A DNA stretch of 64,000 nucleotides from Cellulophaga sp. BC115SP (GTDB lineage Bacteria; Bacteroidota; Bacteroidia; Cytophagales; Spirosomataceae), in assembly GCF_009905545.1 (NCBI RefSeq), contig NZ_JAAALB010000005.1, positions 62,001-126,000 on the forward strand, written 5' to 3'. The position numbers and the translations under genes are program-made. The notes beneath the pieces were generated by a model. It saw only the letters and a list, made by a program, of their open reading frames with translations, was not told the DNA's origin and made no database searches. Shown here in pieces: positions 1 through 64,000 of this stretch (its first letter is position 1; each line of letters opens with the position of its first letter).

Positions 1-3
1 CTC

Positions 4-948
4 ATGAATCGTATTGATAGAGTAACGGCCATTTTGATACAGCTTCAATCCAAAAAAGTGGTAAAAGCCCAAGAGCTTGCCGATAGATTTGAGATAAGTC
101 TTCGTACCGTTTACCGCGATATTCGTACGCTTGAGGAGGCGGGTGTACCCATCATTGGCGAAGCTGGCATCGGGTATAGTTTGATGGAAGGTTATAGGTT
201 GCCTCCTGTCATGTTTACCAAAGAAGAAGCAACGGCCTTTTTGACGGCTGAAAAATTGGTGGAAAAACTTACCGATGAACAAACTCGAAATACCTATCAG
301 TCTGCTCTTTTTAAGGTAAAGGCAGTATTGAAAATGACCGAAAAAGATTATCTGGATACTATCTCAAGTCATATTGAGGTGTTGGATAATCCCTACTTAC
401 CTAAGCATCATGATGAAAGCAGTCATATCCAAACTTTACTACAAAGTATTGCCGAAAAACGATGTGTGGAAATGCTTTATTTTGCCAATCATAGTCAAGT
501 CGATAGTCAGCGAATTATTGAACCAGTGGGGATATTCTTACAGGCTACCGCTTGGTACTTGATTGCCTATTGTCATTTAAGAAAAGACTACCGACATTTT
601 AGGATTGATAGAATTAAGGAACTGAGAAATACACATCAAGCCTTTGCAGGCGAGCATCCTTCCTTGCAGACCTATTTGCCCAAATTTAGTCAGCGAGAAA
701 ATCTGACTTTAGTGAAGATTTTGGTACAAAAAAATGTACTACGTTACTTTGGTGACCAGAAATATTACAATGGTTTTGTCGACCAAAAAGATAGGGGCGA
801 TAAAGTAGAAATGACTTTTCTGACGGCTTCTATCAGAGGTTTTGCGCATTGGTTTTTGAACTTTGGCGAATATGCCGAAATCCTAGAGCCACTTGAACTT
901 AAAGGTATGGTGAAAGGTATTGTTTTGAAAATTTTGGAAAAATTATAG
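4..948 (+). CDS. WYL-domain transcriptional regulator (YafY/DeoR-like)
   Basis: A 314-residue cytoplasmic DNA-binding regulator. Residues about 6-58 form an HTH_11 winged helix (ELADRFEISLRTVYRDIRTLEEAGVPI), and residues about 140-210 carry the WYL ligand-sensing domain (IIEPVGIF, AWYLIAYCHLR, FRIDRIKEL), followed by a WYL C-terminal extension. The length is normal for the family. WYL proteins are ligand-responsive repressors or activators, and the ligand here cannot be inferred. A DinB gene follows on the same strand after 103 bp, and the gap holds an inverted repeat that is a plausible binding site, so DinB is the likely target. The start ATG lies at position 4, so upstream control is outside the window. 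Confidence 0.9.
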   Translation: MNRIDRVTAILIQLQSKKVVKAQELADRFEISLRTVYRDIRTLEEAGVPIIGEAGIGYSLMEGYRLPPVMFTKEEATAFLTAEKLVEKLTDEQTRNTYQSALFKVKAVLKMTEKDYLDTISSHIEVLDNPYLPKHHDESSHIQTLLQSIAEKRCVEMLYFANHSQVDSQRIIEPVGIFLQATAWYLIAYCHLRKDYRHFRIDRIKELRNTHQAFAGEHPSLQTYLPKFSQRENLTLVKILVQKNVLRYFGDQKYYNGFVDQKDRGDKVEMTFLTASIRGFAHWFLNFGEYAEILEPLELKGMVKGIVLKILEKL

Positions 949-962
949 AAATGGTAAAAAAA

Positions 963-992
963 TGTCAACCCTACTGACATAGGGCTGTCACT
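963..992. promoter_or_regulatory. Palindromic operator candidate upstream of the DinB gene
   Basis: The inverted repeat TGACA-N6-TGTCA occupies 975-990, with a further TGTCA at 963-967 and an overlapping CCCTA-N6-TAGGG at 969-984. It sits 60-90 bp before the DinB start and just after the WYL regulator stop. Symmetry and position suggest the regulator's binding site (inference). Confidence 0.5.
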
Positions 993-1051
993 ATGGGCTT
1001 GTTATTTTGTAGTGTTCTCAATCAAAAACAAAATAATTAAACCTTAAAACC

Positions 1052-1552
1052 ATGACCGTATTATCAGCACTCCAGCAAGAGCTTGAAAATGAAGCCAAAA
1101 CAACTCGTAAGATGTTGAGCATTGTACCTGCCGACCAACTGGATTGGCAACCACATCCTAAGAGTATGACATTAAGAAGCCTGTCGATTCACGTGGCAGA
1201 ATTACCTTCTTGGGTTCGTATGGTATTGGAGACCGATGAATTAGATTTTGAAAAAAATCCTTACTCTTTACCTAAAATCAACACCTCAGAAGAATTAGTA
1301 GATTTCTTTGAAAAAAACTTGTTAGATTGTCGTGATGCACTTGCAACAGCCGATGTAAGTACTTTCGACAAACCATGGACTTTACGTGCAGGAGAAACTA
1401 TTTACAGCTCAGATCCTAAGGTGGATGTGATTCGAATGACTTTTTCCCAAATTATTCATCATAGAGCACAATTAGGAGTATTTTTAAGATTACTAAACAT
1501 TCCAATCCCTGGAAGTTATGGTCCTAGTGCCGATGATATGAGTTTTGCTTAA
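1052..1552 (+). CDS. DinB family protein
   Basis: A 166-residue protein of the DinB/YfiT-like four-helix metal-binding fold. His47 (SLSIHVAELPSW) and His136/His137 (FSQIIHHRAQLGVFLRL) are placed like the family's metal ligands. Some relatives are thiol-dependent S-transferases and many have no known substrate. It follows the WYL regulator and is probably controlled by it through the palindrome in the gap. A hairpin with a T-rich tail follows the stop, so it seems to be transcribed alone or with the regulator. The family is clear but the reaction is not. Confidence 0.85.
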   Translation: MTVLSALQQELENEAKTTRKMLSIVPADQLDWQPHPKSMTLRSLSIHVAELPSWVRMVLETDELDFEKNPYSLPKINTSEELVDFFEKNLLDCRDALATADVSTFDKPWTLRAGETIYSSDPKVDVIRMTFSQIIHHRAQLGVFLRLLNIPIPGSYGPSADDMSFA

Positions 1553-1575
1553 CAATTATCAATATTTTGAATAAT

Positions 1576-1614
1576 AAGGATATTAATCTTTGGATTAGTA
1601 TCCTTTCTTTGTTT
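1576..1614 (+). terminator. Rho-independent terminator after DinB gene
   Basis: Arms AAGGATA (1576-1582) and TATCCTT (1599-1605) continue inward through TTAATC/GATTA around a 4-nt loop and are followed by a T-rich run. It lies 24 bp after the DinB stop. Confidence 0.75.
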
Positions 1615-2054
1615 TATTTGTATAGTTATAATTGACGTATAAAGGTGATTATCGGGAAAAATGGTATTTGTCATTTTCTCATAATTCAACAGCAATAAAT
1701 CTATCATTGATGGACATATTCTTTCTTCTTTTAAGTCATTTCATACGTAACTACTTTGACACAAAACCATTTTTAAACTTATGATTATTAACCTAAAAAA
1801 GCCAATTTTAAAATCTTTCCAACCATTACGCCGTCCCCAACAAAGGTAGTTAGCCCAGCATAGCAAAGAGCCTTTACGCTAATCCGCTTATTTAGTTATT
1901 TATTGGTTTTCTCCACGACACCTTTCTCGAAAGGTTCCAGAAGTCTCCCTTGATTTTATCACTCAACTATTTATTCAGCTTCGCCATGAATTGAAGCGAA
2001 TTCCGTACATTCGTACCTTCTTACAAAATCATTTATTAGAACCCACGATAACCT
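1615..2054. other. Intergenic region before the first LysM gene
   Basis: About 440 bp with no supportable gene. I see no clear -7 element (TAnnTTTG) and no RNA-gene signature. It presumably carries the promoter of the LysM gene at 2055. Confidence 0.5.
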
Positions 2055-3158
2055 ATGACGCATACCGTTCAGAGCAAAGAAACCCTCTACAGCATTGCTA
2101 AAAAATATGGCTTGACCGTTGAGCAGATTATTTCACTCAATAACCTCGTTTCTACGAATCTTAATATCGGCCAGAATCTAATTGTTTCGTTGCCATCGCC
2201 TATAACACCTAACAAACCTGTTACAACAGTTAAGTCAATTTACGAGAAGCGCAATATATTTTTAGTAGAGAAACTCCCCAAAGTTGGTTATAATACCTTT
2301 ACGATTTCGTATCCGACCCCAGCAGGAGTCCAAAAAACAGGGATATTCAGAGATAATTACCCTTCGCCCAACAGGGTAAACTCCAACGGCGTAAGTTATG
2401 CAGGAAAAAATGCCTTTGAGACGAATACTAGCTATTTTCAAGATTTGTGTCCACAGCCATTTTATTTGGAGGTATTACATCATATCGCCAAAAACGAAGG
2501 CTGTTTTGATGCGGTAAATAGCTATGACAAAGCCATTTTTTCATTTGGTTTTTTGCAATTTACAGGAGCTCAGGCCTCAGGCTCAATTTTGTCTCAAGTC
2601 TTGTATCGTTTTAAGCAAAGAGATGAATACGCCTTTAATGACTGTTTTGGTCAGTATGGCATGGATATAATAGCAGGAGCCAAGCCCGTTTTTAGAGTTG
2701 AAACTACTAAAGGTATCTTGGAAAACGATGCTGCGTATATGGAGGTAGCGAATAATCTATCTTTGACAGGAGCTTTTATTGCTAGTAGTTATAGACGCAG
2801 CATGGTGAGAGCACAGGTAGAATTAGCTTTGGAGGAATACGTCATGAAGGCGGTAGCGCCTACAGTAAAAGTCAATGTAAATGGCGTGTTGATAGCGCTT
2901 AATGAAATTCTCAAAACAGAAGGAGGTTTTGCAATTCGCATCGATTTGGCTGTTAATCGTGGTCTTACGGGGTCATTAGCTCCCATTCAGGCGGCAATCA
3001 CCCAGGTGGCGAAAGAGTCTAAACTTTCTACCAGTATGCAATTAGCCAAAATCAATGAGCGTAGGGTAGTGGAGGTATTGGCACAAAATGAGCCAGACGC
3101 GCTGAAAAAGCAAAGAATTCTAAAGTTATTGGATGGATCTTTTAGTTTCTGGAAATAA
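2055..3158 (+). CDS. LysM protein with lysozyme-like C-terminal domain (copy 1)
   Basis: A 367-residue protein that opens directly with one LysM repeat (residues about 2-46: HTVQSKETLYSIAKKYGLT, then LNIGQNLIV), so it should bind peptidoglycan or chitin-like glycans. No signal peptide precedes the LysM, which is unusual for a wall-binding protein. After a short linker comes a domain of about 270 residues shared with the next gene. Its best conserved block reads NEGCFDAVNSYDKAIFSFGF, followed by LQFTGA. The Glu/Asp-rich core with a following FG-x-x-QF resembles lysozyme-superfamily active sites, but this is a pattern judgement only. Function as a muralytic enzyme or structural binder is uncertain. 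Confidence 0.6.
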   Translation: MTHTVQSKETLYSIAKKYGLTVEQIISLNNLVSTNLNIGQNLIVSLPSPITPNKPVTTVKSIYEKRNIFLVEKLPKVGYNTFTISYPTPAGVQKTGIFRDNYPSPNRVNSNGVSYAGKNAFETNTSYFQDLCPQPFYLEVLHHIAKNEGCFDAVNSYDKAIFSFGFLQFTGAQASGSILSQVLYRFKQRDEYAFNDCFGQYGMDIIAGAKPVFRVETTKGILENDAAYMEVANNLSLTGAFIASSYRRSMVRAQVELALEEYVMKAVAPTVKVNVNGVLIALNEILKTEGGFAIRIDLAVNRGLTGSLAPIQAAITQVAKESKLSTSMQLAKINERRVVEVLAQNEPDALKKQRILKLLDGSFSFWK

Positions 3159-3169
3159 ACCATTGTAAA

Positions 3170-3237
3170 AACCATTTCGTATTGAAGATTGCGGATTTCG
3201 GAAACATTTAATCCGCAATCTCCGATCCGAAATGGTT
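3170..3237 (+). terminator. Two-step hairpin between the LysM genes
   Basis: Outer arms AACCATTTCG (3170-3179) and CGAAATGGTT (3228-3237) enclose inner arms AGATTGCGGATT (3186-3197) and AATCCGCAATCT (3210-3221). It begins 12 bp after the LysM copy 1 stop. No strong T-run follows, so it could be a terminator or a repeat unit. Confidence 0.5.
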
Positions 3238-3368
3238 TGATAATTCAATGCTATTCCCCATGCCAGCAGTGCCTTTTACTCAGTTATGAACCTATACTTT
3301 ATTTTCTGCATAGTATTTGTTTAATTTCGAAAATCAACCGAACCTTTTAATGTATTGCACACAAAACT

Positions 3369-4589
3369 ATGGCAACTTATACCGTACAACCCAAAGACAC
3401 TCTTTATAGTATTGCGAAAAAATTTAATATTAGTGTAGATCAGCTAAAGCAATTTAATAATCTGTATGATAATAATATTTCGATTGGTCAGACACTAAAT
3501 GTTTCCTCAGGAGGAGGCTATACCCCTTCTTACAGTGACCCTGTATATCCTAGCAATAATCCTGTTTACCCCAATACGGATCCTGTTTATCCGAATAACT
3601 CCAACTCAAATTATGGTAGCTCTTCGTCAGGAGGAGGAAGTAGCTATTCAGGTTCAGGAAGTGGTGGCAGTACAGCCTCAAGTATTTCCTCTTTTGTGGT
3701 AAGAAAAGACAATAAAGGCAGCTATAACAGCATTGTGATTTCGTATCCATCAAGTTATGGAACAGACTCAACGGGTACTATGCGTGATAACTATCCCTCA
3801 CCTAATTTGGTAAACCCAAGAGGGGTTTCATATTTTGGTAAATCGACATTTGATTCACAACGTTACCAATTTGAAGATTTGTTACCAAAGCCTTTTTACG
3901 CAGACGTATTACATTTTATTGGTAAAAATGAAGGCTGTTTTGATGCTGTGAATAGTTATGACAAAGCTATTTTTTCATTTGGTTTTATTCAGTTTACAGG
4001 AGCTTCGGCAAGTGGTTCGATTTTGAGTAAGGTGTTACAAAGAATGAAGCAGAACAATAGCGATGCTTTTTACAATTCTTTTAGCAAGTTCGGAATAGAT
4101 GTTTCAGGTTATGGTGCACCAGTGGTAAGTGTCAGAGGGGCTTCTGGCGATGCAGCATTTACGGCTGTGGCAAACGATTTGCAATTGACGGGTGTATTTA
4201 TCGCTTCAGGTTTTGAAAGAGAAATGATACGAGCTCAGATTCAAATCGCTCAGGAGGAGTACATGAATAAAGCACTGTCGGAAACAACGGGCATTGGAAT
4301 CTTTGGTCAACAAGTGCCTTTAAATCGCATTTTATTTTCAGAGGGAGGCATAGCGTTACGAGTAGATTTAGCCGTCAACAGAGGACTATCTGGTTCGTTG
4401 GCAGTACTCCAAAAAGCGGTTACTCAAGCGGCCAGCTCGCAGGGTATTTATTCAGCTTCGGGATTAGGTTCAATCGATGAAAGAAGTGTTGTGCAGGCCG
4501 TCATCAACAACGATGTGGAACAGTGGAAAAAAGACCGTACACAGAAACTTTTGAATAGTGGTTTTAGCTTTGATAAGTATTATGGATAG
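3369..4589 (+). CDS. LysM protein with lysozyme-like C-terminal domain (copy 2)
   Basis: A 406-residue paralogue of the preceding gene. An N-terminal LysM (TYTVQPKDTLYSIAKKFNIS) starts at residue 3, again with no signal peptide. Residues about 48-75 hold three near-perfect DPVYPN-type heptads and are followed by a Gly/Ser-rich linker to about residue 110. The C-terminal domain repeats the block NEGCFDAVNSYDKAIFSFGF then IQFTGASASGSIL. The two proteins differ mainly in linker length, which points to tandem duplication and divergence. The same uncertainty on lysozyme-like activity applies. Confidence 0.6.
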   Translation: MATYTVQPKDTLYSIAKKFNISVDQLKQFNNLYDNNISIGQTLNVSSGGGYTPSYSDPVYPSNNPVYPNTDPVYPNNSNSNYGSSSSGGGSSYSGSGSGGSTASSISSFVVRKDNKGSYNSIVISYPSSYGTDSTGTMRDNYPSPNLVNPRGVSYFGKSTFDSQRYQFEDLLPKPFYADVLHFIGKNEGCFDAVNSYDKAIFSFGFIQFTGASASGSILSKVLQRMKQNNSDAFYNSFSKFGIDVSGYGAPVVSVRGASGDAAFTAVANDLQLTGVFIASGFEREMIRAQIQIAQEEYMNKALSETTGIGIFGQQVPLNRILFSEGGIALRVDLAVNRGLSGSLAVLQKAVTQAASSQGIYSASGLGSIDERSVVQAVINNDVEQWKKDRTQKLLNSGFSFDKYYG

Positions 4590-5013
4590 AGAATTAGTAG
4601 TGTACGAAGGAATGTAATACCCATCCATTTCAGATATCGGATGTTGGATTTGGGAATTGTAATCTACTTTTTTTTGTGAAAAAACAGAGGGATTTTACTT
4701 TATTTCCGAAATCAGAAATCCTAAATCTGCAATAGTTTGAAGTCCTTCATTCCATCTTAATAGAGAATAACGAATTGTATTTTTTGAGGAAATGCTGAAT
4801 TATTTCCAGAAAAAAAATGTAGTATAGATTTGGCGTTAATTAGAACATAGCAAATGTGTCTGATTGACGCTATTTAAGTTTGAAATTCATTGTTTAGCTC
4901 GAAAGAGAGGCATTTCGGTAAGATATAACCATTTAGCGAGGTGTATAGAAAAAAAAGCATTGAAAAATCAAAAATACAGGTCTTGATTGCTAGCATTTAT
5001 CCGCTGGATTTTG
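4590..5013. other. Intergenic region before prs
   Basis: Over 400 bp without a gene. An imperfect inverted repeat near 4831-4872 (TGGCGTTAAT against ATTGACGCTA) is the only structure seen. No T-tract follows it. The prs promoter candidate begins at 5014. Confidence 0.5.
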
Positions 5014-5021
5014 TACTTTTG
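5014..5021 (+). promoter_or_regulatory. -7 element of prs
   Basis: TACTTTTG matches the Bacteroidota consensus TAnnTTTG. Initiation would be near 5028, only about 23 nt before the TTG at 5051 but about 86 nt before the ATG at 5114. I could not place a convincing -33 TTG at normal spacing. Confidence 0.5.
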
Positions 5022-5113
5022 CGGAAAATTTTAAAATTGGGTATTAACGATTGCAAACAGATCCAACAATAATTAGTACTTCGCAAACGCAAGGCGTTGT
5101 ACCCCCACAAAAA

Positions 5114-6055
5114 ATGGCTTCCATAAATCAAGTTAAAATTTTCGCAGGGACTTCTTCTGAATATTTAGCAAAAGAAATCGCTCAGTATTTCGGTAAAGAA
5201 TTAGGCTCAACTACAATTCAGAGATTTTCAGACGGTGAGATTTCTCCAAGTTTTGATGAATCAATCAGAGGTTGTGATGTTTTCTTGATTCAATCAACAT
5301 TTCCACCAGCTGATAATTTGTTGGAATTGTTATTGATGATTGATGCAGCTCGTCGTGCTTCGGCGCACTATGTAACAGTGGTAATTCCATACTTCGGTTA
5401 CTCACGCCAAGACCGTAAAGACAAACCAAGAGTAGGTATTGGTGCAAAGTTAATTGCTAACCTTTTGACTGCCGCTGGTGCTGACCGCTTGATGACAGTT
5501 GACCTACATGCTGGACAAATTCAAGGATTTTTCGATTTTCCTGTAGATCATTTGGAAGGAACAGCTATCTTTGTGCCTTATTTGAAATCATTAGGCTTAG
5601 ATAACATTTTGTTTGCTTCTCCAGACGTAGGTGGTGTAGTTCGTACTCGTAACATTGCGAAGTTCTTCAACGCTGAAATGGTTATCTGTGACAAACACCG
5701 TAAACGTGCCAATGAAGTTGCTTCGATGCAATTGATTGGAGATGTTACAGGCGCAGACGTTGTGTTAGTCGATGACTTGATTGATACAGGTGGAACGATG
5801 TGTAAAGCTGCACAGTTGATTATGGACAAAGGTGCCAAATCAGTAAGAGCTATTGTTACACACGCAGTATTATCTGGTAATGCTTACGAAAATATCAGTA
5901 ACTCTGTATTGACAGAATTGGTTGTGACAAACACCATTCCAAGCAAACAAGAGTGTGATAAAATTAAAGTTCTTTCAGTAGCACAATTGTTTGCTAAAGC
6001 TATCGGAAGAATCCGTGACCACGAGTCTATCAGTTCACTTTTCATAAAACAATAA
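5114..6055 (+). CDS. prs: Ribose-phosphate pyrophosphokinase (PRPP synthetase)
   Basis: Makes PRPP from ribose 5-phosphate and ATP for nucleotide, His and Trp synthesis in the cytoplasm. From the ATG at 5114 the product has 313 residues, the usual length. An in-frame TTG at 5051 would add 21 poorly conserved residues, so I prefer 5114. Visible signatures are the flexible-loop region SRQDRKDKPR, the conserved TVDLHAGQIQGFF stretch, and the PRPP-binding loop VLVDDLIDTGGTMCKAA. rplY follows 63 bp later on the same strand, a pairing common in bacteria. A -7 element lies at 5014-5021. Confidence 0.95.
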   Translation: MASINQVKIFAGTSSEYLAKEIAQYFGKELGSTTIQRFSDGEISPSFDESIRGCDVFLIQSTFPPADNLLELLLMIDAARRASAHYVTVVIPYFGYSRQDRKDKPRVGIGAKLIANLLTAAGADRLMTVDLHAGQIQGFFDFPVDHLEGTAIFVPYLKSLGLDNILFASPDVGGVVRTRNIAKFFNAEMVICDKHRKRANEVASMQLIGDVTGADVVLVDDLIDTGGTMCKAAQLIMDKGAKSVRAIVTHAVLSGNAYENISNSVLTELVVTNTIPSKQECDKIKVLSVAQLFAKAIGRIRDHESISSLFIKQ

Positions 6056-6118
6056 TTACTTAAACAGTTACTAGAAGATAGCAGTTCGCGAAAGGCTAGT
6101 AACACAAAAATCACTCAA

Positions 6119-6685
6119 ATGAGAAAGATTGAAGTTGTAGGTTTCAAAAGAGAAACTTTAGGTACAAAATCAGCGAAAGATTTACGCAATGCATCATTAG
6201 TTCCATGTGTATTGTACGGTGGACAAGATGTAGTTCACTTTGCAGTTCCAATGATTTTGTTCCGTGAATTAATTTATACTCCAGAAGTTGCTGAAGTTGA
6301 ATTGAACATTGAAGGCGAAATCCGTCGTGCAATCTTACAAGATTCACAATTCCACCCAGTTAACGAAACTATTTTGAACGTTGACTTCTTGGAAATCGTT
6401 GATGGTAAAGCTATCAAAATTGACGTTCCAGTGAAAATCGTTGGTAACGCTCCAGGTGTACAAAAAGGGGGTAAAATGGTTCAGAAACTTCGCAAAGTTA
6501 CTTTGAAAGGTTTAGCTGAAAACATTCCTGATTTTGTTGAAGCAGATATTACAGGTTTGGACTTGGGACAAACTATCAAAGTTAGCAAATTGAAAGTTGA
6601 AGGTGTTTCTATCTTGAACAACCCAACTAACCCAGTTGCTACAATCGATATCCCACGTGCATTGAGAGGAAAAATAAACTCTTAA
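6119..6685 (+). CDS. rplY: 50S ribosomal protein L25 (CTC-type, long form)
   Basis: A 188-residue L25/CTC protein that binds 5S rRNA in the large ribosomal subunit. The N-terminal half (GFKRETLGTKSAKDLRNASLVPCVLYGG) is the L25 domain and the C-terminal half, from about residue 100 (DVPVKIVGNAPGVQKGG), is the TL5/CTC extension. The length suits the long form. It is co-oriented with prs, probably one transcript, and ends at a strong intrinsic terminator 27 bp downstream. Confidence 0.95.
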   Translation: MRKIEVVGFKRETLGTKSAKDLRNASLVPCVLYGGQDVVHFAVPMILFRELIYTPEVAEVELNIEGEIRRAILQDSQFHPVNETILNVDFLEIVDGKAIKIDVPVKIVGNAPGVQKGGKMVQKLRKVTLKGLAENIPDFVEADITGLDLGQTIKVSKLKVEGVSILNNPTNPVATIDIPRALRGKINS

Positions 6686-6712
6686 TTTTCACAAATCCAT
6701 TACTGATAGATG

Positions 6713-6743
6713 ACCGCTCTGTAATTTACAGAGCGGTTTTTTT
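6713..6743 (+). terminator. Rho-independent terminator of prs-rplY
   Basis: Perfect 11-bp arms ACCGCTCTGTA (6713-6723) and TACAGAGCGGT (6727-6737), followed by an unbroken T run. It starts 27 bp after the rplY stop. Confidence 0.92.
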
Positions 6744-6924
6744 GTGAGAATACTTTAATTTTTTCAAAATCTAATCATTTCAATTATGCACTAAAAGTCT
6801 TTTCTCAAGGATTACTGCGAGCAAACCATAGTTCCTACGGAGCTTCTACTGATGAAAAAAATGTAAGAAACCTATTTTAGACAAGGACAATTCCGCACTC
6901 AAAACTCACAACTCATCACTCAGA

Positions 6925-8043
6925 TTACACTTGCTTTTTATAGGTCCAAATGGCTAATCCATTGAATACGATGGCGAAGCTCAATATGGCAAAAATATGA
7001 TTCCTGATTTCGTAAATACCTGAACCTTTTATCACAACCAATCTCATGACGTCGATAAAATAGGCAACAGGGTTAAACTTTGTCATAATCTTCGCCCATT
7101 CAGGCATACCATCTATGGAGGTGTACAAACCACCCATTAGGACAAAGACCATTATCATAAAAAAGGCAAAAAACATGGCTTGCTGCTGTGTATCTGAAAA
7201 GTTAGACATGAGTAGTCCAAGTCCCAAAACGGCTAATAGAAAAATAGCTGTAAAGCCAAAAATCACAAGCAAACTCCCTACCGGAACAATACCAAATACG
7301 ACTCTACTGACGGTCAGACCAATAGCAGTTACGACCAAACCCAATACCCAGAATGGAATCAATTTACCCAAAATAAAATGGTGTTTTTTGATAGGCGTAA
7401 CATTGATTTGCTCAATAGTTCCTACTTCTTTTTCCTTTACAATATTCAATGCTGTTAGGAAACTTCCGACCATTGTTACCAAAATAACTAATATCCCAGG
7501 AACCATAAATAGCTGGTAATTCATACGGGTGTTGTACCAAAAACGAGGAACAATATCTAATAATGGCATAGGATTCATTCTTGGAAAGGTAACCCAATCT
7601 GTTCGCACATCCTGATTAAAATCTTTGATAATGGAGTTGAGATACGCCCCACCCATGTTGCCTTTTGTGCCATTTACGGCATTAATCGCAAGTAATAATT
7701 TAGCCTCATTTTCTTTGATTAAGGTTCTTTCAAAATGTGCAGGAATTTCGATGATTACATCAGAATCGTTTTGCTCAACACTTTTGAGTGCTTTTTTGTA
7801 AGAATCTGTATTTTCAACTAATCGGAAATATCCTGAACCGATAATTTTTTGAACCAGCTGTCTTGAATAACTCGAATGGTCGTGGTCGACTACGGCAATA
7901 TTCACGTTTTTTACCTCATAATCGGCTGCTATGGGCAAAACAATCAGCTGGATAATAGGCATCACAAAAATGATACGAATGATCGATGAGTTACGAAATA
8001 TCTGCCGAAACTCTTTTTCTAGTAAAAAAAGTAGTGTTTTCAT
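6925..8043 (-). CDS. ABC-2 type permease of drug exporter (second permease)
   Basis: A 372-residue inner-membrane permease of the YhhJ/YbhR-like ABC-2 family. A first TM near residues 22-40 is followed by a large extracytoplasmic domain (about 45-170) and then five TM segments (from about residue 175). The reading frame is open 12 codons further upstream, but the ATG at 8043 gives the normal start MKTLLFLLEKEFRQ, which matches its partner's MKLFLAFITKEFKH. It is the last gene of the tolC-hlyD-ATPase-ATPase-permease-permease operon. A 114-bp gap with an inverted repeat separates it from the first permease, wider than the other gaps in the operon. Confidence 0.88.
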   Translation of the reverse strand: MKTLLFLLEKEFRQIFRNSSIIRIIFVMPIIQLIVLPIAADYEVKNVNIAVVDHDHSSYSRQLVQKIIGSGYFRLVENTDSYKKALKSVEQNDSDVIIEIPAHFERTLIKENEAKLLLAINAVNGTKGNMGGAYLNSIIKDFNQDVRTDWVTFPRMNPMPLLDIVPRFWYNTRMNYQLFMVPGILVILVTMVGSFLTALNIVKEKEVGTIEQINVTPIKKHHFILGKLIPFWVLGLVVTAIGLTVSRVVFGIVPVGSLLVIFGFTAIFLLAVLGLGLLMSNFSDTQQQAMFFAFFMIMVFVLMGGLYTSIDGMPEWAKIMTKFNPVAYFIDVMRLVVIKGSGIYEIRNHIFAILSFAIVFNGLAIWTYKKQV

Positions 8044-8060
8044 GATTGTTTGAATTAATA

Positions 8061-8141
8061 GGGTATAGGCAAGAGGCACTAGGCAACAGTAATGTTCTGA
8101 AAGTTAAAATTCTATTTACTATTGCCTCTTTGCCTTACCCC
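8061..8141. repeat. Imperfect inverted repeat between the two permease genes
   Basis: The arm at 8061-8092 (GGGTATAGGCAAGAGGCA, continuing through AGGCAACAGTAA) is complementary with small indels to 8116-8141 (TTACTATTGCCTCTTTGCCT, then TACCCC). It fills the only wide gap inside the efflux operon and may be a REP-like insertion or an mRNA processing structure. Confidence 0.6.
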
Positions 8142-8157
8142 TTATGCCTCCTTTTAA

Positions 8158-9264
8158 CTACTCCAACCTCGTTTTGTAATTTTTTAAAGCTATTAGCACA
8201 AAGCCTATTGTCATAGCTACCAAAATCAGGCTTTCTTTTAGGACACTTTTGAAGCCTAATCCTTTTATCATTACGTCTCTAACGATGAAGAAATACCATT
8301 TTGACGGAATCAAATTAGAGATAAATTGCATCGGTTTGGGCATATTTTCGATAGGAAACATAAAGCCACTAAAAATCAAAGTAGGTAATAATAACACCAT
8401 TAAAGATGCCAACATCGCCACTTGCTGAGAATTGGTGATGGTCGAAATAAATAAACCCAATGCCAAAGCAGCAAAAATAAAGAGCATACTTTCGCCTAAA
8501 AGAAGCAATAAACTGCCTTGGATAGGTACATCGAGGAGGTTTACGCTCAAAATGAGGATGGTGCTTACATTGATAAATGAGAGCAAAACGTAAGGGATTG
8601 CTTTCGTAACAATGACCAAAATAGGAGGGACAGGCGATACCAAAAGAACTTCCATGGTTCCTAGTTCTTTCTCTCTAACAATAGCAATCGAGGTCATCAT
8701 AGCTGAAATAAGTAACAATATCATTGCCATTACCCCAGGTACGAAGTTATATGCACCTTTGAGCTGTGGGTTATACAACATACGAATTTCTGGTTGAATC
8801 GTATAAGGCAAGGTCTGTTCGCCTAGCACTTCGTCTTGGTATGATTTCAGAATGGAACTGGCATAATTGACTACTGTAGTAGCAGTATTTGGGTCTGAGG
8901 CGTCTGCTATTAGTTGAATAGAAGCCGTATTTTGTTGAAAAAGAGAATGTCTGAAATGGGCAGGAAATACCACTGCTAATCTAATTCTACCTTCTTTAAA
9001 AGCTTGGTCTATTTGCTGAGGACTGCTAAAGTTGGCCTCTACATCAAAATATCTGCTGGCATCAAGTTCCTGAATAATATGTTGACTTGCTTGGTCTTTT
9101 GAGTAATCCAAAATACCAATGCGAGAATCTTTTACTTCGTTGGTCAAAGCAAAGCCAAAGAGGATAATCTGAACAATGGGCATCCCAAACAGAATGATTA
9201 AGGTTCGAGTATCTCTCAGAATATGCTTGAATTCTTTGGTAATGAATGCTAAGAATAGTTTCAT
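8158..9264 (-). CDS. ABC-2 type permease of drug exporter (first permease)
   Basis: A 368-residue ABC-2 permease, paralogous to its downstream partner. It has one N-terminal TM (about residues 20-38), an extracytoplasmic domain, and five C-terminal TM segments with the family motif REKELGTMEVLLVSPV after the second TM. The start ATG at 9264 was chosen over the longer open frame (9300) because MKLFLAFITKEFKHILRDTR aligns with relatives. It lies 32 bp after the second ATPase gene. The two permeases probably form a heterodimer. Confidence 0.88.
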   Translation of the reverse strand: MKLFLAFITKEFKHILRDTRTLIILFGMPIVQIILFGFALTNEVKDSRIGILDYSKDQASQHIIQELDASRYFDVEANFSSPQQIDQAFKEGRIRLAVVFPAHFRHSLFQQNTASIQLIADASDPNTATTVVNYASSILKSYQDEVLGEQTLPYTIQPEIRMLYNPQLKGAYNFVPGVMAMILLLISAMMTSIAIVREKELGTMEVLLVSPVPPILVIVTKAIPYVLLSFINVSTILILSVNLLDVPIQGSLLLLLGESMLFIFAALALGLFISTITNSQQVAMLASLMVLLLPTLIFSGFMFPIENMPKPMQFISNLIPSKWYFFIVRDVMIKGLGFKSVLKESLILVAMTIGFVLIALKNYKTRLE

Positions 9265-9296
9265 GGTTGAAATATTTAATAGTGTTTTGTACCAAC

Positions 9297-10052
9297 TCAC
9301 TCACTTCTTTTTGCCTTACGAGCCAACTGGTGAAATACATCGTCCATAGATTCGGCTTGAAACTGCTTTTTAAGATTTTTTGGAGTATCGAGTGCTTCGA
9401 TTTTTCCGTCTACCATGATTGACACTCTATTGCAATATTCGGCTTCATCCATGTAATGTGTGGTGACAAAAATAGTCACGCCACGATTGGAGGCTTCATA
9501 GATTAAATCCCAAAACTGACGACGAGTTACAGGGTCAACTCCGCCTGTTGGTTCGTCTAAAAATACAATTTTAGGATTATGTAAAATTGCAATCGAAAAT
9601 GACAGTTTTTGTCGCCAGCCCAATGGGAGAGAAGAGACTAATTTGTCTGCCTCAGCCTCAAAACCTAGTGTTTTGAGCAATACATCCGTTTTTTCTTTGA
9701 TGGTTTTTCGGTCTAAACCATAAATTCCGCCAAAGAATCGAATATTTTCTCGGATGGTCAAATCTTCATAAAGTGAAAATTTCTGACTCATGTATCCGAT
9801 ATTCTTTTTAATATCTTCGGTTTCAGAATACACATCAAAACCTGCGACTTTTGCTTCGCCTCCGCTGGGTTTGGATATGCCAATGAGAATTTTCATGGCT
9901 GTTGTTTTTCCAGCACCATTGGCTCCCAAAAAACCAAATATTTCACCCTTGTAAACTTCAAAGGTAATGGCATTGGTGGCGATAAAATCCCCAAAACGTT
10001 TGGTTAGTCCTTGAGCTTGAATGACTATTTCTTTATTTTCCATGTTTGGCAC
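9297..10052 (-). CDS. ABC transporter ATP-binding protein (second ATPase)
   Basis: A 251-residue cytoplasmic ATPase (248 if the ATG at 10043 is used). It has Walker A GANGAGKTT, Q-loop YMSQKFSLYEDLT, Walker B IVFLDEPTGGVDP and switch His VTTHYMDEAEYC. The signature loop is degenerate (LPLGWRQK instead of LSGGQ), as is common in one half of paired ATPases. With the preceding ATPase it corresponds to the two halves of the fused YbhF protein of enterobacteria, here split into two genes. It probably powers the two permeases downstream. Confidence 0.9.
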   Translation of the reverse strand: MPNMENKEIVIQAQGLTKRFGDFIATNAITFEVYKGEIFGFLGANGAGKTTAMKILIGISKPSGGEAKVAGFDVYSETEDIKKNIGYMSQKFSLYEDLTIRENIRFFGGIYGLDRKTIKEKTDVLLKTLGFEAEADKLVSSLPLGWRQKLSFSIAILHNPKIVFLDEPTGGVDPVTRRQFWDLIYEASNRGVTIFVTTHYMDEAEYCNRVSIMVDGKIEALDTPKNLKKQFQAESMDDVFHQLARKAKRSE

Positions 10053-10071
10053 ATTTTATTTCTTGAAAGCA

Positions 10072-10980
10072 TCAGGACAAAGCCATAAAGCAATCCTCAA
10101 TGGTAGCTGTAATTTCTTGGATTTGGAAAGGCTCTTTGTAATGCGTTTGAACGTACTGACAAAAAGCTTGATAATCCTCATCATCGTTTTTGAGCGTCAG
10201 GTGATGACTTTCTCCAAAACCAAAACAGGTATGCGTATTCGGAAATGCTCTTGCTACCTGCAATAAGGCATACATATTGGGGGCATGAATAGACCAGATT
10301 TTTTTCGGATATTTCTCAATAATACCCACAGGCGTATCAATATCTAATATCTTCCCTTTTTGCATCAAAGCAACTCTATCGCATAGACTGGCTTCGTCCA
10401 TATAGGGTGTTGAAACCAATATCGTGATACCTTCCGACTTAAGATATTTCAGCATTTCCCAAAACTCTTTTCTCGAAACGGGGTCAACTCCTGTAGTGGG
10501 TTCATCCAAAAACAATACGCTTGGCTCGTGAATCAGAGCACAGCATAAGGCTAACTTTTGCTTCATTCCACCCGATAATTTCCCTGCTTTACGAGTTTTG
10601 AAAGGTTCTAGCTGTTGGTAAATATCCTTGATAAGATGGTAGTTTTGTTCTATAGTAGTACCAAAAACATGCGCAAAAAAGTTGAGATTTTCTTCTACGC
10701 TCAAATCTTGATACAGGGAAAATTTCCCTGGCATATAGCCCACTCTTTTTCGGATTGCTTTATAGTCTTTCTTTACATCCAAGCCATCAACACTTGCATC
10801 TCCAGATTCGGCTAATAGTAAAGTGGCAAGAATCCTAAATAGCGTAGTTTTTCCAGCGCCATCTGGTCCGATTAGTCCAAATAATTCTGATTGTTTGACC
10901 TCAAAAGAAATGTCTTCCAATGCCTTGATTTTGCCTTTTTCAAATGACTTAAAAAGGTGATTTGCAATGATTGCATTCAT
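10072..10980 (-). CDS. ABC transporter ATP-binding protein (first ATPase)
   Basis: A 302-residue ATPase with Walker A GPDGAGKTT, Q-loop YMPGKFSLYQDLS, a canonical signature LSGGMKQK, Walker B VLFLDEPTTGVDP and STPYMDEASLC, where the usual switch His is replaced by Pro-Tyr. About 70 C-terminal residues follow the ATPase core. The frame stays open 51 codons upstream into hlyD, but the ATG at 10980 (MNAIIANHLFKSFEKG) starts a normal ABC domain and sits 11 bp after the hlyD stop. It is partner of the second ATPase in the same exporter. Confidence 0.9.
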   Translation of the reverse strand: MNAIIANHLFKSFEKGKIKALEDISFEVKQSELFGLIGPDGAGKTTLFRILATLLLAESGDASVDGLDVKKDYKAIRKRVGYMPGKFSLYQDLSVEENLNFFAHVFGTTIEQNYHLIKDIYQQLEPFKTRKAGKLSGGMKQKLALCCALIHEPSVLFLDEPTTGVDPVSRKEFWEMLKYLKSEGITILVSTPYMDEASLCDRVALMQKGKILDIDTPVGIIEKYPKKIWSIHAPNMYALLQVARAFPNTHTCFGFGESHHLTLKNDDEDYQAFCQYVQTHYKEPFQIQEITATIEDCFMALS

Positions 10981-10991
10981 AGCTTTTGGGG

Positions 10992-11927
10992 TTAAAATAT
11001 CACTTCTCCATACATACCAATTTTCAATGCACCAGTGTTTTTTACACGGATTTTTACCGCATATACTAAGTTGGCTCGCTCTTCCTTGGTCTGAATGGTT
11101 TTTGGTGTAAACTCTGCCTTTGAGGCTATCCAATAAACCTTACCCTGTAAGGTGTCCGACTGTCCTTCTGCTTTGTCGATAAGCACTTTTACGGGTTGAT
11201 TGAGTTGCACTTTTGTTAATTGATTTCCAGAAACATATACTTTCAAGATCATTTCTGATAAATCAGCAACTTTGTAAAGCGCTTTTCCAGGTGCTGTCAT
11301 TTCGTATTGTTCTGCATATTTGGTCAACACTGTACCTCGAACAGGATTGATAATCTCGCCACGTTTGATTTGGTCGGTCACCTGATCGGCACGTTTTTCG
11401 AGTGGCGAAAGTTCACTGTTAATACTACGATTTTGGATAGTGACTTGTGTTTTTTGAGCACTGATTTGACTCTCTAGTACGCTGATTTGTTTTTTGGTCA
11501 GGGCAATAGCTCCTTCCATATCGTCAAGCTGTTTGCTCGGAACGGCTTCTGATTTTACTAAATTCGTTAAGCGTTGGAATTCTCTCTGTTGGATGTGCAA
11601 CTGCTCTTTCTGAACAGCAATTTGATTTTCCAAAACTTTGATTTGAGCTGAAGCATCATTGAATTTTTGTGGTAAACTTTTGATACTTGCTTCAATCTGG
11701 GCTTCTTGAAGTTGTAAGTTTGCTACATCGATATTTCCAACTTTTTGAGCTAAGGCTAAAGTGTCACCTTCTTCGAGGTTGAGTTGGAGGATTTTACCTG
11801 CCACTTCTGACGAAATAATGGTTTCTGTAGCTTCAAAAGTGCCTGTAGCATCCGAAGTTTGTTCATTTTTTTTACAAGAAAAAATAAGCGTGCTTACAAG
11901 AGATATGAATATAAATTGCTTTTTCAT
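10992..11927 (-). CDS. HlyD-family periplasmic adaptor, lipoprotein
   Basis: A 311-residue membrane fusion protein. It has a lipoprotein signal ending in LIFSC (Cys18), so it is probably anchored to a membrane by lipid. The biotinyl-lipoyl-like half motifs (GKILQLNLEEGDTL and RGEIINPVRGTVLTKYAE) flank a long coiled coil (about residues 70-190), followed by a beta-barrel domain. It bridges the ABC permeases and the TolC channel encoded next to it. It lies 51 bp after tolC and 11 bp before the first ATPase. It corresponds in context to YbhG. Confidence 0.9.
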   Translation of the reverse strand: MKKQFIFISLVSTLIFSCKKNEQTSDATGTFEATETIISSEVAGKILQLNLEEGDTLALAQKVGNIDVANLQLQEAQIEASIKSLPQKFNDASAQIKVLENQIAVQKEQLHIQQREFQRLTNLVKSEAVPSKQLDDMEGAIALTKKQISVLESQISAQKTQVTIQNRSINSELSPLEKRADQVTDQIKRGEIINPVRGTVLTKYAEQYEMTAPGKALYKVADLSEMILKVYVSGNQLTKVQLNQPVKVLIDKAEGQSDTLQGKVYWIASKAEFTPKTIQTKEERANLVYAVKIRVKNTGALKIGMYGEVIF

Positions 11928-11978
11928 TTCAAATATTGGGTTGTGCGAATTTCGCGTTTCGTAACTAAGAAAAGAAGA

Positions 11979-13235
11979 TTAAAGCCCTAATGTGCTTTGA
12001 TAATTGGCCTTGCTGAGTGCTTGTTGTAGTGTATGAATTAACTGATTTTCTTTGGCTTGTAATTCGGCAGAAAGGTCAGTTACATAATCGCTTGCTGTGA
12101 TAATACCATTGTCGAGTTGTGCACTAGAGGTTTTAGTGATTTTTTCTCGTAAAACAATGATTTTTTGGTCCAACTCAATCATATTATCCAGCTTTTTGAT
12201 TTCAGCATCCAATTGTTGCAAAGCAATATTGGTATTAAGTAAAAAAGCTTCTTGTTGCGCATCTACATTTTTGGAAGAAATTAGCAACTGGCTTTTTTCA
12301 TGCTTTTTTGTGTATAATCCTCCTAAAGACCAATTGAATCGTACCCCTCCGATATAATATCCTTTAAAGTCATTTTCTAACATATTCAAAGCAGGACGCC
12401 CATAGCCTGTTTGCAAGAATAGCCCTACTTTAGGCATATTTTTGGCAGTAATAAGTTGCTCCTGTGTACTCAAAAGATTTTGTTGTTCTTGAAAAAGAGA
12501 AAGTTCAGAACGTTGAATTTTGGTTTCTTGGCTATTGGTTAGCAGAGGTGAAATCAATTGGGCTGAGGATAAATCTTGGTTAATAAGCATCCCTAGGATT
12601 TTCTTCCCCAACAATTCCTGAGATTTTACTTCACCAATACGTTGATCAAGTTTCAAAATTTCTACTTCTAGTTGATTCAAATTGGCTTGTGTACTAACGC
12701 CATTTTGGATACCAGCCTTGATTTTATTGATTTTTGACTGTAATTCGTTTTTAATAATGTCAATTAATTTGAGCTGATTTTGACTCAACAATACACTAAA
12801 ATAACTCTGATTGACACGCTCTTTTAGTTTGTCGAGCTCAACTGCAAGTTTTTGCTGTTCGGTCTGAGCAGCAGCCTTTTGTACCAAAATTTGAGAATTG
12901 GTTATACCACCATCATACAGATTTTGCTTTACCTCAGCATACAATTTATACTGGTCTTTAGAAATCTGCGGAATGTCTATATTAGGAATTTTGATGGGCA
13001 CAGAAGTTACATCTGACTGATAGGTTGCCTGACCAATAATGTCAATTTGTGGTTTGAAATTGCTTTTGAGTTGTGCAATTTGATGTTCCAAATTCTCATT
13101 GATATAGCCCTTTTGTTTGGCAATGGGGTAGTTTTGTTTTGCCAAGGTATAACACTGGCTCAAAGGAAGCACTTCCTGAGCACGTGTATGATTGACAATC
13201 AAACTAATGAGGAGAATATAAATGGTTTTTCTCAT
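11979..13235 (-). CDS. TolC-family outer membrane efflux protein
   Basis: A 418-residue protein with a cleavable signal peptide (about residues 1-19, ending HTRAQ) and two TolC repeats rich in coiled coil (for example YPIAKQKGYINENLEHQIAQ). The channel spans outer membrane and periplasm. It is the first gene of the exporter operon. Transcription should start just upstream, where an 18-bp palindrome (13252-13269) nearly identical to the one at the tetR start lies 17-34 bp before the ATG, so TetR repression is likely. Confidence 0.9.
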   Translation of the reverse strand: MRKTIYILLISLIVNHTRAQEVLPLSQCYTLAKQNYPIAKQKGYINENLEHQIAQLKSNFKPQIDIIGQATYQSDVTSVPIKIPNIDIPQISKDQYKLYAEVKQNLYDGGITNSQILVQKAAAQTEQQKLAVELDKLKERVNQSYFSVLLSQNQLKLIDIIKNELQSKINKIKAGIQNGVSTQANLNQLEVEILKLDQRIGEVKSQELLGKKILGMLINQDLSSAQLISPLLTNSQETKIQRSELSLFQEQQNLLSTQEQLITAKNMPKVGLFLQTGYGRPALNMLENDFKGYYIGGVRFNWSLGGLYTKKHEKSQLLISSKNVDAQQEAFLLNTNIALQQLDAEIKKLDNMIELDQKIIVLREKITKTSSAQLDNGIITASDYVTDLSAELQAKENQLIHTLQQALSKANYQSTLGL

Positions 13236-13251
13236 GGTTTTAACTAAAATG

Positions 13252-13269
13252 TTTAACTATTTGGTTAAA
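13252..13269. promoter_or_regulatory. TetR operator in front of tolC
   Basis: TTTAACTATTTGGTTAAA has 8-bp arms around TT with one asymmetric base. It differs from the palindrome at the tetR start (13979-13996) by a single base. Sharing between the two promoters is seen directly; that TetR binds it is inferred. Confidence 0.8.
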
Positions 13270-13354
13270 AATATATCTTTAAAAAAGCAACAAATAAGTA
13301 GGTAATACATTGGGCGGACTACTGATTTGTTACTCTTACTTTAATAAGGAAATT

Positions 13355-13966
13355 TTACAAAACGATTGAATGATAAACCATTTCGTAAATTTCTTTTTTA
13401 CGTTGTTTTAATAATTCTTGATACATTTCTTCAGGGACTTGCATCAAGACTTTTTGAAAAATTGACCTTCCCATGAAAGGAAAAACACACATGGAAACAA
13501 TACTCATCAAAAGATGTGCAGGATTGATAGGTCTAATTTGTTTGTTTTCAATAGCTTGGAAAATTTCCATGACCATCTGACCAACCATTGGTTTGAGTCC
13601 ATTTTCTTCAAAAGCACCTACAATAAGATTGGCATTTCGTGATAACTCATTCGCGACAAAAAGTGGTAATTCTTGATTAGCCAACAGGAAATCGAGATAG
13701 GCATCAATAAATGCCTGAATCTTTTCAAAAATGGGCTGCTCAGATTGAATAATTGTATTGAGATTAGGAATCAGTTTTCCTACAATTCCTGCCAATACTC
13801 TTTTAAACAATTGTTCTTTGTTACGAAAATAATAGTGTAATAGCGCTTTATTGATACCAGCATTGTCTGCAATTTCTTGCATACGGGCACCATCCCAGCC
13901 TTTTTCGATAAAAACCTTTCTTGCTGCAATTAAAATCTTTTCCTCTGTTGTTATCTCTACTTCCAT
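13355..13966 (-). CDS. TetR/AcrR-family repressor of the ABC exporter
   Basis: A 203-residue repressor with an N-terminal HTH (residues about 10-50, ARKVFIEKGWDGARMQEIAD, then NKALLHYYFRNKEQLFKRV) and a C-terminal ligand domain. An earlier ATG at 13987 lies inside an 18-bp palindrome, so transcripts probably start too close to it. The ATG at 13966 (MEVEITTEEKIL) is preferred. The gene precedes tolC on the same strand by 119 bp and is flanked by two near-identical operators, implying autoregulation and control of the exporter. It corresponds in context to YbiH/CecR of the YbhGFSR system. Confidence 0.88.
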   Translation of the reverse strand: MEVEITTEEKILIAARKVFIEKGWDGARMQEIADNAGINKALLHYYFRNKEQLFKRVLAGIVGKLIPNLNTIIQSEQPIFEKIQAFIDAYLDFLLANQELPLFVANELSRNANLIVGAFEENGLKPMVGQMVMEIFQAIENKQIRPINPAHLLMSIVSMCVFPFMGRSIFQKVLMQVPEEMYQELLKQRKKEIYEMVYHSIVL

Positions 13967-13978
13967 TTTATCAAAAGG

Positions 13979-13996
13979 TTTAACCATTTGGTTAAA
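13979..13996. promoter_or_regulatory. TetR autoregulatory operator
   Basis: TTTAACCATTTGGTTAAA has perfect 8-bp arms around a TT centre. It overlaps the upstream in-frame ATG of tetR and matches the tolC operator at 17 of 18 positions. Confidence 0.82.
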
Positions 13997-14105
13997 TATG
14001 ATTCAAAGGAAAATAATCTCTTTGACAAAGTCAAGATTTTAAGGAATAAATCTTGGAAATTTTTTCAACACAATAGCACATTATAAATAAGCAACAACAA
14101 TTGAT

Positions 14106-14113
14106 TACCTTTG
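14106..14113 (+). promoter_or_regulatory. -7 element of the blh gene
   Basis: TACCTTTG is an exact match to TAnnTTTG. Transcription would begin near 14120, which excludes the TTG at 14101 as a start codon and favours the GTG at 14140. No good -33 TTG was found. Confidence 0.5.
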
Positions 14114-14139
14114 CCATTCAAGTAAAAATTCAATCGCAC

Positions 14140-15090
14140 GTGGTAAAGTATTTGAAGAAAATTGCCTACAATCCGACAAGTTTGACGATTATTTTGGGCG
14201 TATTATTGCTACTATGGCAAGAGCTACAGGGAAGTTTGTCTATTTGGGTACAAATCTTTTTTGCCTTTGGTTTTGTATTTTTTATAGGGATTCCTCACCG
14301 AACCTTGGATATTTGGTTGGAACAAGAGTTATTTAAAAGAACAGGGAAAGTGTATAAAAAATGGACTTTTTATGTCCGTTATCTTCTCGCTATTGTGTTA
14401 TTTGGAGCGCTATGGTGGTATTGGCCAACTGGGAGCGTTTTCTTGTTTTTATTAATTACCGCATGGCATATTGGTGAGTCTGATTTGAAATCACCACAAG
14501 CTAACAATTTTCTGTGGACTTGGACTCGCTATAGTTATGGAATGATGATTGTACTGTGGCTTTTTCTAGGACATGGCAGTCAAGCCAGTATTCTGTGGGC
14601 AAGTATTACGCGTCAAGATATGCTGATGATGCAAATTTGGTTGATGTTAACGGCATCAAAAGAGTTGATTATTGGAGTAGTTTGTATGATCACGCTACTA
14701 TTATTGTTTCTTGCTCAATATCGAAACCCTTCTGAATTCACAGCAAGAAAAGTTATATCTCTAGTGATTATCTTGGTATTGTGTGAATATCTGCCTTTAT
14801 TACCTGCAATGGCATTGTATTTTGGTGGCTGGCACGCCGTGAATGCATTTTCAGATGCTCATCGTTACTTTTTGCCCGAAGGTCGTAGTACAAACTCAGC
14901 TTTTCAGTTGTGGTTACATGCCATGCCGATTACCTTAATTGCTGTAGTGATGACATTGGGGTATGCTTATTTCTGGGCAGCTTTTGCAAAAAGTATGAAT
15001 CCTATTCCGATGATGTATTTGTTGGTGATGTGTACGACATTTCCGCATCAATGGCTCGTGGGACAGATTAATCGAGATAAGATTTCTTAA
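14140..15090 (+). CDS. blh: Brp/Blh-family beta-carotene 15,15'-dioxygenase
   Basis: An integral membrane enzyme of 316 residues from the GTG start at 14140 that cleaves beta-carotene into two retinal molecules. Conserved features include GIPHRTLDIWLEQ near the N-terminus, TAWHIGESDL, and ALYFGGWHAVNAFSDAHR, whose histidines are the likely iron ligands, plus TTFPHQWLV near the end. About eight hydrophobic segments are visible. Retinal usually serves a microbial rhodopsin, but no rhodopsin or carotenoid gene is in the window. A terminator follows 25 bp downstream, so it is monocistronic. Confidence 0.88.
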   Translation: MVKYLKKIAYNPTSLTIILGVLLLLWQELQGSLSIWVQIFFAFGFVFFIGIPHRTLDIWLEQELFKRTGKVYKKWTFYVRYLLAIVLFGALWWYWPTGSVFLFLLITAWHIGESDLKSPQANNFLWTWTRYSYGMMIVLWLFLGHGSQASILWASITRQDMLMMQIWLMLTASKELIIGVVCMITLLLLFLAQYRNPSEFTARKVISLVIILVLCEYLPLLPAMALYFGGWHAVNAFSDAHRYFLPEGRSTNSAFQLWLHAMPITLIAVVMTLGYAYFWAAFAKSMNPIPMMYLLVMCTTFPHQWLVGQINRDKIS

Positions 15091-15114
15091 AAAAAGTTAA
15101 AGTTTTGTACACAG

Positions 15115-15148
15115 AAGCCCCAATAATCACATTTGGGGCTTTTGTGTT
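15115..15148 (+). terminator. Rho-independent terminator after blh
   Basis: Arms AAGCCCCAA (15115-15123) and TTGGGGCTT (15133-15141), followed by a T-rich tract. Confidence 0.85.
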
Positions 15149-15233
15149 TTTGATAAAGACCTAAAGAAGGATTTAGTTTGTTATGTGAAAAAATGTATTT
15201 TAGTAGTCTTAATTCATTTTATAACTCTTAGCC

Positions 15234-16064
15234 ATGATTGCATTATTCATTATCATAATCACCTTAGTATTCACCTATCAGGGTTTTCGTGACTTCCTAT
15301 TTTTCGATAAGTATAAATTTCACGTTTTTCCAGTACTCTTACAAAAGGACTATAAACGCTTGTTGACCTCAGGTTTTTTGCATGTCGACTGGCTACATTT
15401 CTTTTTCAATATGTACAGTTTGTATGTATTTTCAGGACTTACAATTAATATTTTCGGAGAAGCTAAGTTCTTAATTCTCTATTTGGGAAGTATAGTGGGA
15501 GGCAACCTTATTTCGGTATTAATTCACAGAAAAGACGATGGATATACCTCGGTGGGCGCTTCTGGTGGGGTATTTGGGATAATGTTTGCATCGATAGCAG
15601 TATTTCCAGAAATGGACTTAAGAATTATGTTTATTCCTATAGCTTTACCAGCTTGGGTTTTTGGGCTATTATATTTAGGTGTATCTATTTATGGAATCAA
15701 ATCCAATAAAGACAATATTGGACACGATGCCCATTTAGGCGGAGCTATTGTTGGAATGTTGTTCGCAATTCTGTTCATTCCTGAAATTTTACAGGAAAAT
15801 CTCTGGGTTATTTTACTACTCTTAATTCCATCTTTGGTATTTATCTATATCATTGTGACTCGTCCTTATTTGTTATTGATTGACAATTTCTATTTCAAAA
15901 ATAATCAACAACATGATACCATTGATGAAAGATACAATGCCAATAAGGCTAAAAAACAGCATGAAATAGATGAAATTTTGGACAAAATCGCATCCAAAGG
16001 AATTGACAGCTTAAGCACCAGTGAAAAGGCTGCATTGGAGGAGTATTCCAAAAGAATGAATTAG
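15234..16064 (+). CDS. Rhomboid-family intramembrane serine protease
   Basis: A 276-residue membrane protease with six TM segments in the first 215 residues and a charged cytoplasmic tail. The catalytic Ser110 lies in GASGGVFG and His167 in DAHLGG, the expected dyad. The HFFFNMYSL stretch (from residue 55) supplies the conserved His and Asn of the second TM. It cleaves membrane proteins within or next to the bilayer; the substrate is unknown. It is convergent with the pyrophosphatase gene, with a mobile-element-like insertion between them. Confidence 0.92.
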   Translation: MIALFIIIITLVFTYQGFRDFLFFDKYKFHVFPVLLQKDYKRLLTSGFLHVDWLHFFFNMYSLYVFSGLTINIFGEAKFLILYLGSIVGGNLISVLIHRKDDGYTSVGASGGVFGIMFASIAVFPEMDLRIMFIPIALPAWVFGLLYLGVSIYGIKSNKDNIGHDAHLGGAIVGMLFAILFIPEILQENLWVILLLLIPSLVFIYIIVTRPYLLLIDNFYFKNNQQHDTIDERYNANKAKKQHEIDEILDKIASKGIDSLSTSEKAALEEYSKRMN

Positions 16065-16193
16065 AAAAGGGCGAGGGATATAGGTGGTACTTCAATAAGC
16101 ATGAGTCATCCCTAATTTTGTAATAATTTAAAATAGAGACCTCTTGTTTGTACTTATTGGGATTTACAAGGTGAACCATTGTATTGTTTATGT

Positions 16194-16231
16194 AAAAAGG
16201 CGGTCGAAATTAGTTTTTCGACCGCCTTTTT
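16194..16231. terminator. Bidirectional terminator between rhomboid and pyrophosphatase genes
   Basis: Perfect 16-bp arms AAAAAGGCGGTCGAAA (16194-16209) and TTTCGACCGCCTTTTT (16216-16231), with T runs on both strands. It lies inside the MITE-like element. Confidence 0.9.
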
Positions 16232-16261
16232 ACATACTATATTTCAACATGACATCTCTTT

Positions 16262-16286
16262 AGACGCAAAGCATTGCGTCTCTACT
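16262..16286. repeat. GTAGAGACGCAA-type palindrome, copy A
   Basis: AGACGCAAAGCATTGCGTCT followed by CTACT. Related copies are at 33982-34009 and 45351-45374. Confidence 0.7.
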
Positions 16287-16365
16287 AGTAAAATCTAGAT
16301 TAAAAATAATCACTAATTCGCTCAATCACTAAATCACTAAATTAGGGATGACTCATGAGAAAATT

Positions 16366-18570
16366 TTAACTCTTGTTCGAAGTTGAAATCTTGACAACTT
16401 TTGCCGCAGTTTTTTCAATTTTTTGTAATTCTTTTTGTCCTACAGAGGCATCAGATTTTACTGCGATATAAGGTGCAATTACCAAAGAAACAATCGACAT
16501 CAATTTAATCAAAATGTTCATCGATGGACCAGAAGTATCTTTGAATGGGTCACCAACGGTATCACCAGTTACTGAAGCTTTGTGTGGTTCTGATTTTTTG
16601 TAATAGGTTACACCATCGATTTGAACCCCTTTTTCAAATGATTTTTTAGCATTGTCCCAAGCGCCACCAGCATTTGACTGGAACATTCCCATCAATACAC
16701 CTGATACCGTCACGCCTGCCAACATACCACCTAATACTTCTGGACCAAAAGTGAATCCAACGAGTACTGGCGAAATTAAGGCAATTGCACCAGGCAATAT
16801 CATTTGTCTAATAGAAGCTTGCGTAGAAATAGCCACACATTTTTCGTATTCTGGTTCAGCTTTGTATTCCATAATACCTGGAATTTCACGGAACTGACGA
16901 CGTACTTCGTTTACCATTTCCATCGCAGCTTTACCTACGGCAGAAATACACAATGCACTAAAAATAAATGGAATCATACCGCCAACAAATAAGCCAGCCA
17001 AAACATCAGCTTTATAAATATCAATTGCTTTGATACCTGCAATACCAACAAATGCTGCAAATAATGCCAACGAAGTTAATGCCGCAGAAGCAATAGCAAA
17101 ACCTTTACCAGTGGCAGCAGTAGTGTTACCTACAGCATCCAAATTGTCGGTACGCTCACGTACCTCAGAAGGTAATTGAGACATTTCGGCAATGCCACCA
17201 GCATTATCTGCAATAGGCCCAAAAGCATCGATCGCCAACTGCATGGCCGTAGTTGCCATCATACCTGCTGCTGCAATAGATACGCCATATAAGCCTGCAA
17301 ATTTGTAAGAAAATATAATACCTGCCGCCAATACTAGAATTGGTAATACTGTAGATTCCATACCCACAGCCAAACCACCGATGATATTCGTAGCGTGTCC
17401 AGTCCCTGATTTTTCAATGATTGATAAAACAGGACGTTTGCCCATCGCAGTATAATATTCGGTAATAGCAGACATCAAGGCTCCTACCACCAAACCAACA
17501 ATAATAGCAAGGAATACGCCATTCGAAGTAAACTCAAATCCACGAAGATTAAGGGTTTCGGGTAATAAATGATGAACCAAGAAATATGATGAAACAAAAG
17601 TAATCGCAATAGAAAGCCAGTTCCCCAAGTTCAAAGCATTTTGAACTGAAGCCGTTTCGCTAGAAATTCTTACAAAAAAGGTAGATACCAAAGATGCCAA
17701 AAGTCCAACACCTGCAATCAACATTGGCAAAATGACAGGAGAAAACCCACCTACATGATCTGTCACTTGGATTTCTTGACCTAATACCATGGTTGCTAGA
17801 ATAGTTGCTACATACGAGCCGAATAAGTCAGCACCCATACCAGCCACGTCACCTACGTTGTCCCCCACGTTATCGGCAATCGTAGCGGGGTTACGTACGT
17901 CATCTTCAGGAATACCTGCCTCTACTTTACCCACTAAGTCAGCACCAACATCGGCTGCTTTTGTATAAATACCACCACCTACACGAGCAAATAGCGCGAT
18001 AGATTCGGCACCAAGTGAAAAGCCTGCTAGTACTTCAATAGCTTTTTTCATTTCTACAGAAGTAAGCTCATGACCTGCAGCGAACATTTGATAAAATACA
18101 ATAAATAAACCGCCTAAACCAAGAATTGCTAAGCCTGCAACACCCATACCCATTACTGAACCACCAGTGAATGACACCTCTAAAGCTTTTGCTAAGGAAG
18201 TACGAGCCGCCTGAGCTGTTCTTACATTGGCCTTGGTTGCTACTCTCATTCCGATATAACCCGCTGTGGCCGAAAATACAGCCCCAATCAAAAAGGCTAA
18301 GGCAATTACTGGTGAAGAATGAATAGGATGGTCTGGCGTTCCTTCGTCAGAGCCTAACCAAAAAAGTAGGATAGCGGTTGGAATTGCAAAGTAGGCTAGA
18401 ATTTTCCATTCGGCTTTAAGAAAAGCAATGGCTCCATCGGCAATATATCCTGAGAGTTTTTGCATGTTTTCGTCACCAGTTGGTTGATTCGAAACCCAAT
18501 TAAAACGCCAAAATGTGTACAACAAGCCAACGAGACCCAGAGCAGGAACTAAATAAATAATGTCATTCAT
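16366..18570 (-). CDS. hppA: Membrane-bound ion-translocating pyrophosphatase
   Basis: A 734-residue polytopic pump (about 16 TM helices) that hydrolyses pyrophosphate and moves H+ and/or Na+ across the inner membrane. The catalytic loop includes [20 protein letters not shown] and the Asp-rich [19 protein letters not shown]. The motif [10 protein letters not shown] carries Ala where K+-independent enzymes carry Lys, so this should be a K+-dependent type. Whether it pumps Na+, H+ or both is not decided here. The gene is monocistronic, with an exact -7 element (TATATTTG) about 90 bp upstream. Confidence 0.95.
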
Positions 18571-18661
18571 AAGAGTTAAATAGTTTGGTTGGTTAAAATG
18601 TTGAGTAAATGAGATTTATAAGAACACTTACGTTTGTGTTTGGGCAAAATGCCCTACTATG

Positions 18662-18669
18662 CAAATATA
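18662..18669 (-). promoter_or_regulatory. -7 element of hppA
   Basis: The minus strand reads TATATTTG, an exact TAnnTTTG match. The leader contains a small GGGCA/TGCCC hairpin at about 18642-18655. No well-spaced -33 TTG was found. Confidence 0.45.
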
Positions 18670-18999
18670 ATTTTTGCTTTGGTATAAAAAAATTATTCCA
18701 AGATTTTATTGTATTTAATTTATATGATTGTTTTCGGAGCACTTTGATACCTACCGATGGGCAAATTGTAAGTTTTTTGACCAGAAAAAGAAAAGAAAAA
18801 TGCTAAGACAGTACTGATAATTATCAATTCTCGACTCTGTAGATAGACTACATAAATCTGTTGCTACCTCCAATTGGTCGAGTTTACCTTACGATTGGTC
18901 TGAATTGCGACAAACACCCAAAGGAAAAGTTTAGATTTGTAGTTATTGTAGAGAGGAATACTGCCTTTAAAAGACTTCATAAAAATTGATTTTATTCTC
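18670..18999. other. Divergent intergenic region hppA / PIG-L gene
   Basis: About 330 bp of the 429-bp divergent gap. It must hold the promoter of the PIG-L gene, but I see no exact TAnnTTTG in the plus orientation and no structured RNA. Confidence 0.4.
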
Positions 19000-21516
19000 A
19001 TGCGAAGAAACCACCCGTTAAACCGTTTGATTTGCCAAGTGTTGGCGGCTTCGGCTTTAAGTTTTGGTGCAACTGCCCAAGCTATCAAGCCTATGCCTAC
19101 TGGCGAAATGATTCTCAATCTAAAAAAATTAAATGTATTAGGTTCGGCAATGTATATCGCTGCTCACCCAGACGACGAAAATACCATTATGTTGTCTTGG
19201 TTGGCAAAAGAGCGAAAAGTCCGTACCTCCTATTTGTCGATTACACGTGGCGATGGTGGTCAAAACCTGATTGGTCCAGAACAAGCCGAACTCATGGGTT
19301 TGATTCGTACTCAAGAGCTTTTGGCGGCACGTTCAATAGATGGTCCTGAACAATATTTTACAAGAGCCAATGATTTTGGTTTTTCAAAAACTACGGAAGA
19401 AACGCTTCAAATTTGGGGAAAAGATGCTGTATTGGGTGATGTCGTTTGGCGTATTCGCAATTTGCGTCCTGATGTAATTATTTGTCGTTTTCCGCCTGAT
19501 GCACGTGCAGGACATGGTAATCACTCTGCTTCGGCAGCATTGGCAGAGGAGGCATTTGCCGCTGCCGCCGACCCGACAAAGTTTCCAGAACAATTAAAAT
19601 TTGTAAAACCTTGGCAAGCAAAGCGTATTGTGTGGAATACTTTCAATTTTGGAACAGTAGCACAAACCCAAAAGCCTGCGGAGAAAGATTTTATCCAAGT
19701 TGATATTGGGGTGTATAATCCTCTTTTGGGTGAATCTTATAACGAAATTGCTGCTGAAAGCCGTTCTCAACATAAATCTCAAGGCTTTGGTGTTCCTCGT
19801 GGTCGTGGCGCCCGCCCTGAATATTTGGTTCACAAAGCGGGTGAAAAGGCAACAAAAGATGCTTTTGATGGTGTAGATATCACTTGGAGTCGTGTAAAAG
19901 GGAGTGAAGGAATTCAGGATTTAATCAATGAAGCTGTTTCAAAGTTTAATCCAGAAAAACCTGAAACTATTGTGCCTATTTTGGTAAAGGCTTACCAAAA
20001 GGTAGAAGGTATTCAGGATGAATACTGGAAAACTCAAAAGAAAAAAGAACTAGAAAGCCTAATTGTAGCTTGTTCTGGACTTTATTTTGAAGCAAATCCT
20101 AATGAGTTTTCGGCAGTTCGTGGCGAAAAAGTCAATGTTGCGTTAAGCTATATCAAACGTTCTGATGCAAATGTTTCTCTGAAAAAAGTGCACTTGACAG
20201 GTTTTGAAAAAGATACAACTATGACTCAATCCCTTGGCAATAATGAGTTGAATCGTATTACTTTTCCTGTAACTATTCCTGCCAACCAACCTTTGACACA
20301 ACCATATTGGTTAGCCGAAAAGAAAATGGGCAAAGGAATGTACCGTGTAGATGATGCTTCTATTATCGGTTTACCCGAAAAACCTGCCGATTTACAAGCT
20401 GAACTTACTTTTACGATTGAGGGCAAAGATTTTACTTTCAAAACGCCAGTTATCTACAAATACACCGACGAAGTTAGAGGCGAGTTGTACCGTACTTACG
20501 AAATTCGTCCTGAAGTAACTGCCAACATTGCTGACAAAGTATATGTATTTGCTGATAATCAACCCAAGGAAGTGGAGGTAACACTGAAGGCGAACAAAGC
20601 AGATGCTCGTGGTAGTGTAGCGCTTGAAGTACCAAAAGGATGGAAGGTTGACCCGACGACAACTATTTTTCAGTTTTCGAATAAATACCAAGAACAAAAG
20701 GTGGTGTTTAAGGTGTCTCCAGCAGATATTACCCATGCAGGAGCAAGCGAAGCAACCTTCCGTGCAGTGGTAACTACGCCAAGTGGCACATCAGACAAAG
20801 GTTTATTGACAGTTGCCTATGACCATATTCCTCCTCAAACGTTATTTCCTGTAGCAGAGGCCAAAATTGTAAAATTAGATATCAAGAAAAAGGGCAATAA
20901 TATTGGCTATATCATGGGTGCGGGTGACGAAGTGGCTTCGGCATTGCGTCAGATTGGGTATAAAGTAACCATGCTAGGTGAGAAAGAATTGGATGAAGAT
21001 TTGAGCAAATACGATGCTATTGTGGTTGGTGTACGTGCTTATAATACGGAGCCACGCCTGAAATTCTATCAAAAGAAATTGATGGAATATGTTCAAAATG
21101 GAGGTAATATGGTTGTGCAATATCAGGTAAATAATAACCTACAAAAAGTTGATGGTGGTTTAGGTCCTTATGATTTTAAACTTTCGCGTGACCGTGTAAC
21201 GGTGGAGGAAGCGGAGATTAGATTCTTAAAACCAGAACACCCGATTTTGAATGTTCCAAACAAAATTACAGCAAAGGATTTTGATGGCTGGATTCAGGAA
21301 AGAGGTTTGTATTTCTCAAACGAATGGGATGGTAAATATGAAACCATTATTTCATCTAACGACCCTAACGAAAAACCAGCAGATGGAGGTTTATTATATG
21401 CCAAATATGGAAAAGGTAATTACATCTTTACAGGGTATGCTTTCTTCCGCCAACTTCCTGCAGGTGTTTCAGGTGCATACAGACTATTTGCTAACTTGAT
21501 TTCGGTAGGGAAATAG
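19000..21516 (+). CDS. Secreted PIG-L/LmbE-family deacetylase with C-terminal domains
   Basis: An 838-residue exported protein with a signal peptide (about residues 1-28). Residues about 45-260 are a PIG-L N-deacetylase domain with the zinc motif AHPDDE (55-60), GDGGQN and HGNHSAS. Such enzymes remove acetyl groups from amino sugars. The middle (about 350-610) contains beta-sandwich NEW-type segments, and the last 200 residues (IGYIMGAGDEVASALRQIGY onward) look like a class I glutamine-amidotransferase/ThuA-like fold. Large PIG-L proteins with this architecture are common in Bacteroidota and probably act on glycans. It appears monocistronic, ending at a terminator at 21554. Confidence 0.85.
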   Translation: MRRNHPLNRLICQVLAASALSFGATAQAIKPMPTGEMILNLKKLNVLGSAMYIAAHPDDENTIMLSWLAKERKVRTSYLSITRGDGGQNLIGPEQAELMGLIRTQELLAARSIDGPEQYFTRANDFGFSKTTEETLQIWGKDAVLGDVVWRIRNLRPDVIICRFPPDARAGHGNHSASAALAEEAFAAAADPTKFPEQLKFVKPWQAKRIVWNTFNFGTVAQTQKPAEKDFIQVDIGVYNPLLGESYNEIAAESRSQHKSQGFGVPRGRGARPEYLVHKAGEKATKDAFDGVDITWSRVKGSEGIQDLINEAVSKFNPEKPETIVPILVKAYQKVEGIQDEYWKTQKKKELESLIVACSGLYFEANPNEFSAVRGEKVNVALSYIKRSDANVSLKKVHLTGFEKDTTMTQSLGNNELNRITFPVTIPANQPLTQPYWLAEKKMGKGMYRVDDASIIGLPEKPADLQAELTFTIEGKDFTFKTPVIYKYTDEVRGELYRTYEIRPEVTANIADKVYVFADNQPKEVEVTLKANKADARGSVALEVPKGWKVDPTTTIFQFSNKYQEQKVVFKVSPADITHAGASEATFRAVVTTPSGTSDKGLLTVAYDHIPPQTLFPVAEAKIVKLDIKKKGNNIGYIMGAGDEVASALRQIGYKVTMLGEKELDEDLSKYDAIVVGVRAYNTEPRLKFYQKKLMEYVQNGGNMVVQYQVNNNLQKVDGGLGPYDFKLSRDRVTVEEAEIRFLKPEHPILNVPNKITAKDFDGWIQERGLYFSNEWDGKYETIISSNDPNEKPADGGLLYAKYGKGNYIFTGYAFFRQLPAGVSGAYRLFANLISVGK

Positions 21517-21553
21517 GTTGAGTTAGTTAGAGGCAAAGTGATTAAGGCACAAC

Positions 21554-21587
21554 GGCACAAAGTGAGATTTCTCGCTTTGTGCCTTTT
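21554..21587. terminator. Terminator between PIG-L and DUF6119-like genes
   Basis: GGCACAAAGTGAGA (21554-21567) pairs with TCTCGCTTTGTGCC (21570-21583), with one G-T pair, followed by TTTTG. It lies between convergent genes and may serve both. Confidence 0.75.
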
Positions 21588-21619
21588 GTTATTTTAAACT
21601 GTCAAAAACGTTATTTAAG

Positions 21620-23383
21620 TTATATATACTTAATTTCTGCAAAATTAACTGGATAGCTTTCAGACTGCTCACTAATTATATTTATTATTGAGAATTTAGC
21701 AATGTTTGATTTATGAATTTCATAATTTTCAAAAAAAGATTTTCCTTTAAAACTCGAAGTAAATGCCAATACATATCGGATTTCTTTCGTTGTAAAAAGC
21801 ATTTCAAAATCTATCCATGAAATGTTTTTATGATTTCTTTTCATATCATTATATCTATCGTAAATGCCTTTAAGGTAACTTTTGTCGCTTTTTAAATCAT
21901 TCCATAGTCGCCTGGATGATATAGAGATTTGATTAGTTAAATCTCTTATTTTAGCATCAAAACCTTCTTTTACATGAATTACATATAATGTATTATTCGA
22001 AACGTATAGAATGTCACAAAGCTCAATATTTTGAAATATTACCTTGTCAAAAACAAAATAATTCTTCAAGTTTTCATAAGACAAGTTATAATCTCCTTCA
22101 TTTTGCGTGGTTCGATTCCATTCTAATTCTAGTGGATTAGGGGAGACCAAATCTCTGCTAATCAATTCTATACATGTAGATGAAATTGAATTTATGAAGT
22201 CTCCTTTCACTATATACCATAGATTGTCTATTTTGAAATAGCTTGTTTTCATTAAGGTTAATTCACAAGTTAAATGGCTAATAAATGGTGCATCTGTCAA
22301 GAGTTCTCCATTTTTGTATCCTTTTACTCTTACTCCCAATAGGATTGAATTAAAACTAAATGGATCTGAAGGGCTAACTTGTTCATAAATACCTTTTAAA
22401 CCTTCTTTAAATAAGTTAAATCTGTTTGATGTTTCATAGAAACCGTTCTGTTTACCTTTGAAAAATAATTTATATGTTTCGCATTCATAAAATTTATTTA
22501 ATTTATTCGGATGTAAAAAGTCAATATCAAATGGAAGGCTGTATCTTCCTTGAGGATTTGAAAGGTTAACGGCCTCATCTCTGAGCTTTCCAAGTAAAGT
22601 TGGAATCAAAGTTTGATTGATAAAAGGTTCATCCCTTATTCTTTCAAATCTACTTATCGATGTCCTATTCTCGAATTTCGATATTTCATTAAGTTTTTCA
22701 AGTAATATATGTAGCTGTTGGAAGGTTAATTTAGTTTTTAATGAAAATGCACTTCCTATTTCGACGGATTTATTTTCTAAATCATCAAAGTCCAAAAAAT
22801 CAAAAATACTATCTAGAATTTCTTGGCTCAAAGTTATACTGACACGTTTTAAAAGTCTTCCTATACTCAATATGTCTTGGAGTCTTTGTTCAGTTCTATA
22901 TATAACTTGTTCAGAAGTAAGTTTGCCTGAAATACCTCTGGATTCCATTTCTTGAACAGTATCAGTCATTGGATTGGCAATTCGTTCATATATATCAAGT
23001 CCAAATGTTGGGTTTAAATATCTTTTAATCACAGATATTCCTTTCCCTCCTATAACACAAAAGATATTTTCTTCTACTATACAGAATAGTACGAATGAAG
23101 TACTTTTGGTAACGAAGTCATTTTCTTTACTTAAAGACTTGGGAAAATAGTTAGTCCACACAGATGATTTCTCCCCTTCAGTAAAACTATATAAATTATA
23201 CTTGATACCATTTAATGTATATTCTTCTGTAGAGCTTTCAACTCTATGAATACTTTTGAAGTTTGTTTTATGATAGTTGATTATAAAATTTATAATTTTT
23301 TCATTTTCGTTAAATTCAGATAATTCGTAAAAGTTTTTATCAATTTGATAGACTTTTAGATCCGTATACTGTTTCGCTACCAT
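21620..23383 (-). CDS. DUF6119 / TIGR04141-like sporadically distributed protein
   Basis: A 587-residue soluble protein with no signal or TM segments. I assign it to the DUF6119 (TIGR04141) family by its layout: an N-terminal region ending in TNYFP, then FCVIGGKGISVIKRYLNPTFGLDIYERIANP, a central IGSAFSLKTKLTFQQLHILLEKL block, and near the C-terminus ELCDILYVSNNTLYVIHVKEGF followed by AKIRDLTNQISIS. The family is scattered between strains, often in variable islands, and has no established function. The gene is visibly richer in A+T than its neighbours, which suggests acquisition by transfer. It follows the DUF5686 gene by only 26 bp on the same strand and could be co-transcribed. Confidence 0.65.
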   Translation of the reverse strand: MVAKQYTDLKVYQIDKNFYELSEFNENEKIINFIINYHKTNFKSIHRVESSTEEYTLNGIKYNLYSFTEGEKSSVWTNYFPKSLSKENDFVTKSTSFVLFCIVEENIFCVIGGKGISVIKRYLNPTFGLDIYERIANPMTDTVQEMESRGISGKLTSEQVIYRTEQRLQDILSIGRLLKRVSITLSQEILDSIFDFLDFDDLENKSVEIGSAFSLKTKLTFQQLHILLEKLNEISKFENRTSISRFERIRDEPFINQTLIPTLLGKLRDEAVNLSNPQGRYSLPFDIDFLHPNKLNKFYECETYKLFFKGKQNGFYETSNRFNLFKEGLKGIYEQVSPSDPFSFNSILLGVRVKGYKNGELLTDAPFISHLTCELTLMKTSYFKIDNLWYIVKGDFINSISSTCIELISRDLVSPNPLELEWNRTTQNEGDYNLSYENLKNYFVFDKVIFQNIELCDILYVSNNTLYVIHVKEGFDAKIRDLTNQISISSRRLWNDLKSDKSYLKGIYDRYNDMKRNHKNISWIDFEMLFTTKEIRYVLAFTSSFKGKSFFENYEIHKSNIAKFSIINIISEQSESYPVNFAEIKYI

Positions 23384-23409
23384 AGTATCAAAGATTTAGA
23401 CAATTTAGA

Positions 23410-26040
23410 TTATCTACTAAACTTCACTCTCAAAGCTGTTGCATCGTATTTGCCATTGATAAAATTGCTTACGACTTCCAAGCCAAATATTTTTCCTATA
23501 CCTGAAACTCCGTATCCGACTTCTAAATAGTTGAAGTGTTTGTTGCCTGTGTATAAATAGTTGGCAAATACTGATTCCTTCAAACCATACAATCTCAATA
23601 GGTTGATTTTTGTTAACAGCAACGATCTAAAATCTTGTTGTGCATGTGCTTCAATATACGAGCCGTTTGTGCTGTAGTTGTAGTAATCTAGATTTCTGAA
23701 TGAATTAAACAATCCTTCTCTTCTGAACAAAACCTGATTGCCATTGAAGTGTTTGTAGTCGAGGAAATAGCTTGGTTTTTTCAAGAAATCACCAGCAGTT
23801 ACCATCAAGCGAAGGTCGCCTAGTCGATTGAGATTGAATACCTGTTCGTATTCAATTTCAGTATTGTTAAAGTCTCCCGCTTTGCTAAAGCCCCATTTGC
23901 TTCTGATTCTGAAATTAGGGTTACGGTAGTTTGAAATAAATTCACGTCCGTTAAATTTACTTGTTTTAGCAAAAGGACGAATCGTTAATCCTGCGTTGAG
24001 AAACTGTATAGAATGATTACTCCAAGAGACGTTGGCTAACTCGCTGCTTATTGGTAAGTTACTCGAAAACTCTCTATTCTTGTTGTCAAAAATAGGCTTT
24101 GCATTAGCTGCGTTTTCCAAAATATGGCGCTCAGCAGTTTCTAAACCTATAGTCCCTGTAATTTTTGGAGAAAATTGATGACGAAAATCTATCTGAGCAA
24201 AAGTTTTTTCGTACAACTTCATATAGTTTTGTTCGAATAACAAAGTATAGAAGGTATTCACCAAAGAGGTAATAGGTTGATTTTGATTGTATTGATAAAC
24301 AAACTGACCACCTTTAACCGAAATTTGGGTATAATTATGCACGTAGGTGCCATACAACAATCCTGTTAATTTTTCTCTTCCAAATGAATAGCGTAAGTCT
24401 GTGCCAATTTCCATTCTACTCAAGAGCTTATTACGTTTGATATATTTCAATCCTGATTCCAAATAAAAGCCTTCTACGGTATTGTAGTAAAAACCATCAA
24501 CATTGGAGTTCGGCATCAATGGCGACGAGTAAATCAAACTTTTTTGATAACCATACAAAGGAGTACGTGGACCATAGTTATAGGTATGACCAGCAAAAAT
24601 GTGGCTTAATTTGAATTTTGGAAGGTTTTTAAGTGAGTCCTTCTTAATTTGTCCTTCGTTGACTTTATTCAAACTATCTGCTTGTTTGTAGCCTATTACT
24701 TCATATTCAGTAAGCGGAACTTGGCGTTCAGTATTCCAGAAATCATTGTTGCGCTTGGTAGACAGGGAATCAACATCCAGACTATAATCTCGCACGACAT
24801 CTACGTTTTGATTTTGGGCTTTTTTCTCAGCTTTGTCTTCTTTTTCTAAATCCTTCAACACTTTTTTCAGCTGCTTGCGTGTCATCGACTGCTGTTTTAA
24901 CGCTAAGTTCTTATCTACTTTTTGACCTTTCAATTCTTTCGCTTCTGCTTTATCGATTTTCTCGTCAATTACTACGGGCTGTTGATGATATTTAGGATTG
25001 ATAGTTACATTGTAATTGCGAACGTTGGTTACGTAGCGGCCTTCAGCAACAATTCCAAAAGCATCGAAATTGAATCCAGAATCCATATATACAGGCATCC
25101 AAACGTCTTTGAATGGTGCGTAAAGTTGTTTTAAGGTGTAATTGCCATTTTCGTCGTTAAACTTTAAGTCTAGACTATGAATGGCCCACGAATCTTCGAT
25201 GATATTGATGGTTCCTGAAAAAACATCTGGGCCCCATGATTTGGGTGTAACTTTAATTTTGTTGACTTGCACCCCACGGTCTTCAAACATACCTTCAAAA
25301 CTAAACTTGTAATACGCCAATGCCGACGGAGATAAAGGTGATACAACGCCTCCAACGTTGGAAACATAGAAGTTGGTTCTGGCAAAAGTGATAATATTAC
25401 CACTACTCGACTGGATTTGTTTAGGGAAATTACTTCTGCTTGAAACAATTTTCTCTTTTACTGTATTGGGTTGTGAGAAATTGATGTCGTTGATTGATTC
25501 AAGAATATAGGTTTGTCCAATTTTTAATCCTAATTCTTTTTCCATTTTATTGCCAGCTACAGCCTTGAGAAGTTTCGAAACGGAGTTGACTTTCCCCGTT
25601 CCTTTTACATACGTTCGAGCATTGTAGTTGCTTACTTCTAAAATATGAAATCTTGCCATTGAAATGGCTTTGCGCATAATAGTATAGGCTGGGTCTTCTG
25701 TTTTAGCGGAAAACTTTACCTCGTTGAGACTAATAGATTGTTCCTCTAGGCTTACGTTGAGCGTAACATAATCATTTTCGACATTTACTGTTTTTTCTAA
25801 TGACTTATGACTTAAATATTGGAAAACCACTGTATAGGTTCCACTTGGTAGGGACAATTCGTACAAGCCATCTTCGTTGGCCATCGTACCTTTATTTTGT
25901 CCTTTGATAATGATAGATGCAAATGAGAGCGACTCGCCTTTGACGTTTTTAATACTGCCTTTAATTCCGCCTTCAGCGAACGAATCATTAGAAAATAAAC
26001 AGCATAGAATAAAAGCAATTACGGACTGTAGTAATTTCAT
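23410..26040 (-). CDS. DUF5686 outer membrane protein with carboxypeptidase-regulatory-like domain
   Basis: An 876-residue protein with a signal peptide (about residues 1-22). Residues about 25-110 are a CarboxypepD_reg-like Ig fold (GSIKNVKGESLSFASIIIKG then NEDGLYELSLPSGTYTVVF). The rest is the DUF5686 region, with a central charged segment (about 385-420) and a C-terminal part rich in alternating aromatic strands that probably forms an outer-membrane barrel ending in LRVKFSR. Function is unknown; the family is typical of Bacteroidota. The DUF6119-like gene follows closely. Confidence 0.85.
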   Translation of the reverse strand: MKLLQSVIAFILCCLFSNDSFAEGGIKGSIKNVKGESLSFASIIIKGQNKGTMANEDGLYELSLPSGTYTVVFQYLSHKSLEKTVNVENDYVTLNVSLEEQSISLNEVKFSAKTEDPAYTIMRKAISMARFHILEVSNYNARTYVKGTGKVNSVSKLLKAVAGNKMEKELGLKIGQTYILESINDINFSQPNTVKEKIVSSRSNFPKQIQSSSGNIITFARTNFYVSNVGGVVSPLSPSALAYYKFSFEGMFEDRGVQVNKIKVTPKSWGPDVFSGTINIIEDSWAIHSLDLKFNDENGNYTLKQLYAPFKDVWMPVYMDSGFNFDAFGIVAEGRYVTNVRNYNVTINPKYHQQPVVIDEKIDKAEAKELKGQKVDKNLALKQQSMTRKQLKKVLKDLEKEDKAEKKAQNQNVDVVRDYSLDVDSLSTKRNNDFWNTERQVPLTEYEVIGYKQADSLNKVNEGQIKKDSLKNLPKFKLSHIFAGHTYNYGPRTPLYGYQKSLIYSSPLMPNSNVDGFYYNTVEGFYLESGLKYIKRNKLLSRMEIGTDLRYSFGREKLTGLLYGTYVHNYTQISVKGGQFVYQYNQNQPITSLVNTFYTLLFEQNYMKLYEKTFAQIDFRHQFSPKITGTIGLETAERHILENAANAKPIFDNKNREFSSNLPISSELANVSWSNHSIQFLNAGLTIRPFAKTSKFNGREFISNYRNPNFRIRSKWGFSKAGDFNNTEIEYEQVFNLNRLGDLRLMVTAGDFLKKPSYFLDYKHFNGNQVLFRREGLFNSFRNLDYYNYSTNGSYIEAHAQQDFRSLLLTKINLLRLYGLKESVFANYLYTGNKHFNYLEVGYGVSGIGKIFGLEVVSNFINGKYDATALRVKFSR

Positions 26041-26200
26041 ATAGTGAGAAATGGGGTTTGTATCTTCTCTATCAGGCGATTGAGAAGAGTAGGATTGAGG
26101 TTGAGTTTATAGAGAAAAATAGGGAACTCTGGACTCGTTGGCAAGATAGTCAGTTATAGGATATAGTGTTTTATTGTTAACAAAAATTAAGAAAAAGTAT

Positions 26201-27064
26201 CTATGGCTTCTCAAATGCCCATTTTAAGAACACTGGCATAACCTTTCCCCAGGTTTGAGGATTATGTTCGCCACCTTCAACTTGGTGATAATGGGTGTCA
26301 GCATTTGCATTATATCCCTTTTGATGAAGCTCTTTCATCAAATCTAAGGTGTCATCGATGGCGTCGATGATGCCATTATTATTTCTGTCGTCTTTTTCGT
26401 CATTGGTTCCTGCTTCAAACCAGAATTTCAATCCAGCCTTATACAATCCTGCACGCACCAATTTATGAATAATTCGATCGTGTTCGTCGGTATATCCTTC
26501 CTCTCTTTGTCTCCACCACAAAGCACCAGAAAACACTCCGACTTTTGAGAATACACTGGCATGATGCCAAACAATATCAAATGCTGATAAACCTCCTAAA
26601 GAAAATCCTGCGAGCACTCGAGCTTCAGGTTCTCTCTTTAAGGAATAATGGTGCTCTAAATAAGGGATGAGTTCGTTAATGACAAAAAGCGTGTAAAGTC
26701 CAGCTTTTGTTCCTCGATTTTTGTAGTCTGCCTGTGCAGCTGTACCATATTCTAAAATTCTTTCATGATTACAATGAATACCCACCGTCAGAAAAGGAAG
26801 AATATGATTATCGCCTAAAATAGACTCTACACTAGCCTGCATACCAAGCGCTGGAAAGTCTTGCCCATCGTTGACCAAAAGCAATGATAATTTTTGCTGG
26901 TGTTGCGTAGGAATAATGATAGATAAGGTGACAGTTCTTTGAAGATATTGTGAATAAATACTATCGTTTTTATATGTGGTTTGCTGCACTGGTTTAATAT
27001 TTTTTTGTGAGTAGCTTAATGAAAAAAAGAGTAATTGTCCTAACAAGGTTAAAGTCAGTTTCAT
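26201..27064 (-). CDS. Secreted esterase of the enterochelin-esterase/D-type alpha/beta hydrolase group
   Basis: A 287-residue hydrolase with a signal peptide (about residues 1-19). The nucleophile elbow is GFSLGGLSAFD (Ser about residue 153), and the C-terminal HYHQVEGGEHNPQTW supplies the catalytic His. The acid is probably Asp/Glu in FWFEAGTNDEKDD. Members hydrolyse esters of siderophores, acyl groups or sugars; the substrate cannot be told. It is divergent from the esterase that opens the amidoligase cluster, with a 369-bp gap between. Confidence 0.85.
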   Translation of the reverse strand: MKLTLTLLGQLLFFSLSYSQKNIKPVQQTTYKNDSIYSQYLQRTVTLSIIIPTQHQQKLSLLLVNDGQDFPALGMQASVESILGDNHILPFLTVGIHCNHERILEYGTAAQADYKNRGTKAGLYTLFVINELIPYLEHHYSLKREPEARVLAGFSLGGLSAFDIVWHHASVFSKVGVFSGALWWRQREEGYTDEHDRIIHKLVRAGLYKAGLKFWFEAGTNDEKDDRNNNGIIDAIDDTLDLMKELHQKGYNANADTHYHQVEGGEHNPQTWGKVMPVFLKWAFEKP

Positions 27065-27433
27065 AAAAATAGAGTTTGTTGATTGAAAATAGAAGCTTTT
27101 CTTCGAGAATGTTCGCCTGAATTTGTATAACTCAAGAATGATTCACCCTAAACATTGGTAAAGTACAAATTTTGCCAATAACCTTGTATTGGGGAACGAA
27201 ATTTGAGATTTTCCTGAAAAATACAGAATCCTTGGAGGATTCTTCGGATAAACAATAAATTAATGAGTTAATTATTTTGAAAAATTTTGAAAATAAAAAA
27301 CAATGCCTATTTTTAAGAGAAAATCCTCCAAGGAATGCAAGTTTGAGAGAGTCAAAAGCACCGTTTTTCCTTTGAAATACAATTTTTGACCTTTACCTCG
27401 AATAGCCCAAACACTTCAAAAACCATTAACCTT
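27065..27433. other. Divergent region with a spaced inverted repeat
   Basis: This holds AATCCTTGGAGGATT (27227-27241) and an inverted copy AATCCTCCAAGGAAT (27322-27336) 80 bp apart. The pair lies about 100 bp before the esterase ATG of the amidoligase cluster and may be regulatory or a decayed mobile end. No exact TAnnTTTG box was seen. Confidence 0.5.
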
Positions 27434-28138
27434 ATGCAGGAAAGATACATCAAATACTACTCGCATCATTTGGGGGCTGACAACGAAATCTTAATTTATG
27501 GACACTGGGGATATCCAGTGATTGTGTTTCCAACTACCATGGGGCGTTATTACGAGGCCAAAGATTTCAAGCTCATTGACGCTGCCAAAGGTTTGATTAA
27601 TGATGGGAAAGTCAAAATCTATTGTCCTGATAGTATAGACAAATACTCTTGGTATGCCAAACACCTTCACCCTTCAGAGCGTATCCAAAACCATATCTAT
27701 TATGATCAATACCTAAACGAAGAGCTGATTCCTGCCATTCAGCGAGAATGTGGCGTAGCAAAGGTGGCAGTTGCAGGCTGTAGCTTTGGCGGTTTTCATG
27801 CCGCAAATTTTGCCTTTAGACATCCCGACAAGGTTTCTCATCTCTTTACCATGGGAGCTGCTTTTGATATTCGTTCCTTCCTCAATGGTTTTTACAATGA
27901 TCAGGTATATTTTAATAACCCGCCAGATTATTTGCCAAATTTGAATAATGCAGATTTGTGGCAAATGAATATCATACTAGGTACTTGTAACGCGGATTTT
28001 TGTAGACCAGAAACGGAGAGGCTTTCAGGAATACTGAAAAGCAAACATATTGATCATTGGTTAGATGTGCGCTGGCATGGAACGCACGATTGGCCAATTT
28101 GGAGAGAAATGTTTCCAGAATATCTGTCAAGGATTTAA
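27434..28138 (+). CDS. Alpha/beta hydrolase (esterase) of the amidoligase cluster
   Basis: A 234-residue cytoplasmic-looking alpha/beta hydrolase. The nucleophile elbow is AGCSFGGFHA, and a C-terminal RWHGTHDWPIWREMFP supplies the catalytic His. It resembles putative esterases of the D/YbbA type. The ATG at 27434 is preferred over an upstream TTG (27386) because MQERYIKYYSHHLG begins the conserved fold. It is the first gene of a six-gene plus-strand run; the ATP-grasp gene follows after 63 bp. It may release or trim the product made by the ligases (inference). Confidence 0.82.
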   Translation: MQERYIKYYSHHLGADNEILIYGHWGYPVIVFPTTMGRYYEAKDFKLIDAAKGLINDGKVKIYCPDSIDKYSWYAKHLHPSERIQNHIYYDQYLNEELIPAIQRECGVAKVAVAGCSFGGFHAANFAFRHPDKVSHLFTMGAAFDIRSFLNGFYNDQVYFNNPPDYLPNLNNADLWQMNIILGTCNADFCRPETERLSGILKSKHIDHWLDVRWHGTHDWPIWREMFPEYLSRI

Positions 28139-28201
28139 CGAAAAATAAACTTAAAAGAAATTTTATAAAGTTCACTCAACAAAAAACTTACGAATAAAAC
28201 T

Positions 28202-29179
28202 ATGAAGAAAATCGGTATTTTACATGGAATGGAGAATACTTTTCCTGAAGCATTTGTAGAGCGCGTGAATCAGATTGCGCCAAAGGGAATTGTCGCTGAA
28301 AGAGCCTTGATTGATAAAGTAGTTCAAGGAGAATCTTCTGGATATGATGTAATTATCGACCGTATTTCACAAGACGTACCCTATTATAGAGCGATGTTGA
28401 AAAATACCGCCATGGCAGGAACAGCCGTAATCAATAATCCTTTTTGGTGGAGTGCTGATGAAAAGTTTTTTAATAATGCGTTGGCAGTAAATATTGGTGT
28501 ACCTGTACCTAAAACTGTGATTTTACCCTCAAAAGTTCGCCCAGACGATACTTCTGATACCTCTTTTAGAAACTTGAAATTTCCTATGCCTTGGGGCGAT
28601 ATCTTCGATTATATTGGTTTCCCGGCTTATATGAAACCTCACTCTGGTGGTGGTTGGAAAAACGTGTACAAAGTACGTGACGCCGATGAGCTATTTAATG
28701 CTTATGACGAAACAGGGCAATTGGTGATGCTATTACAAGAAGAAATTCTCTTTACGGATTATTTCCGTTGTTACTGTATCGGTGGCAAAGATGTACGTAT
28801 CATGCCTTACGAACCAAGAAATCCTCATCATTTGCGTTATGATGCTCAGCTGCCAACGGGACCAGCTGCTAAGAAACTTTTAGCTACCGTCAAAGACTAT
28901 GTGTTGGCGCTAAACCATGCTCTCGGCTATGATTTCAACACAGTTGAGTTTGCTGTGCGCGATGGTATTCCTTATGCGATTGACTTCTGCAACCCTGCGC
29001 CAGATGCAGATGTTAATTCAGTCGGTCAAGAAAACTTTGAATGGGTGGTCGAAACCTCTGCGAAGTTTGCTATTGACCGTGCCAAAAAGCATAAGCCAGG
29101 AAAAGATAATCTTACTTGGGGAACATTTGTTCGTAGCTCCGTAGCAGGCGTAGCACGCGATAAAATGATGGAAAAATAG
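28202..29179 (+). CDS. ATP-grasp domain protein (carboxylate-amine/thiol ligase type)
   Basis: A 325-residue protein of ATP-grasp fold. An N-terminal preATP-grasp segment (about 1-85) is followed by the ATP-binding core: Lys145 and a Gly-rich loop (PAYMKPHSGGGWKNVYKV), the adenine-binding segment VMLLQEE (Glu180), and metal ligands Glu249, Asp261 and Asn264 (FNTVEF, AIDFCNPAPD). Such enzymes activate a carboxylate as an acyl phosphate and join it to an amine or thiol. Substrates are unknown. It is followed by a GCS2-type ligase, with a 15-bp hairpin directly after its stop. Confidence 0.85.
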   Translation: MKKIGILHGMENTFPEAFVERVNQIAPKGIVAERALIDKVVQGESSGYDVIIDRISQDVPYYRAMLKNTAMAGTAVINNPFWWSADEKFFNNALAVNIGVPVPKTVILPSKVRPDDTSDTSFRNLKFPMPWGDIFDYIGFPAYMKPHSGGGWKNVYKVRDADELFNAYDETGQLVMLLQEEILFTDYFRCYCIGGKDVRIMPYEPRNPHHLRYDAQLPTGPAAKKLLATVKDYVLALNHALGYDFNTVEFAVRDGIPYAIDFCNPAPDADVNSVGQENFEWVVETSAKFAIDRAKKHKPGKDNLTWGTFVRSSVAGVARDKMMEK

Positions 29180-29184
29180 ACCTT

Positions 29185-29221
29185 ATTGAGAACTGTGTTT
29201 GGAAACAACATAGTTCTCAAT
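29185..29221 (+). other. Intercistronic hairpin after the ATP-grasp gene
   Basis: ATTGAGAACT (29185-29194) pairs with AGTTCTCAAT (29212-29221), and GTGTT continues the stem inward. It starts 6 bp after a stop codon and has no T run, so it may be a weak terminator, processing site or mRNA stabiliser. Confidence 0.7.
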
Positions 29222-29245
29222 CAAACCACCCAACCGCAAATAACT

Positions 29246-30349
29246 ATGTCATTATTTACCCTAGGAATTGAAGAAGAATTTCAAACAATAGACCCTGAAA
29301 CGAGAGATTTGCGTTCGCACATGTCCAAAATTGTAGAAGGGGGGAAAATCAGTTTACAAGAAAGAGTAAAAGCCGAAATGCATCAGGCAGTAGTGGAGGT
29401 TGGTACGAATATCTGTTACAATATCCAACAAGCTCGTGATGAGGTAATTTATCTTCGCAAACATATCATTGAGCTGGCTGATGCCCAAAATCTAAAAGTA
29501 GCAGCCGCAGGAACTCACCCATTTGCTGACTGGCAAGACCAACTTATTACGGACAATCCACGTTATGATGCTCTCATCGATGAAATGCGTGACGTAGCAA
29601 GAGGAAATTTAATTTTCGGTCTACATGTCCATGTCGGTATCGAAAACCGAAATCAAGGTCTAGAAATACTTAATGCTGTTCGTTATTTCTTGCCCCATAT
29701 ATATGCCTTATCTACCAATTCTCCTTTTTGGTGTGGTCGTAACACAGGGTTCAAATCCTATCGTTCAAAGGTTTTTGACAAATTCCCTCGTACAGGTATC
29801 CCTGAGTTTTTTGCCTCTGCAAGCGAATATGATGATTATGTCAATTTGTTGGTAAAAACAAATTGTATTGACGATGGTAAAAAAATCTGGTGGGATATTC
29901 GCTTACATCCTTACTTCAATACCATTGAATTTCGTATTTGTGATATTCCTATGCGTGCTGACGAAACAATATGTTTGGCGGCTTTGATGCAGGCTTTGGT
30001 AGCCAAAATTTATAAATTGTTGAAACAAAATCTCAATTTTAGAAGCTACCGAAAAGTATTGATCAACGAAAATAAATGGCGTGCTGCACGTTATGGTATT
30101 CAGGGGAAATTGATTGATTTCGGCAAGCAAGAGGAAGTTCCCTATCGCAATCTTTGTGATGAACTACTCGATTTTGTAGACGATGTGTTAGACGAACTAG
30201 GAAGTCGTCATGAAGTAGAATATATTCGTACAATTTTGGATAATGGCACTGGTGCAGATCGCCAATTGGCCGTTTTTGAGCAATCAGGAGGAGATTTGAA
30301 AAAGGTAGTGGACTATATCGTTGAAGAAACTAAGCTAGGTGTTTTTTAA
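29246..30349 (+). CDS. Carboxylate-amine ligase, GCS2/YbdK family
   Basis: A 367-residue member of the glutamate-cysteine ligase family 2 (YbdK-type). The N-terminal GIEEEFQ (residues 7-13) and FGLHVHVGIENR are hallmark metal/ATP-binding motifs, and WWDIRLHPYFNTIEFRICD is the conserved later block. These enzymes form an amide bond between a carboxylate and an amine using ATP; many homologues outside glutathione synthesis have unknown substrates. The ATG at 29246 is preferred to a TTG inside the preceding hairpin. It is flanked by an ATP-grasp protein and a glutamine amidotransferase, suggesting a biosynthetic chain. Confidence 0.9.
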   Translation: MSLFTLGIEEEFQTIDPETRDLRSHMSKIVEGGKISLQERVKAEMHQAVVEVGTNICYNIQQARDEVIYLRKHIIELADAQNLKVAAAGTHPFADWQDQLITDNPRYDALIDEMRDVARGNLIFGLHVHVGIENRNQGLEILNAVRYFLPHIYALSTNSPFWCGRNTGFKSYRSKVFDKFPRTGIPEFFASASEYDDYVNLLVKTNCIDDGKKIWWDIRLHPYFNTIEFRICDIPMRADETICLAALMQALVAKIYKLLKQNLNFRSYRKVLINENKWRAARYGIQGKLIDFGKQEEVPYRNLCDELLDFVDDVLDELGSRHEVEYIRTILDNGTGADRQLAVFEQSGGDLKKVVDYIVEETKLGVF

Positions 30350-30594
30350 GATTTAAGAAATACAAAATAATATTTCTTGGCTGAATATTCTGACTATTTG
30401 AAATAAAAATTAAATAAAGTTTTTGAGAAATAAAGATTAGGGAAATGTAAAATTTTAGCCCGAAAAATGACTTAAAATGGCTAATTTTACATTCTAATAT
30501 TAAGTAATTAAGCACTTTAGGTAATAAAAGCTAGTTTCTAAAGACAAGTGCTTCCACTAATAATCCCAAAGCATTTCCATCAACTTTGTTTCAG
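30350..30594. other. Widest spacer of the amidoligase cluster, with hairpin
   Basis: A 245-bp spacer. ATGTAAAATTTTAGCC (from 30445) pairs with GGCTAATTTTACAT (ending 30492) with a two-base bulge. A second, weaker pairing joins AAGCACTT (30510-30517) and AAGTGCTT (30546-30553). It may hold an internal promoter or attenuator; no exact TAnnTTTG was found. Confidence 0.55.
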
Positions 30595-31446
30595 ATGAAT
30601 CATAATAGTCTCCGAATAGCCATTCTCGATATGTACGACAACGTAGCCAATGAAGGTATGCGTTGTATCCTAAATTTGATCAAAAACTTTGAGGAGGAAT
30701 CTCATATTCCTTTACAATACAATATTTATAACGTTCGTGCCGAAATGGCATTGCCAGACCTGAGTTATGATATTTATATCTCTACAGGCGGTCCAGGGAG
30801 TCCTCTCGAATCTGGCGAGTCTTGGGAAGCTCCATATTTTACTTTTATAGATTCCATTTTTGCCTATAATCGTGGTGAAGAAGTCATCGCAGGTATTCAA
30901 AAACCTAAATATATGTTTTTGATTTGCCATTCTTTTCAATTGGTCTCTCGTCATTTGGGTATAGGAATGGTTTCTAAACGTAGAAGTACTTCCTTTGGAG
31001 TTTTTCCTGTACATCGTACGACTGAGGCTGGTTCAGAACCATTTTTTGATGGATTGCCAGAACCTTTTTATGTGGTCGACTCTAGAGATTATCAATTGGT
31101 TCGTCCCAACAAAAAGCGCATTAAGGATTTGGGTGTGACTATTTTACGGTTAGAAAAGGAACGTCCGCATGTAAATTTGGAACGTGCTATTATGGCCATT
31201 CGTTTTTCTAAAGAGGTATTCGGGACGCAGTTTCACCCAGAAGCCGATGGCGAAGGGATGTTGCGTTATTTACAAAAAGAAGATAAGCGACAGGCCGTGG
31301 TCAAATCGCATGGTTTGGCAAAATATAATAGTATGGTAGAACAATTGGCCGACCCAGACAAGATTTTGTTGACAGAAGCCGTGATTTTACCTAATTTTTT
31401 GAAAACTGCTACCTCAGCAATTTTCAAAACTACTTCACAGAATTAA
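30595..31446 (+). CDS. Class I glutamine amidotransferase-like protein
   Basis: A 283-residue class I GATase domain. Cys111 sits in the nucleophile elbow FLICHSFQLVSRHLG, His214 and Glu216 in GTQFHPEADGEGM, and the oxyanion strand reads YISTGGPGSPLES. Together these form a complete triad, so it can probably hydrolyse glutamine or a gamma-glutamyl bond. The ATG at 30595 is used; an upstream TTG would add three residues. It may supply ammonia to a ligase or cleave a gamma-glutamyl intermediate, as PuuD-type enzymes do (inference). Confidence 0.87.
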   Translation: MNHNSLRIAILDMYDNVANEGMRCILNLIKNFEEESHIPLQYNIYNVRAEMALPDLSYDIYISTGGPGSPLESGESWEAPYFTFIDSIFAYNRGEEVIAGIQKPKYMFLICHSFQLVSRHLGIGMVSKRRSTSFGVFPVHRTTEAGSEPFFDGLPEPFYVVDSRDYQLVRPNKKRIKDLGVTILRLEKERPHVNLERAIMAIRFSKEVFGTQFHPEADGEGMLRYLQKEDKRQAVVKSHGLAKYNSMVEQLADPDKILLTEAVILPNFLKTATSAIFKTTSQN

Positions 31447-31449
31447 CAA

Positions 31450-31498
31450 CGGATGGCCCTATCTGTTCACGATAAATACCCTCGGATAGGGCCGTCCG
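31450..31498 (+). other. Intercistronic hairpin after the glutamine amidotransferase gene
   Basis: CGGATGGCCCTATC (31450-31463) pairs with GGATAGGGCCGTCCG (31484-31498) with one G-T pair. It starts 4 bp after the stop and ends 10 bp before the next ATG. There is no T run. Confidence 0.75.
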
Positions 31499-31508
31499 AT
31501 TGAAAAAT

Positions 31509-32705
31509 ATGCATAAAGCTTCTCGACAAAACTTTAATGCTCAATTTTCTTCTGATACCTATCAGCAATTCCTTGCATCGATTCACCGTGAATATCCTCA
31601 ACAATTAGATTTTCGAGTGGCGGAAACTCCTGTTTTTGTGCCAAAATCTTTTAAAAATCAATTGCTAGATGCCTGTGAGCATATCATTTCTGTATTAACT
31701 TCAACAGATTTTAAGGAAAAAACAAATAAGGCTATTCCTTACGGGCAAAATGTGCCTCGTGAAAACTTGAATTCTTCCTTTTTGGCGATAGATTTTGCCA
31801 TTTGTGAAAATGAGAAGGGAGAAATTGAGCCTCAATTGATTGAATTGCAAGGCTTTCCTTCGTTATTTGCTTTTCAATATTTTCTTTCAAAACAGTTTCA
31901 AAATCAATATCCTATTCCTGATAACTTTGATTTTCTGTTTAATGATTTGACTCGACCAAAATATGTGGAGTTTTTAAGAAATTTAATTGTCGGAGAAGAA
32001 AAACCTGAAAATGTTATTTTGCTGGAAATTTATCCCGAAACACAAAAAACGAGAATTGATTTTAAAGTCACTGAGGAATTATTGGGGGTAAAGGCAATAT
32101 GCATTACCAAGATTATTAAGAAGGGAAAATTACTCTTTTACGAAGATTCAGGAGAGCTTGTCCCAATCAATCGTATTTATAATCGATTGATATTTGATGA
32201 TTTGGCTAATTATCCTGGGCTTCAAACGGCATTTAATTTTACAGACGATGTAGACGTAGAATGGGTTGGACATCCCAATTGGTTTTTCAGGATTAGTAAA
32301 TACATTTTGCCATTATTCAATCATCAATATATCCCCGAAAGCCATTATCTATCTGATTTTCAAGGAGATTTTCCGAAAGATTTAGAAAATTATGTGTTAA
32401 AACCATTATTTTCTTTTGCAGGAAGTGGCGTGAAAATCAATATTACCGAATCCGACTTACAGGAAGTTGAAAATCCTGCTGAGTATATTTTACAAAGGAA
32501 AGTCAAATATTTACCAGTCATCGAAACCACGGACGGAAGCAAAGTAAAAGCTGAAATTCGTCTATTGTATGGCTGGGAACAAGGAGCTCCCAAACCAACC
32601 TTATTGACCAACCTTGCTCGTTTGTCCAGAGGTGAAATGATAGGGGTGAGGTTCAATAAAGACTTTGATTGGGTGGGGGGAACAGTTTGTTTTATGGAAA
32701 AATAA
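31509..32705 (+). CDS. ATP-grasp-like protein (glutathionylspermidine-synthase-like)
   Basis: A 398-residue protein without signal or TM segments. The C-terminal third has ATP-grasp-type features: a Lys followed by a Gly-rich loop (YVLKPLFSFAGSGVKINI, about residues 300-317), then EYILQRKVKY and KAEIRLLYGWEQG. The N-terminal part holds FLAIDFAICENEKGEIEPQLIELQGFPS, where metal ligands may lie before the ATP loop, suggesting a permuted or GSPS-like arrangement. Family assignment is moderate. The ATG at 31509 is preferred to the TTG at 31500. A hairpin precedes it by 10 bp and another follows 3 bp after its stop. Confidence 0.6.
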   Translation: MHKASRQNFNAQFSSDTYQQFLASIHREYPQQLDFRVAETPVFVPKSFKNQLLDACEHIISVLTSTDFKEKTNKAIPYGQNVPRENLNSSFLAIDFAICENEKGEIEPQLIELQGFPSLFAFQYFLSKQFQNQYPIPDNFDFLFNDLTRPKYVEFLRNLIVGEEKPENVILLEIYPETQKTRIDFKVTEELLGVKAICITKIIKKGKLLFYEDSGELVPINRIYNRLIFDDLANYPGLQTAFNFTDDVDVEWVGHPNWFFRISKYILPLFNHQYIPESHYLSDFQGDFPKDLENYVLKPLFSFAGSGVKINITESDLQEVENPAEYILQRKVKYLPVIETTDGSKVKAEIRLLYGWEQGAPKPTLLTNLARLSRGEMIGVRFNKDFDWVGGTVCFMEK

Positions 32706-32708
32706 GAA

Positions 32709-32744
32709 ATGAAGCCACAAAATCTCGTAATTTTGTGGCTTCAT
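32709..32744 (+). other. Intercistronic hairpin before the aminotransferase gene
   Basis: Perfect 15-bp arms ATGAAGCCACAAAAT (32709-32723) and ATTTTGTGGCTTCAT (32730-32744) around a 6-nt loop. It starts 4 bp after the stop of the preceding gene. The in-frame ATG at 32709 is buried in the stem. Confidence 0.8.
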
Positions 32745-32765
32745 CACATATTAAACATTACGGTT

Positions 32766-33962
32766 TTGATTACGCAGCGTGAGTTATTTTTGAAAAACGT
32801 AGCCCAAACCTCAGATTTTCCATTAGCCTTGGAGATCGAGCGTGCCGAAGGGGTTTATTTATATGACACAGAAGGAAAGTCTTATCTAGATTTGATTTCG
32901 GGTATTGGGGTATCCAATGTGGGGCATCGTCACCCCAAAGTCGTTGAGGCGATAAAAGACCAAGTCGACAAATATATGCACTTGATGGTTTATGGAGAAT
33001 TTGTACAAAGTCCACAGGTGCAATTAGCCAAAGCTTTGGTAGATTCGCTAACCCCAAGCGCAGGAGATAGACCTGTGTTGGACAATGTATATTTTACCAA
33101 CTCTGGCACTGAAGCCATCGAAGGAGCAATGAAGTTGGCAAAACGATACACACAAAGAACAGAGTTTGTATCTTGCTATAACGCTTACCATGGCGCTACA
33201 CAGGGTGCATTGTCGCTATCAGGCAGTGAAAATTTCAAACGAAATTTTAGACCTCTATTGCCAATGACTAAAAATATCACGCATGGGAATATGGCTGATA
33301 TAGAGCAAGTCACCGAGCAAACTGCCGCCGTTATTATCGAAATCATTGGTGGAGAAGCAGGGGTAAGAGTGCCAACCATAGCGTATTTTCAGGCATTACG
33401 AAAAAAATGTGATGAGGTAGGAGCACTTTTAATTATTGACGAAATACAAACTGGTTTTGGTCGCACAGGAAGCTTTTGGGCTTTTGAGCAATTTGGTGTC
33501 TATCCAGATGTAATTACCAGTGCCAAAGGAATGGGCGGAGGTATGCCTATCGGAGCATTTATTGCGAATCAGAAAGTAATGAGTGTATTTAAGGATAATC
33601 CGATTTTGGGGCATATTACTACTTTCGGCGGACATCCTGTGTCGGCGGCAGCATCGCTGGCAACAATTAATTTGATTAGAGGAGAGAAACTGTATGAGTC
33701 AGTTCCTGAAAAGGCAGCTCTATTTCGTTCATTGTTAGTGCATCCCAAAATCAAAGAAGTCCGTAATCAAGGCTTGATGATGGCAGTAGAATTTGCTGAT
33801 TTTGATGAACTAAAGGGGATTATCGACCGAGCGATTGAAAAAGGTTTATTGACAGATTGGTTTTTGTTTTGTGATAATTCGATGCGAATTGCTCCACCTT
33901 TAATCATCACAGAGGAACAAATTAGAACTGCTTGTGAAATTATACTTTCATGTATTGAGTAA
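32766..33962 (+). CDS. Class III (acetylornithine/4-aminobutyrate type) aminotransferase
   Basis: A 398-residue PLP enzyme with the class III motifs GIGVSNVGHRHPKVVE, FTNSGTEAIEGAMKLAKRYT, IIDEIQTGFGRTGSFWAFE and the PLP lysine in TSAKGMGGGMPIGA. It moves an amino group between a terminal amine and a keto acid. I prefer the TTG start at 32766 (MITQRELFLKNVAQTS), because the ATG at 32709 lies in a hairpin and encodes a poorly conserved extension. It is the last gene of the amidoligase cluster and ends at a strong terminator, so it may make or consume the amine joined by the ligases. Confidence 0.88.
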   Translation: MITQRELFLKNVAQTSDFPLALEIERAEGVYLYDTEGKSYLDLISGIGVSNVGHRHPKVVEAIKDQVDKYMHLMVYGEFVQSPQVQLAKALVDSLTPSAGDRPVLDNVYFTNSGTEAIEGAMKLAKRYTQRTEFVSCYNAYHGATQGALSLSGSENFKRNFRPLLPMTKNITHGNMADIEQVTEQTAAVIIEIIGGEAGVRVPTIAYFQALRKKCDEVGALLIIDEIQTGFGRTGSFWAFEQFGVYPDVITSAKGMGGGMPIGAFIANQKVMSVFKDNPILGHITTFGGHPVSAAASLATINLIRGEKLYESVPEKAALFRSLLVHPKIKEVRNQGLMMAVEFADFDELKGIIDRAIEKGLLTDWFLFCDNSMRIAPPLIITEEQIRTACEIILSCIE

Positions 33963-33981
33963 GAAAATATAAGGTATCCAT

Positions 33982-34009
33982 CGTAGAGACTCAATGCTTT
34001 GCGTCTACG
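33982..34009. repeat. GTAGAGACGCAA-type palindrome, copy B
   Basis: CGTAGAGACTCAATG followed by CTTTGCGTCTACG, an imperfect palindrome of the family seen at 16262 and 45351. Here it stands without the MITE-like ends. Confidence 0.6.
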
Positions 34010-34035
34010 GATTTATCATCCTGCATCTAAGCATC

Positions 34036-34074
34036 AAAAAAGGCTATCGAAAATTGTTTTCGATAGCCTTTTTT
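34036..34074. terminator. Bidirectional terminator between aminotransferase and mscS
   Basis: Perfect 18-bp arms AAAAAAGGCTATCGAAAA (34036-34053) and TTTTCGATAGCCTTTTTT (34057-34074) around TTG, with T runs on both strands. Confidence 0.92.
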
Positions 34075-34124
34075 GTGAAAAGTGTTAAAAGTAACCTTTT
34101 TCTTAAACTCAAAAAAGATTCGTT

Positions 34125-34940
34125 CTATGATAATTGATGCAAGTTTAAATGAATTTTAGGTGCTTCAATACCTTCTTTTTTCAAGTGTTCATATACCAAT
34201 TCTGTAACACCATAATAAGTTGCCCAGTAATTTTCAGAGTTCGTCCAAACTCTCACATCAAATTTTAACGCATTTTTGGTCATTGAGTTGAGCAAAATAT
34301 CGTGTTCAATGTTTTGTAAAGCAGTAGGACATAGTTTCACCGCATTTGTAAATGCTTTTTTGACTGATTCTAACGAATTTTGATTTCCCACGGCAAAAAC
34401 CATATCTACACGTATTGTTCCTTTGCCACTAATATTGGTGATTGCAGATGTGGCTAATGATCCGTTGGGTAAAATCAATGTTTTGTTGTCTGGCGTTACC
34501 AAAATAGTATTGAATATTTGTACCGATTCTACCGTTCCTGTGAATCCTTGTGCACTAATCAGGTCACCAACTTTGTAAGGTTTGAAAATGAGGATTAATA
34601 CACCACCAGCAAAGTTTGATAAACTCCCCTGTAATGCTAATCCAACAGCCAAGCCAGCTGCTCCTAGTACAGCAACAAAAGAAGTGGTTTGAATACCTAA
34701 AATACCTGCACAACTTAGCAGTAACATGATGTTTAAACCAACCGAAACGAGAGAGATTAGAAATGGCTGGACATCTTTGTCAAAATTACTTTTGGTCATT
34801 TTGGAGCCTAAAAGCTGAGAGGCTTTTGTGATAATTTTACGACCAATAATAAAAACGATAAGTGCTAATAAAATTTTTCCACCATACTGTGTAATAGCAA
34901 GAAAGATTTGGTCTTTGAGATTTGAGAAACTAACGTCCAT
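34125..34940 (-). CDS. mscS: Small-conductance mechanosensitive channel (MscS family)
   Basis: A 271-residue inner-membrane channel that opens on osmotic downshift. Three N-terminal TM segments are followed by the pore helix GLAVGLALQGSLSNFAGGVLILIFKP (about residues 96-121) and then the beta domain (YKVGDLISAQGFTGTVESVQIFNT) and the alpha/beta cytoplasmic cage. The length fits the minimal MscS type. It is monocistronic, with convergent termination against the aminotransferase gene. Confidence 0.92.
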   Translation of the reverse strand: MDVSFSNLKDQIFLAITQYGGKILLALIVFIIGRKIITKASQLLGSKMTKSNFDKDVQPFLISLVSVGLNIMLLLSCAGILGIQTTSFVAVLGAAGLAVGLALQGSLSNFAGGVLILIFKPYKVGDLISAQGFTGTVESVQIFNTILVTPDNKTLILPNGSLATSAITNISGKGTIRVDMVFAVGNQNSLESVKKAFTNAVKLCPTALQNIEHDILLNSMTKNALKFDVRVWTNSENYWATYYGVTELVYEHLKKEGIEAPKIHLNLHQLS

Positions 34941-35010
34941 GGTAATAAGTGAGGTTTAAGTGAATAATTTGACTTTCGGACGTAATTGCTTGGAATAGTC
35001 ACCTTTGAAA

Positions 35011-35041
35011 ACAAAAAAGGGAGACCGTTGTAGTCTCCCTT
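35011..35041 (-). terminator. Terminator of the sugar-phosphate isomerase gene
   Basis: AAGGGAGAC (35017-35025) pairs with GTCTCCCTT (35033-35041). Read on the minus strand a T run follows the stem. Confidence 0.85.
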
Positions 35042-35083
35042 CATACGAATTAATAGTGGATAGTAATGTTCAGGTCAATATTT

Positions 35084-36040
35084 TTAAACCGACTTAATAA
35101 AATCGATACTTTTCTTTAAAGCCACATCTGGATTAGCTACTAAATCTTGCTCTACAAAATAGTGTTTTACACCCACTTGCTTAGCTTTTTCAACAATCTC
35201 TTTCACACCCAAAACACCATCACCAGCAGATGTCATATATGGGAATAATTCAAACCATTGGTTAGAGCTATTACCATCACCTGAGAAGCGTTTTTTCTCC
35301 TTCATATCCTTCAAATGGAGCATGTGATAGCGATTTTTGTATTTATCCAATAATGCAATTGGGTCAAGTCCACCAGCGGTTGTCCAATAAATATCCATTT
35401 CAAAGAAAACCAAATTTGGATCCGTTTTTTCCATGATCAGCTCTAATGGAACAATTCCATCCATTTTACTTAACCCGTATCCATGGTTATGGTAACCAAA
35501 CTTTAAGCCTTCTTTCTTTGCATTTTCACCAATTTTATTAAAATCGTCGATAATTCTTTTGTAGTCATCCAAGTTTTTACGACGGTCTTCAGGAATGGCA
35601 GGCAATACCACGTATTCAAAACCCAAAGTGCGTCCAGCTTCTCCAAGTTGTGGCATATTATTTAGAAGCGTTGCTAAATCAGTATGTGCTGAAGGAGTTT
35701 TTAAACCATTATCTTGAAGAATTTGCTTTACTTCTTTAGCTGATTTTCCGAAATAACCACTTCCGCTAAACCCAAGCATCGGTGTTACTTTACTCCAACT
35801 TTCACGGGCAGCTTCGGCACTAAATGGATAAGGTCCAAATAGCTCAATTTCTTTGTAGCCCATTTTAGATAAGAATTGCATTGTACCTGCAAAGTCTTTA
35901 TCGAGCATTTTTGGGAGAGAAAATAATTGAATTCCGACTTTGTTAACCAGACCTGCCTGCGCAAACAAATTATTCCAAGGTAATAAGCTTGCGGCTAAAG
36001 CACCACCTGAAGTTTTCAGAAAATCTCTTCTAGTATTCAT
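35084..36040 (-). CDS. TAT-exported sugar phosphate isomerase/epimerase (TIM-barrel)
   Basis: A 318-residue protein with a twin-arginine signal (TRRDFLKTSGGALAASLLP) and an AP endonuclease 2-type TIM barrel. Barrel residues typical of the family include FGYHNHGYGL, FFEMDIYWTTAGG, MLHLKDMK and HYFVEQD, which place Glu/Asp/His metal ligands. Members isomerise or epimerise sugars, but the substrate here is unknown. It is monocistronic with its own terminator. Confidence 0.88.
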   Translation of the reverse strand: MNTRRDFLKTSGGALAASLLPWNNLFAQAGLVNKVGIQLFSLPKMLDKDFAGTMQFLSKMGYKEIELFGPYPFSAEAARESWSKVTPMLGFSGSGYFGKSAKEVKQILQDNGLKTPSAHTDLATLLNNMPQLGEAGRTLGFEYVVLPAIPEDRRKNLDDYKRIIDDFNKIGENAKKEGLKFGYHNHGYGLSKMDGIVPLELIMEKTDPNLVFFEMDIYWTTAGGLDPIALLDKYKNRYHMLHLKDMKEKKRFSGDGNSSNQWFELFPYMTSAGDGVLGVKEIVEKAKQVGVKHYFVEQDLVANPDVALKKSIDFIKSV

Positions 36041-36171
36041 TATAATTGGATAGTTTTTAGATTATTTATAGATGTAAATGTAAATATTTGCTTTATTGTA
36101 TCAAAAAGAATAATTGATTTTTTTGAAATATAAATCCATTACATGCCATATTTGCCCTAGGTAAAGCTATC

Positions 36172-36262
36172 TTCAATGAGCTTAATGCGTCACTAACCAA
36201 GTTTAGAGGATATAAGTACGCTTATGGGTTGCTCACGCCAATTTGCTGGAGAAATTTCCAAT
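36172..36262. repeat. Structured repeat R1 (degenerate copy)
   Basis: GCGTCACTAAC (36187-36197) and GTTGCTCACGC (36228-36238) frame a core containing AGAGGATATAAGTACG, followed by TTGCTGGAG with a decayed partner. It is the left neighbour of the small gene at 36310. Confidence 0.65.
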
Positions 36263-36309
36263 AGAGTAATTAAAAGCTGTAATTTCATCAGTACATTAAT
36301 ATATAAAGA

Positions 36310-36585
36310 ATGAAAAACCAAGTCTATGTTTTTATGGGAGAAGGGGCGAATTTTCCAGCAGGAATATTTGAAAGTAAGGAAAAAGCTGAGGAAGTTATTA
36401 AACGCTATTCTTTGACAGGTATACTAAGTTTATACCCAATTGATATGCTATTGTATGATTGGGCAATTGAAAAAAAATATTTCGATATCAAAAAGGAATA
36501 TCAAAAAAGCCCCAAATACATTGGACAATTTAGTTGTGCATCAGTTGACCATTTCCACTATGAGGAAGGTGTTTGTCTTACCTAA
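36310..36585 (+). CDS. Small DUF7710-like hypothetical protein
   Basis: A 91-residue soluble protein (VYVFMGEGANFPAGIFESKEKAEEVI, then TGILSLYPIDMLLYDWAIEKKYF). The pattern resembles a small domain I know as DUF7710, whose function is unknown and which often occurs scattered in genomes. Family naming is tentative. It lies between two copies of a structured repeat (R1 and R2), has no operon partner, and may be accessory cargo. Confidence 0.6.
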   Translation: MKNQVYVFMGEGANFPAGIFESKEKAEEVIKRYSLTGILSLYPIDMLLYDWAIEKKYFDIKKEYQKSPKYIGQFSCASVDHFHYEEGVCLT

Positions 36586-36600
36586 ATAAGATTTAGCCCT

Positions 36601-36708
36601 CTTTGGAATTATCTCCAAAGAGACTAGCGTCAGCAACGAGCCAAGTTTATAGGATATAAGTACGTTGATAAGTTGCTGACGCCTATTTGCTGGAGAAAAC
36701 TCCAGCAA
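36601..36708. repeat. Structured repeat R2 (full copy)
   Basis: Left hairpin CTTTGGA/TCCAAAG (36601-36620), central inverted repeat GCGTCAGCAAC (36627-36637) and GTTGCTGACGC (36672-36682), right hairpin TTGCTGGAG-AAAA-CTCCAGCAA (36687-36708). Its core AGGATATAAGTACG is shared with R1. Confidence 0.8.
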
Positions 36709-36876
36709 CTGCATTAACGGCAAAAAGTTAAAACTACTTCTATTTATAAAAATATCGGTTTTGCTAGATTATAATGTAATTATAATCTGTAATTGTCTGA
36801 ATTTAAATGGTTTAATATTATGTTTGGAGCCTATTGTCTAGTTCTCATTTTTAGTTAGATTAACAAACTTATTTTT

Positions 36877-37962
36877 ATGAAAAAATTACTACTCTTCATC
36901 TATCTGTTAAATATTCAGAGTTCTTTTTCTCAAAAATTATTTTGGGAAATCACTGGTAAAGTAATCGACGAAAAACAAAAGCCTGTTGAATTTGCTAATG
37001 TTTTTGCCAACAACACTTCTTTTAGGACTACAACTGATTCAAATGGTAGTTTCAAACTACAAATTCCAAATACAATTCCCAATATAGAACTGGTGGTTTC
37101 CTTTGTGGGTTTTCAAGGCTTGAGAGAAAATATTACTCAGCAATTAGGCACAGAGCAAAATTTTACATTTTCTCTAAAGTCAATAGCCATCCCAGAAGTT
37201 ACTATAACAGCAAAACAACCTAAAGATTTCAAAAGAAAATGGCAGTTATTTCAGACAGCATTGTTGGGACAATCAGATTTTGCTAGAGAATGCAAGATAT
37301 TGAACCCAGATGTAATAAGGCTTCAATATGATGATAATAAGAATTTATTTGCTTCTGCTGTTGAACCTTTTTATGTTCAAAATGATGCTTTGGGTTATAA
37401 AATAACAATACAAATGTCATATTTTAAGTGTAATGGTAGCGAATCAGAATCCATTATTGATCAATTTTTCGAGAAGTTAGTGCCTAAAGATGCTGAACAA
37501 GAATTTATTTGGAACAAAAATAGAAAAATCGCATTCAAAAGGTCGTTTCGGAATTTTTTGGTTTCTCTTGCCAACAATAGACTTAAAAAAGATAAGTTTG
37601 AGGTATTTCAAACTAATTTTAAAGAGAAGACATATACTTTTAATACCTTTGTTTATGAGGAAATTATTAAGAAAAATATTATTCCGTGTAAGCTCTCGGA
37701 CTTTTATTTTCATGATAAAAGGACAGATGAACATATTCTTTTTACCAATAAACAGTTATTAGTTTTTTTGATGGATAGAGAGGAGGAAAATCCAATCTTT
37801 TCAGATTATCCTTATAAAAATGCGATGGTAATTCTTCCCCATAATACTCTGACTTTTTCAAAAGGAGGTTGGCTAATAAAACCAAATGGTATGATTCTTA
37901 CAGGTTTTTGGGCTAATGAAGGACTTTCTGTGTCTTTGCCAGCAGATTTTATCATAGAATAA
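36877..37962 (+). CDS. Secreted carboxypeptidase-regulatory-like domain protein
   Basis: A 361-residue exported protein with a signal peptide (about residues 1-18). Residues about 24-110 form a CarboxypepD_reg-like fold (GKVIDEKQKPVEFANVF, TTDSNGSFKLQIP, VVSFVGFQGLRENI), followed by VTITAKQPKDFKRKWQLFQTALLG. The remaining 240 residues are a conserved but uncharacterised region of Cytophagales-type proteins. It is framed by structured repeats (R2 before, R3 and R4 after) and is A+T rich, so it may be accessory. Confidence 0.7.
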   Translation: MKKLLLFIYLLNIQSSFSQKLFWEITGKVIDEKQKPVEFANVFANNTSFRTTTDSNGSFKLQIPNTIPNIELVVSFVGFQGLRENITQQLGTEQNFTFSLKSIAIPEVTITAKQPKDFKRKWQLFQTALLGQSDFARECKILNPDVIRLQYDDNKNLFASAVEPFYVQNDALGYKITIQMSYFKCNGSESESIIDQFFEKLVPKDAEQEFIWNKNRKIAFKRSFRNFLVSLANNRLKKDKFEVFQTNFKEKTYTFNTFVYEEIIKKNIIPCKLSDFYFHDKRTDEHILFTNKQLLVFLMDREEENPIFSDYPYKNAMVILPHNTLTFSKGGWLIKPNGMILTGFWANEGLSVSLPADFIIE

Positions 37963-37982
37963 CCAATGAATAATAAGTTACG

Positions 37983-38050
37983 TCAAATTTAGGGAGCATA
38001 ACTAGTTTGATATGTTGCTGACGCCAATTCGCTGGATAAAACTCCAGCAA
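37983..38050. repeat. Structured repeat R3 (right half only)
   Basis: GTTGCTGACGC (38014-38024) and GCTGGA (38031-38036) with CTCCAGCAA (38042-38050). The left GCGTCAGCAAC arm is missing. Confidence 0.65.
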
Positions 38051-38079
38051 TGACAATACAGAAGATGTTTTCTTTCGCC

Positions 38080-38189
38080 TTCATTGGAGTTTTTTCCAAT
38101 GAAACAAGCGTCAGCAACAAATCAGGTATCGAGGAGATAAATAAGTCGGTTTGTTGCTGACGCTAATTTGCTGAAGAAAACTCCAGCAA
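38080..38189. repeat. Structured repeat R4 (full copy)
   Basis: Left hairpin TTCATTGGA/TCCAATGAA (38080-38103), central GCGTCAGCAAC (38108-38118) and GTTGCTGACGC (38153-38163), right TTGCTGAAG-AAAA-CTCCAGCAA (38168-38189). It lies 25 bp from the terD stop. Confidence 0.8.
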
Positions 38190-38214
38190 TGGCAATTAAA
38201 AGCACTCTGACAAT

Positions 38215-38820
38215 CTACATATATCTGTCTTGAATCAACATGACAGTCTCTTTAATATTCTTCGCTTTAATTGGATCTCCCAAGGCAGTAAAAGTCCAGT
38301 TGTGATTGAGTTTTTCGATTTTACCCATAATCATAGAGACATATCCACTATAAGTATCGTCTGAGGCAATATTGTAAGTAGCAAAAGTCTGTTGTGGATT
38401 ATGGTTTTTCCCTTCTACAATTTTGATTTTGGCATAAGGAATTGATGCAAAATCTTGTTGTTTGTAGGAGTTTAAATAAATGAAAATCGATGTGACTTTA
38501 GGATTTATTTGCTCAAGATTGATATAAATAATTTCGTTATCCTTGTTGTCGGCGCTGCTATCACCAACTCTATCGTCACCGCTATGCTTGATAGCTCCAT
38601 CTCTGGATTTTAGATTGTGAAAATATACGGTTTCAATTTCTTTTTTGTCACTGTCAAAAAGCGAAACAGACCCATCTAAATCAACGGCAGTAGAATCTTT
38701 CAAAAGCCCAAACAAGAATGAATGTTGAATACTTCCCCAGTCTAGTCCGATACTAATTTCTTTGAGTTGAGTACCGTTTTTCTCTAAAGAAATACGGCTG
38801 TTTTTGGTCAGATTTATCAT
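38215..38820 (-). CDS. TerD-family stress protein (copy 2 in operon)
   Basis: A 201-residue TerD-domain protein. Calcium-binding acidic positions appear in AVDLDGSVSLFDSD and GAIKHSGDDRVGDSSADNKDNE, somewhat diverged from the canonical HTGDNRTG form. TerD proteins bind Ca2+ and occur in tellurite/stress and chemical-defence clusters. Its partner terD is 20 bp upstream and a PspA-like gene heads the operon. Classic terB, terC and telA genes are absent here, so tellurite resistance should not be assumed. Confidence 0.87.
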   Translation of the reverse strand: MINLTKNSRISLEKNGTQLKEISIGLDWGSIQHSFLFGLLKDSTAVDLDGSVSLFDSDKKEIETVYFHNLKSRDGAIKHSGDDRVGDSSADNKDNEIIYINLEQINPKVTSIFIYLNSYKQQDFASIPYAKIKIVEGKNHNPQQTFATYNIASDDTYSGYVSMIMGKIEKLNHNWTFTALGDPIKAKNIKETVMLIQDRYM

Positions 38821-38840
38821 GAAATTAAGGTGTTTTTCTA

Positions 38841-39398
38841 TTAAACGAACATATCAACTAGTGCTTGCAATTCGGAGGTTGAACCTTGAGAATCTGCATA
38901 GAAATACCATTCATTGCCTGATTTTTTGATTCTTGCAAAAACTAGGGAATTTTCTGAATTATGTGAACTATCCAAATCATAATTTACTACCTCCGCCTTG
39001 GTATCCATATCCACTATACGTATGTAGGCATCACGCAACATTCCGAAGGTGTGATTACGGAGTAGTGCTTGGTGTATTGTTACACAAATACAGATTTCGG
39101 TGGCGTTGGGGTGGATATTATCTAGGTTTGCTAAAATAACCTCATCGTCATCATTATCGCTACCAGTACGATTGTCACCCGTATGTTGCACTGAGCCGTC
39201 AGGAGCTTTTAGATTGTTGTAAAAAATAAAATACTCATCAGATAAGAGTTTGCCATTAGCACCCAGAATGAACACTGAGGCGTCGAGGTCTACAGGGATA
39301 GATGCATATTCCCAGCCAAGCCCAATCATCAGTTTGTTGAGCTTCGTCATTGATTTTGATAGGTTGATTGAACCGCCTTTTTTGAGATTGATTGCCAT
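38841..39398 (-). CDS. TerD-family stress protein (copy 1 in operon)
   Basis: A 185-residue TerD protein closer to the canonical form: GLGWEYASIPVDLDASVFIL, FIFYNNLKAPDGSVQHTGDN and RTGSDNDDDEVILANLD supply the Ca2+-binding residues. It is soluble. It lies between the PspA-like gene (84 bp upstream) and the diverged TerD paralogue (20 bp downstream), so all three are probably co-transcribed. Confidence 0.9.
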   Translation of the reverse strand: MAINLKKGGSINLSKSMTKLNKLMIGLGWEYASIPVDLDASVFILGANGKLLSDEYFIFYNNLKAPDGSVQHTGDNRTGSDNDDDEVILANLDNIHPNATEICICVTIHQALLRNHTFGMLRDAYIRIVDMDTKAEVVNYDLDSSHNSENSLVFARIKKSGNEWYFYADSQGSTSELQALVDMFV

Positions 39399-39482
39399 TT
39401 TGTTTTGAGTTTAAGTGTTTTAAAATAGTAAACAGGTTTCAGACTAGAGCTACCTAATTTTTGAAATGGTATAAAATCTTGT

Positions 39483-40259
39483 CTATTTAAAGAAATCGTC
39501 AATTTTTTTCTGTTTATCGCTTTGAGGTTTCTCAGTTGGGTTTTCTTTTGTTTTGCTAAAAAAGTCCTCTATTTTTTTAGCTTGTTTATCATTTAATTTC
39601 AAATCTTTTTCCGATTTGAGTTTTTCCCAATCTTTTTCAATACTTTGTTGAAAGGCAATTTCTTCAAATGCCTTTTTTATTATCGTATCATTTTGCTGTA
39701 ATTCCTCTCGCATGCTTCGCTCATCTTCTTTGATTTGAAACTGCTGTTCCAAAACTGAAATTTGCTCGAATGCAGATGAATTCTCGGAATTTTGTACTCC
39801 ATCCACTAGCTTTTGAGTCTTGGCCGCTTCAACTTTGGCAATCAGCATCTGACCTTTTAGCCGAGTAGACTCTAGGCGAAATTGTAAATCCTGATGCTGC
39901 GCTTCAAGTTGATGAAGTAATTGTTGAGCTTGAGCCAACAATGTTTTATACTCACTAATACGTTCATCGACGAGTGATTTTTTGCGTAACCATTGTTGAG
40001 CCTGTTCCTCGTTGCCAGTTTGTAACGATTTTTGCGCAGCCTGATACATTTGATTGGCTTGCCCTTGAAGTTCCTCCGCTTTGGCGAGAAGACTATGATA
40101 ATTATTTTGGGCAACACGTTTTACTTGTTCGGCATCAGCAATCGCTTTAATGAGTTCTTTTTCGGCCAGCGCCAACAAAACGTTTGGGTCTTGAGGGTTA
40201 GGGTCGGTGGAGGACTTTTTTTCATGGTTAAATAGGATTTGTAGTAAGTCAGACCACAT
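39483..40259 (-). CDS. PspA/IM30-like coiled-coil protein
   Basis: A 258-residue, almost entirely helical protein with the spacing of PspA/Vipp1 (ESCRT-III-like) proteins: a long hairpin of helices at residues about 28-150 (Ala/Gln/Glu-rich, no TM). These bind stressed membranes. Its C-terminus is odd: DKQAKKIEDFFSK and, 20 residues later, DKQKKIDDFFK end, a duplicated acidic-aromatic tail motif that may bind a partner. It is first in an operon with two TerD genes, a neighbourhood known for stress-membrane clusters. Confidence 0.72.
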   Translation of the reverse strand: MWSDLLQILFNHEKKSSTDPNPQDPNVLLALAEKELIKAIADAEQVKRVAQNNYHSLLAKAEELQGQANQMYQAAQKSLQTGNEEQAQQWLRKKSLVDERISEYKTLLAQAQQLLHQLEAQHQDLQFRLESTRLKGQMLIAKVEAAKTQKLVDGVQNSENSSAFEQISVLEQQFQIKEDERSMREELQQNDTIIKKAFEEIAFQQSIEKDWEKLKSEKDLKLNDKQAKKIEDFFSKTKENPTEKPQSDKQKKIDDFFK

Positions 40260-40417
40260 TTTAAATCATGTTTTGGTTTATTTGTTCGAAATTTAACAGG
40301 TTTAATCTTGAACTAACAAGCAAAATCGGGATGATTGGTTGCTAGTGTGGATGATGTGCTGTAGCTTTGGATAGAATCAAAAATAAATGAACAGGTATCA
40401 AACACTATTCTAAATAT

Positions 40418-41005
40418 ATGGAAAAAATTACTCAAGCTTTCGAAAAGTTCGATGATTATAACAAACAAGACCCCAATTCATTTGAATGGAATGGAGAAAT
40501 CTATCCACAAGAATATTTTATGGCATTGAAATGTTCGGAATGGGTTCTGAAACTAGATCCTCAAGCAAGTGAAGAGCTACAATTAGCATCGAGAAGTCAA
40601 CATATTGGACGTTGGAGTATTCCTCGCAATACTTATCCTGATGGGAAAGTAGGATATTTGACATGGAGAAAGGATTTAGGAAAGTTTCATGCCGAAACAG
40701 CCGCTAAGATATTGGAGCAAGTTGGATATAATGAATCTGTAATAGAAAGAGTAAAGCAAATAATTACTAAACAAAAAATTAAACAGGATGCCGATGTTCA
40801 AACCATCGAAAATGCACTTTGTTTAGTTTTCTTGGAGTTTCAATACGAAGCATTTTTTCAAAAACATGATGAAGAAAAAATGATTGAGATTATCAGAAAA
40901 TCATTGTTGAAGATGGATGCTCACGGTCATAGTTTTGCCTTACAATTGTCTTACAGCGAAAAAGGGTTAGCCTTGATTCAAAAAGCGTTGGAGCGATTGG
41001 GGTAG
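40418..41005 (+). CDS. DUF4202 domain protein
   Basis: A 195-residue soluble protein with the DUF4202 signatures EYFMALKCSEWVLKLDP, RSQHIGRWSIPRNTYPDGKVGYLTWRKDL and LCLVFLEFQYEAFFQKHDE. The His/Trp/Arg-rich central motif suggests a metal or nucleotide site, but no function is established. It stands alone, divergent from the PspA-TerD operon and convergent with the amidohydrolase gene across a very stable hairpin. Confidence 0.85.
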   Translation: MEKITQAFEKFDDYNKQDPNSFEWNGEIYPQEYFMALKCSEWVLKLDPQASEELQLASRSQHIGRWSIPRNTYPDGKVGYLTWRKDLGKFHAETAAKILEQVGYNESVIERVKQIITKQKIKQDADVQTIENALCLVFLEFQYEAFFQKHDEEKMIEIIRKSLLKMDAHGHSFALQLSYSEKGLALIQKALERLG

Positions 41006-41013
41006 GAGAAAAA

Positions 41014-41023
41014 CATGAGTCAT
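41014..41023. repeat. Solitary CATGAGTCAT end
   Basis: CATGAGTCAT matches the outer 10 bp of the MITE-like element ends at 16100 and 45232, but no opposite end was found, so it may be a remnant or chance. Confidence 0.3.
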
Positions 41024-41042
41024 TTTGTACACTAAAACGTTT

Positions 41043-41090
41043 AATTTCCAATCGGGCGCGACTTAAGTCGCACCCGATTGGAAATTTTGT
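41043..41090. terminator. Very stable hairpin terminator between DUF4202 and amidohydrolase genes
   Basis: Outer arms AATTTCCAATCGGG (41043-41056) and CCCGATTGGAAATT (41073-41086) stack on an inner GCGAC/GTCGC stem with a TTAA loop, and a T run follows. The core GCGACTTAAGTCGC is itself a palindrome. Confidence 0.85.
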
Positions 41091-41142
41091 TCAAAAAGAG
41101 CCGCTGAATAGCAGATTCTATGCCTAACGAATAATGCAACCC

Positions 41143-42423
41143 CTACTGCTTATAAACAACACCATCTTTCATCACGAAGCTTACTTTACGCATTTGAGTA
41201 ATGTCTTGTAAAGGATTACCATCGGTAGCAATAATATCAGCAAATTTACCCGCTTCAATTGACCCAAGATCTTTTTCAACACCTAAAATCTTAGCAGGCG
41301 TTACGGTGGCCGCTTGAATGGCTTCGATTGCTGGCATACCAGCCTCTACCATATATTGAAATTCGTAGGCATTTAATCCATGCAATGACACACCAGAGTC
41401 GGTACCAAAAGCAATTTTTACACCTGCTTTGTAAGCTTTTCCAAACATATTCTGGATAAGTGGACCTGTTTCCAAAGCTTTTGGAACAACCAGAGGATGA
41501 TAATAGCCAGGGACTTTAGCAGAATCGGCAACAGTTTTACCAGCTAAGATTGTAGCCACTAAGTAAGTACCTTTTTGTTTCATGATGTCAATGGCTTCGT
41601 CATCCATAAAAGTACCATGCTCGATCGTTGTTACGCCTGCTTTAGCCGCACGCTTGATTCCTTCAGCACCATGTGCGTGAGCTGCCACATGAAACCCATA
41701 GTCTTTAGCTGTTTTGATAATTGCCTCTAACTCGTCTTCTTGAAACTGTGGAGCTTTCCCATTTTTAGCAATACTCAAAACACCACCAGTTGCCGTGATT
41801 TTGATACAATCAGAACCATCTTTGTAACGCTGACGAACTGCCTGACGTGCCTCCTCAGCGCCATTGATAACTCCTGTAACCATGTGTGGATCTGGAGTGT
41901 AGTTTTCGCTCAAGGCATTGGTCGGATCGCCATGTCCTCCTGTGGTAGCAATAGTTCTGCCAGCCGTATAAATACGAGGACCTACAGCAATACCTTTACT
42001 GATCGCATTGCGAAGTGCGATATTCACACCCGAACCGCCCAAGTCACGCACTGAGGTAAATCCAGCCATGAGCGTAGTCTTGGCATTACGAGCTGCTTCA
42101 AAAGCTACATCTGCTTGATTAAATTGATAACGTTTTACCAGCTGATCTTTACTGGTTTCGCCCTCAATGTGCACGTGCATATCTGTTAGGCCAGGCATAA
42201 CGGTTTTTGACTTTAAATCAATGACTTTGTCGGTACCTTTAGGAGCCAGATAGCCTGTTTGTACTCCTGTGACTCTTTTGCCTTCGACTATGACAGTAAC
42301 CTGACTTTGGGTATTTCCCTTGGTAACATCGATAAATGTACCGCAGTGAAGAAGTGTGCGTTGGGCAAGTGAAGCCGTACTGAAAATCGCAATAGCGGCG
42401 ATGGTCTGTAGCGTTTTTTTCAT
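41143..42423 (-). CDS. Exported amidohydrolase (imidazolonepropionase/prolidase-like)
   Basis: A 426-residue metal-dependent hydrolase with a signal peptide (about residues 1-20 from the ATG at 42423; an earlier ATG at 42450 would add nine residues ahead of it). The TIM-barrel metal site is visible as DMHVHIEGE, a Lys in DCIKITATGGV, HVAAHAHGAEG, IEHGTFMDDEA and FGTDSGVS. Family members cleave Xaa-Pro dipeptides, cyclic amides or similar periplasmic compounds. It is paralogous to the gene at 52637, of equal length. Divergent from the trans-sulfuration gene. Confidence 0.88.
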   Translation of the reverse strand: MKKTLQTIAAIAIFSTASLAQRTLLHCGTFIDVTKGNTQSQVTVIVEGKRVTGVQTGYLAPKGTDKVIDLKSKTVMPGLTDMHVHIEGETSKDQLVKRYQFNQADVAFEAARNAKTTLMAGFTSVRDLGGSGVNIALRNAISKGIAVGPRIYTAGRTIATTGGHGDPTNALSENYTPDPHMVTGVINGAEEARQAVRQRYKDGSDCIKITATGGVLSIAKNGKAPQFQEDELEAIIKTAKDYGFHVAAHAHGAEGIKRAAKAGVTTIEHGTFMDDEAIDIMKQKGTYLVATILAGKTVADSAKVPGYYHPLVVPKALETGPLIQNMFGKAYKAGVKIAFGTDSGVSLHGLNAYEFQYMVEAGMPAIEAIQAATVTPAKILGVEKDLGSIEAGKFADIIATDGNPLQDITQMRKVSFVMKDGVVYKQ

Positions 42424-42815
42424 GTTTGTTAATAAAGGTAGTTTAGCCAAAATGGCGGTGAAAAGTGGGATGCTGATAACTCAATCACAAGATCAACATT
42501 TATATACCACTTCCTAAAAATAAGAATTCAGAATTATAAAATCGAAAAATGTCGCTTCTTTTTGAAAAAGAGACGATTTTTGCTCGCCATTCGAGCTTTT
42601 GGGCGTAACTTAGGGGTCAGATTCTTTTGTTTTAAAGAAATACCCAATTTAGTATATTGATTTTATCGAGTATTATAAGAGGAAGTCGAAGAAACAGAGA
42701 TAAAAATCGCTTTAGATTTATAAAAAGCGTAGGTTTGAAAAAACCTTTGTTAATCAAAAACGAAATCAAATTACCAAAATTGACCGATGATTTTGGTAGA
42801 AAATGGAGGGCCAAG
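42424..42815. other. Divergent region before the trans-sulfuration gene
   Basis: 392 bp. A degenerate AAAAAT...ATTTTT inverted repeat lies near 42547-42583. I looked for a SAM riboswitch fold and could not support one. A strong SD, GGAGGG (42805-42810), lies five bases before the ATG, which is rare in this phylum. Confidence 0.5.
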
Positions 42816-43988
42816 ATGAAGAAACAAACTAAAGCCATCAGAATTCAGGCAGAACGCTCACACAATCGTGAACATTCAGTGCCATTGTACCTTACTTCAA
42901 GTTTTACTTTTGAAGATGTCGAGCAAGGAAGAGCCATTTTTGCAGAAGAAATGGAAGGAAATATTTATTCTCGATATATGAATCCCAACGTGGATGAGTT
43001 TGTAGAGAAAATGTGTATGCTCGAAAACACGGAAGATGGACTTGCTTTTGCTTCGGGTATGGCTGCCAACTTTGCAGCTATGGCAGCATTATTACAGCAA
43101 GGCGACCACGTGGTAGCATCAAAAGCGCTGTTTGGTTCCGCGATTCAGATTTTGAGCAAAATCACTACAAAATGGGGTATCACTTGTACATACGTAGATG
43201 GACATAATATTGAAGAGTGGGAAAATGCTATTCAACCTAATACCAAGTTTTTGTTTTGTGAAAGTCCTTCAAACCCTGGTTTGGATTTGATCGATCTTGA
43301 AGCAATCGCTCAGTTGAAAGCAAAACATAACTTGATTTTGGCTGTCGATAACTGTTTTGCTACGCCAGTTATTCAAACTCCTGCTGATTGGGGTGCAGAT
43401 TTAGTAATTCACTCAGCTACGAAATATATTGACGGACAAGGTCGTGTTTTGGGTGGGGTAGTATGTGGTCGTGCCGACTTGATTAAAGAAATTCGTTTCT
43501 TTGCTCGTCATACAGGTCCATCTATGTCGCCATTCAATGCTTGGATTTTATCAAAAAGCTTAGAGTTGATTCACCTTCGTATGGAGAAGCATTCAGAAAA
43601 TGCTCATAAGTTGGCTTCTGCTTTGGAAGGAAACGATGCACTAAATTCGGTAAAATATCCATTCTTGACTTCGCACCCACAATATGAATTAGCGAAGAAA
43701 CAAATGAAAATGGGTGGTGCTATTATGACGATGGATGTAAAAGGTGGTTTTGAAGTGGTAAACAAAATGTCGAAACACTTGAAAATTGCTTCTATTTCAC
43801 CAAACTTGGGAGATACTCGCACGATTATCACACACCCAGCATCGACTACACACTCTAAGTTAAGTGCAGAACAACGTGCTGAGGTGGGAATCACCGATGG
43901 ATTGGTACGTATTGCTGTAGGTTTAGAGTCAGTGGAAGATCTAATTGCAGATTTCCAACAAGCGCTAGAAAAAGCAATTGCTGAATAA
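42816..43988 (+). CDS. Trans-sulfuration PLP enzyme (O-succinyl/O-acetylhomoserine sulfhydrylase or cystathionine gamma-synthase type)
   Basis: A 390-residue Cys/Met-metabolism PLP enzyme. Motifs are YSRYMNPNVDEFVEKM, AFASGMAANFAAMAAL, the PLP lysine in HSATKYIDGQG, VDNCFATPVIQ and, near the end, RTIITHPASTTHSKLS and GLVRIAVGLES. It uses an activated homoserine and sulfide or cysteine to make homocysteine or cystathionine in methionine synthesis; sequence alone does not separate these. The ATG at 42816, after a GGAGGG site, is chosen over an open frame from 42657. nuoH follows 80 bp downstream. Confidence 0.9.
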   Translation: MKKQTKAIRIQAERSHNREHSVPLYLTSSFTFEDVEQGRAIFAEEMEGNIYSRYMNPNVDEFVEKMCMLENTEDGLAFASGMAANFAAMAALLQQGDHVVASKALFGSAIQILSKITTKWGITCTYVDGHNIEEWENAIQPNTKFLFCESPSNPGLDLIDLEAIAQLKAKHNLILAVDNCFATPVIQTPADWGADLVIHSATKYIDGQGRVLGGVVCGRADLIKEIRFFARHTGPSMSPFNAWILSKSLELIHLRMEKHSENAHKLASALEGNDALNSVKYPFLTSHPQYELAKKQMKMGGAIMTMDVKGGFEVVNKMSKHLKIASISPNLGDTRTIITHPASTTHSKLSAEQRAEVGITDGLVRIAVGLESVEDLIADFQQALEKAIAE

Positions 43989-44068
43989 TAATGTTTTTGA
44001 GCAAAAGAGTATATAGAGATAAATCGAATACTTTTTTGCTCAACGACGAAATATTAAAAGAATAAGAT

Positions 44069-45160
44069 ATGTTCGTTGCATTACTAATTTGTTTGAGCTT
44101 AGTATTAGCAAATGTTGTGATTGGCGTATATACCGAACGCAAAGTCTCTGCCTTTATGCAAGATCGTTTGGGACCTATGGTTGTAGGAAAATACGGTTCA
44201 CTTCAACTGATTGCAGACTTAGTCAAACTTTTGTTAAAAGAAGATATTGTACCCAAACTGGCGGATAAGTGGCTGTTTTTAGCAGCACCTTGTATGATTT
44301 TTGTGGCAATATTTGCAGGTTTCGCGGTAATACCGCTTGGTCCAGGCGAATACCTACAAGGCTCACAAGCACAAATAGGCGTATTTTATCTGTTGGCAAT
44401 TGTCTCAATTGATATTATTGGGGTTTTAATGGCTGGCTGGTCTTCTAACAATAAGTATTCATTGTTAGGTGCTATGCGCTCAGTTGCACAAATTGTGTCT
44501 TACGAAATTCCGTTAGGCTTGTCAGTTTTGTGTGTCGTGATGGTTTCTCAAACCTTAAACCTGCAAGAAATAAGTACACAACAAGGTATTTTTTCAGGTC
44601 ATGATAATTATCTTTTTGGTCTGAAGTCTTTAGGAATTGATGTAACTGAAGTAGGAGGGTTTTTGACATGGAATATTTTCAGAGTTCCATTCTTCTTTGG
44701 CGTGTTTATCATTTTCTTTATTGCTTCTTTGGCAGAATGTAACCGTGCACCTTTTGATTTACCCGAAGCTGAATCAGAATTAGTTGGTGGTTTTCACACC
44801 GAATATTCAGGAATGCGATGGGCATTGATATTCCTTTCAGAATATGGCATGATGCTATTAGTAAGCGTTTTAGCTGTTATCCTGTTTTTAGGAGGCTGGA
44901 ATTCGCCTTTTCCTAATATTGGTTCTGTCAAATTAGCGAATTGGACTTCTGGGGAACCAGGTTCATGGTCTGGAGCAATTTGGGGGTTTGTGTGGCTGTT
45001 AGCCAAAGCCTATATGCTCATTTTTGTACAAATGTGGGTTCGATGGACATTCCCGCGCTTGCGTGTTGACCAATTGATGTATTTGACGTGGAAAGTACTA
45101 ACCCCATTTTCTATTTTAGCAGTATTTTTATCTGCCATTTGGAGAATGTTGATGATTTAG
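44069..45160 (+). CDS. nuoH: NADH-quinone oxidoreductase subunit H
   Basis: A 363-residue membrane subunit of complex I, lying at the junction where quinone enters. About eight TM helices; conserved blocks are [67 protein letters not shown] (the classic NuoH motif) and [13 protein letters not shown]. The gene stands apart from other nuo genes: it is preceded by a methionine-pathway enzyme and followed by a repeat element. It is intact and probably functional. Confidence 0.95.
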
Positions 45161-45277
45161 CAGAGGATAATCTTCTCTAGGTTAAAGCATGAAGCTGTTT
45201 AAACTTTTTAACTACGCGTTTATTTAACAGATATGAGTCATCTCGAATTTTAGGATTAGGGTTATTCTCCAAATTTT

Positions 45278-45323
45278 CATCAAAAAAGCGGTTAGGAAAT
45301 ATTTCCCAACCGCTTTTTTGATG
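45278..45323. terminator. Bidirectional terminator between nuoH and DUF805 gene
   Basis: Arms CATCAAAAAAGCGGTT (from 45278) and AACCGCTTTTTTGATG (to 45323), with an inner GGAAAT/ATTTCC extension. T-rich on both strands. It lies within the MITE-like element. Confidence 0.9.
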
Positions 45324-45350
45324 CTACTATCCTAAATATAACTTGGCTTA

Positions 45351-45374
45351 AGACGCAATCATTGCGTCTCTACT
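45351..45374. repeat. GTAGAGACGCAA-type palindrome, copy C
   Basis: AGACGCAATCATTGCGTCT followed by CTACT. See copies at 16262 and 33982. Confidence 0.7.
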
Positions 45375-45423
45375 ACTAGAATAGAAATTTTAACATAATC
45401 CCTAAATTAGGGATGACTCATGT

Positions 45424-45786
45424 TTAGTGATTGTCATCTTCCAAATGTTTTCCTAATTGACTAATATCTATTTGCTTAATAGCTTTCGGATTTGAGCCAT
45501 ATTCATTCCTAGTGAGTTGCCCATCCGCAAAAATTAACCAGAAAGTGTAAAATGGAATAAGCTGAAACCAGCCAGAATTACCCAAATCATGGCATCTCTT
45601 GGTTGCTTGAGCCACTCTGAAAACTGCCAGAGGAATAAATGTGATGATAAAAAAAAGATTAGAAAACTTGCCTAGAAAACCACCAAATACAAAAATTAGG
45701 TTGATACCAACAACGACGATGATATATGTTAGACCATATTCGAGTCGGCGAATACGTCCTTCGAAACCAAAGCAATCTTTAAACAT
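45424..45786 (-). CDS. DUF805 membrane protein (copy 1)
   Basis: A 120-residue small membrane protein with three or four hydrophobic segments and the DUF805 signature: GRIRRLEYGLTYI near the N-terminus and RCHDLGNSGWFQLIPFYTFWLIF later. Function is unknown. A paralogue lies 241 bp upstream on the same strand. The stop codon sits directly at the edge of the MITE-like element. Confidence 0.88.
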   Translation of the reverse strand: MFKDCFGFEGRIRRLEYGLTYIIVVVGINLIFVFGGFLGKFSNLFFIITFIPLAVFRVAQATKRCHDLGNSGWFQLIPFYTFWLIFADGQLTRNEYGSNPKAIKQIDISQLGKHLEDDNH

Positions 45787-46027
45787 TTGAAGAAGAGTTT
45801 TTAAGTGGAGAAATATGATACATAAAACTTTATTTGAGAATCGAGAAGTAAGTTAGTGGGCAACATTAAAATAATTTTACCCGCTTTAAGCTCAAGTCTA
45901 AACGTCAAAAAGTATTTCTCTCGAAATAGATAAACCTTTTGTCTAATGCCTGCAGCTTACAACCTAAAGCATATTAATGCCATTTTATTTTGCATTGGCA
46001 CTTTTGAGTGATTCTATGTAGTAATAG

Positions 46028-46351
46028 TTATTTATTTTTAGGATTAGGTCCATACCTGTTTGTATCTGACTTACCTTTTGCAAAAAACAACCAAATCGTG
46101 TAAAAAGGTATAATGATAAACCAGCCGCTATTTCCTCTATCATGACTACGCTTTACACTCTGCGCCAAATTCAGCCAGAAAGATCCTAAAAGGATATAAG
46201 TATGGATGATTTTTTCCATATTAATTCCTACAAGATCAATGATTTCATAAGTGATAAAGGAAGACATAAGACCTAGGATATAGATAATAAACGAAAGGCA
46301 ATATTCGGTTCTACGAATGCGACCTTTGAAAGAGAATGGTGCTTTAAACAT
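46028..46351 (-). CDS. DUF805 membrane protein (copy 2)
   Basis: A 107-residue DUF805 protein paralogous to its downstream neighbour, with GRIRRTEYCLSFI and RSHDRGNSGWFIIIPFYTIWLFF. Three or four TM segments, no known function. The two copies probably arose by tandem duplication. A terminator separates it from the cytochrome c gene upstream. Confidence 0.88.
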   Translation of the reverse strand: MFKAPFSFKGRIRRTEYCLSFIIYILGLMSSFITYEIIDLVGINMEKIIHTYILLGSFWLNLAQSVKRSHDRGNSGWFIIIPFYTIWLFFAKGKSDTNRYGPNPKNK

Positions 46352-46460
46352 TAAATGATAGGTTTTAGTGGCGAAAATCTATTGTTAGGCAATATAATTT
46401 AAAGAAATTGAAATTTGTAAAGTTGATAAGATATTTATTAATATACTACATTAAACAAAC

Positions 46461-46499
46461 AAAAAGGCGAACCAATTTTGTCAATTAGTTCGCCTTTTT
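46461..46499 (-). terminator. Terminator of the cytochrome c gene
   Basis: AAAAAGGCGAAC (46461-46472) pairs with GTTCGCCTTTTT (46488-46499), with AATT/AATT continuing inward. On the minus strand a T run follows the stem. Confidence 0.88.
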
Positions 46500-46518
46500 G
46501 TTTAAAGTAATTTTGCTC

Positions 46519-46983
46519 TTAAGGGTTACTTTCTTTTAAGAATGCCAAAATGTTTTTGATGTCCTCAGTGCCTAAATTAGGGAAAGCTGTCATTTGAGTA
46601 CCATTAAATTTCTTGAAAAGGTCGTTTGCGTATTTGTCACCGCCAGCCAACACTTTTTGTGGATTTTGTACCCATTTCTCAACCCAAGCCGCATCTCTAC
46701 GTGATTCGATTCCTTTCAATCCTGGACCAACTACAACCTCGTCGGTTGAAGCATGGCAAGCTGCACAGTTGTTTGTGAAAATTTCTTTACCTTTTGTCGC
46801 TTCTGCTGAAAGTGCTGCTGGAGCCGCAGCTACAGGGACTGCTCCTGAAGTAGCACCAGCTGCCGCAGTTTCGGCTTGGCTAGGCATCATCGCAAACGCC
46901 AATAAAGTAAAAATAAAGCAAACTACAACTACAATTAAAAGGGTGTTTACTACACGTAGGGTTTTGAAAATTTTGTTTTCCAT
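46519..46983 (-). CDS. Membrane-anchored monohaem cytochrome c
   Basis: A 154-residue class I c-type cytochrome. One N-terminal TM helix (about residues 15-33) anchors it, an Ala-rich linker follows (about 40-60), then the haem motif CAACH and the distal Met in QMTAFPNL. It carries electrons on the periplasmic face. The ATG at 46983 is chosen because an upstream frame (to 47043) would run across the -7 element at 47021-47028. Monocistronic with terminator downstream. Confidence 0.9.
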   Translation of the reverse strand: MENKIFKTLRVVNTLLIVVVVCFIFTLLAFAMMPSQAETAAAGATSGAVPVAAAPAALSAEATKGKEIFTNNCAACHASTDEVVVGPGLKGIESRRDAAWVEKWVQNPQKVLAGGDKYANDLFKKFNGTQMTAFPNLGTEDIKNILAFLKESNP

Positions 46984-47020
46984 TTTTTTGTTTTTAGTGC
47001 CTTGGAGGAAAATAGCAGGG

Positions 47021-47028
47021 CAAAAATA
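47021..47028 (-). promoter_or_regulatory. -7 element of the cytochrome c gene
   Basis: The minus strand reads TATTTTTG, an exact TAnnTTTG, placing initiation about 31 nt before the ATG at 46983. No spaced -33 TTG was found. Confidence 0.45.
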
Positions 47029-47163
47029 AAGATAATATCCCAAATCGGGTACACAGATTGGAATAATTGCCTTAATTTTTATGCTATATTCTATTATTTG
47101 GTATGCAATTTCAGGAATCAGCTCAGTTCCTTCAATGATATTAATTGGCTAAAAAACTGATAT

Positions 47164-47688
47164 TTATTTCTTGATAAAAGCTAACGGAATGGGCTCACAA
47201 GTCACTTCACCTGTTTCTATCATTTCTTCATATTTATCAACCAGATTCCTCAAAATATCCTTGAGTATATTCAATTGTTCTGCACCGATCACCTCCTCAA
47301 AGTTTTGGTCGATATACTCTGTACATGCTTTCCAGTCTAAAATACATCTGACGCCTAGGTCTGTGAGTTTAACAATTAAAGCACGAGCGTCGCTTGGGTC
47401 TTTTTCAGTATATACAAAACCTTCATCAGCCAATTCCTTGATGAGTTTGCTCATGCCTTGTTTGGTCATGCCTGCCTTTTGCGCAATTTTATTTACACTA
47501 GTTCCTTCTACATCAATATTGACTAGGGCCACTATTTGACCAACACGGAAATTATTATAGCCACGCTCATTCAAAAATTTTACGGCCAATGTGGACATAT
47601 ATCGATATGAGCGATTTAGGAGACGTCCCATCAAGCGATTCTTGCTGTCACGGAACTGTTTGAGTTTTATTACATCCTCTTCTGTCAT
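47164..47688 (-). CDS. MarR-family regulator of the EmrAB-TolC exporter
   Basis: A 174-residue winged-helix regulator. The recognition-helix region NKIAQKAGMTKQGMSKLIKELADEGFV and the wing DPSDARALIVKLTDLG are typical of MarR. It is divergent from the emrA-emrB-tolC run (431-bp gap). Palindromes near both starts (47707-47718 and 47935-47949) are plausible operators, so it probably represses the exporter and itself until a toxic ligand binds. Confidence 0.88.
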   Translation of the reverse strand: MTEEDVIKLKQFRDSKNRLMGRLLNRSYRYMSTLAVKFLNERGYNNFRVGQIVALVNIDVEGTSVNKIAQKAGMTKQGMSKLIKELADEGFVYTEKDPSDARALIVKLTDLGVRCILDWKACTEYIDQNFEEVIGAEQLNILKDILRNLVDKYEEMIETGEVTCEPIPLAFIKK

Positions 47689-48119
47689 AACTGTTTAAGA
47701 GTACTGTTTTGTACAAAAACAATACCTCGGTTATTCTGTGGTACAAATCATTTTATATCATCTTGGGGCTTAGAAGCTCAAAATTACGAATTGTTACAGA
47801 CAATTGCAGTAGTAGTTTTAAGTATCTTTTACCAAAAAGATGAATAATCCAAGGAAATTTTGACTGTTTTTTCGTTGAATCTGATACAAAGTTAATAAAT
47901 GAAAAAATATTTGTCAACTTACTTGACTAATTTAGTAAACTTAGTTTACCTTTGCATCATCAATTCACACACAAATTGAATTTTTCTTATACATATTCAT
48001 CTCTTACCATTTGAAGAAGCAGTAAAAAAGATTAGTTCGAGGGGCCATCTGTACGAATTGATTCTATAAGCAAACAGCGAGTAGACCAAATACAATGATT
48101 ATTTAAGTTTATAAAAATT
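47689..48119. other. Divergent marR/emrA control region
   Basis: 431 bp. It contains the perfect 12-bp palindrome TTTTGTACAAAA (47707-47718) in the marR leader, the inverted repeat GTAAAC-TTA-GTTTAC (47935-47949), and the emrA promoter. The emrA leader would be about 160 nt long. Confidence 0.6.
47923..47954 (+). promoter_or_regulatory. emrA promoter with overlapping operator candidate
   Basis: TTG (47923-47925), then 21 bp, then TACCTTTG (47947-47954), a full match to the Bacteroidota TTG/TAnnTTTG layout. The inverted repeat GTAAAC-TTA-GTTTAC (47935-47949) overlaps the -7 box, an ideal site for repression by MarR (inference). Confidence 0.65.
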
Positions 48120-49157
48120 ATGGAAAATCAGAGTTCAATGAAAAAGCAATTGCCAAAGTTAATTCTATTAACAGTAGTCGCAGTAGGTGGATTTTTGGGA
48201 TATAGAGAATATCAATATTCTCAGACGCATGAGGATACAGATAATGCTCAGATTGAGTCTTATTTTGTACCAGTATTGCCTCGTACATCAGGTTATGTAA
48301 AATCAATTTCTGTAAAAGATTATGATGTGGTTAAAAAAGACCAACTCCTGATTGAAATTGATTCAGAAGAGGGAAAATTAGCTTTAGAGGAATTGAAAGC
48401 AGATTTGTTACAAGCAGAAACTGACGTGGAGAATGCTAAAGCAAACATTCAAAACTTAAAAATGAGCCTTGTAGCGATGGATGCTAACTTGAAAGCTACC
48501 GCTATTCGTCGTGACAAAGCAAAACGTGATGCTGACCGTGACAATGCCTTGGTAGCAGACAATGCCATTACTAAAAAACAAGCAGAAGATTCTCGTTCAA
48601 ACTACGATGTGTTAGTAGCTCAATATAATGCTGCTGTACAGGACATCGCGTCAAACAAGTCAAAAATGGGAATTTTGACAGCGGCTTTGCATAAAGCTGA
48701 AGCAACTTTGGCTGTCAAAAAAGTAAAAATTGCACAGCAAGAATTAAAACTTTCTTATGCTAAAGTGTACGCTCCATCTGAAGGACGTATCGGTAAGAAA
48801 ACTGTAGAGGCTGGTCAGTTTATTCAAGCTGGTCAAACGTTGATGACAGTAGTGCAAGACCAACAATTTTGGGTAGTAGCTAACTTTAAAGAGAATCAAA
48901 TTTCTCGTTTGAAAGTAGGAGACGAAACAGAATTGGTATTGGATGCGTATCCAAACCGTCCATTAAAAGGAAAAATCATTTCAATTGCAGAGTCAACTGG
49001 TGCTAAAGCATCTTTGTTGCCACCAGATAACGCTTCAGGTAACTTCGTAAAAGTAACTCAAAGAGTTCCTGTGAAAATTGAAATTGAGGATATTGCTAAA
49101 AACAAAGATATTTTACGTGCAGGTCTTTCTTTAGAGGTTTCTGTTCCTGTAAAATAA
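48120..49157 (+). CDS. EmrA-like HlyD-family adaptor of drug exporter
   Basis: A 345-residue membrane fusion protein with a single N-terminal TM (about residues 10-26). The motif HEDTDNAQIESYFVPVLPRTSGYV is typical of EmrA, followed by a long coiled coil (about 80-205), the second lipoyl half (KVYAPSEGRIGKKTVEAGQF) and the beta barrel (FWVVANFKENQISRLKVGD). It links the MFS pump to the TolC channel encoded downstream. First gene of the operon under MarR. Confidence 0.92.
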   Translation: MENQSSMKKQLPKLILLTVVAVGGFLGYREYQYSQTHEDTDNAQIESYFVPVLPRTSGYVKSISVKDYDVVKKDQLLIEIDSEEGKLALEELKADLLQAETDVENAKANIQNLKMSLVAMDANLKATAIRRDKAKRDADRDNALVADNAITKKQAEDSRSNYDVLVAQYNAAVQDIASNKSKMGILTAALHKAEATLAVKKVKIAQQELKLSYAKVYAPSEGRIGKKTVEAGQFIQAGQTLMTVVQDQQFWVVANFKENQISRLKVGDETELVLDAYPNRPLKGKIISIAESTGAKASLLPPDNASGNFVKVTQRVPVKIEIEDIAKNKDILRAGLSLEVSVPVK

Positions 49158-49470
49158 TTCGAGATAAAGCTGGGTAATTGGTTATAAGAAGTGGAGGCTT
49201 AGATAAGTTTTGTGAGTAATCACGATTTAGGGTTTTGCTTATCTAAAGACAAATTGAGGTGAAGAAATAAGCAAGGGATTGCGCGGTTGTCAATTGTTGA
49301 ATCTAGATTAGACTCACAATTCATAATTGTAATTCTTCAGCCATTTGATATCAAGTGTAACAATGCCTCATGTAGATATTGACTACCAATGATAAGGGAC
49401 TGATTGGAGACATATCCAACACTTCTTGAATTGCTCAGCTTTAGTTTCGAAACTAAAATAATTTTTAACT
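49158..49470. other. Spacer between emrA-like and emrB-like genes
   Basis: 313 bp. TTAGATAAG (49199-49207) pairs with CTTATCTAA (49238-49246) and a smaller TGTGA/TCACG stem lies within the loop. No T run and no ORF worth naming. An unusual gap for a two-gene exporter. Confidence 0.5.
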
Positions 49471-51051
49471 ATGGCGGCTAAAGGATTAGCAAGAGCAATG
49501 ATTGTGATAACCACCATCTCGGCAGCGGTGATGGAGCTTTTGGATACCACAATTGTTAACGTAGCCCTCAACCAGATGGCTGGTTCGCTGGGTGCTACAA
49601 TCGAGGACGTAGCTTGGGTAGTAACTTCTTACGCCATCGCTAACGTAATCATTATCCCAATGACGGGATTTTTAGGAGATTACTTCGGACGAAAAACATA
49701 TTACTTAGGTTCTATTCTATTATTTGGTGTCTCTTCCTATTTCTGCGGAGCTTCTCATGGACTTTGGGAATTAGTATTTTGGAGATTTATACAAGGTGTA
49801 GGGGGAGGAGCCTTGCTATCGACCTCACAAGCAATTTTGTTTGATGCCTTCGAACCTAAAGATAGACCTATAGCATCAGGTATTTTCGGGATGGGTATTA
49901 TCCTTGGACCGACTTTAGGTCCTGCATTGGGTGGATATATCGTTGAACATTTTACATGGCAAGATATATTTTTCGTAAATATTCCAATATGTATTGCTGC
50001 CACGATTTTGACGATTCTTTATATTGAAAGAAAAGAAGGAGAAGGACAGAAGAAAAGTCAAATTGTAATTGATTATCCAGGGATTTTCTTACTCACGCTA
50101 GGTATTGGTTCTCTACAATATGTATTAGAAAAAGGAGAGTCAGATGACTGGTTTGAATCAAGAACTATCGTAATCTTGAGCTTATCGGCAGCTGTCGGCT
50201 TAGTTGGATTTGTTTGGCGAGAATTAACCACCGAACATCCTGTTGTAGACCTGAAGATATTTAGATACAAAGTTTTTGGGCTTTCTACCATATTTACCTT
50301 TGTGGCAGGCCTTGGTTTGTTTACCTCAGTATTTGTGTATCCAGTAATGGTTCAGCGTATCAATGGGTTTACGCCACTCGAAACGGGTTTGTCATTAATT
50401 GCGCCAACCATGCTTGGAGTTGTGCTATTCCCTGTGATTGGACGACGTATGGCAGCAGGAGATTCTCCTTTACCATATATGGCCATCGGGATTCTCATAT
50501 TTGTATTCTTTGGATTCTATAGTGGTACTGCCACACCAGAAATGGGCAAATGGGATTTCTTTCCGATGCAAGTATGTCGTGTATTAGGGGTAGCTATGCT
50601 TCAAATGCCATTGATCAACCAAGCAGTAGCTGGTTTGCAACAAAGAGAATATCCTGCGGGTATCGCACTAACTAATATGATTCGTCAACTGGGAGGAGCC
50701 TTTGGTATTGCTTTAGCAAACAACTACGTTACAAACTCTGCGGCTCAACACCGTTCGGACTTGATGGCTAATATGACAATGGATAATCCTTTGTTTGTAC
50801 AGCGCCTCAACGGTAGTATTGCCAATTTTGCCTCTAAAACAGGTGATTACTTCGGTGCAACCAAGATGGCTTATGCTCAATTAGAAGGATTAGTTGCCAA
50901 ACAAGCATATTACCTTGCTTACTTAGATACTTACAGAGTAGTTTCGTTGTTTTTCGTCGCTATTTTTCCCTTACTCTTATTGTTAAGAACTAAGAAGAAA
51001 ACCAAGGAGGAAATTGCAGCCGCTGCAAAAGCCGCAGCAGATAGTCATTAA
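49471..51051 (+). CDS. EmrB/QacA-type MFS drug transporter (DHA2, 14 TM)
   Basis: A 526-residue inner-membrane proton/drug antiporter. The DHA2 motif LDTTIVNVALNQMA is at residues about 24-37, the MFS loop motif GDYFGRKTYYLG at about 69-80, and motif C-like GIILGPTLGPALGGYIVEHFTW at about 146-167. Fourteen hydrophobic segments are visible. It works with the preceding adaptor and the following TolC protein to move drugs out across both membranes. Confidence 0.93.
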   Translation: MAAKGLARAMIVITTISAAVMELLDTTIVNVALNQMAGSLGATIEDVAWVVTSYAIANVIIIPMTGFLGDYFGRKTYYLGSILLFGVSSYFCGASHGLWELVFWRFIQGVGGGALLSTSQAILFDAFEPKDRPIASGIFGMGIILGPTLGPALGGYIVEHFTWQDIFFVNIPICIAATILTILYIERKEGEGQKKSQIVIDYPGIFLLTLGIGSLQYVLEKGESDDWFESRTIVILSLSAAVGLVGFVWRELTTEHPVVDLKIFRYKVFGLSTIFTFVAGLGLFTSVFVYPVMVQRINGFTPLETGLSLIAPTMLGVVLFPVIGRRMAAGDSPLPYMAIGILIFVFFGFYSGTATPEMGKWDFFPMQVCRVLGVAMLQMPLINQAVAGLQQREYPAGIALTNMIRQLGGAFGIALANNYVTNSAAQHRSDLMANMTMDNPLFVQRLNGSIANFASKTGDYFGATKMAYAQLEGLVAKQAYYLAYLDTYRVVSLFFVAIFPLLLLLRTKKKTKEEIAAAAKAAADSH

Positions 51052-51159
51052 CAGGCATAAGGTCACGGGGAATAGGCATCTGTTGACAAAATTGCAACGG
51101 ATGTCTTATGACCCAATTCCTTAACCTCTATTTTAACAGACATAATTTTAAAGAAGATA

Positions 51160-52485
51160 ATGAAAAAATTAACAGTTTTCGGACTTATCCTATGTGCTCA
51201 GATGACCTTTGCACAAGATAAAAATACGGACGCTTTGGGTCGGTTGGTGAAGGCTGCTATTGATTATTCTCCAAGAATCAAAGAACAACAACAATTGATT
51301 TCGATTGGAGATTATAAAACAAAAATTCAAGAAGCAGCATTAAAACCACAAGTTCAATCTGAATTAAGTGTAACGCGTGTTGACCCAGTTGCCAAGGCAA
51401 GTTTTGCCTTTGGTTCAACTTCCACAGAGTTGCGTTTTCAGCCGAATATGAACTACAATGCCAATGTTGGTGCCAATTATACGATTGCCGATTGGGGTAA
51501 ACAAGCGTTAGCCATTGAAAAAGCAAAGTTAGAAACCAACCTTTCTAAAAACAATGTAGAGGGTTTGAAACAAAATTATGCTTATCAAGTCGCTAATTTG
51601 TACTACGGAATTGTGTATCTACAAAAAGCAATTGAAGTACAAAAAGAGCAGTTGAAATTAGTTGCTAATAACGAAAAACTCATCTCTGATCGTTTGAAAC
51701 AAGGCGATGCTTTGGATTACGATCGAGTATCGATTCAAGTTCGTTATAAAAATGCTGAAACGAGATTGACTGACTTACAAGGACAATTAGACCGCCAGTT
51801 GATTTATTTGAGTTCATTGATTGGAGCTGATGCACGAGTAATGGTTCCGACAGATGCAGATTTTTCGGCATCTTGGGCTGATTTGACCGTTGCCGCAGCG
51901 TTTGAACAAGCACAAACAAATAATGTTGATTTACAAAATATCAAAGAAAAGGATTTGATTGCAGACAAGGATGTAAAAATTGCTCAATTGAGCATGGCTC
52001 CAACCGTTTCAGCAGTAGGTCAATTTGGTATCAAAAACGGTTATTTGCCACGTATTAATGGTGAAATACCTCCAATCGATCAAGATTTTAAATTCAATAC
52101 AGTTTTAGGTTTAAAAATGACTATTCCTATTTATGCAGGAGGTCGTGGAGCTTATTCGACAGAAATGGCGAAATTGAGTAAAGAAATGTTGAAATATTCT
52201 TCTGAAGCAACCAATCAAGCTTTGAAGCGTGATTTGGATGCAGCTGAGAACGATTATAACATTGCCAAAAACAAACTAGATCTTTCAGAGAAGAACGTAT
52301 TTCAAGCACAATATGCCTTGAAATTGGCTGAGAGTCGTTACAAAAATGGCGTAATTACCAATGTTGAAATTGAGGCTGCACAAACTGCTTTGCGTGAGGC
52401 TCAATTGACACAGTTACAATATCAATACATGATGACACAGGCAAAACTTGAAGTGAGCCGTTTGTCAGGTTTAAAATTTTGGTAG
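51160..52485 (+). CDS. TolC-family outer membrane channel of EmrAB exporter
   Basis: A 441-residue protein with a signal peptide (about residues 1-18, ending TFAQ) and two TolC repeats with long coiled-coil segments. Near the end it has the typical ALKLAESRYKNGVITNVEIEAAQTALREAQ. It is the third gene of the exporter and is followed after about 20 bp by a terminator. This is the second TolC protein in the window; each exporter has its own. Confidence 0.9.
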   Translation: MKKLTVFGLILCAQMTFAQDKNTDALGRLVKAAIDYSPRIKEQQQLISIGDYKTKIQEAALKPQVQSELSVTRVDPVAKASFAFGSTSTELRFQPNMNYNANVGANYTIADWGKQALAIEKAKLETNLSKNNVEGLKQNYAYQVANLYYGIVYLQKAIEVQKEQLKLVANNEKLISDRLKQGDALDYDRVSIQVRYKNAETRLTDLQGQLDRQLIYLSSLIGADARVMVPTDADFSASWADLTVAAAFEQAQTNNVDLQNIKEKDLIADKDVKIAQLSMAPTVSAVGQFGIKNGYLPRINGEIPPIDQDFKFNTVLGLKMTIPIYAGGRGAYSTEMAKLSKEMLKYSSEATNQALKRDLDAAENDYNIAKNKLDLSEKNVFQAQYALKLAESRYKNGVITNVEIEAAQTALREAQLTQLQYQYMMTQAKLEVSRLSGLKFW

Positions 52486-52504
52486 AAAAACAATCTCTGT
52501 TGTT

Positions 52505-52547
52505 AACTCCAATGCTGCTTTTGCGGGATTGGAGTTTTTTATTTTTA
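52505..52547 (+). terminator. Terminator of the emrAB-tolC operon
   Basis: AACTCCAAT (52505-52513) pairs with ATTGGAGTT (52528-52536) and a T run follows. Confidence 0.88.
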
Positions 52548-52596
52548 AGAGTTTCGTCAAATTCTAATAGCTGATAGCCGATAGCCAAATAATACT

Positions 52597-52604
52597 TACC
52601 TTTG
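52597..52604 (+). promoter_or_regulatory. -7 element of the second amidohydrolase gene
   Basis: TACCTTTG, exact TAnnTTTG, about 32 bp before the ATG at 52637. Confidence 0.5.
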
Positions 52605-52636
52605 CTTAAATCAATTTTTCATCAACACATTTCTTT

Positions 52637-53917
52637 ATGAAAAAAATCTGGACGCTACTAGTTGGTCTTTTATTACATGGAGCTGTTTTCGCTCAAACAT
52701 CCGATTCATTAATTGTAATCAAAGCAGGACGTATGTTTGATAGTGAGAAAGGTACTTTTCTCGAAAATCAAACGATCATAGTTAAAGGGAATATCATTCA
52801 GTCGGTAGGGACAAATCTTAAATATCCTGCTCAAGCTAAGATAATTGATTTATCCAAAGCCACAGTATTACCAGGATTTATCGATTGTCATACACATATT
52901 ACCTCGCAGCCAGATAATTATATGGAGGATTTGTTTCGCAAATCGCCAATTGATTATGCGGTTGAAGCACACATTTTTGCGAGAAAGACCTTAGAGGCAG
53001 GTTTTACTACTTGTCGTGATGTGGGCGCACCAGAATTGATAGATGTAGCTTTAAAACGTTCTATTAATGCTGGGCATATTGCTGGTCCACGCTTATTTGT
53101 TTCAGGGCCTATTATTGGCGCAACTGGTGGACATGCAGATATAAGTGGATTTTCTCCATATCTTTCATTTAAAGCCATTTCAGGTGTTGCCGATGGTATC
53201 GATGAGATTCGCAAACAAGTACGCTATAATATCAAATATGGGGCTGATTTAATCAAATTTACCGCTACAGCTGGTGTATTGTCAGAAGAGGAGTCGGTTG
53301 GAGCACCACAATATTCACAAGAAGAAATGAATGCATTAGTTGCGGAGGCAGCTATGTGGGATAAAAAAGTGGCTGCGCATGCGCATGGAACCACAGGAAT
53401 CAAAATGGCCATTAAGGCAGGAGTAGCATCCATTGAACATGGAAGTTTCTTGGATGAGGAGGCAATTGAGTTGATGAAACAAAAAGGGACTTATTTGGTC
53501 GCTGACATTTATAACGATGATTATATTCTCTCAGAATTTGCCAAATTAGGTTATCCTGAAAAACTCATTGAAAAAGAAAGAACGGTTGGAAAAACTCAAA
53601 GAGAAAGTTTTCAGAAAGCCGCCAAAGCTGGTGTGAAGATCGCCTATGGAACCGACGCTGGAGTGTATCCACATGGTAATAATGGAAAACAGTTCTTTTA
53701 CATGGTAAAATTTGGGTTGTCGCCAGCTCAAGCTATTCAAGCTGCCACAATTAACGCAGCAGACTTGATAGGAGTGAAGGCCAAACTTGGCTCGATTGCT
53801 CAAGGAAAATGGGCAGATATTGTTGCTGTTGAAGGAAATCCAGAACAAGATATTACAGTTTTAGAAAAGAAAATAAAGTTTGTGATGAAAGAAGGAAAAG
53901 TATATCTACAAAAGTAG
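52637..53917 (+). CDS. Exported amidohydrolase (imidazolonepropionase/prolidase-like), paralogue
   Basis: A 426-residue hydrolase with a signal peptide (about residues 1-20, ending AVFAQ). Metal-site motifs are DCHTHITSQP, LIKFTATAGV, KVAAHAHGTTG, IEHGSFLDEEA and YGTDAGVYPHG. It resembles the enzyme at 41143 along its whole length. The substrate is unknown, with Xaa-Pro dipeptides or cyclic amides likely for the family. Monocistronic with its own promoter and terminator. Confidence 0.88.
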   Translation: MKKIWTLLVGLLLHGAVFAQTSDSLIVIKAGRMFDSEKGTFLENQTIIVKGNIIQSVGTNLKYPAQAKIIDLSKATVLPGFIDCHTHITSQPDNYMEDLFRKSPIDYAVEAHIFARKTLEAGFTTCRDVGAPELIDVALKRSINAGHIAGPRLFVSGPIIGATGGHADISGFSPYLSFKAISGVADGIDEIRKQVRYNIKYGADLIKFTATAGVLSEEESVGAPQYSQEEMNALVAEAAMWDKKVAAHAHGTTGIKMAIKAGVASIEHGSFLDEEAIELMKQKGTYLVADIYNDDYILSEFAKLGYPEKLIEKERTVGKTQRESFQKAAKAGVKIAYGTDAGVYPHGNNGKQFFYMVKFGLSPAQAIQAATINAADLIGVKAKLGSIAQGKWADIVAVEGNPEQDITVLEKKIKFVMKEGKVYLQK

Positions 53918-53964
53918 TTGAGATAAAGTGTTGTAATTTGTTTTAAATTAACTAATTATAAATT

Positions 53965-54013
53965 AAATGTGTCATTCTGAGATAAAATTTATCAAAAGAA
54001 TGACACATTTTTG
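53965..54013 (+). terminator. Long hairpin terminator after the second amidohydrolase
   Basis: AAATGTGTCATTCT (53965-53978) pairs with AGAATGACACATTT (53997-54010), followed by TTT. GATAAA/TTTATC pairs within the loop. Confidence 0.88.
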
Positions 54014-54116
54014 ATTATAAGAGGGTACTTGTTGTCTTTAATTGGAAAATGGTGTAAAATTTCATATTTTACATAAGAATAATTCTATCTTTAATCCCCA
54101 ATTAACTATAACAATC

Positions 54117-55757
54117 ATGAAACAACTGCAAACCGCAGATTATTTAGTATTTTTTGTCTATTTTATTGTAGTAATTAGCTACGGCATTTGGGTTTTCAAA
54201 AAAAAGCAAGGCACTTCTTCCAAAACCAAAGATTTTTTTCTTGCTGAAGGCTCCCTAACTTGGTGGGCGATAGGCGCTTCACTAATTGCATCGAACATCT
54301 CCGCAGAACATTTTATTGGTATGTCTGGTTCTGGTTTCGCCATTGGACTAGCTATTTCTTCGTATGAATGGATGTCAGCTGCAACTTTAATTTTGGTGGC
54401 AATATTTTTTATTCCAGTTTATCTGAAAAATAAGATTTATACCATGCCCCAATTTCTTTCCACAAGGTATAATGACACTGTTGCTACGATAATGGCTGTT
54501 TTTTGGCTGTTACTTTATGTTTTTGTCAATTTAACATCAATCTTGTACTTAGGGGCATTGGCTGTCGAAACCATCTCTGGGATTCCTTTTTACTATTGTA
54601 TGTTTGGGCTTGCTGTATTTGCCGTTTTTATCACCTTAGGAGGTATGAAGGTAATTGGTTATACCGATGTAATTCAGGTAGTTGTGTTAGTGCTTGGCGG
54701 TTTGGCCACCACTTACTTAGCGTTGAATATGGTTTCTGAAAAATTCAATGGCAACGGAGTAGTTGATGCTTTGGGTATTTTGCAAAAACAAGCAGATAGT
54801 CATTTTCACATGATTTTCTCAAAAGGTGACCCACATTATTATGAATTGCCAGGGTTATCTATCTTGATAGGTGGTATGTGGATTAATAACTTCAACTATT
54901 GGGGCTGTAATCAGTATATTATTCAACGTACGCTGGGTGCAGACCTTAATACAGCTCGTGGAGGTATTATTTTTGCGGCATTTATGAAGCTGTTAATGCC
55001 ACTGATAGTTGTTATTCCTGGAATTGCGGCGTATGTTTTGTTCCAAAATGGTGAATTTCAGCAAGAAATGCTCGATGTGAGCGGACAAGTGAAACCAGAT
55101 CATGCATATCCGACTTTGATGAATCTCTTGCCTGCTGGTATGAAAGGGTTAGCTTTTGCAGCCTTAACTGCGGCTATTGTGGCTTCTTTAGCAGGAAAAT
55201 GTAACAGTATCGCTACTATTTTCAGTTTAGACATCTATAAAAAATTCTATAACAAGGATGCATCTGAGGATAGAACTGTGAAAGTAGGACGTTTGGCAGT
55301 TTTAGTGTCATTTATTATTGCGCTATGTATCACTCCTCAGTTACGTAGATTGGAGCAAGCTTATCAATTTATTCAAGAATATTCAAACTACATCACACCT
55401 GGGGCTTTTGCACTGTTTTTCTTGGGGTTATTCTGGAAAAGAACTACATCAAAAGCAGCAATTGTGGCAGCATTTTTAGCATTACCATTATCGGTTGCTT
55501 TTAAATCAATTCCAGCTTTGGCAGAGATGTTCTTGGGAATGACTGTTGAGCCAATGCCATTTTTGGATAGAACATTATGGGTATTTCTACTCTTAGTGGC
55601 ATTGATGATTTTGGTGACATTGACCGACCCTGCTAGTAAAGATAACCCACAAGGTCTCGAAATTGAGTCTAAAATGTTTAGAGTTAGTCAGTCATTTGTA
55701 GTCTCATCAATTCTTATTTCAGGAATTTTAGTAGCGCTATATACTGCCTTTTGGTAG
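54117..55757 (+). CDS. Sodium/solute symporter (SSS family, SGLT-like)
   Basis: A 546-residue inner-membrane Na+-coupled symporter with about 14 TM segments. Family features are LAEGSLTWWAIGASLIASNISAEHFIGMSG (Na2-site region, residues 40-70), GGMKVIGYTDVIQVVVLVLGG and AALTAAIVASLAGKCNSIATIFSLDIYKKF. The sequence is closest in pattern to sugar transporters of the SGLT branch, but the substrate is not certain. The ATG at 54117 (MKQLQTADYL) is preferred to an upstream frame start at 54042. Single gene with strong terminators on both sides. Confidence 0.92.
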   Translation: MKQLQTADYLVFFVYFIVVISYGIWVFKKKQGTSSKTKDFFLAEGSLTWWAIGASLIASNISAEHFIGMSGSGFAIGLAISSYEWMSAATLILVAIFFIPVYLKNKIYTMPQFLSTRYNDTVATIMAVFWLLLYVFVNLTSILYLGALAVETISGIPFYYCMFGLAVFAVFITLGGMKVIGYTDVIQVVVLVLGGLATTYLALNMVSEKFNGNGVVDALGILQKQADSHFHMIFSKGDPHYYELPGLSILIGGMWINNFNYWGCNQYIIQRTLGADLNTARGGIIFAAFMKLLMPLIVVIPGIAAYVLFQNGEFQQEMLDVSGQVKPDHAYPTLMNLLPAGMKGLAFAALTAAIVASLAGKCNSIATIFSLDIYKKFYNKDASEDRTVKVGRLAVLVSFIIALCITPQLRRLEQAYQFIQEYSNYITPGAFALFFLGLFWKRTTSKAAIVAAFLALPLSVAFKSIPALAEMFLGMTVEPMPFLDRTLWVFLLLVALMILVTLTDPASKDNPQGLEIESKMFRVSQSFVVSSILISGILVALYTAFW

Positions 55758-55800
55758 TAAATAATGGTTGTGAGCAAAGAAAAAGTAGCAGTTTATGCTG

Positions 55801-55860
55801 AAAAATGGTTCAAAAAGGTTCAGAATTTAATATTCTGAACCTTTTTGAACCATTTTTTTA
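55801..55860 (+). terminator. Very long terminator hairpin after the symporter gene
   Basis: Perfect 26-bp arms at 55801-55826 and 55832-55857 around a 5-nt loop, followed by T's. The motif GGTTCA occurs twice within each arm. Confidence 0.92.
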
Positions 55861-56106
55861 GTATTTGAGTGATTCCAATTTGTAAATTTGTTCAACATCA
55901 AAAAGGAAATTTACCGCTGAAAGAAACTGTTTTGAAATGTGAGTTTTGGTAAAAATATTGATTTTCGTTTTGATGTATATTTTTAATAAGTAAAAATACT
56001 TAAGTCTTCCAAGTTGAAAATATGAAAGGCTTCAAGTTAAAGATAAATATAAAGTAAGGATGTAAAGTTTAAAGTTTGAAGATCATGTTATCTTCAAACT
56101 TTTTTG
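55861..56106 (+). ncRNA. Candidate small RNA ending at an orphan terminator
   Basis: An intrinsic terminator (AAAGTTTGAAGAT at 56071-56083, ATCTTCAAACTTT at 56090-56102, then T's) lies in a gene-free gap, 200 bp after the symporter's own terminator. An exact -7 box TAAATTTG is at 55883-55890. A transcript of roughly 210 nt is possible. The -33 spacing is poor and no known RNA family is recognised. Confidence 0.3.
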
Positions 56107-56291
56107 TTTTATTCACTTTTGTCAAGAAATCACAGAATCGTCCTAATAATTTTGAACATCCATAAATATTTTTAACTTTTGTGGTATCTTTAAATTACAA
56201 AGCATCCCTTAGGGTCTACAATAGCAATTCATTCTACCTGAAAATAGTTATTGTATAGCTCGAACCTTACTTTTAAACCATTTCAACTCTC
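56107..56291. other. Upstream region of the AraC-type regulator gene
   Basis: 185 bp without a gene. A near-match -7 box TATCTTTA lies near 56184. No operator-like symmetry was seen. Confidence 0.4.
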
Positions 56292-57479
56292 ATGGGTCAT
56301 CTGTTCGAAACGTTTGTTTTTGGATTAGGATTATTTTCATTTTTGATTGGATGCCTTTTAGGATATTGGGTAATAACGAAGTTTACACACCAAGGAAAAA
56401 ATATACTAGGGGCAATTTTCTTCATTTGGTCAGTCAATGGGCTAGCCAATACCATTCTTTATGGTCCTTTATCTAACGAATTTCAGGCAGCTATTTTTAG
56501 AGTAGCCATGCCAATCTATTTTATTTTGCCATCATTAACCTATCTATATGTACGACAAATCAACGATCCTACCCTAAAATTAAAGCGTCAAGACTTAGCA
56601 CATGGAATCCCTGTTGTGCTTATTTTCCTAGAATTGGTACCCTATTATATACTACCTTTTGAACAAAAAGTGGATATTTTGAAATCAATCAAAGAAAATC
56701 CTGCCAATTTATTTGTAGGGCATGAAGGGTTACTAGGTAATGATGTTCGTGATTTTCTGTTAGGGGTGTTATTTATGGGGTATGGACTGCTTATATGGCG
56801 TATAATTGCACAAAGATTTAAGCAGAACCCGAATACTCCTTTGGGGCATTTTAAATGGAGTATCTTTGTTGCAGTTATGGTGACAGCTTTATTTATACTT
56901 AAAATAGCTTATTTTGGCGTTATTATAAATAATCTGGGGGTATCAGCTTTCAAAGGCATCTTTACGCAAGTGATCATTATACACAGTGTGTTTTTTTACA
57001 CCCTTTGTGGTTTTATCTGGATTAATCGACGTGAAATTGGAAAAATGTGGTCAGTTTATGAAGAAGTATTTGATTATTCTGTCAATGAAAGTGAACCTCA
57101 CGTGTTAGAAACAGTTGAAATTGAGCCTGAAGTTATCAATAACTTTGAGACCTATATTAATCTTCATAAGCCATATTTAAGGGCCAAATATTCATTGAAT
57201 GATGTTGCCTACGAGACTAATTTACCCGCCTATCAAATTTCGAATATGATGCGAGTACATTATGGAATGAATTTTAGTGACTATATTAATTCACTTAGAA
57301 TAGAAGAGGTAAAACGTCGATTGAGCGATGATGAATATCAAAACTATAGTATCGAAGGAATTTCGAAAGACTGTGGTTTTAATGCAAAAAGTACATTTTT
57401 TACCGTATTTAAAAAGCATACAGGATTAACGCCTTCCGAATTTCAAAAAAATATAAAAATGGCTATTGCTAACCAGTAA
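56292..57479 (+). CDS. AraC-family regulator with N-terminal seven-TM sensor
   Basis: A 395-residue membrane-bound transcription factor. Residues about 1-240 hold seven hydrophobic helices. A linker follows, and an AraC/HTH_18 domain fills residues about 290-385 (SLNDVAYETNLPAYQISNMM, then IEGISKDCGFNAKSTFFTVFKKHTGLTPSEFQ). This 7TM-AraC architecture is typical of Bacteroidota and probably senses a small molecule at or in the membrane. Its targets are not shown; the DUF2891 gene follows behind a terminator. Confidence 0.9.
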   Translation: MGHLFETFVFGLGLFSFLIGCLLGYWVITKFTHQGKNILGAIFFIWSVNGLANTILYGPLSNEFQAAIFRVAMPIYFILPSLTYLYVRQINDPTLKLKRQDLAHGIPVVLIFLELVPYYILPFEQKVDILKSIKENPANLFVGHEGLLGNDVRDFLLGVLFMGYGLLIWRIIAQRFKQNPNTPLGHFKWSIFVAVMVTALFILKIAYFGVIINNLGVSAFKGIFTQVIIIHSVFFYTLCGFIWINRREIGKMWSVYEEVFDYSVNESEPHVLETVEIEPEVINNFETYINLHKPYLRAKYSLNDVAYETNLPAYQISNMMRVHYGMNFSDYINSLRIEEVKRRLSDDEYQNYSIEGISKDCGFNAKSTFFTVFKKHTGLTPSEFQKNIKMAIANQ

Positions 57480-57499
57480 ACAGAATTTGAAAATTTGAT

Positions 57500-57546
57500 A
57501 TAAAGGTCAGGACGTTGTAATGCTGCAATGTCCTGACCTTTATTTG
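57500..57546 (+). terminator. Terminator of the AraC-type regulator gene
   Basis: ATAAAGGTCAGGAC (57500-57513) pairs with GTCCTGACCTTTAT (57530-57543), with a T-rich tail. Confidence 0.85.
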
Positions 57547-57682
57547 TATTAAATTGCTAATGAAAATATGCTTTTGTACTATACTGGCTTTCGGATAATT
57601 ACAGCCCAAAGCAAGATAAATGCCAATGTATTCTTCTACATTTTTGTAAAAAACACTTCTAGCATTTCTAAAACTTTTTATA

Positions 57683-58792
57683 ATGAACACTAAAAAAATA
57701 TTACTTGGCTTGTTACTTGCAGGCAGCTTGTCTGGTTTCGCACAGCAAAATCCTTATATCAATTTATCAAAGGATGGTAAAAAGGTAGAACTAACACAAG
57801 CAGGAGTGTCTTTCTTGGCGCAGTTGCCGCTACATTGTATCGAAACCGAATTTCCGAATAAACCTAATCACACTATTGAAACTTCAGAAGAAGTAGTTTT
57901 GAGTCCCAAGCAATTGCATCCATCGTTTTATGGCTGTTTGGACTGGCATTCGTCTGTACATGGGCATTGGATGTTGGTGAAAATTCTGAAATCGTATCCC
58001 AATCTACCTGAAACTGCCCAAATTATAAAAGTACTAGAGCATAGTTTTCTTCCTGAAAATTTACAAACTGAAGCAGATTATTTTACCAAATATAAACTTG
58101 CAAAGGGATTTGAAAGAACCTACGGCTGGGCTTGGTTACTAAAACTCGATGAGGAATTATTGGCTTGGGATAGTCCTTTAGCGAAGAAGTGGCACAAAAA
58201 TTTACAGCCATTGACTCAGATTATCGTACAACGTTGGAAAGACTATTTACCAAAGCAGACCTATCCCAATCGTACAGGTGTGCATCCAAACACTGCTTTT
58301 GGGATGGTATTTGCCTTGGATTGGGCACGAGCTACGAAAAATACAGAGTTTGAAAGTTTGCTGGTACAGCGTAGTAAGGATTACTATTTAAAAAATAAGG
58401 CAGTTGCTGCCATTCTCGAACCAGATGGAACGGATTTTCTATCTCCTAGTTTAGAAATTGCAGATTTGATGCGCAGAGTATTACCCAATAAAGAATTTAG
58501 TACTTGGTTTAACCAATTTTATACTCCTGAAGGTTTGAAAAATGTGTTACAATTACCTGTTGTAAGTGACCGCTCAGATTATTCAATTGTACATTTGGAT
58601 GGTTTGTCTTTGAGTAAGGCGTGGTGTTTACAAGGTATTGCCAAACAGTTACCTGCCTCTGATCCTCGCAAAAAACAATTTCAAGAAACTGCTGTTATGT
58701 TCTTACAAAAGACACTACCTAACATTGCTAACGGTAATTATGGAGGTGATCACTGGTTAGGTTCCTTTGCCATGTATGCTTTGAATCAGTAA
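57683..58792 (+). CDS. Secreted DUF2891 protein
   Basis: A 369-residue exported protein with a signal peptide (about residues 1-20, ending GFAQQ). The DUF2891 hallmark HPSFYGCLDWHSSVHGHWMLVK lies at residues about 75-96, and later NRTGVHPNTAFGMVFALDWA, EPDGTDFLSPSLEIADLMRRV and GGDHWLGSFAMYAL follow. The fold is probably an alpha/alpha barrel; no reaction is established. It stands between two terminator/hairpin structures. Confidence 0.88.
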   Translation: MNTKKILLGLLLAGSLSGFAQQNPYINLSKDGKKVELTQAGVSFLAQLPLHCIETEFPNKPNHTIETSEEVVLSPKQLHPSFYGCLDWHSSVHGHWMLVKILKSYPNLPETAQIIKVLEHSFLPENLQTEADYFTKYKLAKGFERTYGWAWLLKLDEELLAWDSPLAKKWHKNLQPLTQIIVQRWKDYLPKQTYPNRTGVHPNTAFGMVFALDWARATKNTEFESLLVQRSKDYYLKNKAVAAILEPDGTDFLSPSLEIADLMRRVLPNKEFSTWFNQFYTPEGLKNVLQLPVVSDRSDYSIVHLDGLSLSKAWCLQGIAKQLPASDPRKKQFQETAVMFLQKTLPNIANGNYGGDHWLGSFAMYALNQ

Positions 58793-58856
58793 GATTTAGA
58801 GATTTTATATAGAAATTCTAATATGTTAATGTAGGTAAATTTTACAGATTGCTGTC

Positions 58857-58909
58857 TTTATTGAATTAGGCAGAAAATTTTTTTGACAACTTTTGTCTAA
58901 TTCAATAAA
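58857..58909 (+). other. Long hairpin in the cupredoxin gene leader
   Basis: TTTATTGAATTAG (58857-58869) pairs perfectly with CTAATTCAATAAA (58897-58909) and pairing can continue six bases inward. It ends 36 bp before the cupredoxin ATG. No T run follows, so it is a leader structure, operator or weak terminator. Confidence 0.6.
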
Positions 58910-58945
58910 CGACTTTACCCGTTTTTCTCAAAAACAAAGTATTCA

Positions 58946-60061
58946 ATGACTCTCAAATTGAAACAAGTATTTTACCGCTTGAAACACGTGCTTTCAGGAA
59001 TGATACTTTTGGCTAGCATTCCATTAGCGACTGAAGCCCAAGTATTGTCAGATACCACTATAACGATAAAAGTACTCGGCGGTTTGCAATTCGATACCCC
59101 ACGGTTGATACTGAAGCCAAACACGCGTGTTACGCTTATTTTGGACAATCATGATGATATGGCACATAATTTTGTATTGACCAAACCAAGCTCTCGATTA
59201 AAAGTGGTCGAAGAAGCCGCCAAGCTAGCAGAACGTGGTGCCAAAATGAATTATGTTCCAACTTCTCCATTGGTGATAGCCAGTACAAAAATTGTAGAAC
59301 CTGGCAACATGGAAACTATTTCGTTTGTGCTTGATAAAGCTGGTCAATATCCTTATGTATGTACTTACCCGGGACATGGCTATGTGATGTTTGGTGTTAT
59401 TTATGTGGGACAATCCTATATTCCGCCTTTCGAAAAGGATACCAATATTCCTGAATCTCAGCGCTCAGGCACAGGCAATGAGCATGCCCACCATGGTCAT
59501 GGAATGCCTAGCTCACCCCATCCATATCCCATCGAGTTCCCAATGCTCTATCGTACGTTTATGCCAGAGGCTAGTCCAGCAGCAATTGCAGTGGCGCTAA
59601 CTCCAACGGAGTCCTATTGTTGGGATGCGGGCAAGTGTTACCTGCGTTACATCTGGACAGGAGGATTTGTAGATAATGCCGAACAATGGAAAGGTAATGG
59701 AAGTAAGCTTACAAAAGTGGAAGGTGAAATTTATTGGCGTGAAAAGCAATTTCCTTTTACGATTGGTACAAAAAAGTCATTGCCGAAGGTAGATTTCAAA
59801 GGGTACAAACTCAAAAAGCGCTTACCCACCTTTGAATACACCTTGGATGGTATAAAGGTAGCTGAAACGCTTGTATGGAATGAGAGTGCTCAGACAATCA
59901 CAAGGGTATTTGTGTTGGGAGAAAGAACACAAACCTTGTATTTTAATCTTCCTGAACAAAAGTCAGTAAGTTATACAGTAAAAAAAGGTCAACTTAAAAA
60001 TGGGGTTATTGCTATTCCAAAGACAGTTAAAACCTTTAGTATTATCATCAAACGAAACTAA
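58946..60061 (+). CDS. Periplasmic cupredoxin (azurin/plastocyanin-like) protein
   Basis: A 371-residue exported protein with a signal peptide (about residues 1-32, ending TEAQ). Residues about 38-155 form a type 1 copper domain with ligands His74 (MAHNF), Cys139 (YVCTYPGHG), His144 and Met148. A His-rich stretch EHAHHGHG (179-186) follows and the C-terminal 180 residues are an additional uncharacterised domain. It should carry single electrons. The beta-propeller gene starts one base after its stop, a sign of translational coupling and of a redox partnership. Confidence 0.88.
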   Translation: MTLKLKQVFYRLKHVLSGMILLASIPLATEAQVLSDTTITIKVLGGLQFDTPRLILKPNTRVTLILDNHDDMAHNFVLTKPSSRLKVVEEAAKLAERGAKMNYVPTSPLVIASTKIVEPGNMETISFVLDKAGQYPYVCTYPGHGYVMFGVIYVGQSYIPPFEKDTNIPESQRSGTGNEHAHHGHGMPSSPHPYPIEFPMLYRTFMPEASPAAIAVALTPTESYCWDAGKCYLRYIWTGGFVDNAEQWKGNGSKLTKVEGEIYWREKQFPFTIGTKKSLPKVDFKGYKLKKRLPTFEYTLDGIKVAETLVWNESAQTITRVFVLGERTQTLYFNLPEQKSVSYTVKKGQLKNGVIAIPKTVKTFSIIIKRN

Positions 60062-60062
60062 A

Positions 60063-61589
60063 ATGCCCTATTTCATGAAAAGGAAAGAGTTGAAGCAAAA
60101 GCTATGGAAGTATGCTGCGGTTGGTCTGTTGATGAGCTTCGGAAATATTTCTGGCATTGCACAAAACACATCAATGCCCAAAGATTCTGCGGCGATGTAT
60201 TATGAAGTTGAAGATATTCCTCTGCCTGATGGATTGATTGCCGAAACGGGTTCTATTGGCTTTTTGCCAGATGGTCGTTTTGTGGCGGGCTTCCACAGAG
60301 GAGAAATTATGATTTATAATCCGAAGACTCGTACTTGGAAACGCTTCGCAGAGGGACTTCACGACCCTTTGGGTTTGATGGTGGTGAGTAATAACGAAAT
60401 TCTGGTTATGCAAAGACCTGAGTTAACCAGAATTAAAGATACTGATGGAGATGGCGAGGCAGATTTATACCAGAAAGTAACCGATGATTTTGGCTTGTCA
60501 GGTAATTACCATGAGTTTGCTTTTGGTCCTGTCAAGGATAAACAAGGGAACCTATATATTGCTCTCAATCTTGCTTCGAATGGCGCAGGCATTCGTCCTG
60601 AAATTCGAGGTACTTATGATTCATTGTCAAGACCAGGTCGTATGTATGCCTGTGTGGATTATCGTGGGTGGATTATGCGACTAGATAAGCAGGGCAAGTT
60701 ACATCCTTATGCGGTAGGTTTCCGTTCGCCAAACGGACTTGGATTTGATGCGCAAGGTAGATTGTTAGTATCCGATAATCAAGGCGATTGGTTGGGCACT
60801 AGTAAGCTATTTCATGTAGAAGAAGGCAAGTTTTATGGGCATCCTGCTGGGCTCATTTGGAAGAAGGATTTCCCAAGAGTTGTACCTATTTCGCTTCCTG
60901 TAGTACAATTGGATAGTATGCGAACTAAAGAAATAGTACAATTTCCACATGGTTATTTTGCTAATTCACCCACACAACCTGTATTGGACAATACCAATGG
61001 AAAGTTTGGTCAATTTGGAGGTCAAATGTTGATTGGAGATATGGATCATAAATATATGATTCGCCTTTTGCTTGAAGAAGTGAATGGTAAAATGCAAGGA
61101 GCCTGTATTCCTTTGAACGTAGGAGCCAAGATGCGTATTGGTAATAATCGTTTAGCATTTGCCCCAGACGGTGCTTTGTGGGTTGGTCAAAACGACCATG
61201 GTTGGGTAGGAGCTAGGGGTATTCAAAGGATTAAATGGAAGGGAGAAAAACACTTAGACCTTATGGCAATGAACCTGACAAAGGATGGTTTTGATTTGAC
61301 CTTCTCGATGCCACTCGATGCCGAAAGTGCACAAAATGTAGCCAATTTTAAGTTTAAACGCTTTTATTATGAATACCACCAAGCCTATGGTTCCAAGCAA
61401 TTTGATGTGAAAGAGATAGGAGTAAAAAGTATTTCTCTGTCGGATGATAAAACCAAGGTACATGTGGTATTAGACGATATGAAAGCAGGATATGTCTACG
61501 AAATGCGTCTAGGAGAAATAATTAATGCTAATAAGTCTAAAAGAGTATTGAATAATTTGGTTTGTTACTCACTGAACCAACTTAAATAA
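60063..61589 (+). CDS. Secreted beta-propeller dehydrogenase-like protein (sorbosone/DUF7133-like)
   Basis: A 508-residue exported protein from the ATG at 60063; the ATG at 60075 is also possible. It has a signal segment ending GISGIAQ. Propeller-type repeats include DGRFVAGFHRGEI, DPLGLMVVSNNEILVMQRPELTRIKDTDGDGEADLYQ (a calcium-loop-like DTDGDGEAD), VGFRSPNGLGFDAQGRLLVSDNQG and RLAFAPDGALWVGQND. It resembles quinoprotein glucose/sorbosone dehydrogenase-type propellers, but I cannot confirm PQQ binding. It is translationally coupled to the cupredoxin, which could accept its electrons. Confidence 0.78.
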   Translation: MPYFMKRKELKQKLWKYAAVGLLMSFGNISGIAQNTSMPKDSAAMYYEVEDIPLPDGLIAETGSIGFLPDGRFVAGFHRGEIMIYNPKTRTWKRFAEGLHDPLGLMVVSNNEILVMQRPELTRIKDTDGDGEADLYQKVTDDFGLSGNYHEFAFGPVKDKQGNLYIALNLASNGAGIRPEIRGTYDSLSRPGRMYACVDYRGWIMRLDKQGKLHPYAVGFRSPNGLGFDAQGRLLVSDNQGDWLGTSKLFHVEEGKFYGHPAGLIWKKDFPRVVPISLPVVQLDSMRTKEIVQFPHGYFANSPTQPVLDNTNGKFGQFGGQMLIGDMDHKYMIRLLLEEVNGKMQGACIPLNVGAKMRIGNNRLAFAPDGALWVGQNDHGWVGARGIQRIKWKGEKHLDLMAMNLTKDGFDLTFSMPLDAESAQNVANFKFKRFYYEYHQAYGSKQFDVKEIGVKSISLSDDKTKVHVVLDDMKAGYVYEMRLGEIINANKSKRVLNNLVCYSLNQLK

Positions 61590-61700
61590 AAAAAGCAGTA
61601 TTATTTACGATTAAAAACAATGGTTTTATCCTTTTAAAAAAGTTTAAATTGTTGCACTTCAAGCTTTTAAGGTTTGGTAAATAAAGCTAGAATCGAAACG

Positions 61701-61768
61701 TGAAGCTCGTGAAACTGACTATGAAATTTGCACACCAAATTTAGTCAGCTTTGCGAGCTTCATTTTTA
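61701..61768 (+). terminator. Three-step hairpin terminator after the propeller gene
   Basis: TGAAGCTCG (61701-61709) pairs with CGAGCTTCA (61754-61762), CTGACT (61715-61720) with AGTCAG (61743-61748), and AAATTTG (61724-61730) with CAAATTT (61736-61742). A T run follows. It is 110 bp after the stop. Confidence 0.82.
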
Positions 61769-62222
61769 TTTATTTTAAAGAATAAAAAATGCGTTTATTG
61801 CCGAATTTCTGCTGTCTACATTTTTTTATTCTTTTGCCCATCTCCAAAGTAAAGAAAGTGGCTAAAGTGGCAACGCTATTTTTAAACTGAATTTTGAAAG
61901 CGATAAAGCAGATGAATTGTATTTAGTTTTCAAATTTGGTACTGAATATATTTTTTGGTTGAAATTCGGATTGAAAGGTCTATTTTTTTTAATCACAATG
62001 ACCGTAATTAAATCTGCTGAGAGATACTTTTTCAGCCCATACTGATTAAGATTATACGTTGATATTTTACGTTGAATTTTATCGATTACCTATTCATACG
62101 ACCAGCTAATACTTTTAGTAAAGCGCTAAAAGCATATTTTACCCCATTTTTACGAAGTTTCATCCCATTAGTCGCATTGCTTAGATGAGATTATATAAGT
62201 TTGAAGAAAAAACGGCTAAACC
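61769..62222. other. Gene-free leader of the LytS gene
   Basis: 450 bp with no convincing gene (one 33-codon frame was rejected). CTTTTAG-N7-CTAAAAG (62112-62132) is an inverted repeat about 90 bp before the kinase ATG and could be a LytTR-type or other operator. No exact -7 box was seen. Confidence 0.45.
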
Positions 62223-63800
62223 ATGAATCCTATCCAGAAAAAATTACGAATTACAGAGTGGTCATTGGCACTACTATTTACGGTACTATACAATGTTGTA
62301 CACCTTTCGAGGGTCATAAAATATTTTGATAATGAAATTGGTAAAGTACAAAACTACGAATACATACTGATGGATTATACATCCTTCTGGGATGCTGTTC
62401 GAGAGTATGATACCATTAAGTATATCAACTTGCCAACGATTATTGCGGCGGTACTATTTTTTGGAGCTTGGACGTTGTTACACTTTTTTACCGTTCCTAA
62501 AATTGTGAAAAAAGAGTTTAATACAACGGTCATTTTAATGTTGGCAGGCGTATTGTTACTTACATTTCTCAGTGTTTGGTCATACCATTTTTTTAAGCTC
62601 AACTGGCGCATAGAGAAGGAGGAGTTAGATCATGTTTCGGGCTTTGCGACTGAATCTATCTATCGAAAATGGTTTGTCTTCAATAGTTTTCTCAATGCGT
62701 GTTTTGTGTTACTTGCCTACGAGCTGGGAATGTTATTGGTATATCATTTGGAAAAGAAAGCCATTGAAAAAACCGACCAAGCCAATGTTGGTGCCTATGT
62801 ATGTGTGGCGGCCATTTGGGTGCTAACAGGGATATTCTGGGTATCAGTTGGTTCTATTGGCAATGTAGTGATACATCCTCCACAACCAGCATACTGGGCT
62901 TCCATTGCTTTTGGAGCTATCTTGTTTCACGGGTTGGCGTACTATGGGCTGTTTCCTTTTGTGCTGATTCCACAATCAATTAAGACTGCCAAGGGAGTTT
63001 TGGTGTTTATATTTGGAGGATTAGCCTATGTGGTGTTTTGCATGGTATCTTACGCAGTTATTTATAAACATATTCCTCGTGATATCTTTGACTTGGAGGC
63101 CGTATTTACCTTGGCTGCTGGAATAGGGTATATCTCCGCGGTGATTCGTTCATATATTGATTATACCCGAACGACACTCACCAACCAGATTGTTCATAAA
63201 TCCACAGAGCTAGCTTCTTTGAAAGCACAAGTCAATCCTCACTTTTTGTTTAATGCTCTCAATACTTTGTATGCCGTAGCATTACGTGAAAAGGCGGAGG
63301 ATACTTCTACCGGAATTCAAAAACTGGGGGATATGATGCGGTTTATGTTGCATGACAACAACCAAGATAAGATTTCATTAGTCAAAGAAATAGAATACCT
63401 TGAAAACTATATTAGCTTACAAAAACTCCGTCTGGACCAAAATTTCTCGATAGATATAAAAGTCATTATCCAGCCTCAAGAAAAAGAAATTTGGATAGCG
63501 CCTATGTTGATTAATCCCCTAGTCGAAAATGCTTTTAAGCATGGGGTAAGTCTGAGAAATCCCTCGTGGATATATATTACGATTACTTTTGATGATACCT
63601 ATTTGTATTGCAAGGTTCATAATTCGATGCATGTTCGACAAGGCTTGGATACTGAAAAAGCTTCAGGTATTGGGCTGGATAATTTGAAAAAACGCCTACA
63701 GATGATTTATCCTAATCGCCATAGGTTAGATATTCAGTCGAATTCGCATGAATATTTTGTTTCTTTGCAAATCAATTATTTACCGTTCCAAACCCAATAA
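62223..63800 (+). CDS. LytS-family sensor histidine kinase (His_kinase, 7TM-type sensor)
   Basis: A 525-residue membrane kinase. Residues about 10-310 carry around eight TM segments and an extracytoplasmic loop, and the catalytic part covers about 330-520. The phospho-acceptor is His340 in QVNPHFLFNALNTLY, and the ATP-binding block is MLINPLVENAFKHGVSL with GIGLDNLKKRL. It phosphorylates the response regulator whose gene starts 3 bp downstream. The signal it senses is unknown. Confidence 0.93.
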   Translation: MNPIQKKLRITEWSLALLFTVLYNVVHLSRVIKYFDNEIGKVQNYEYILMDYTSFWDAVREYDTIKYINLPTIIAAVLFFGAWTLLHFFTVPKIVKKEFNTTVILMLAGVLLLTFLSVWSYHFFKLNWRIEKEELDHVSGFATESIYRKWFVFNSFLNACFVLLAYELGMLLVYHLEKKAIEKTDQANVGAYVCVAAIWVLTGIFWVSVGSIGNVVIHPPQPAYWASIAFGAILFHGLAYYGLFPFVLIPQSIKTAKGVLVFIFGGLAYVVFCMVSYAVIYKHIPRDIFDLEAVFTLAAGIGYISAVIRSYIDYTRTTLTNQIVHKSTELASLKAQVNPHFLFNALNTLYAVALREKAEDTSTGIQKLGDMMRFMLHDNNQDKISLVKEIEYLENYISLQKLRLDQNFSIDIKVIIQPQEKEIWIAPMLINPLVENAFKHGVSLRNPSWIYITITFDDTYLYCKVHNSMHVRQGLDTEKASGIGLDNLKKRLQMIYPNRHRLDIQSNSHEYFVSLQINYLPFQTQ

Positions 63801-63802
63801 GT

Positions 63803-64000
63803 ATGAACCAAGCTATCCAAGCTATCGCCATCGACGACGAACCCAAAGCCCTAGAGGTAATTCAAATTCATGCAGAAAAAGTGCCGTTTTTAGAACTAAA
63901 AGCGATGTTTACCAATGCTTTTGAAGCCTTAGATTATTTGAGAACCAATCAGGTGGATTTGATATTTTTGGATATACGAATGCCCGATATTACGGGCTTG
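63803..64000 (+). CDS. LytTR-type response regulator, receiver domain (cut by window end)
   Basis: The ATG lies 3 bp after the kinase stop and 66 codons are present. The frame reads MNQAIQAIAIDDEPKALEVI, then DYLRTNQVDLIFLDIRMPDITGL, which gives the acidic pair DD and the phospho-acceptor Asp in FLDIRMPD of a CheY-like receiver. A LytTR DNA-binding domain would be expected beyond the window because the partner is LytS-type (inference). Confidence 0.88.
   Translation, partial: MNQAIQAIAIDDEPKALEVIQIHAEKVPFLELKAMFTNAFEALDYLRTNQVDLIFLDIRMPDITGL

Follow-up and report, generated by a model that had tools for sequence, protein, structure and literature searches.

The YbdK-type carboxylate-amine ligases of the GCS2 family, represented by E. 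coli YbdK (structure 1r8g; NCBIfam NF010039), are enzymes whose physiological role has to our knowledge been open; YbdK is still labelled 'putative' in the E. coli K-12 record. In the E. coli Puu pathway a single locus carries a ligase, a GATase-like hydrolase and an aminotransferase, PuuA belonging to another ligase family. Amidoligase neighbourhoods, in which ligases of several folds stand together with peptidases, were reportedly predicted by Iyer et al. in 2009, on the same type of inference as that made here for five genes, A to E. Our literature search returned, among the matches listed (titles and abstract starts), no paper describing this gene set, and neither the four terms searched together nor three of them retrieved a paper.

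The window, by which we mean the whole 64,000-nucleotide stretch of Cellulophaga sp. BC115SP DNA that was analysed, contains a row of six intact open reading frames, A-B-C-D-E-F, all on the + strand and in a single orientation. The first-pass annotation had named them, in this order, esterase, ATP-grasp protein, GCS2 ligase, class I glutamine amidotransferase, second ATP-grasp-like protein and class III aminotransferase. Order, orientation and names all held: A, C, D and F score over Pfam cut-offs, and B and E are ATP-grasp proteins by predicted fold. The same order was kept by the + strand genes found in 80 of 80 near-relative loci, these being the best 80 of 409 C relatives and biased to close kin. 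Cultivable relatives with the A-F row include Dyadobacter fermentans and a Larkinella species.

Gene C (29246..30349, + strand; TTG 29186 is a possible earlier start) scored 215 bits with PF04107 (cut-off 21) and 561 with NF010039 'carboxylate-amine ligase' (cut-off 371). The GhExE metal/ATP motif of the GCS2 family is described in an excerpt of PMC2588565; in C a GIEEE motif is present at 29264-29278 and was invariant in 19 of 19 aligned sequences. Sequence, motif and curated cut-off all assign C, over its full length, to the YbdK group. The only match to C in its own genome at E<=1e-3 was C itself. Relatives, each less than 60% identical, were found in 70 plasmid records. Three of these records (two Paracoccus and one Spirosoma, 36-40% identical to C), whose gene tables are incomplete, have no annotated ATP-grasp neighbour of the C-like gene, whereas C is tied here to two more ligases. 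With B and E no tblastn match at E<=1e-3 was obtained in 72,556 plasmid records.

Gene E (31509..32705, + strand, 398 aa; alternative start 31500) exceeded no Pfam cut-off, its PF03738 score being 16.2 bits against 29.3. Its predicted model (pLDDT 87.8) matched YgiC (7uk8) with a VIA Z of 25.2 (343 aligned, 3.6 A), human GSS (8fbz) with Z 23.7 and GspSA (2ioa) with Z 23.4; plant GSS was matched as well. Altogether 25 entries had Z of at least 20 (range 20-25), followed by a drop to Z 11.8. The model thus points to the glutathione synthetase/glutathionylspermidine synthetase fold, which YgiC/YjfC, GspSA and the glutathione/homoglutathione synthetases share with E over nearly its full length; however, identity to these proteins is just 8-14% and E stays under the PF03738 cut-off. 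The direct sequence match to YgiC was weak (E-value 0.009; hhalign probability 46%). Asp98, Glu115 and Gln117 of E were invariant in 23 of 23 aligned sequences. When compared in a weak alignment with the metal-site residues of YgiC, E keeps the Asp and the Glu, has Gln in place of Asn and has Ala96 in place of Arg. The Asp, Glu, Asn and neighbouring Arg positions compared are those that we take to be the metal site of GspS. In E. coli yjfC belongs to an operon-like row that includes a PspA-family gene, but E is not in such a row.

Gene B (28202..29179, + strand, 325 aa) likewise had no Pfam family over cut-off, so that B and E constitute two protein groups of this kind. The best fold match of its predicted model (pLDDT 82) was RimK (7qys), with a VIA Z of 21.5, and ArgX (3vpb) gave 19.9; Z was 19-21.5 for RimK and LysX/ArgX, and with Ddl ligases included it ranged from 17 to 21.5. 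The fold is common to B and these ligases, but identity is 11-19% and the score with the RimK family TIGR00768 was 31.3 bits, below the curated cut-off of 143.4. The hhalign probability for RimK was less than 10%. Searches of PDB sequences with B, D and E gave weak matches at best, and a PHROGs search with B, C, D and E gave none.

Two hydrolase-like genes accompany the ligases. D (30595..31446, + strand; alternative start 30586) is a class-I glutamine-amidotransferase-like protein with a score of 29.1 for PF00117 (cut-off 22.8). Its triad, which the first-pass annotation had called intact, is indeed so: Cys114, His217 and Glu219, numbered from 30586, are identical in all 25 sequences aligned. 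A (27434..28138, + strand, 234 aa from an ATG start) is an alpha/beta hydrolase of the PF00756 esterase type over the PF00756 and PF00561 cut-offs. All 15 sequences aligned have Ser117 and His218. The reading frame of A opens earlier, with TTG 27386.

The first-pass annotation would have been refuted if the genes did not co-occur elsewhere; in a survey of 218 genomes of the phylum Bacteroidota it was not, and the set does recur. B was found in 77 genomes, C in 68, E in 65 and D in 52, with at least one of the four in 83 and none in 135. Pairs were counted as B+C in 62 genomes, B+E in 63, C+E in 60 and D+E in 41. All four genes were present in 36 genomes, and B+C+E occurred without D in 22; the partial sets were B+D only (7), B+C+D (4), B+D+E without C (4), C alone (4) and B alone (3). 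The composition of the module is therefore not fixed across the phylum. As D is missing from 22 of the 83 genomes with at least one of B-E although B, C and E are all present there, it is probably no obligate ammonia source for the three ligases, and we doubt its earlier casting as a partner required for amide formation. A was counted in 86 genomes, by a single query sequence at E<=1e-20, and this count takes in paralogues, including one in the window's own genome; of the 74 genomes with both A and B, 36 have the two no more than 6 kb apart.

Within-family permutation (20000 permutations) was performed on 90 genomes of 15 families, those with family labels. Observed co-occurrences were 38 for B-C (24.6 expected), 43 for B-E (28.8), 40 for C-E (24.7) and 30 for D-E (16.6), and in each case none of the 20000 permutations reached the observed value. 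Within families, gain and loss of B, C, D, E and A go hand in hand. In 26 of the 63 B+E genomes, including the single-contig assemblies G091, G101 and G116, B and E lie more than 6 kb apart, which means that physical linkage is unnecessary for co-occurrence; some of these 26 cases may be contig breaks. Shared lifestyle could account for part of the co-occurrence of B, C and E.

Variant loci were also compared. Where B and D occur without E, another circularly permuted ATP-grasp gene lies between them in 7 of 7 loci (L148-L154), drawn from 11 such genomes; the one such protein scanned was over the PF14403 cut-off. The B-alone loci L155-L157 had no C, D or E and no second ATP-grasp. In the D-less loci L158 and L159 B, C and E follow one another with no gene between, and in L160 and L161, both also without D, an M29-type peptidase gene lies between C and E. 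Three of the 218 genomes encode near relatives of this peptidase, and each of the three has B, C and E but lacks D; in G263 the gene is distant from C and E. Family f41 has a histidine ammonia-lyase gene 3' of B in 5 of 5 B loci compared (with a small ORF between in L204) and a protein that we name S10-like 3' of C in 6 of 6 C loci compared, the one scanned having no NCBIfam match. This context was confined to one family, save that in Arcicella L036 an S10-like relative lies close to E, and so it was kept out of the model. An amidohydrolase (c45) is encoded next to D or E in 4 loci but was rejected as a specific partner, its relatives being present in 145 of 218 genomes.

The remaining gene of the row, F (32766..33962, + strand), is a class III aminotransferase (PF00202, 348 bits) of a type common in the phylum (95 of 218 genomes). 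Over the 218 genomes it showed no association with B, C, E or A, and the window is the only case in which it lies no more than 6 kb from A-E, the next nearest, at 6.3 kb, being a genome of the window's family; for this, all 95 F places were set against the A-E places, one per cluster, in the 46 genomes with F and at least one of A-E. Among the 80 near relatives F is nearby on the same strand in 56. An association with D was positive over the 218 genomes (F is present in 36 of the 52 genomes with D; p 2.5e-5, uncorrected for relatedness), and outside the window's family no F-D linkage was found. F is invariant within the 15 families tested and so gives no signal there. F was accordingly rejected as a pathway member, being unassociated with B, C and E and unlinked beyond the window's family. 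The six-gene unit of the first-pass annotation thus does not stand: the recurring system comprises five genes, A-E, and F is outside the core. Its broader proposal, an amidoligase pathway for an amide-bonded metabolite, gains support, since B, C and E, with D and A, co-occur and are co-gained and co-lost.

From the folds and families of A-E, their motifs, gene order and joint gain and loss we infer a shared pathway and an order of steps. In our judgement it is reasonably probable that A-E represent an uncharacterised Bacteroidota pathway, in which three ATP-dependent carboxylate-amine ligases would build a small non-ribosomal amide (a pseudo-peptide) that the hydrolases turn over. C would activate a carboxylate, which precedent in its family suggests to be the gamma-carboxylate of glutamate, and couple it to an amine; B would add a further amino acid; E would attach an amino acid or a polyamine to a peptide carboxylate as a cap. 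A polyamine conjugate as product fits the predicted YgiC/YjfC fold of E. D, with its thiol triad, and A, a serine esterase, may be accessory enzymes, hydrolases or transferases, by which the product is trimmed or recycled, and F would be a neighbour outside the pathway. Co-gain and co-loss across many families tie a YbdK-type ligase to two other ligases as well as to hydrolases, so that the question of an orphan enzyme becomes that of a small pathway open to testing in bacteria that can be cultivated.

A more specific version, which we put forward tentatively and regard as unlikely, is that A-E make a new glutathione-like gamma-glutamyl (or peptidyl-polyamine) metabolite acting beside bacillithiol in members of the phylum. 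Here C would form the gamma-glutamyl bond, B add a residue, E cap the product and D and A recycle it, and DinB proteins would conjugate it. In nine Cytophagales loci the gene between A and B encodes a DinB-superfamily protein with weak bacillithiol-transferase likeness, and such a protein is also encoded beside D in a distant genome; an excerpt of PMC6282198 predicts bacillithiol in the phylum. Were the product glutathione-like or a peptidyl-polyamine, it would represent a new small-molecule system in Bacteroidota.

Decidedly unlikely, in our opinion, is that the row serves protein modification or tagging, with B acting on a protein like RimK, its best structural match, C acting like a PafA relative, and E and D adding or removing the tag. 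The Pup ligase PafA is given as a GCS2 relative in an excerpt of PMC2588565, and a K/A/P-rich tail of at least 30 aa was found on B in 53 of 65 Cytophagales sequences; this tail is, however, missing in the window's own clade, and the nearest folds of E are mostly small-molecule ligases. No conserved small ORF was seen among ORFs of at least 90 aa in the rows compared; ORFs below 90 aa were uncalled there, so a small tag could escape notice.

We give little credence to ordinary glutathione biosynthesis, with C as the gamma-glutamylcysteine ligase and E in the part of a eukaryotic-type glutathione synthetase. A GCS2 ligase beside a GSS-fold enzyme does follow the logic of glutathione synthesis, given the matches of E to human and plant GSS, and a title cited in an excerpt of PMC2588565 reports gamma-Glu-Cys ligase activity for YbdK. 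But B, present in more genomes than either C or E, would be left without a role, and E is under all Pfam cut-offs. Moreover, the window's genome has a match to BshC (bacillithiol) and none to GshB-type GSH-S_ATP (PF02955), for which 9 of 14 controls were positive.

Amine or polyamine catabolism by gamma-glutamylation, resembling E. coli Puu with D as a PuuD-like and F as a PuuE-like protein, is very improbable. The row holds the same three kinds of enzyme, PuuD hydrolase and PuuE aminotransferase do share a locus with a glutamate-putrescine ligase, and the D-F association, uncorrected for relatedness, is in keeping with it. Nevertheless, F is untied to the rest of the row, as described above, the row has no oxidase or aldehyde dehydrogenase and is without redox enzymes, and D aligned to PuuD weakly, around HPE, with an hhalign probability of less than 10%. 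The idea that independent housekeeping genes stand in a row by chance fits F but has a very small probability for A-E, where it is contradicted by co-gain and co-loss within families unless sampling was badly biased.

The first-pass annotation had ended the row with one strong terminator, and a terminator-like repeat does follow F. This inverted repeat (34035..34075) has 19-nt perfect arms, 34035-34053 and 34057-34075, and a T run at its end. It was absent from the output of the consensus promoter/terminator scan, probably because the stem rule swallows the T run; promoter and terminator counts in the window were close to the shuffled mean. A hairpin between E and F (32709..32744, + strand coordinates) has a perfect 15-bp stem and was scored as terminator-like on the - strand only. 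The stem was identical in 5 of 5 near sequences (the window, L003, L004, L032 and L033) and missing in L005, a more distant congener. ATG 32709, with which the F reading frame opens, is the first codon of this hairpin, and TTG 32766 is the more likely start of F. Given the hairpin and a C-D gap of about 240 bp, one A-F transcript is only putative. Upstream, 5' of A, lies the divergent PF00756 esterase gene U (26201..27064, - strand), which is conserved beside the row in 59 of the 80 near relatives and also adjoins B in L161, L166, L168 and L169. A PspA gene is located 6.8 kb from E.

All six genes reported in the first-pass annotation were found in the window as uninterrupted reading frames on one strand. 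The names of four were borne out by Pfam and NCBIfam: A is an esterase of the alpha/beta hydrolase type (Pfam), C a GCS2 protein exceeding the NF010039 carboxylate-amine ligase cut-off (NCBIfam), D a class-I glutamine amidotransferase (GATase; Pfam) and F a class III aminotransferase (Pfam/NCBIfam). A Pfam scan of the window proteins gave no family above cut-off for the ATP-grasp proteins B and E. The genome is 7.08 Mb and its closest named relatives are Flectobacillus; C is 98-99% identical to its counterparts in loci L032 and L033.

To follow these genes over the phylum, 218 genomes drawn evenly across Bacteroidota were searched with profiles for B, C, D and E and a single protein each for A and F. 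A was present in 86 genomes (paralogues counted), B in 77, C in 68, D in 52, E in 65 and F in 95. Shared genomes numbered 62 for B+C, 63 for B+E, 60 for C+E, 41 for D+E and 74 for A+B (Fisher p from ~1e-17 to 1e-41, relatedness ignored). Relatedness was controlled by permuting presence within families, using 90 genomes of 15 families with known labels. None of 20000 such permutations reached the observed counts for B-C, B-E, C-E, D-E, B-D or C-D, and the same was true of A-B, A-D and A-E. Physical linkage is not the cause of the co-occurrence of B and E, because the two lie within 6 kb of each other in 37 of the 63 genomes and not in the other 26. Some of these 26 may reflect contig breaks; in three single-contig assemblies (G091, G101 and G116) the distance exceeds 0.7 Mb. 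A plasmid collection (72,556 records, tblastn, E<=1e-3) gave no match to B or E.

The six-gene grouping of the first-pass annotation is supported for A-E, which co-occur, and not for F. Over the 218 genomes F was not associated with the ligases or the esterase, the p values being 0.57 for B, 0.56 for C, 0.88 for E and 0.33 for A. F and D were positively associated (p 2.5e-5, relatedness uncorrected), and F presence was invariant inside the 15 permuted families. Only in the window's genome is the distance from F to any of A-E 6 kb or less; the next closest case is at 6.3 kb in a genome of the same family, followed by 61 kb.

Gene order was compared in the best 80 of 409 relatives of C, one genome per species, a set biased to near relatives. 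The + strand genes detected kept the order A-B-C-D-E-F in 80/80. All six were present in 55 loci, C-D-E in 15, A-B-C in 5, A-B-C-D-E in 3, and A-B-C-D and B-C-D-E-F in one each, some sets being cut by contig ends. F followed E in 56 (gap <=200 bp in 41), and the second esterase gene U (26201..27064, - strand) was divergent and upstream in 59. One Flavobacterium-labelled contig (L103, Flavobacterium sp. SUN052) carries a B-C-D-E-F row, whose E, in an alignment judged by eye, most resembles the E proteins of Rudanella-type Cytophagales; a recent transfer would explain this, as would a mislabelled assembly or one of mixed origin.

Between E and F there is a hairpin at 32709-32744 with a perfect 15-bp stem and a 6-base loop; it begins with the ATG that opens the frame of F. 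The stem recurs in four near sequences (L003, L004, L032 and L033), whereas the more distantly related congener L005 lacks it. Because the T-rich side of the hairpin belongs to the - strand, it need not halt transcription coming from E. TTG 32766 is the probable start of F, which may be transcribed separately. In the 240-bp C-D gap an imperfect inverted repeat, read by eye at 30446-30492 and missing from the repeat list that includes the E-F hairpin, is a possible regulatory or terminator element.

Incomplete sets were B+C+E without D (22 genomes), B+D (7), B+C+D (4), B+D+E (4), C alone (4), B alone (3) and three single cases. B and D occurred without E in 11 of the 218 genomes, and all seven loci fetched from these (L148-L154) have a second ATP-grasp gene in the same orientation, placed between B and D. 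The product is 451-474 aa in four measured cases, and the one that was scanned scored above cut-off for the Pfam family of circularly permuted ATP-grasp type 2 proteins. It was not seen in the three B-alone loci (L155-L157). As one ATP-grasp is swapped for another beside B and D, this argues that ligation by an exchangeable ATP-grasp is a step of one shared pathway. Two D-less loci (L160 and L161) have an M29-type peptidase gene between C and E; its near relatives occur in 3/218 genomes, each of which has B, C and E but no D, and in one (G263) the gene lies away from C and E. Two other D-less loci (L158 and L159) have a B-C-E row with no gene interposed.

The model of E, built on an alignment of 46 sequences taken from the window and the 80 loci (pLDDT 87.8, pTM 0.89), matched E. 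coli YgiC best (VIA-align, Z 25.2, 3.6 A, 343 residues), followed by YjfC, plant and human glutathione synthetase, GspSA, trypanothione synthetase and the fungal E-64 ligase Cp1B (Z 21.2). In all, 25 entries reached Z 20 or above, and the next stood at Z 11.8. In a weak profile alignment Asp98, Glu115 and Gln117 of E fall on the D, E and N positions of YgiC, which we take to correspond to the GspS metal site, and Ala96 on the neighbouring Arg. YgiC and YjfC are annotated as peptide-spermidine ligases in the E. coli K-12 record and are described as peptidylpolyamine synthetases in PMC12568646. The B model (pLDDT 82) matched RimK best (Z 21.5), then ArgX/LysX, synapsin and D-Ala ligases. C aligned to YbdK (1r8g) across most of its length, with the GIEEE motif kept in 19/19 aligned sequences. 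The triad of D was kept in 25/25; because its closest PDB sequences, two homoserine O-succinyltransferases and one uncharacterised protein, are all weak matches, D may be a hydrolase, transferase or glutaminase. Past the catalytic domain, 53 of 65 Cytophagales B sequences (the window's included in the 65) have a tail, 30-142 aa long and rich in K, A and P; examples among loci L032-L111 are L053:6639-7970 and L085:6494-7972. In 43 of the 53 the tail closes with KK, or with KK followed by a single further residue. The tail was not found in the window's own clade and reappears in a distant family (L142 and L143).

Three ligase designs with exchangeable hydrolases around them suggest that A-E carry out stepwise small-amide synthesis with recycling. 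B, C and E would assemble the amide, C plus E following the same logic as glutathione or glutathionylspermidine synthesis and B contributing one further bond, and hydrolases of exchangeable kinds would recycle it. The 22 B+C+E genomes without D count against an obligatory role of D in donating ammonia, making doubtful the idea of the GATase as an obligatory amide-forming partner. A hydrolase role for D would have a precedent by analogy, another GCS2-sized ligase family being placed beside GATase-like thiol peptidases in PMC2588565. Glutathione proper is an unlikely product: the modelled fold of E is that of eukaryotic glutathione synthetase, but searches of the window's genome gave a hit for BshC (5e-126) and none for GSH-S_ATP, and bacillithiol is predicted for Bacteroidetes in PMC6282198. 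DinB-superfamily proteins are encoded between A and B in nine loci (L039, L042-L046, L049, L076 and L086) and beside D in one (L165:7015-7494); the two that were scanned weakly resemble bacillithiol transferase of the YfiT type, scoring 45 and 25 bits against a cut-off of 160.

Starting 5.5 kb beyond E, on the opposite strand, are two TerD-domain genes and a PspA/IM30-family gene (38215-40259); among the 80 relatives (8-kb flanks) the TerD-type cluster was seen in L032 and L033 only. PspA operons containing a GspS-related ATP-grasp are reported in PMC11237479, and in E. coli yjfC shares a gene row with yjfJ, a member of the PspA family. A histidine ammonia-lyase gene follows B in 5/5 fetched loci of one distant family, f41 (L194, L195, L204, L206 and L175), and the three products scanned were all above the curated cut-off.
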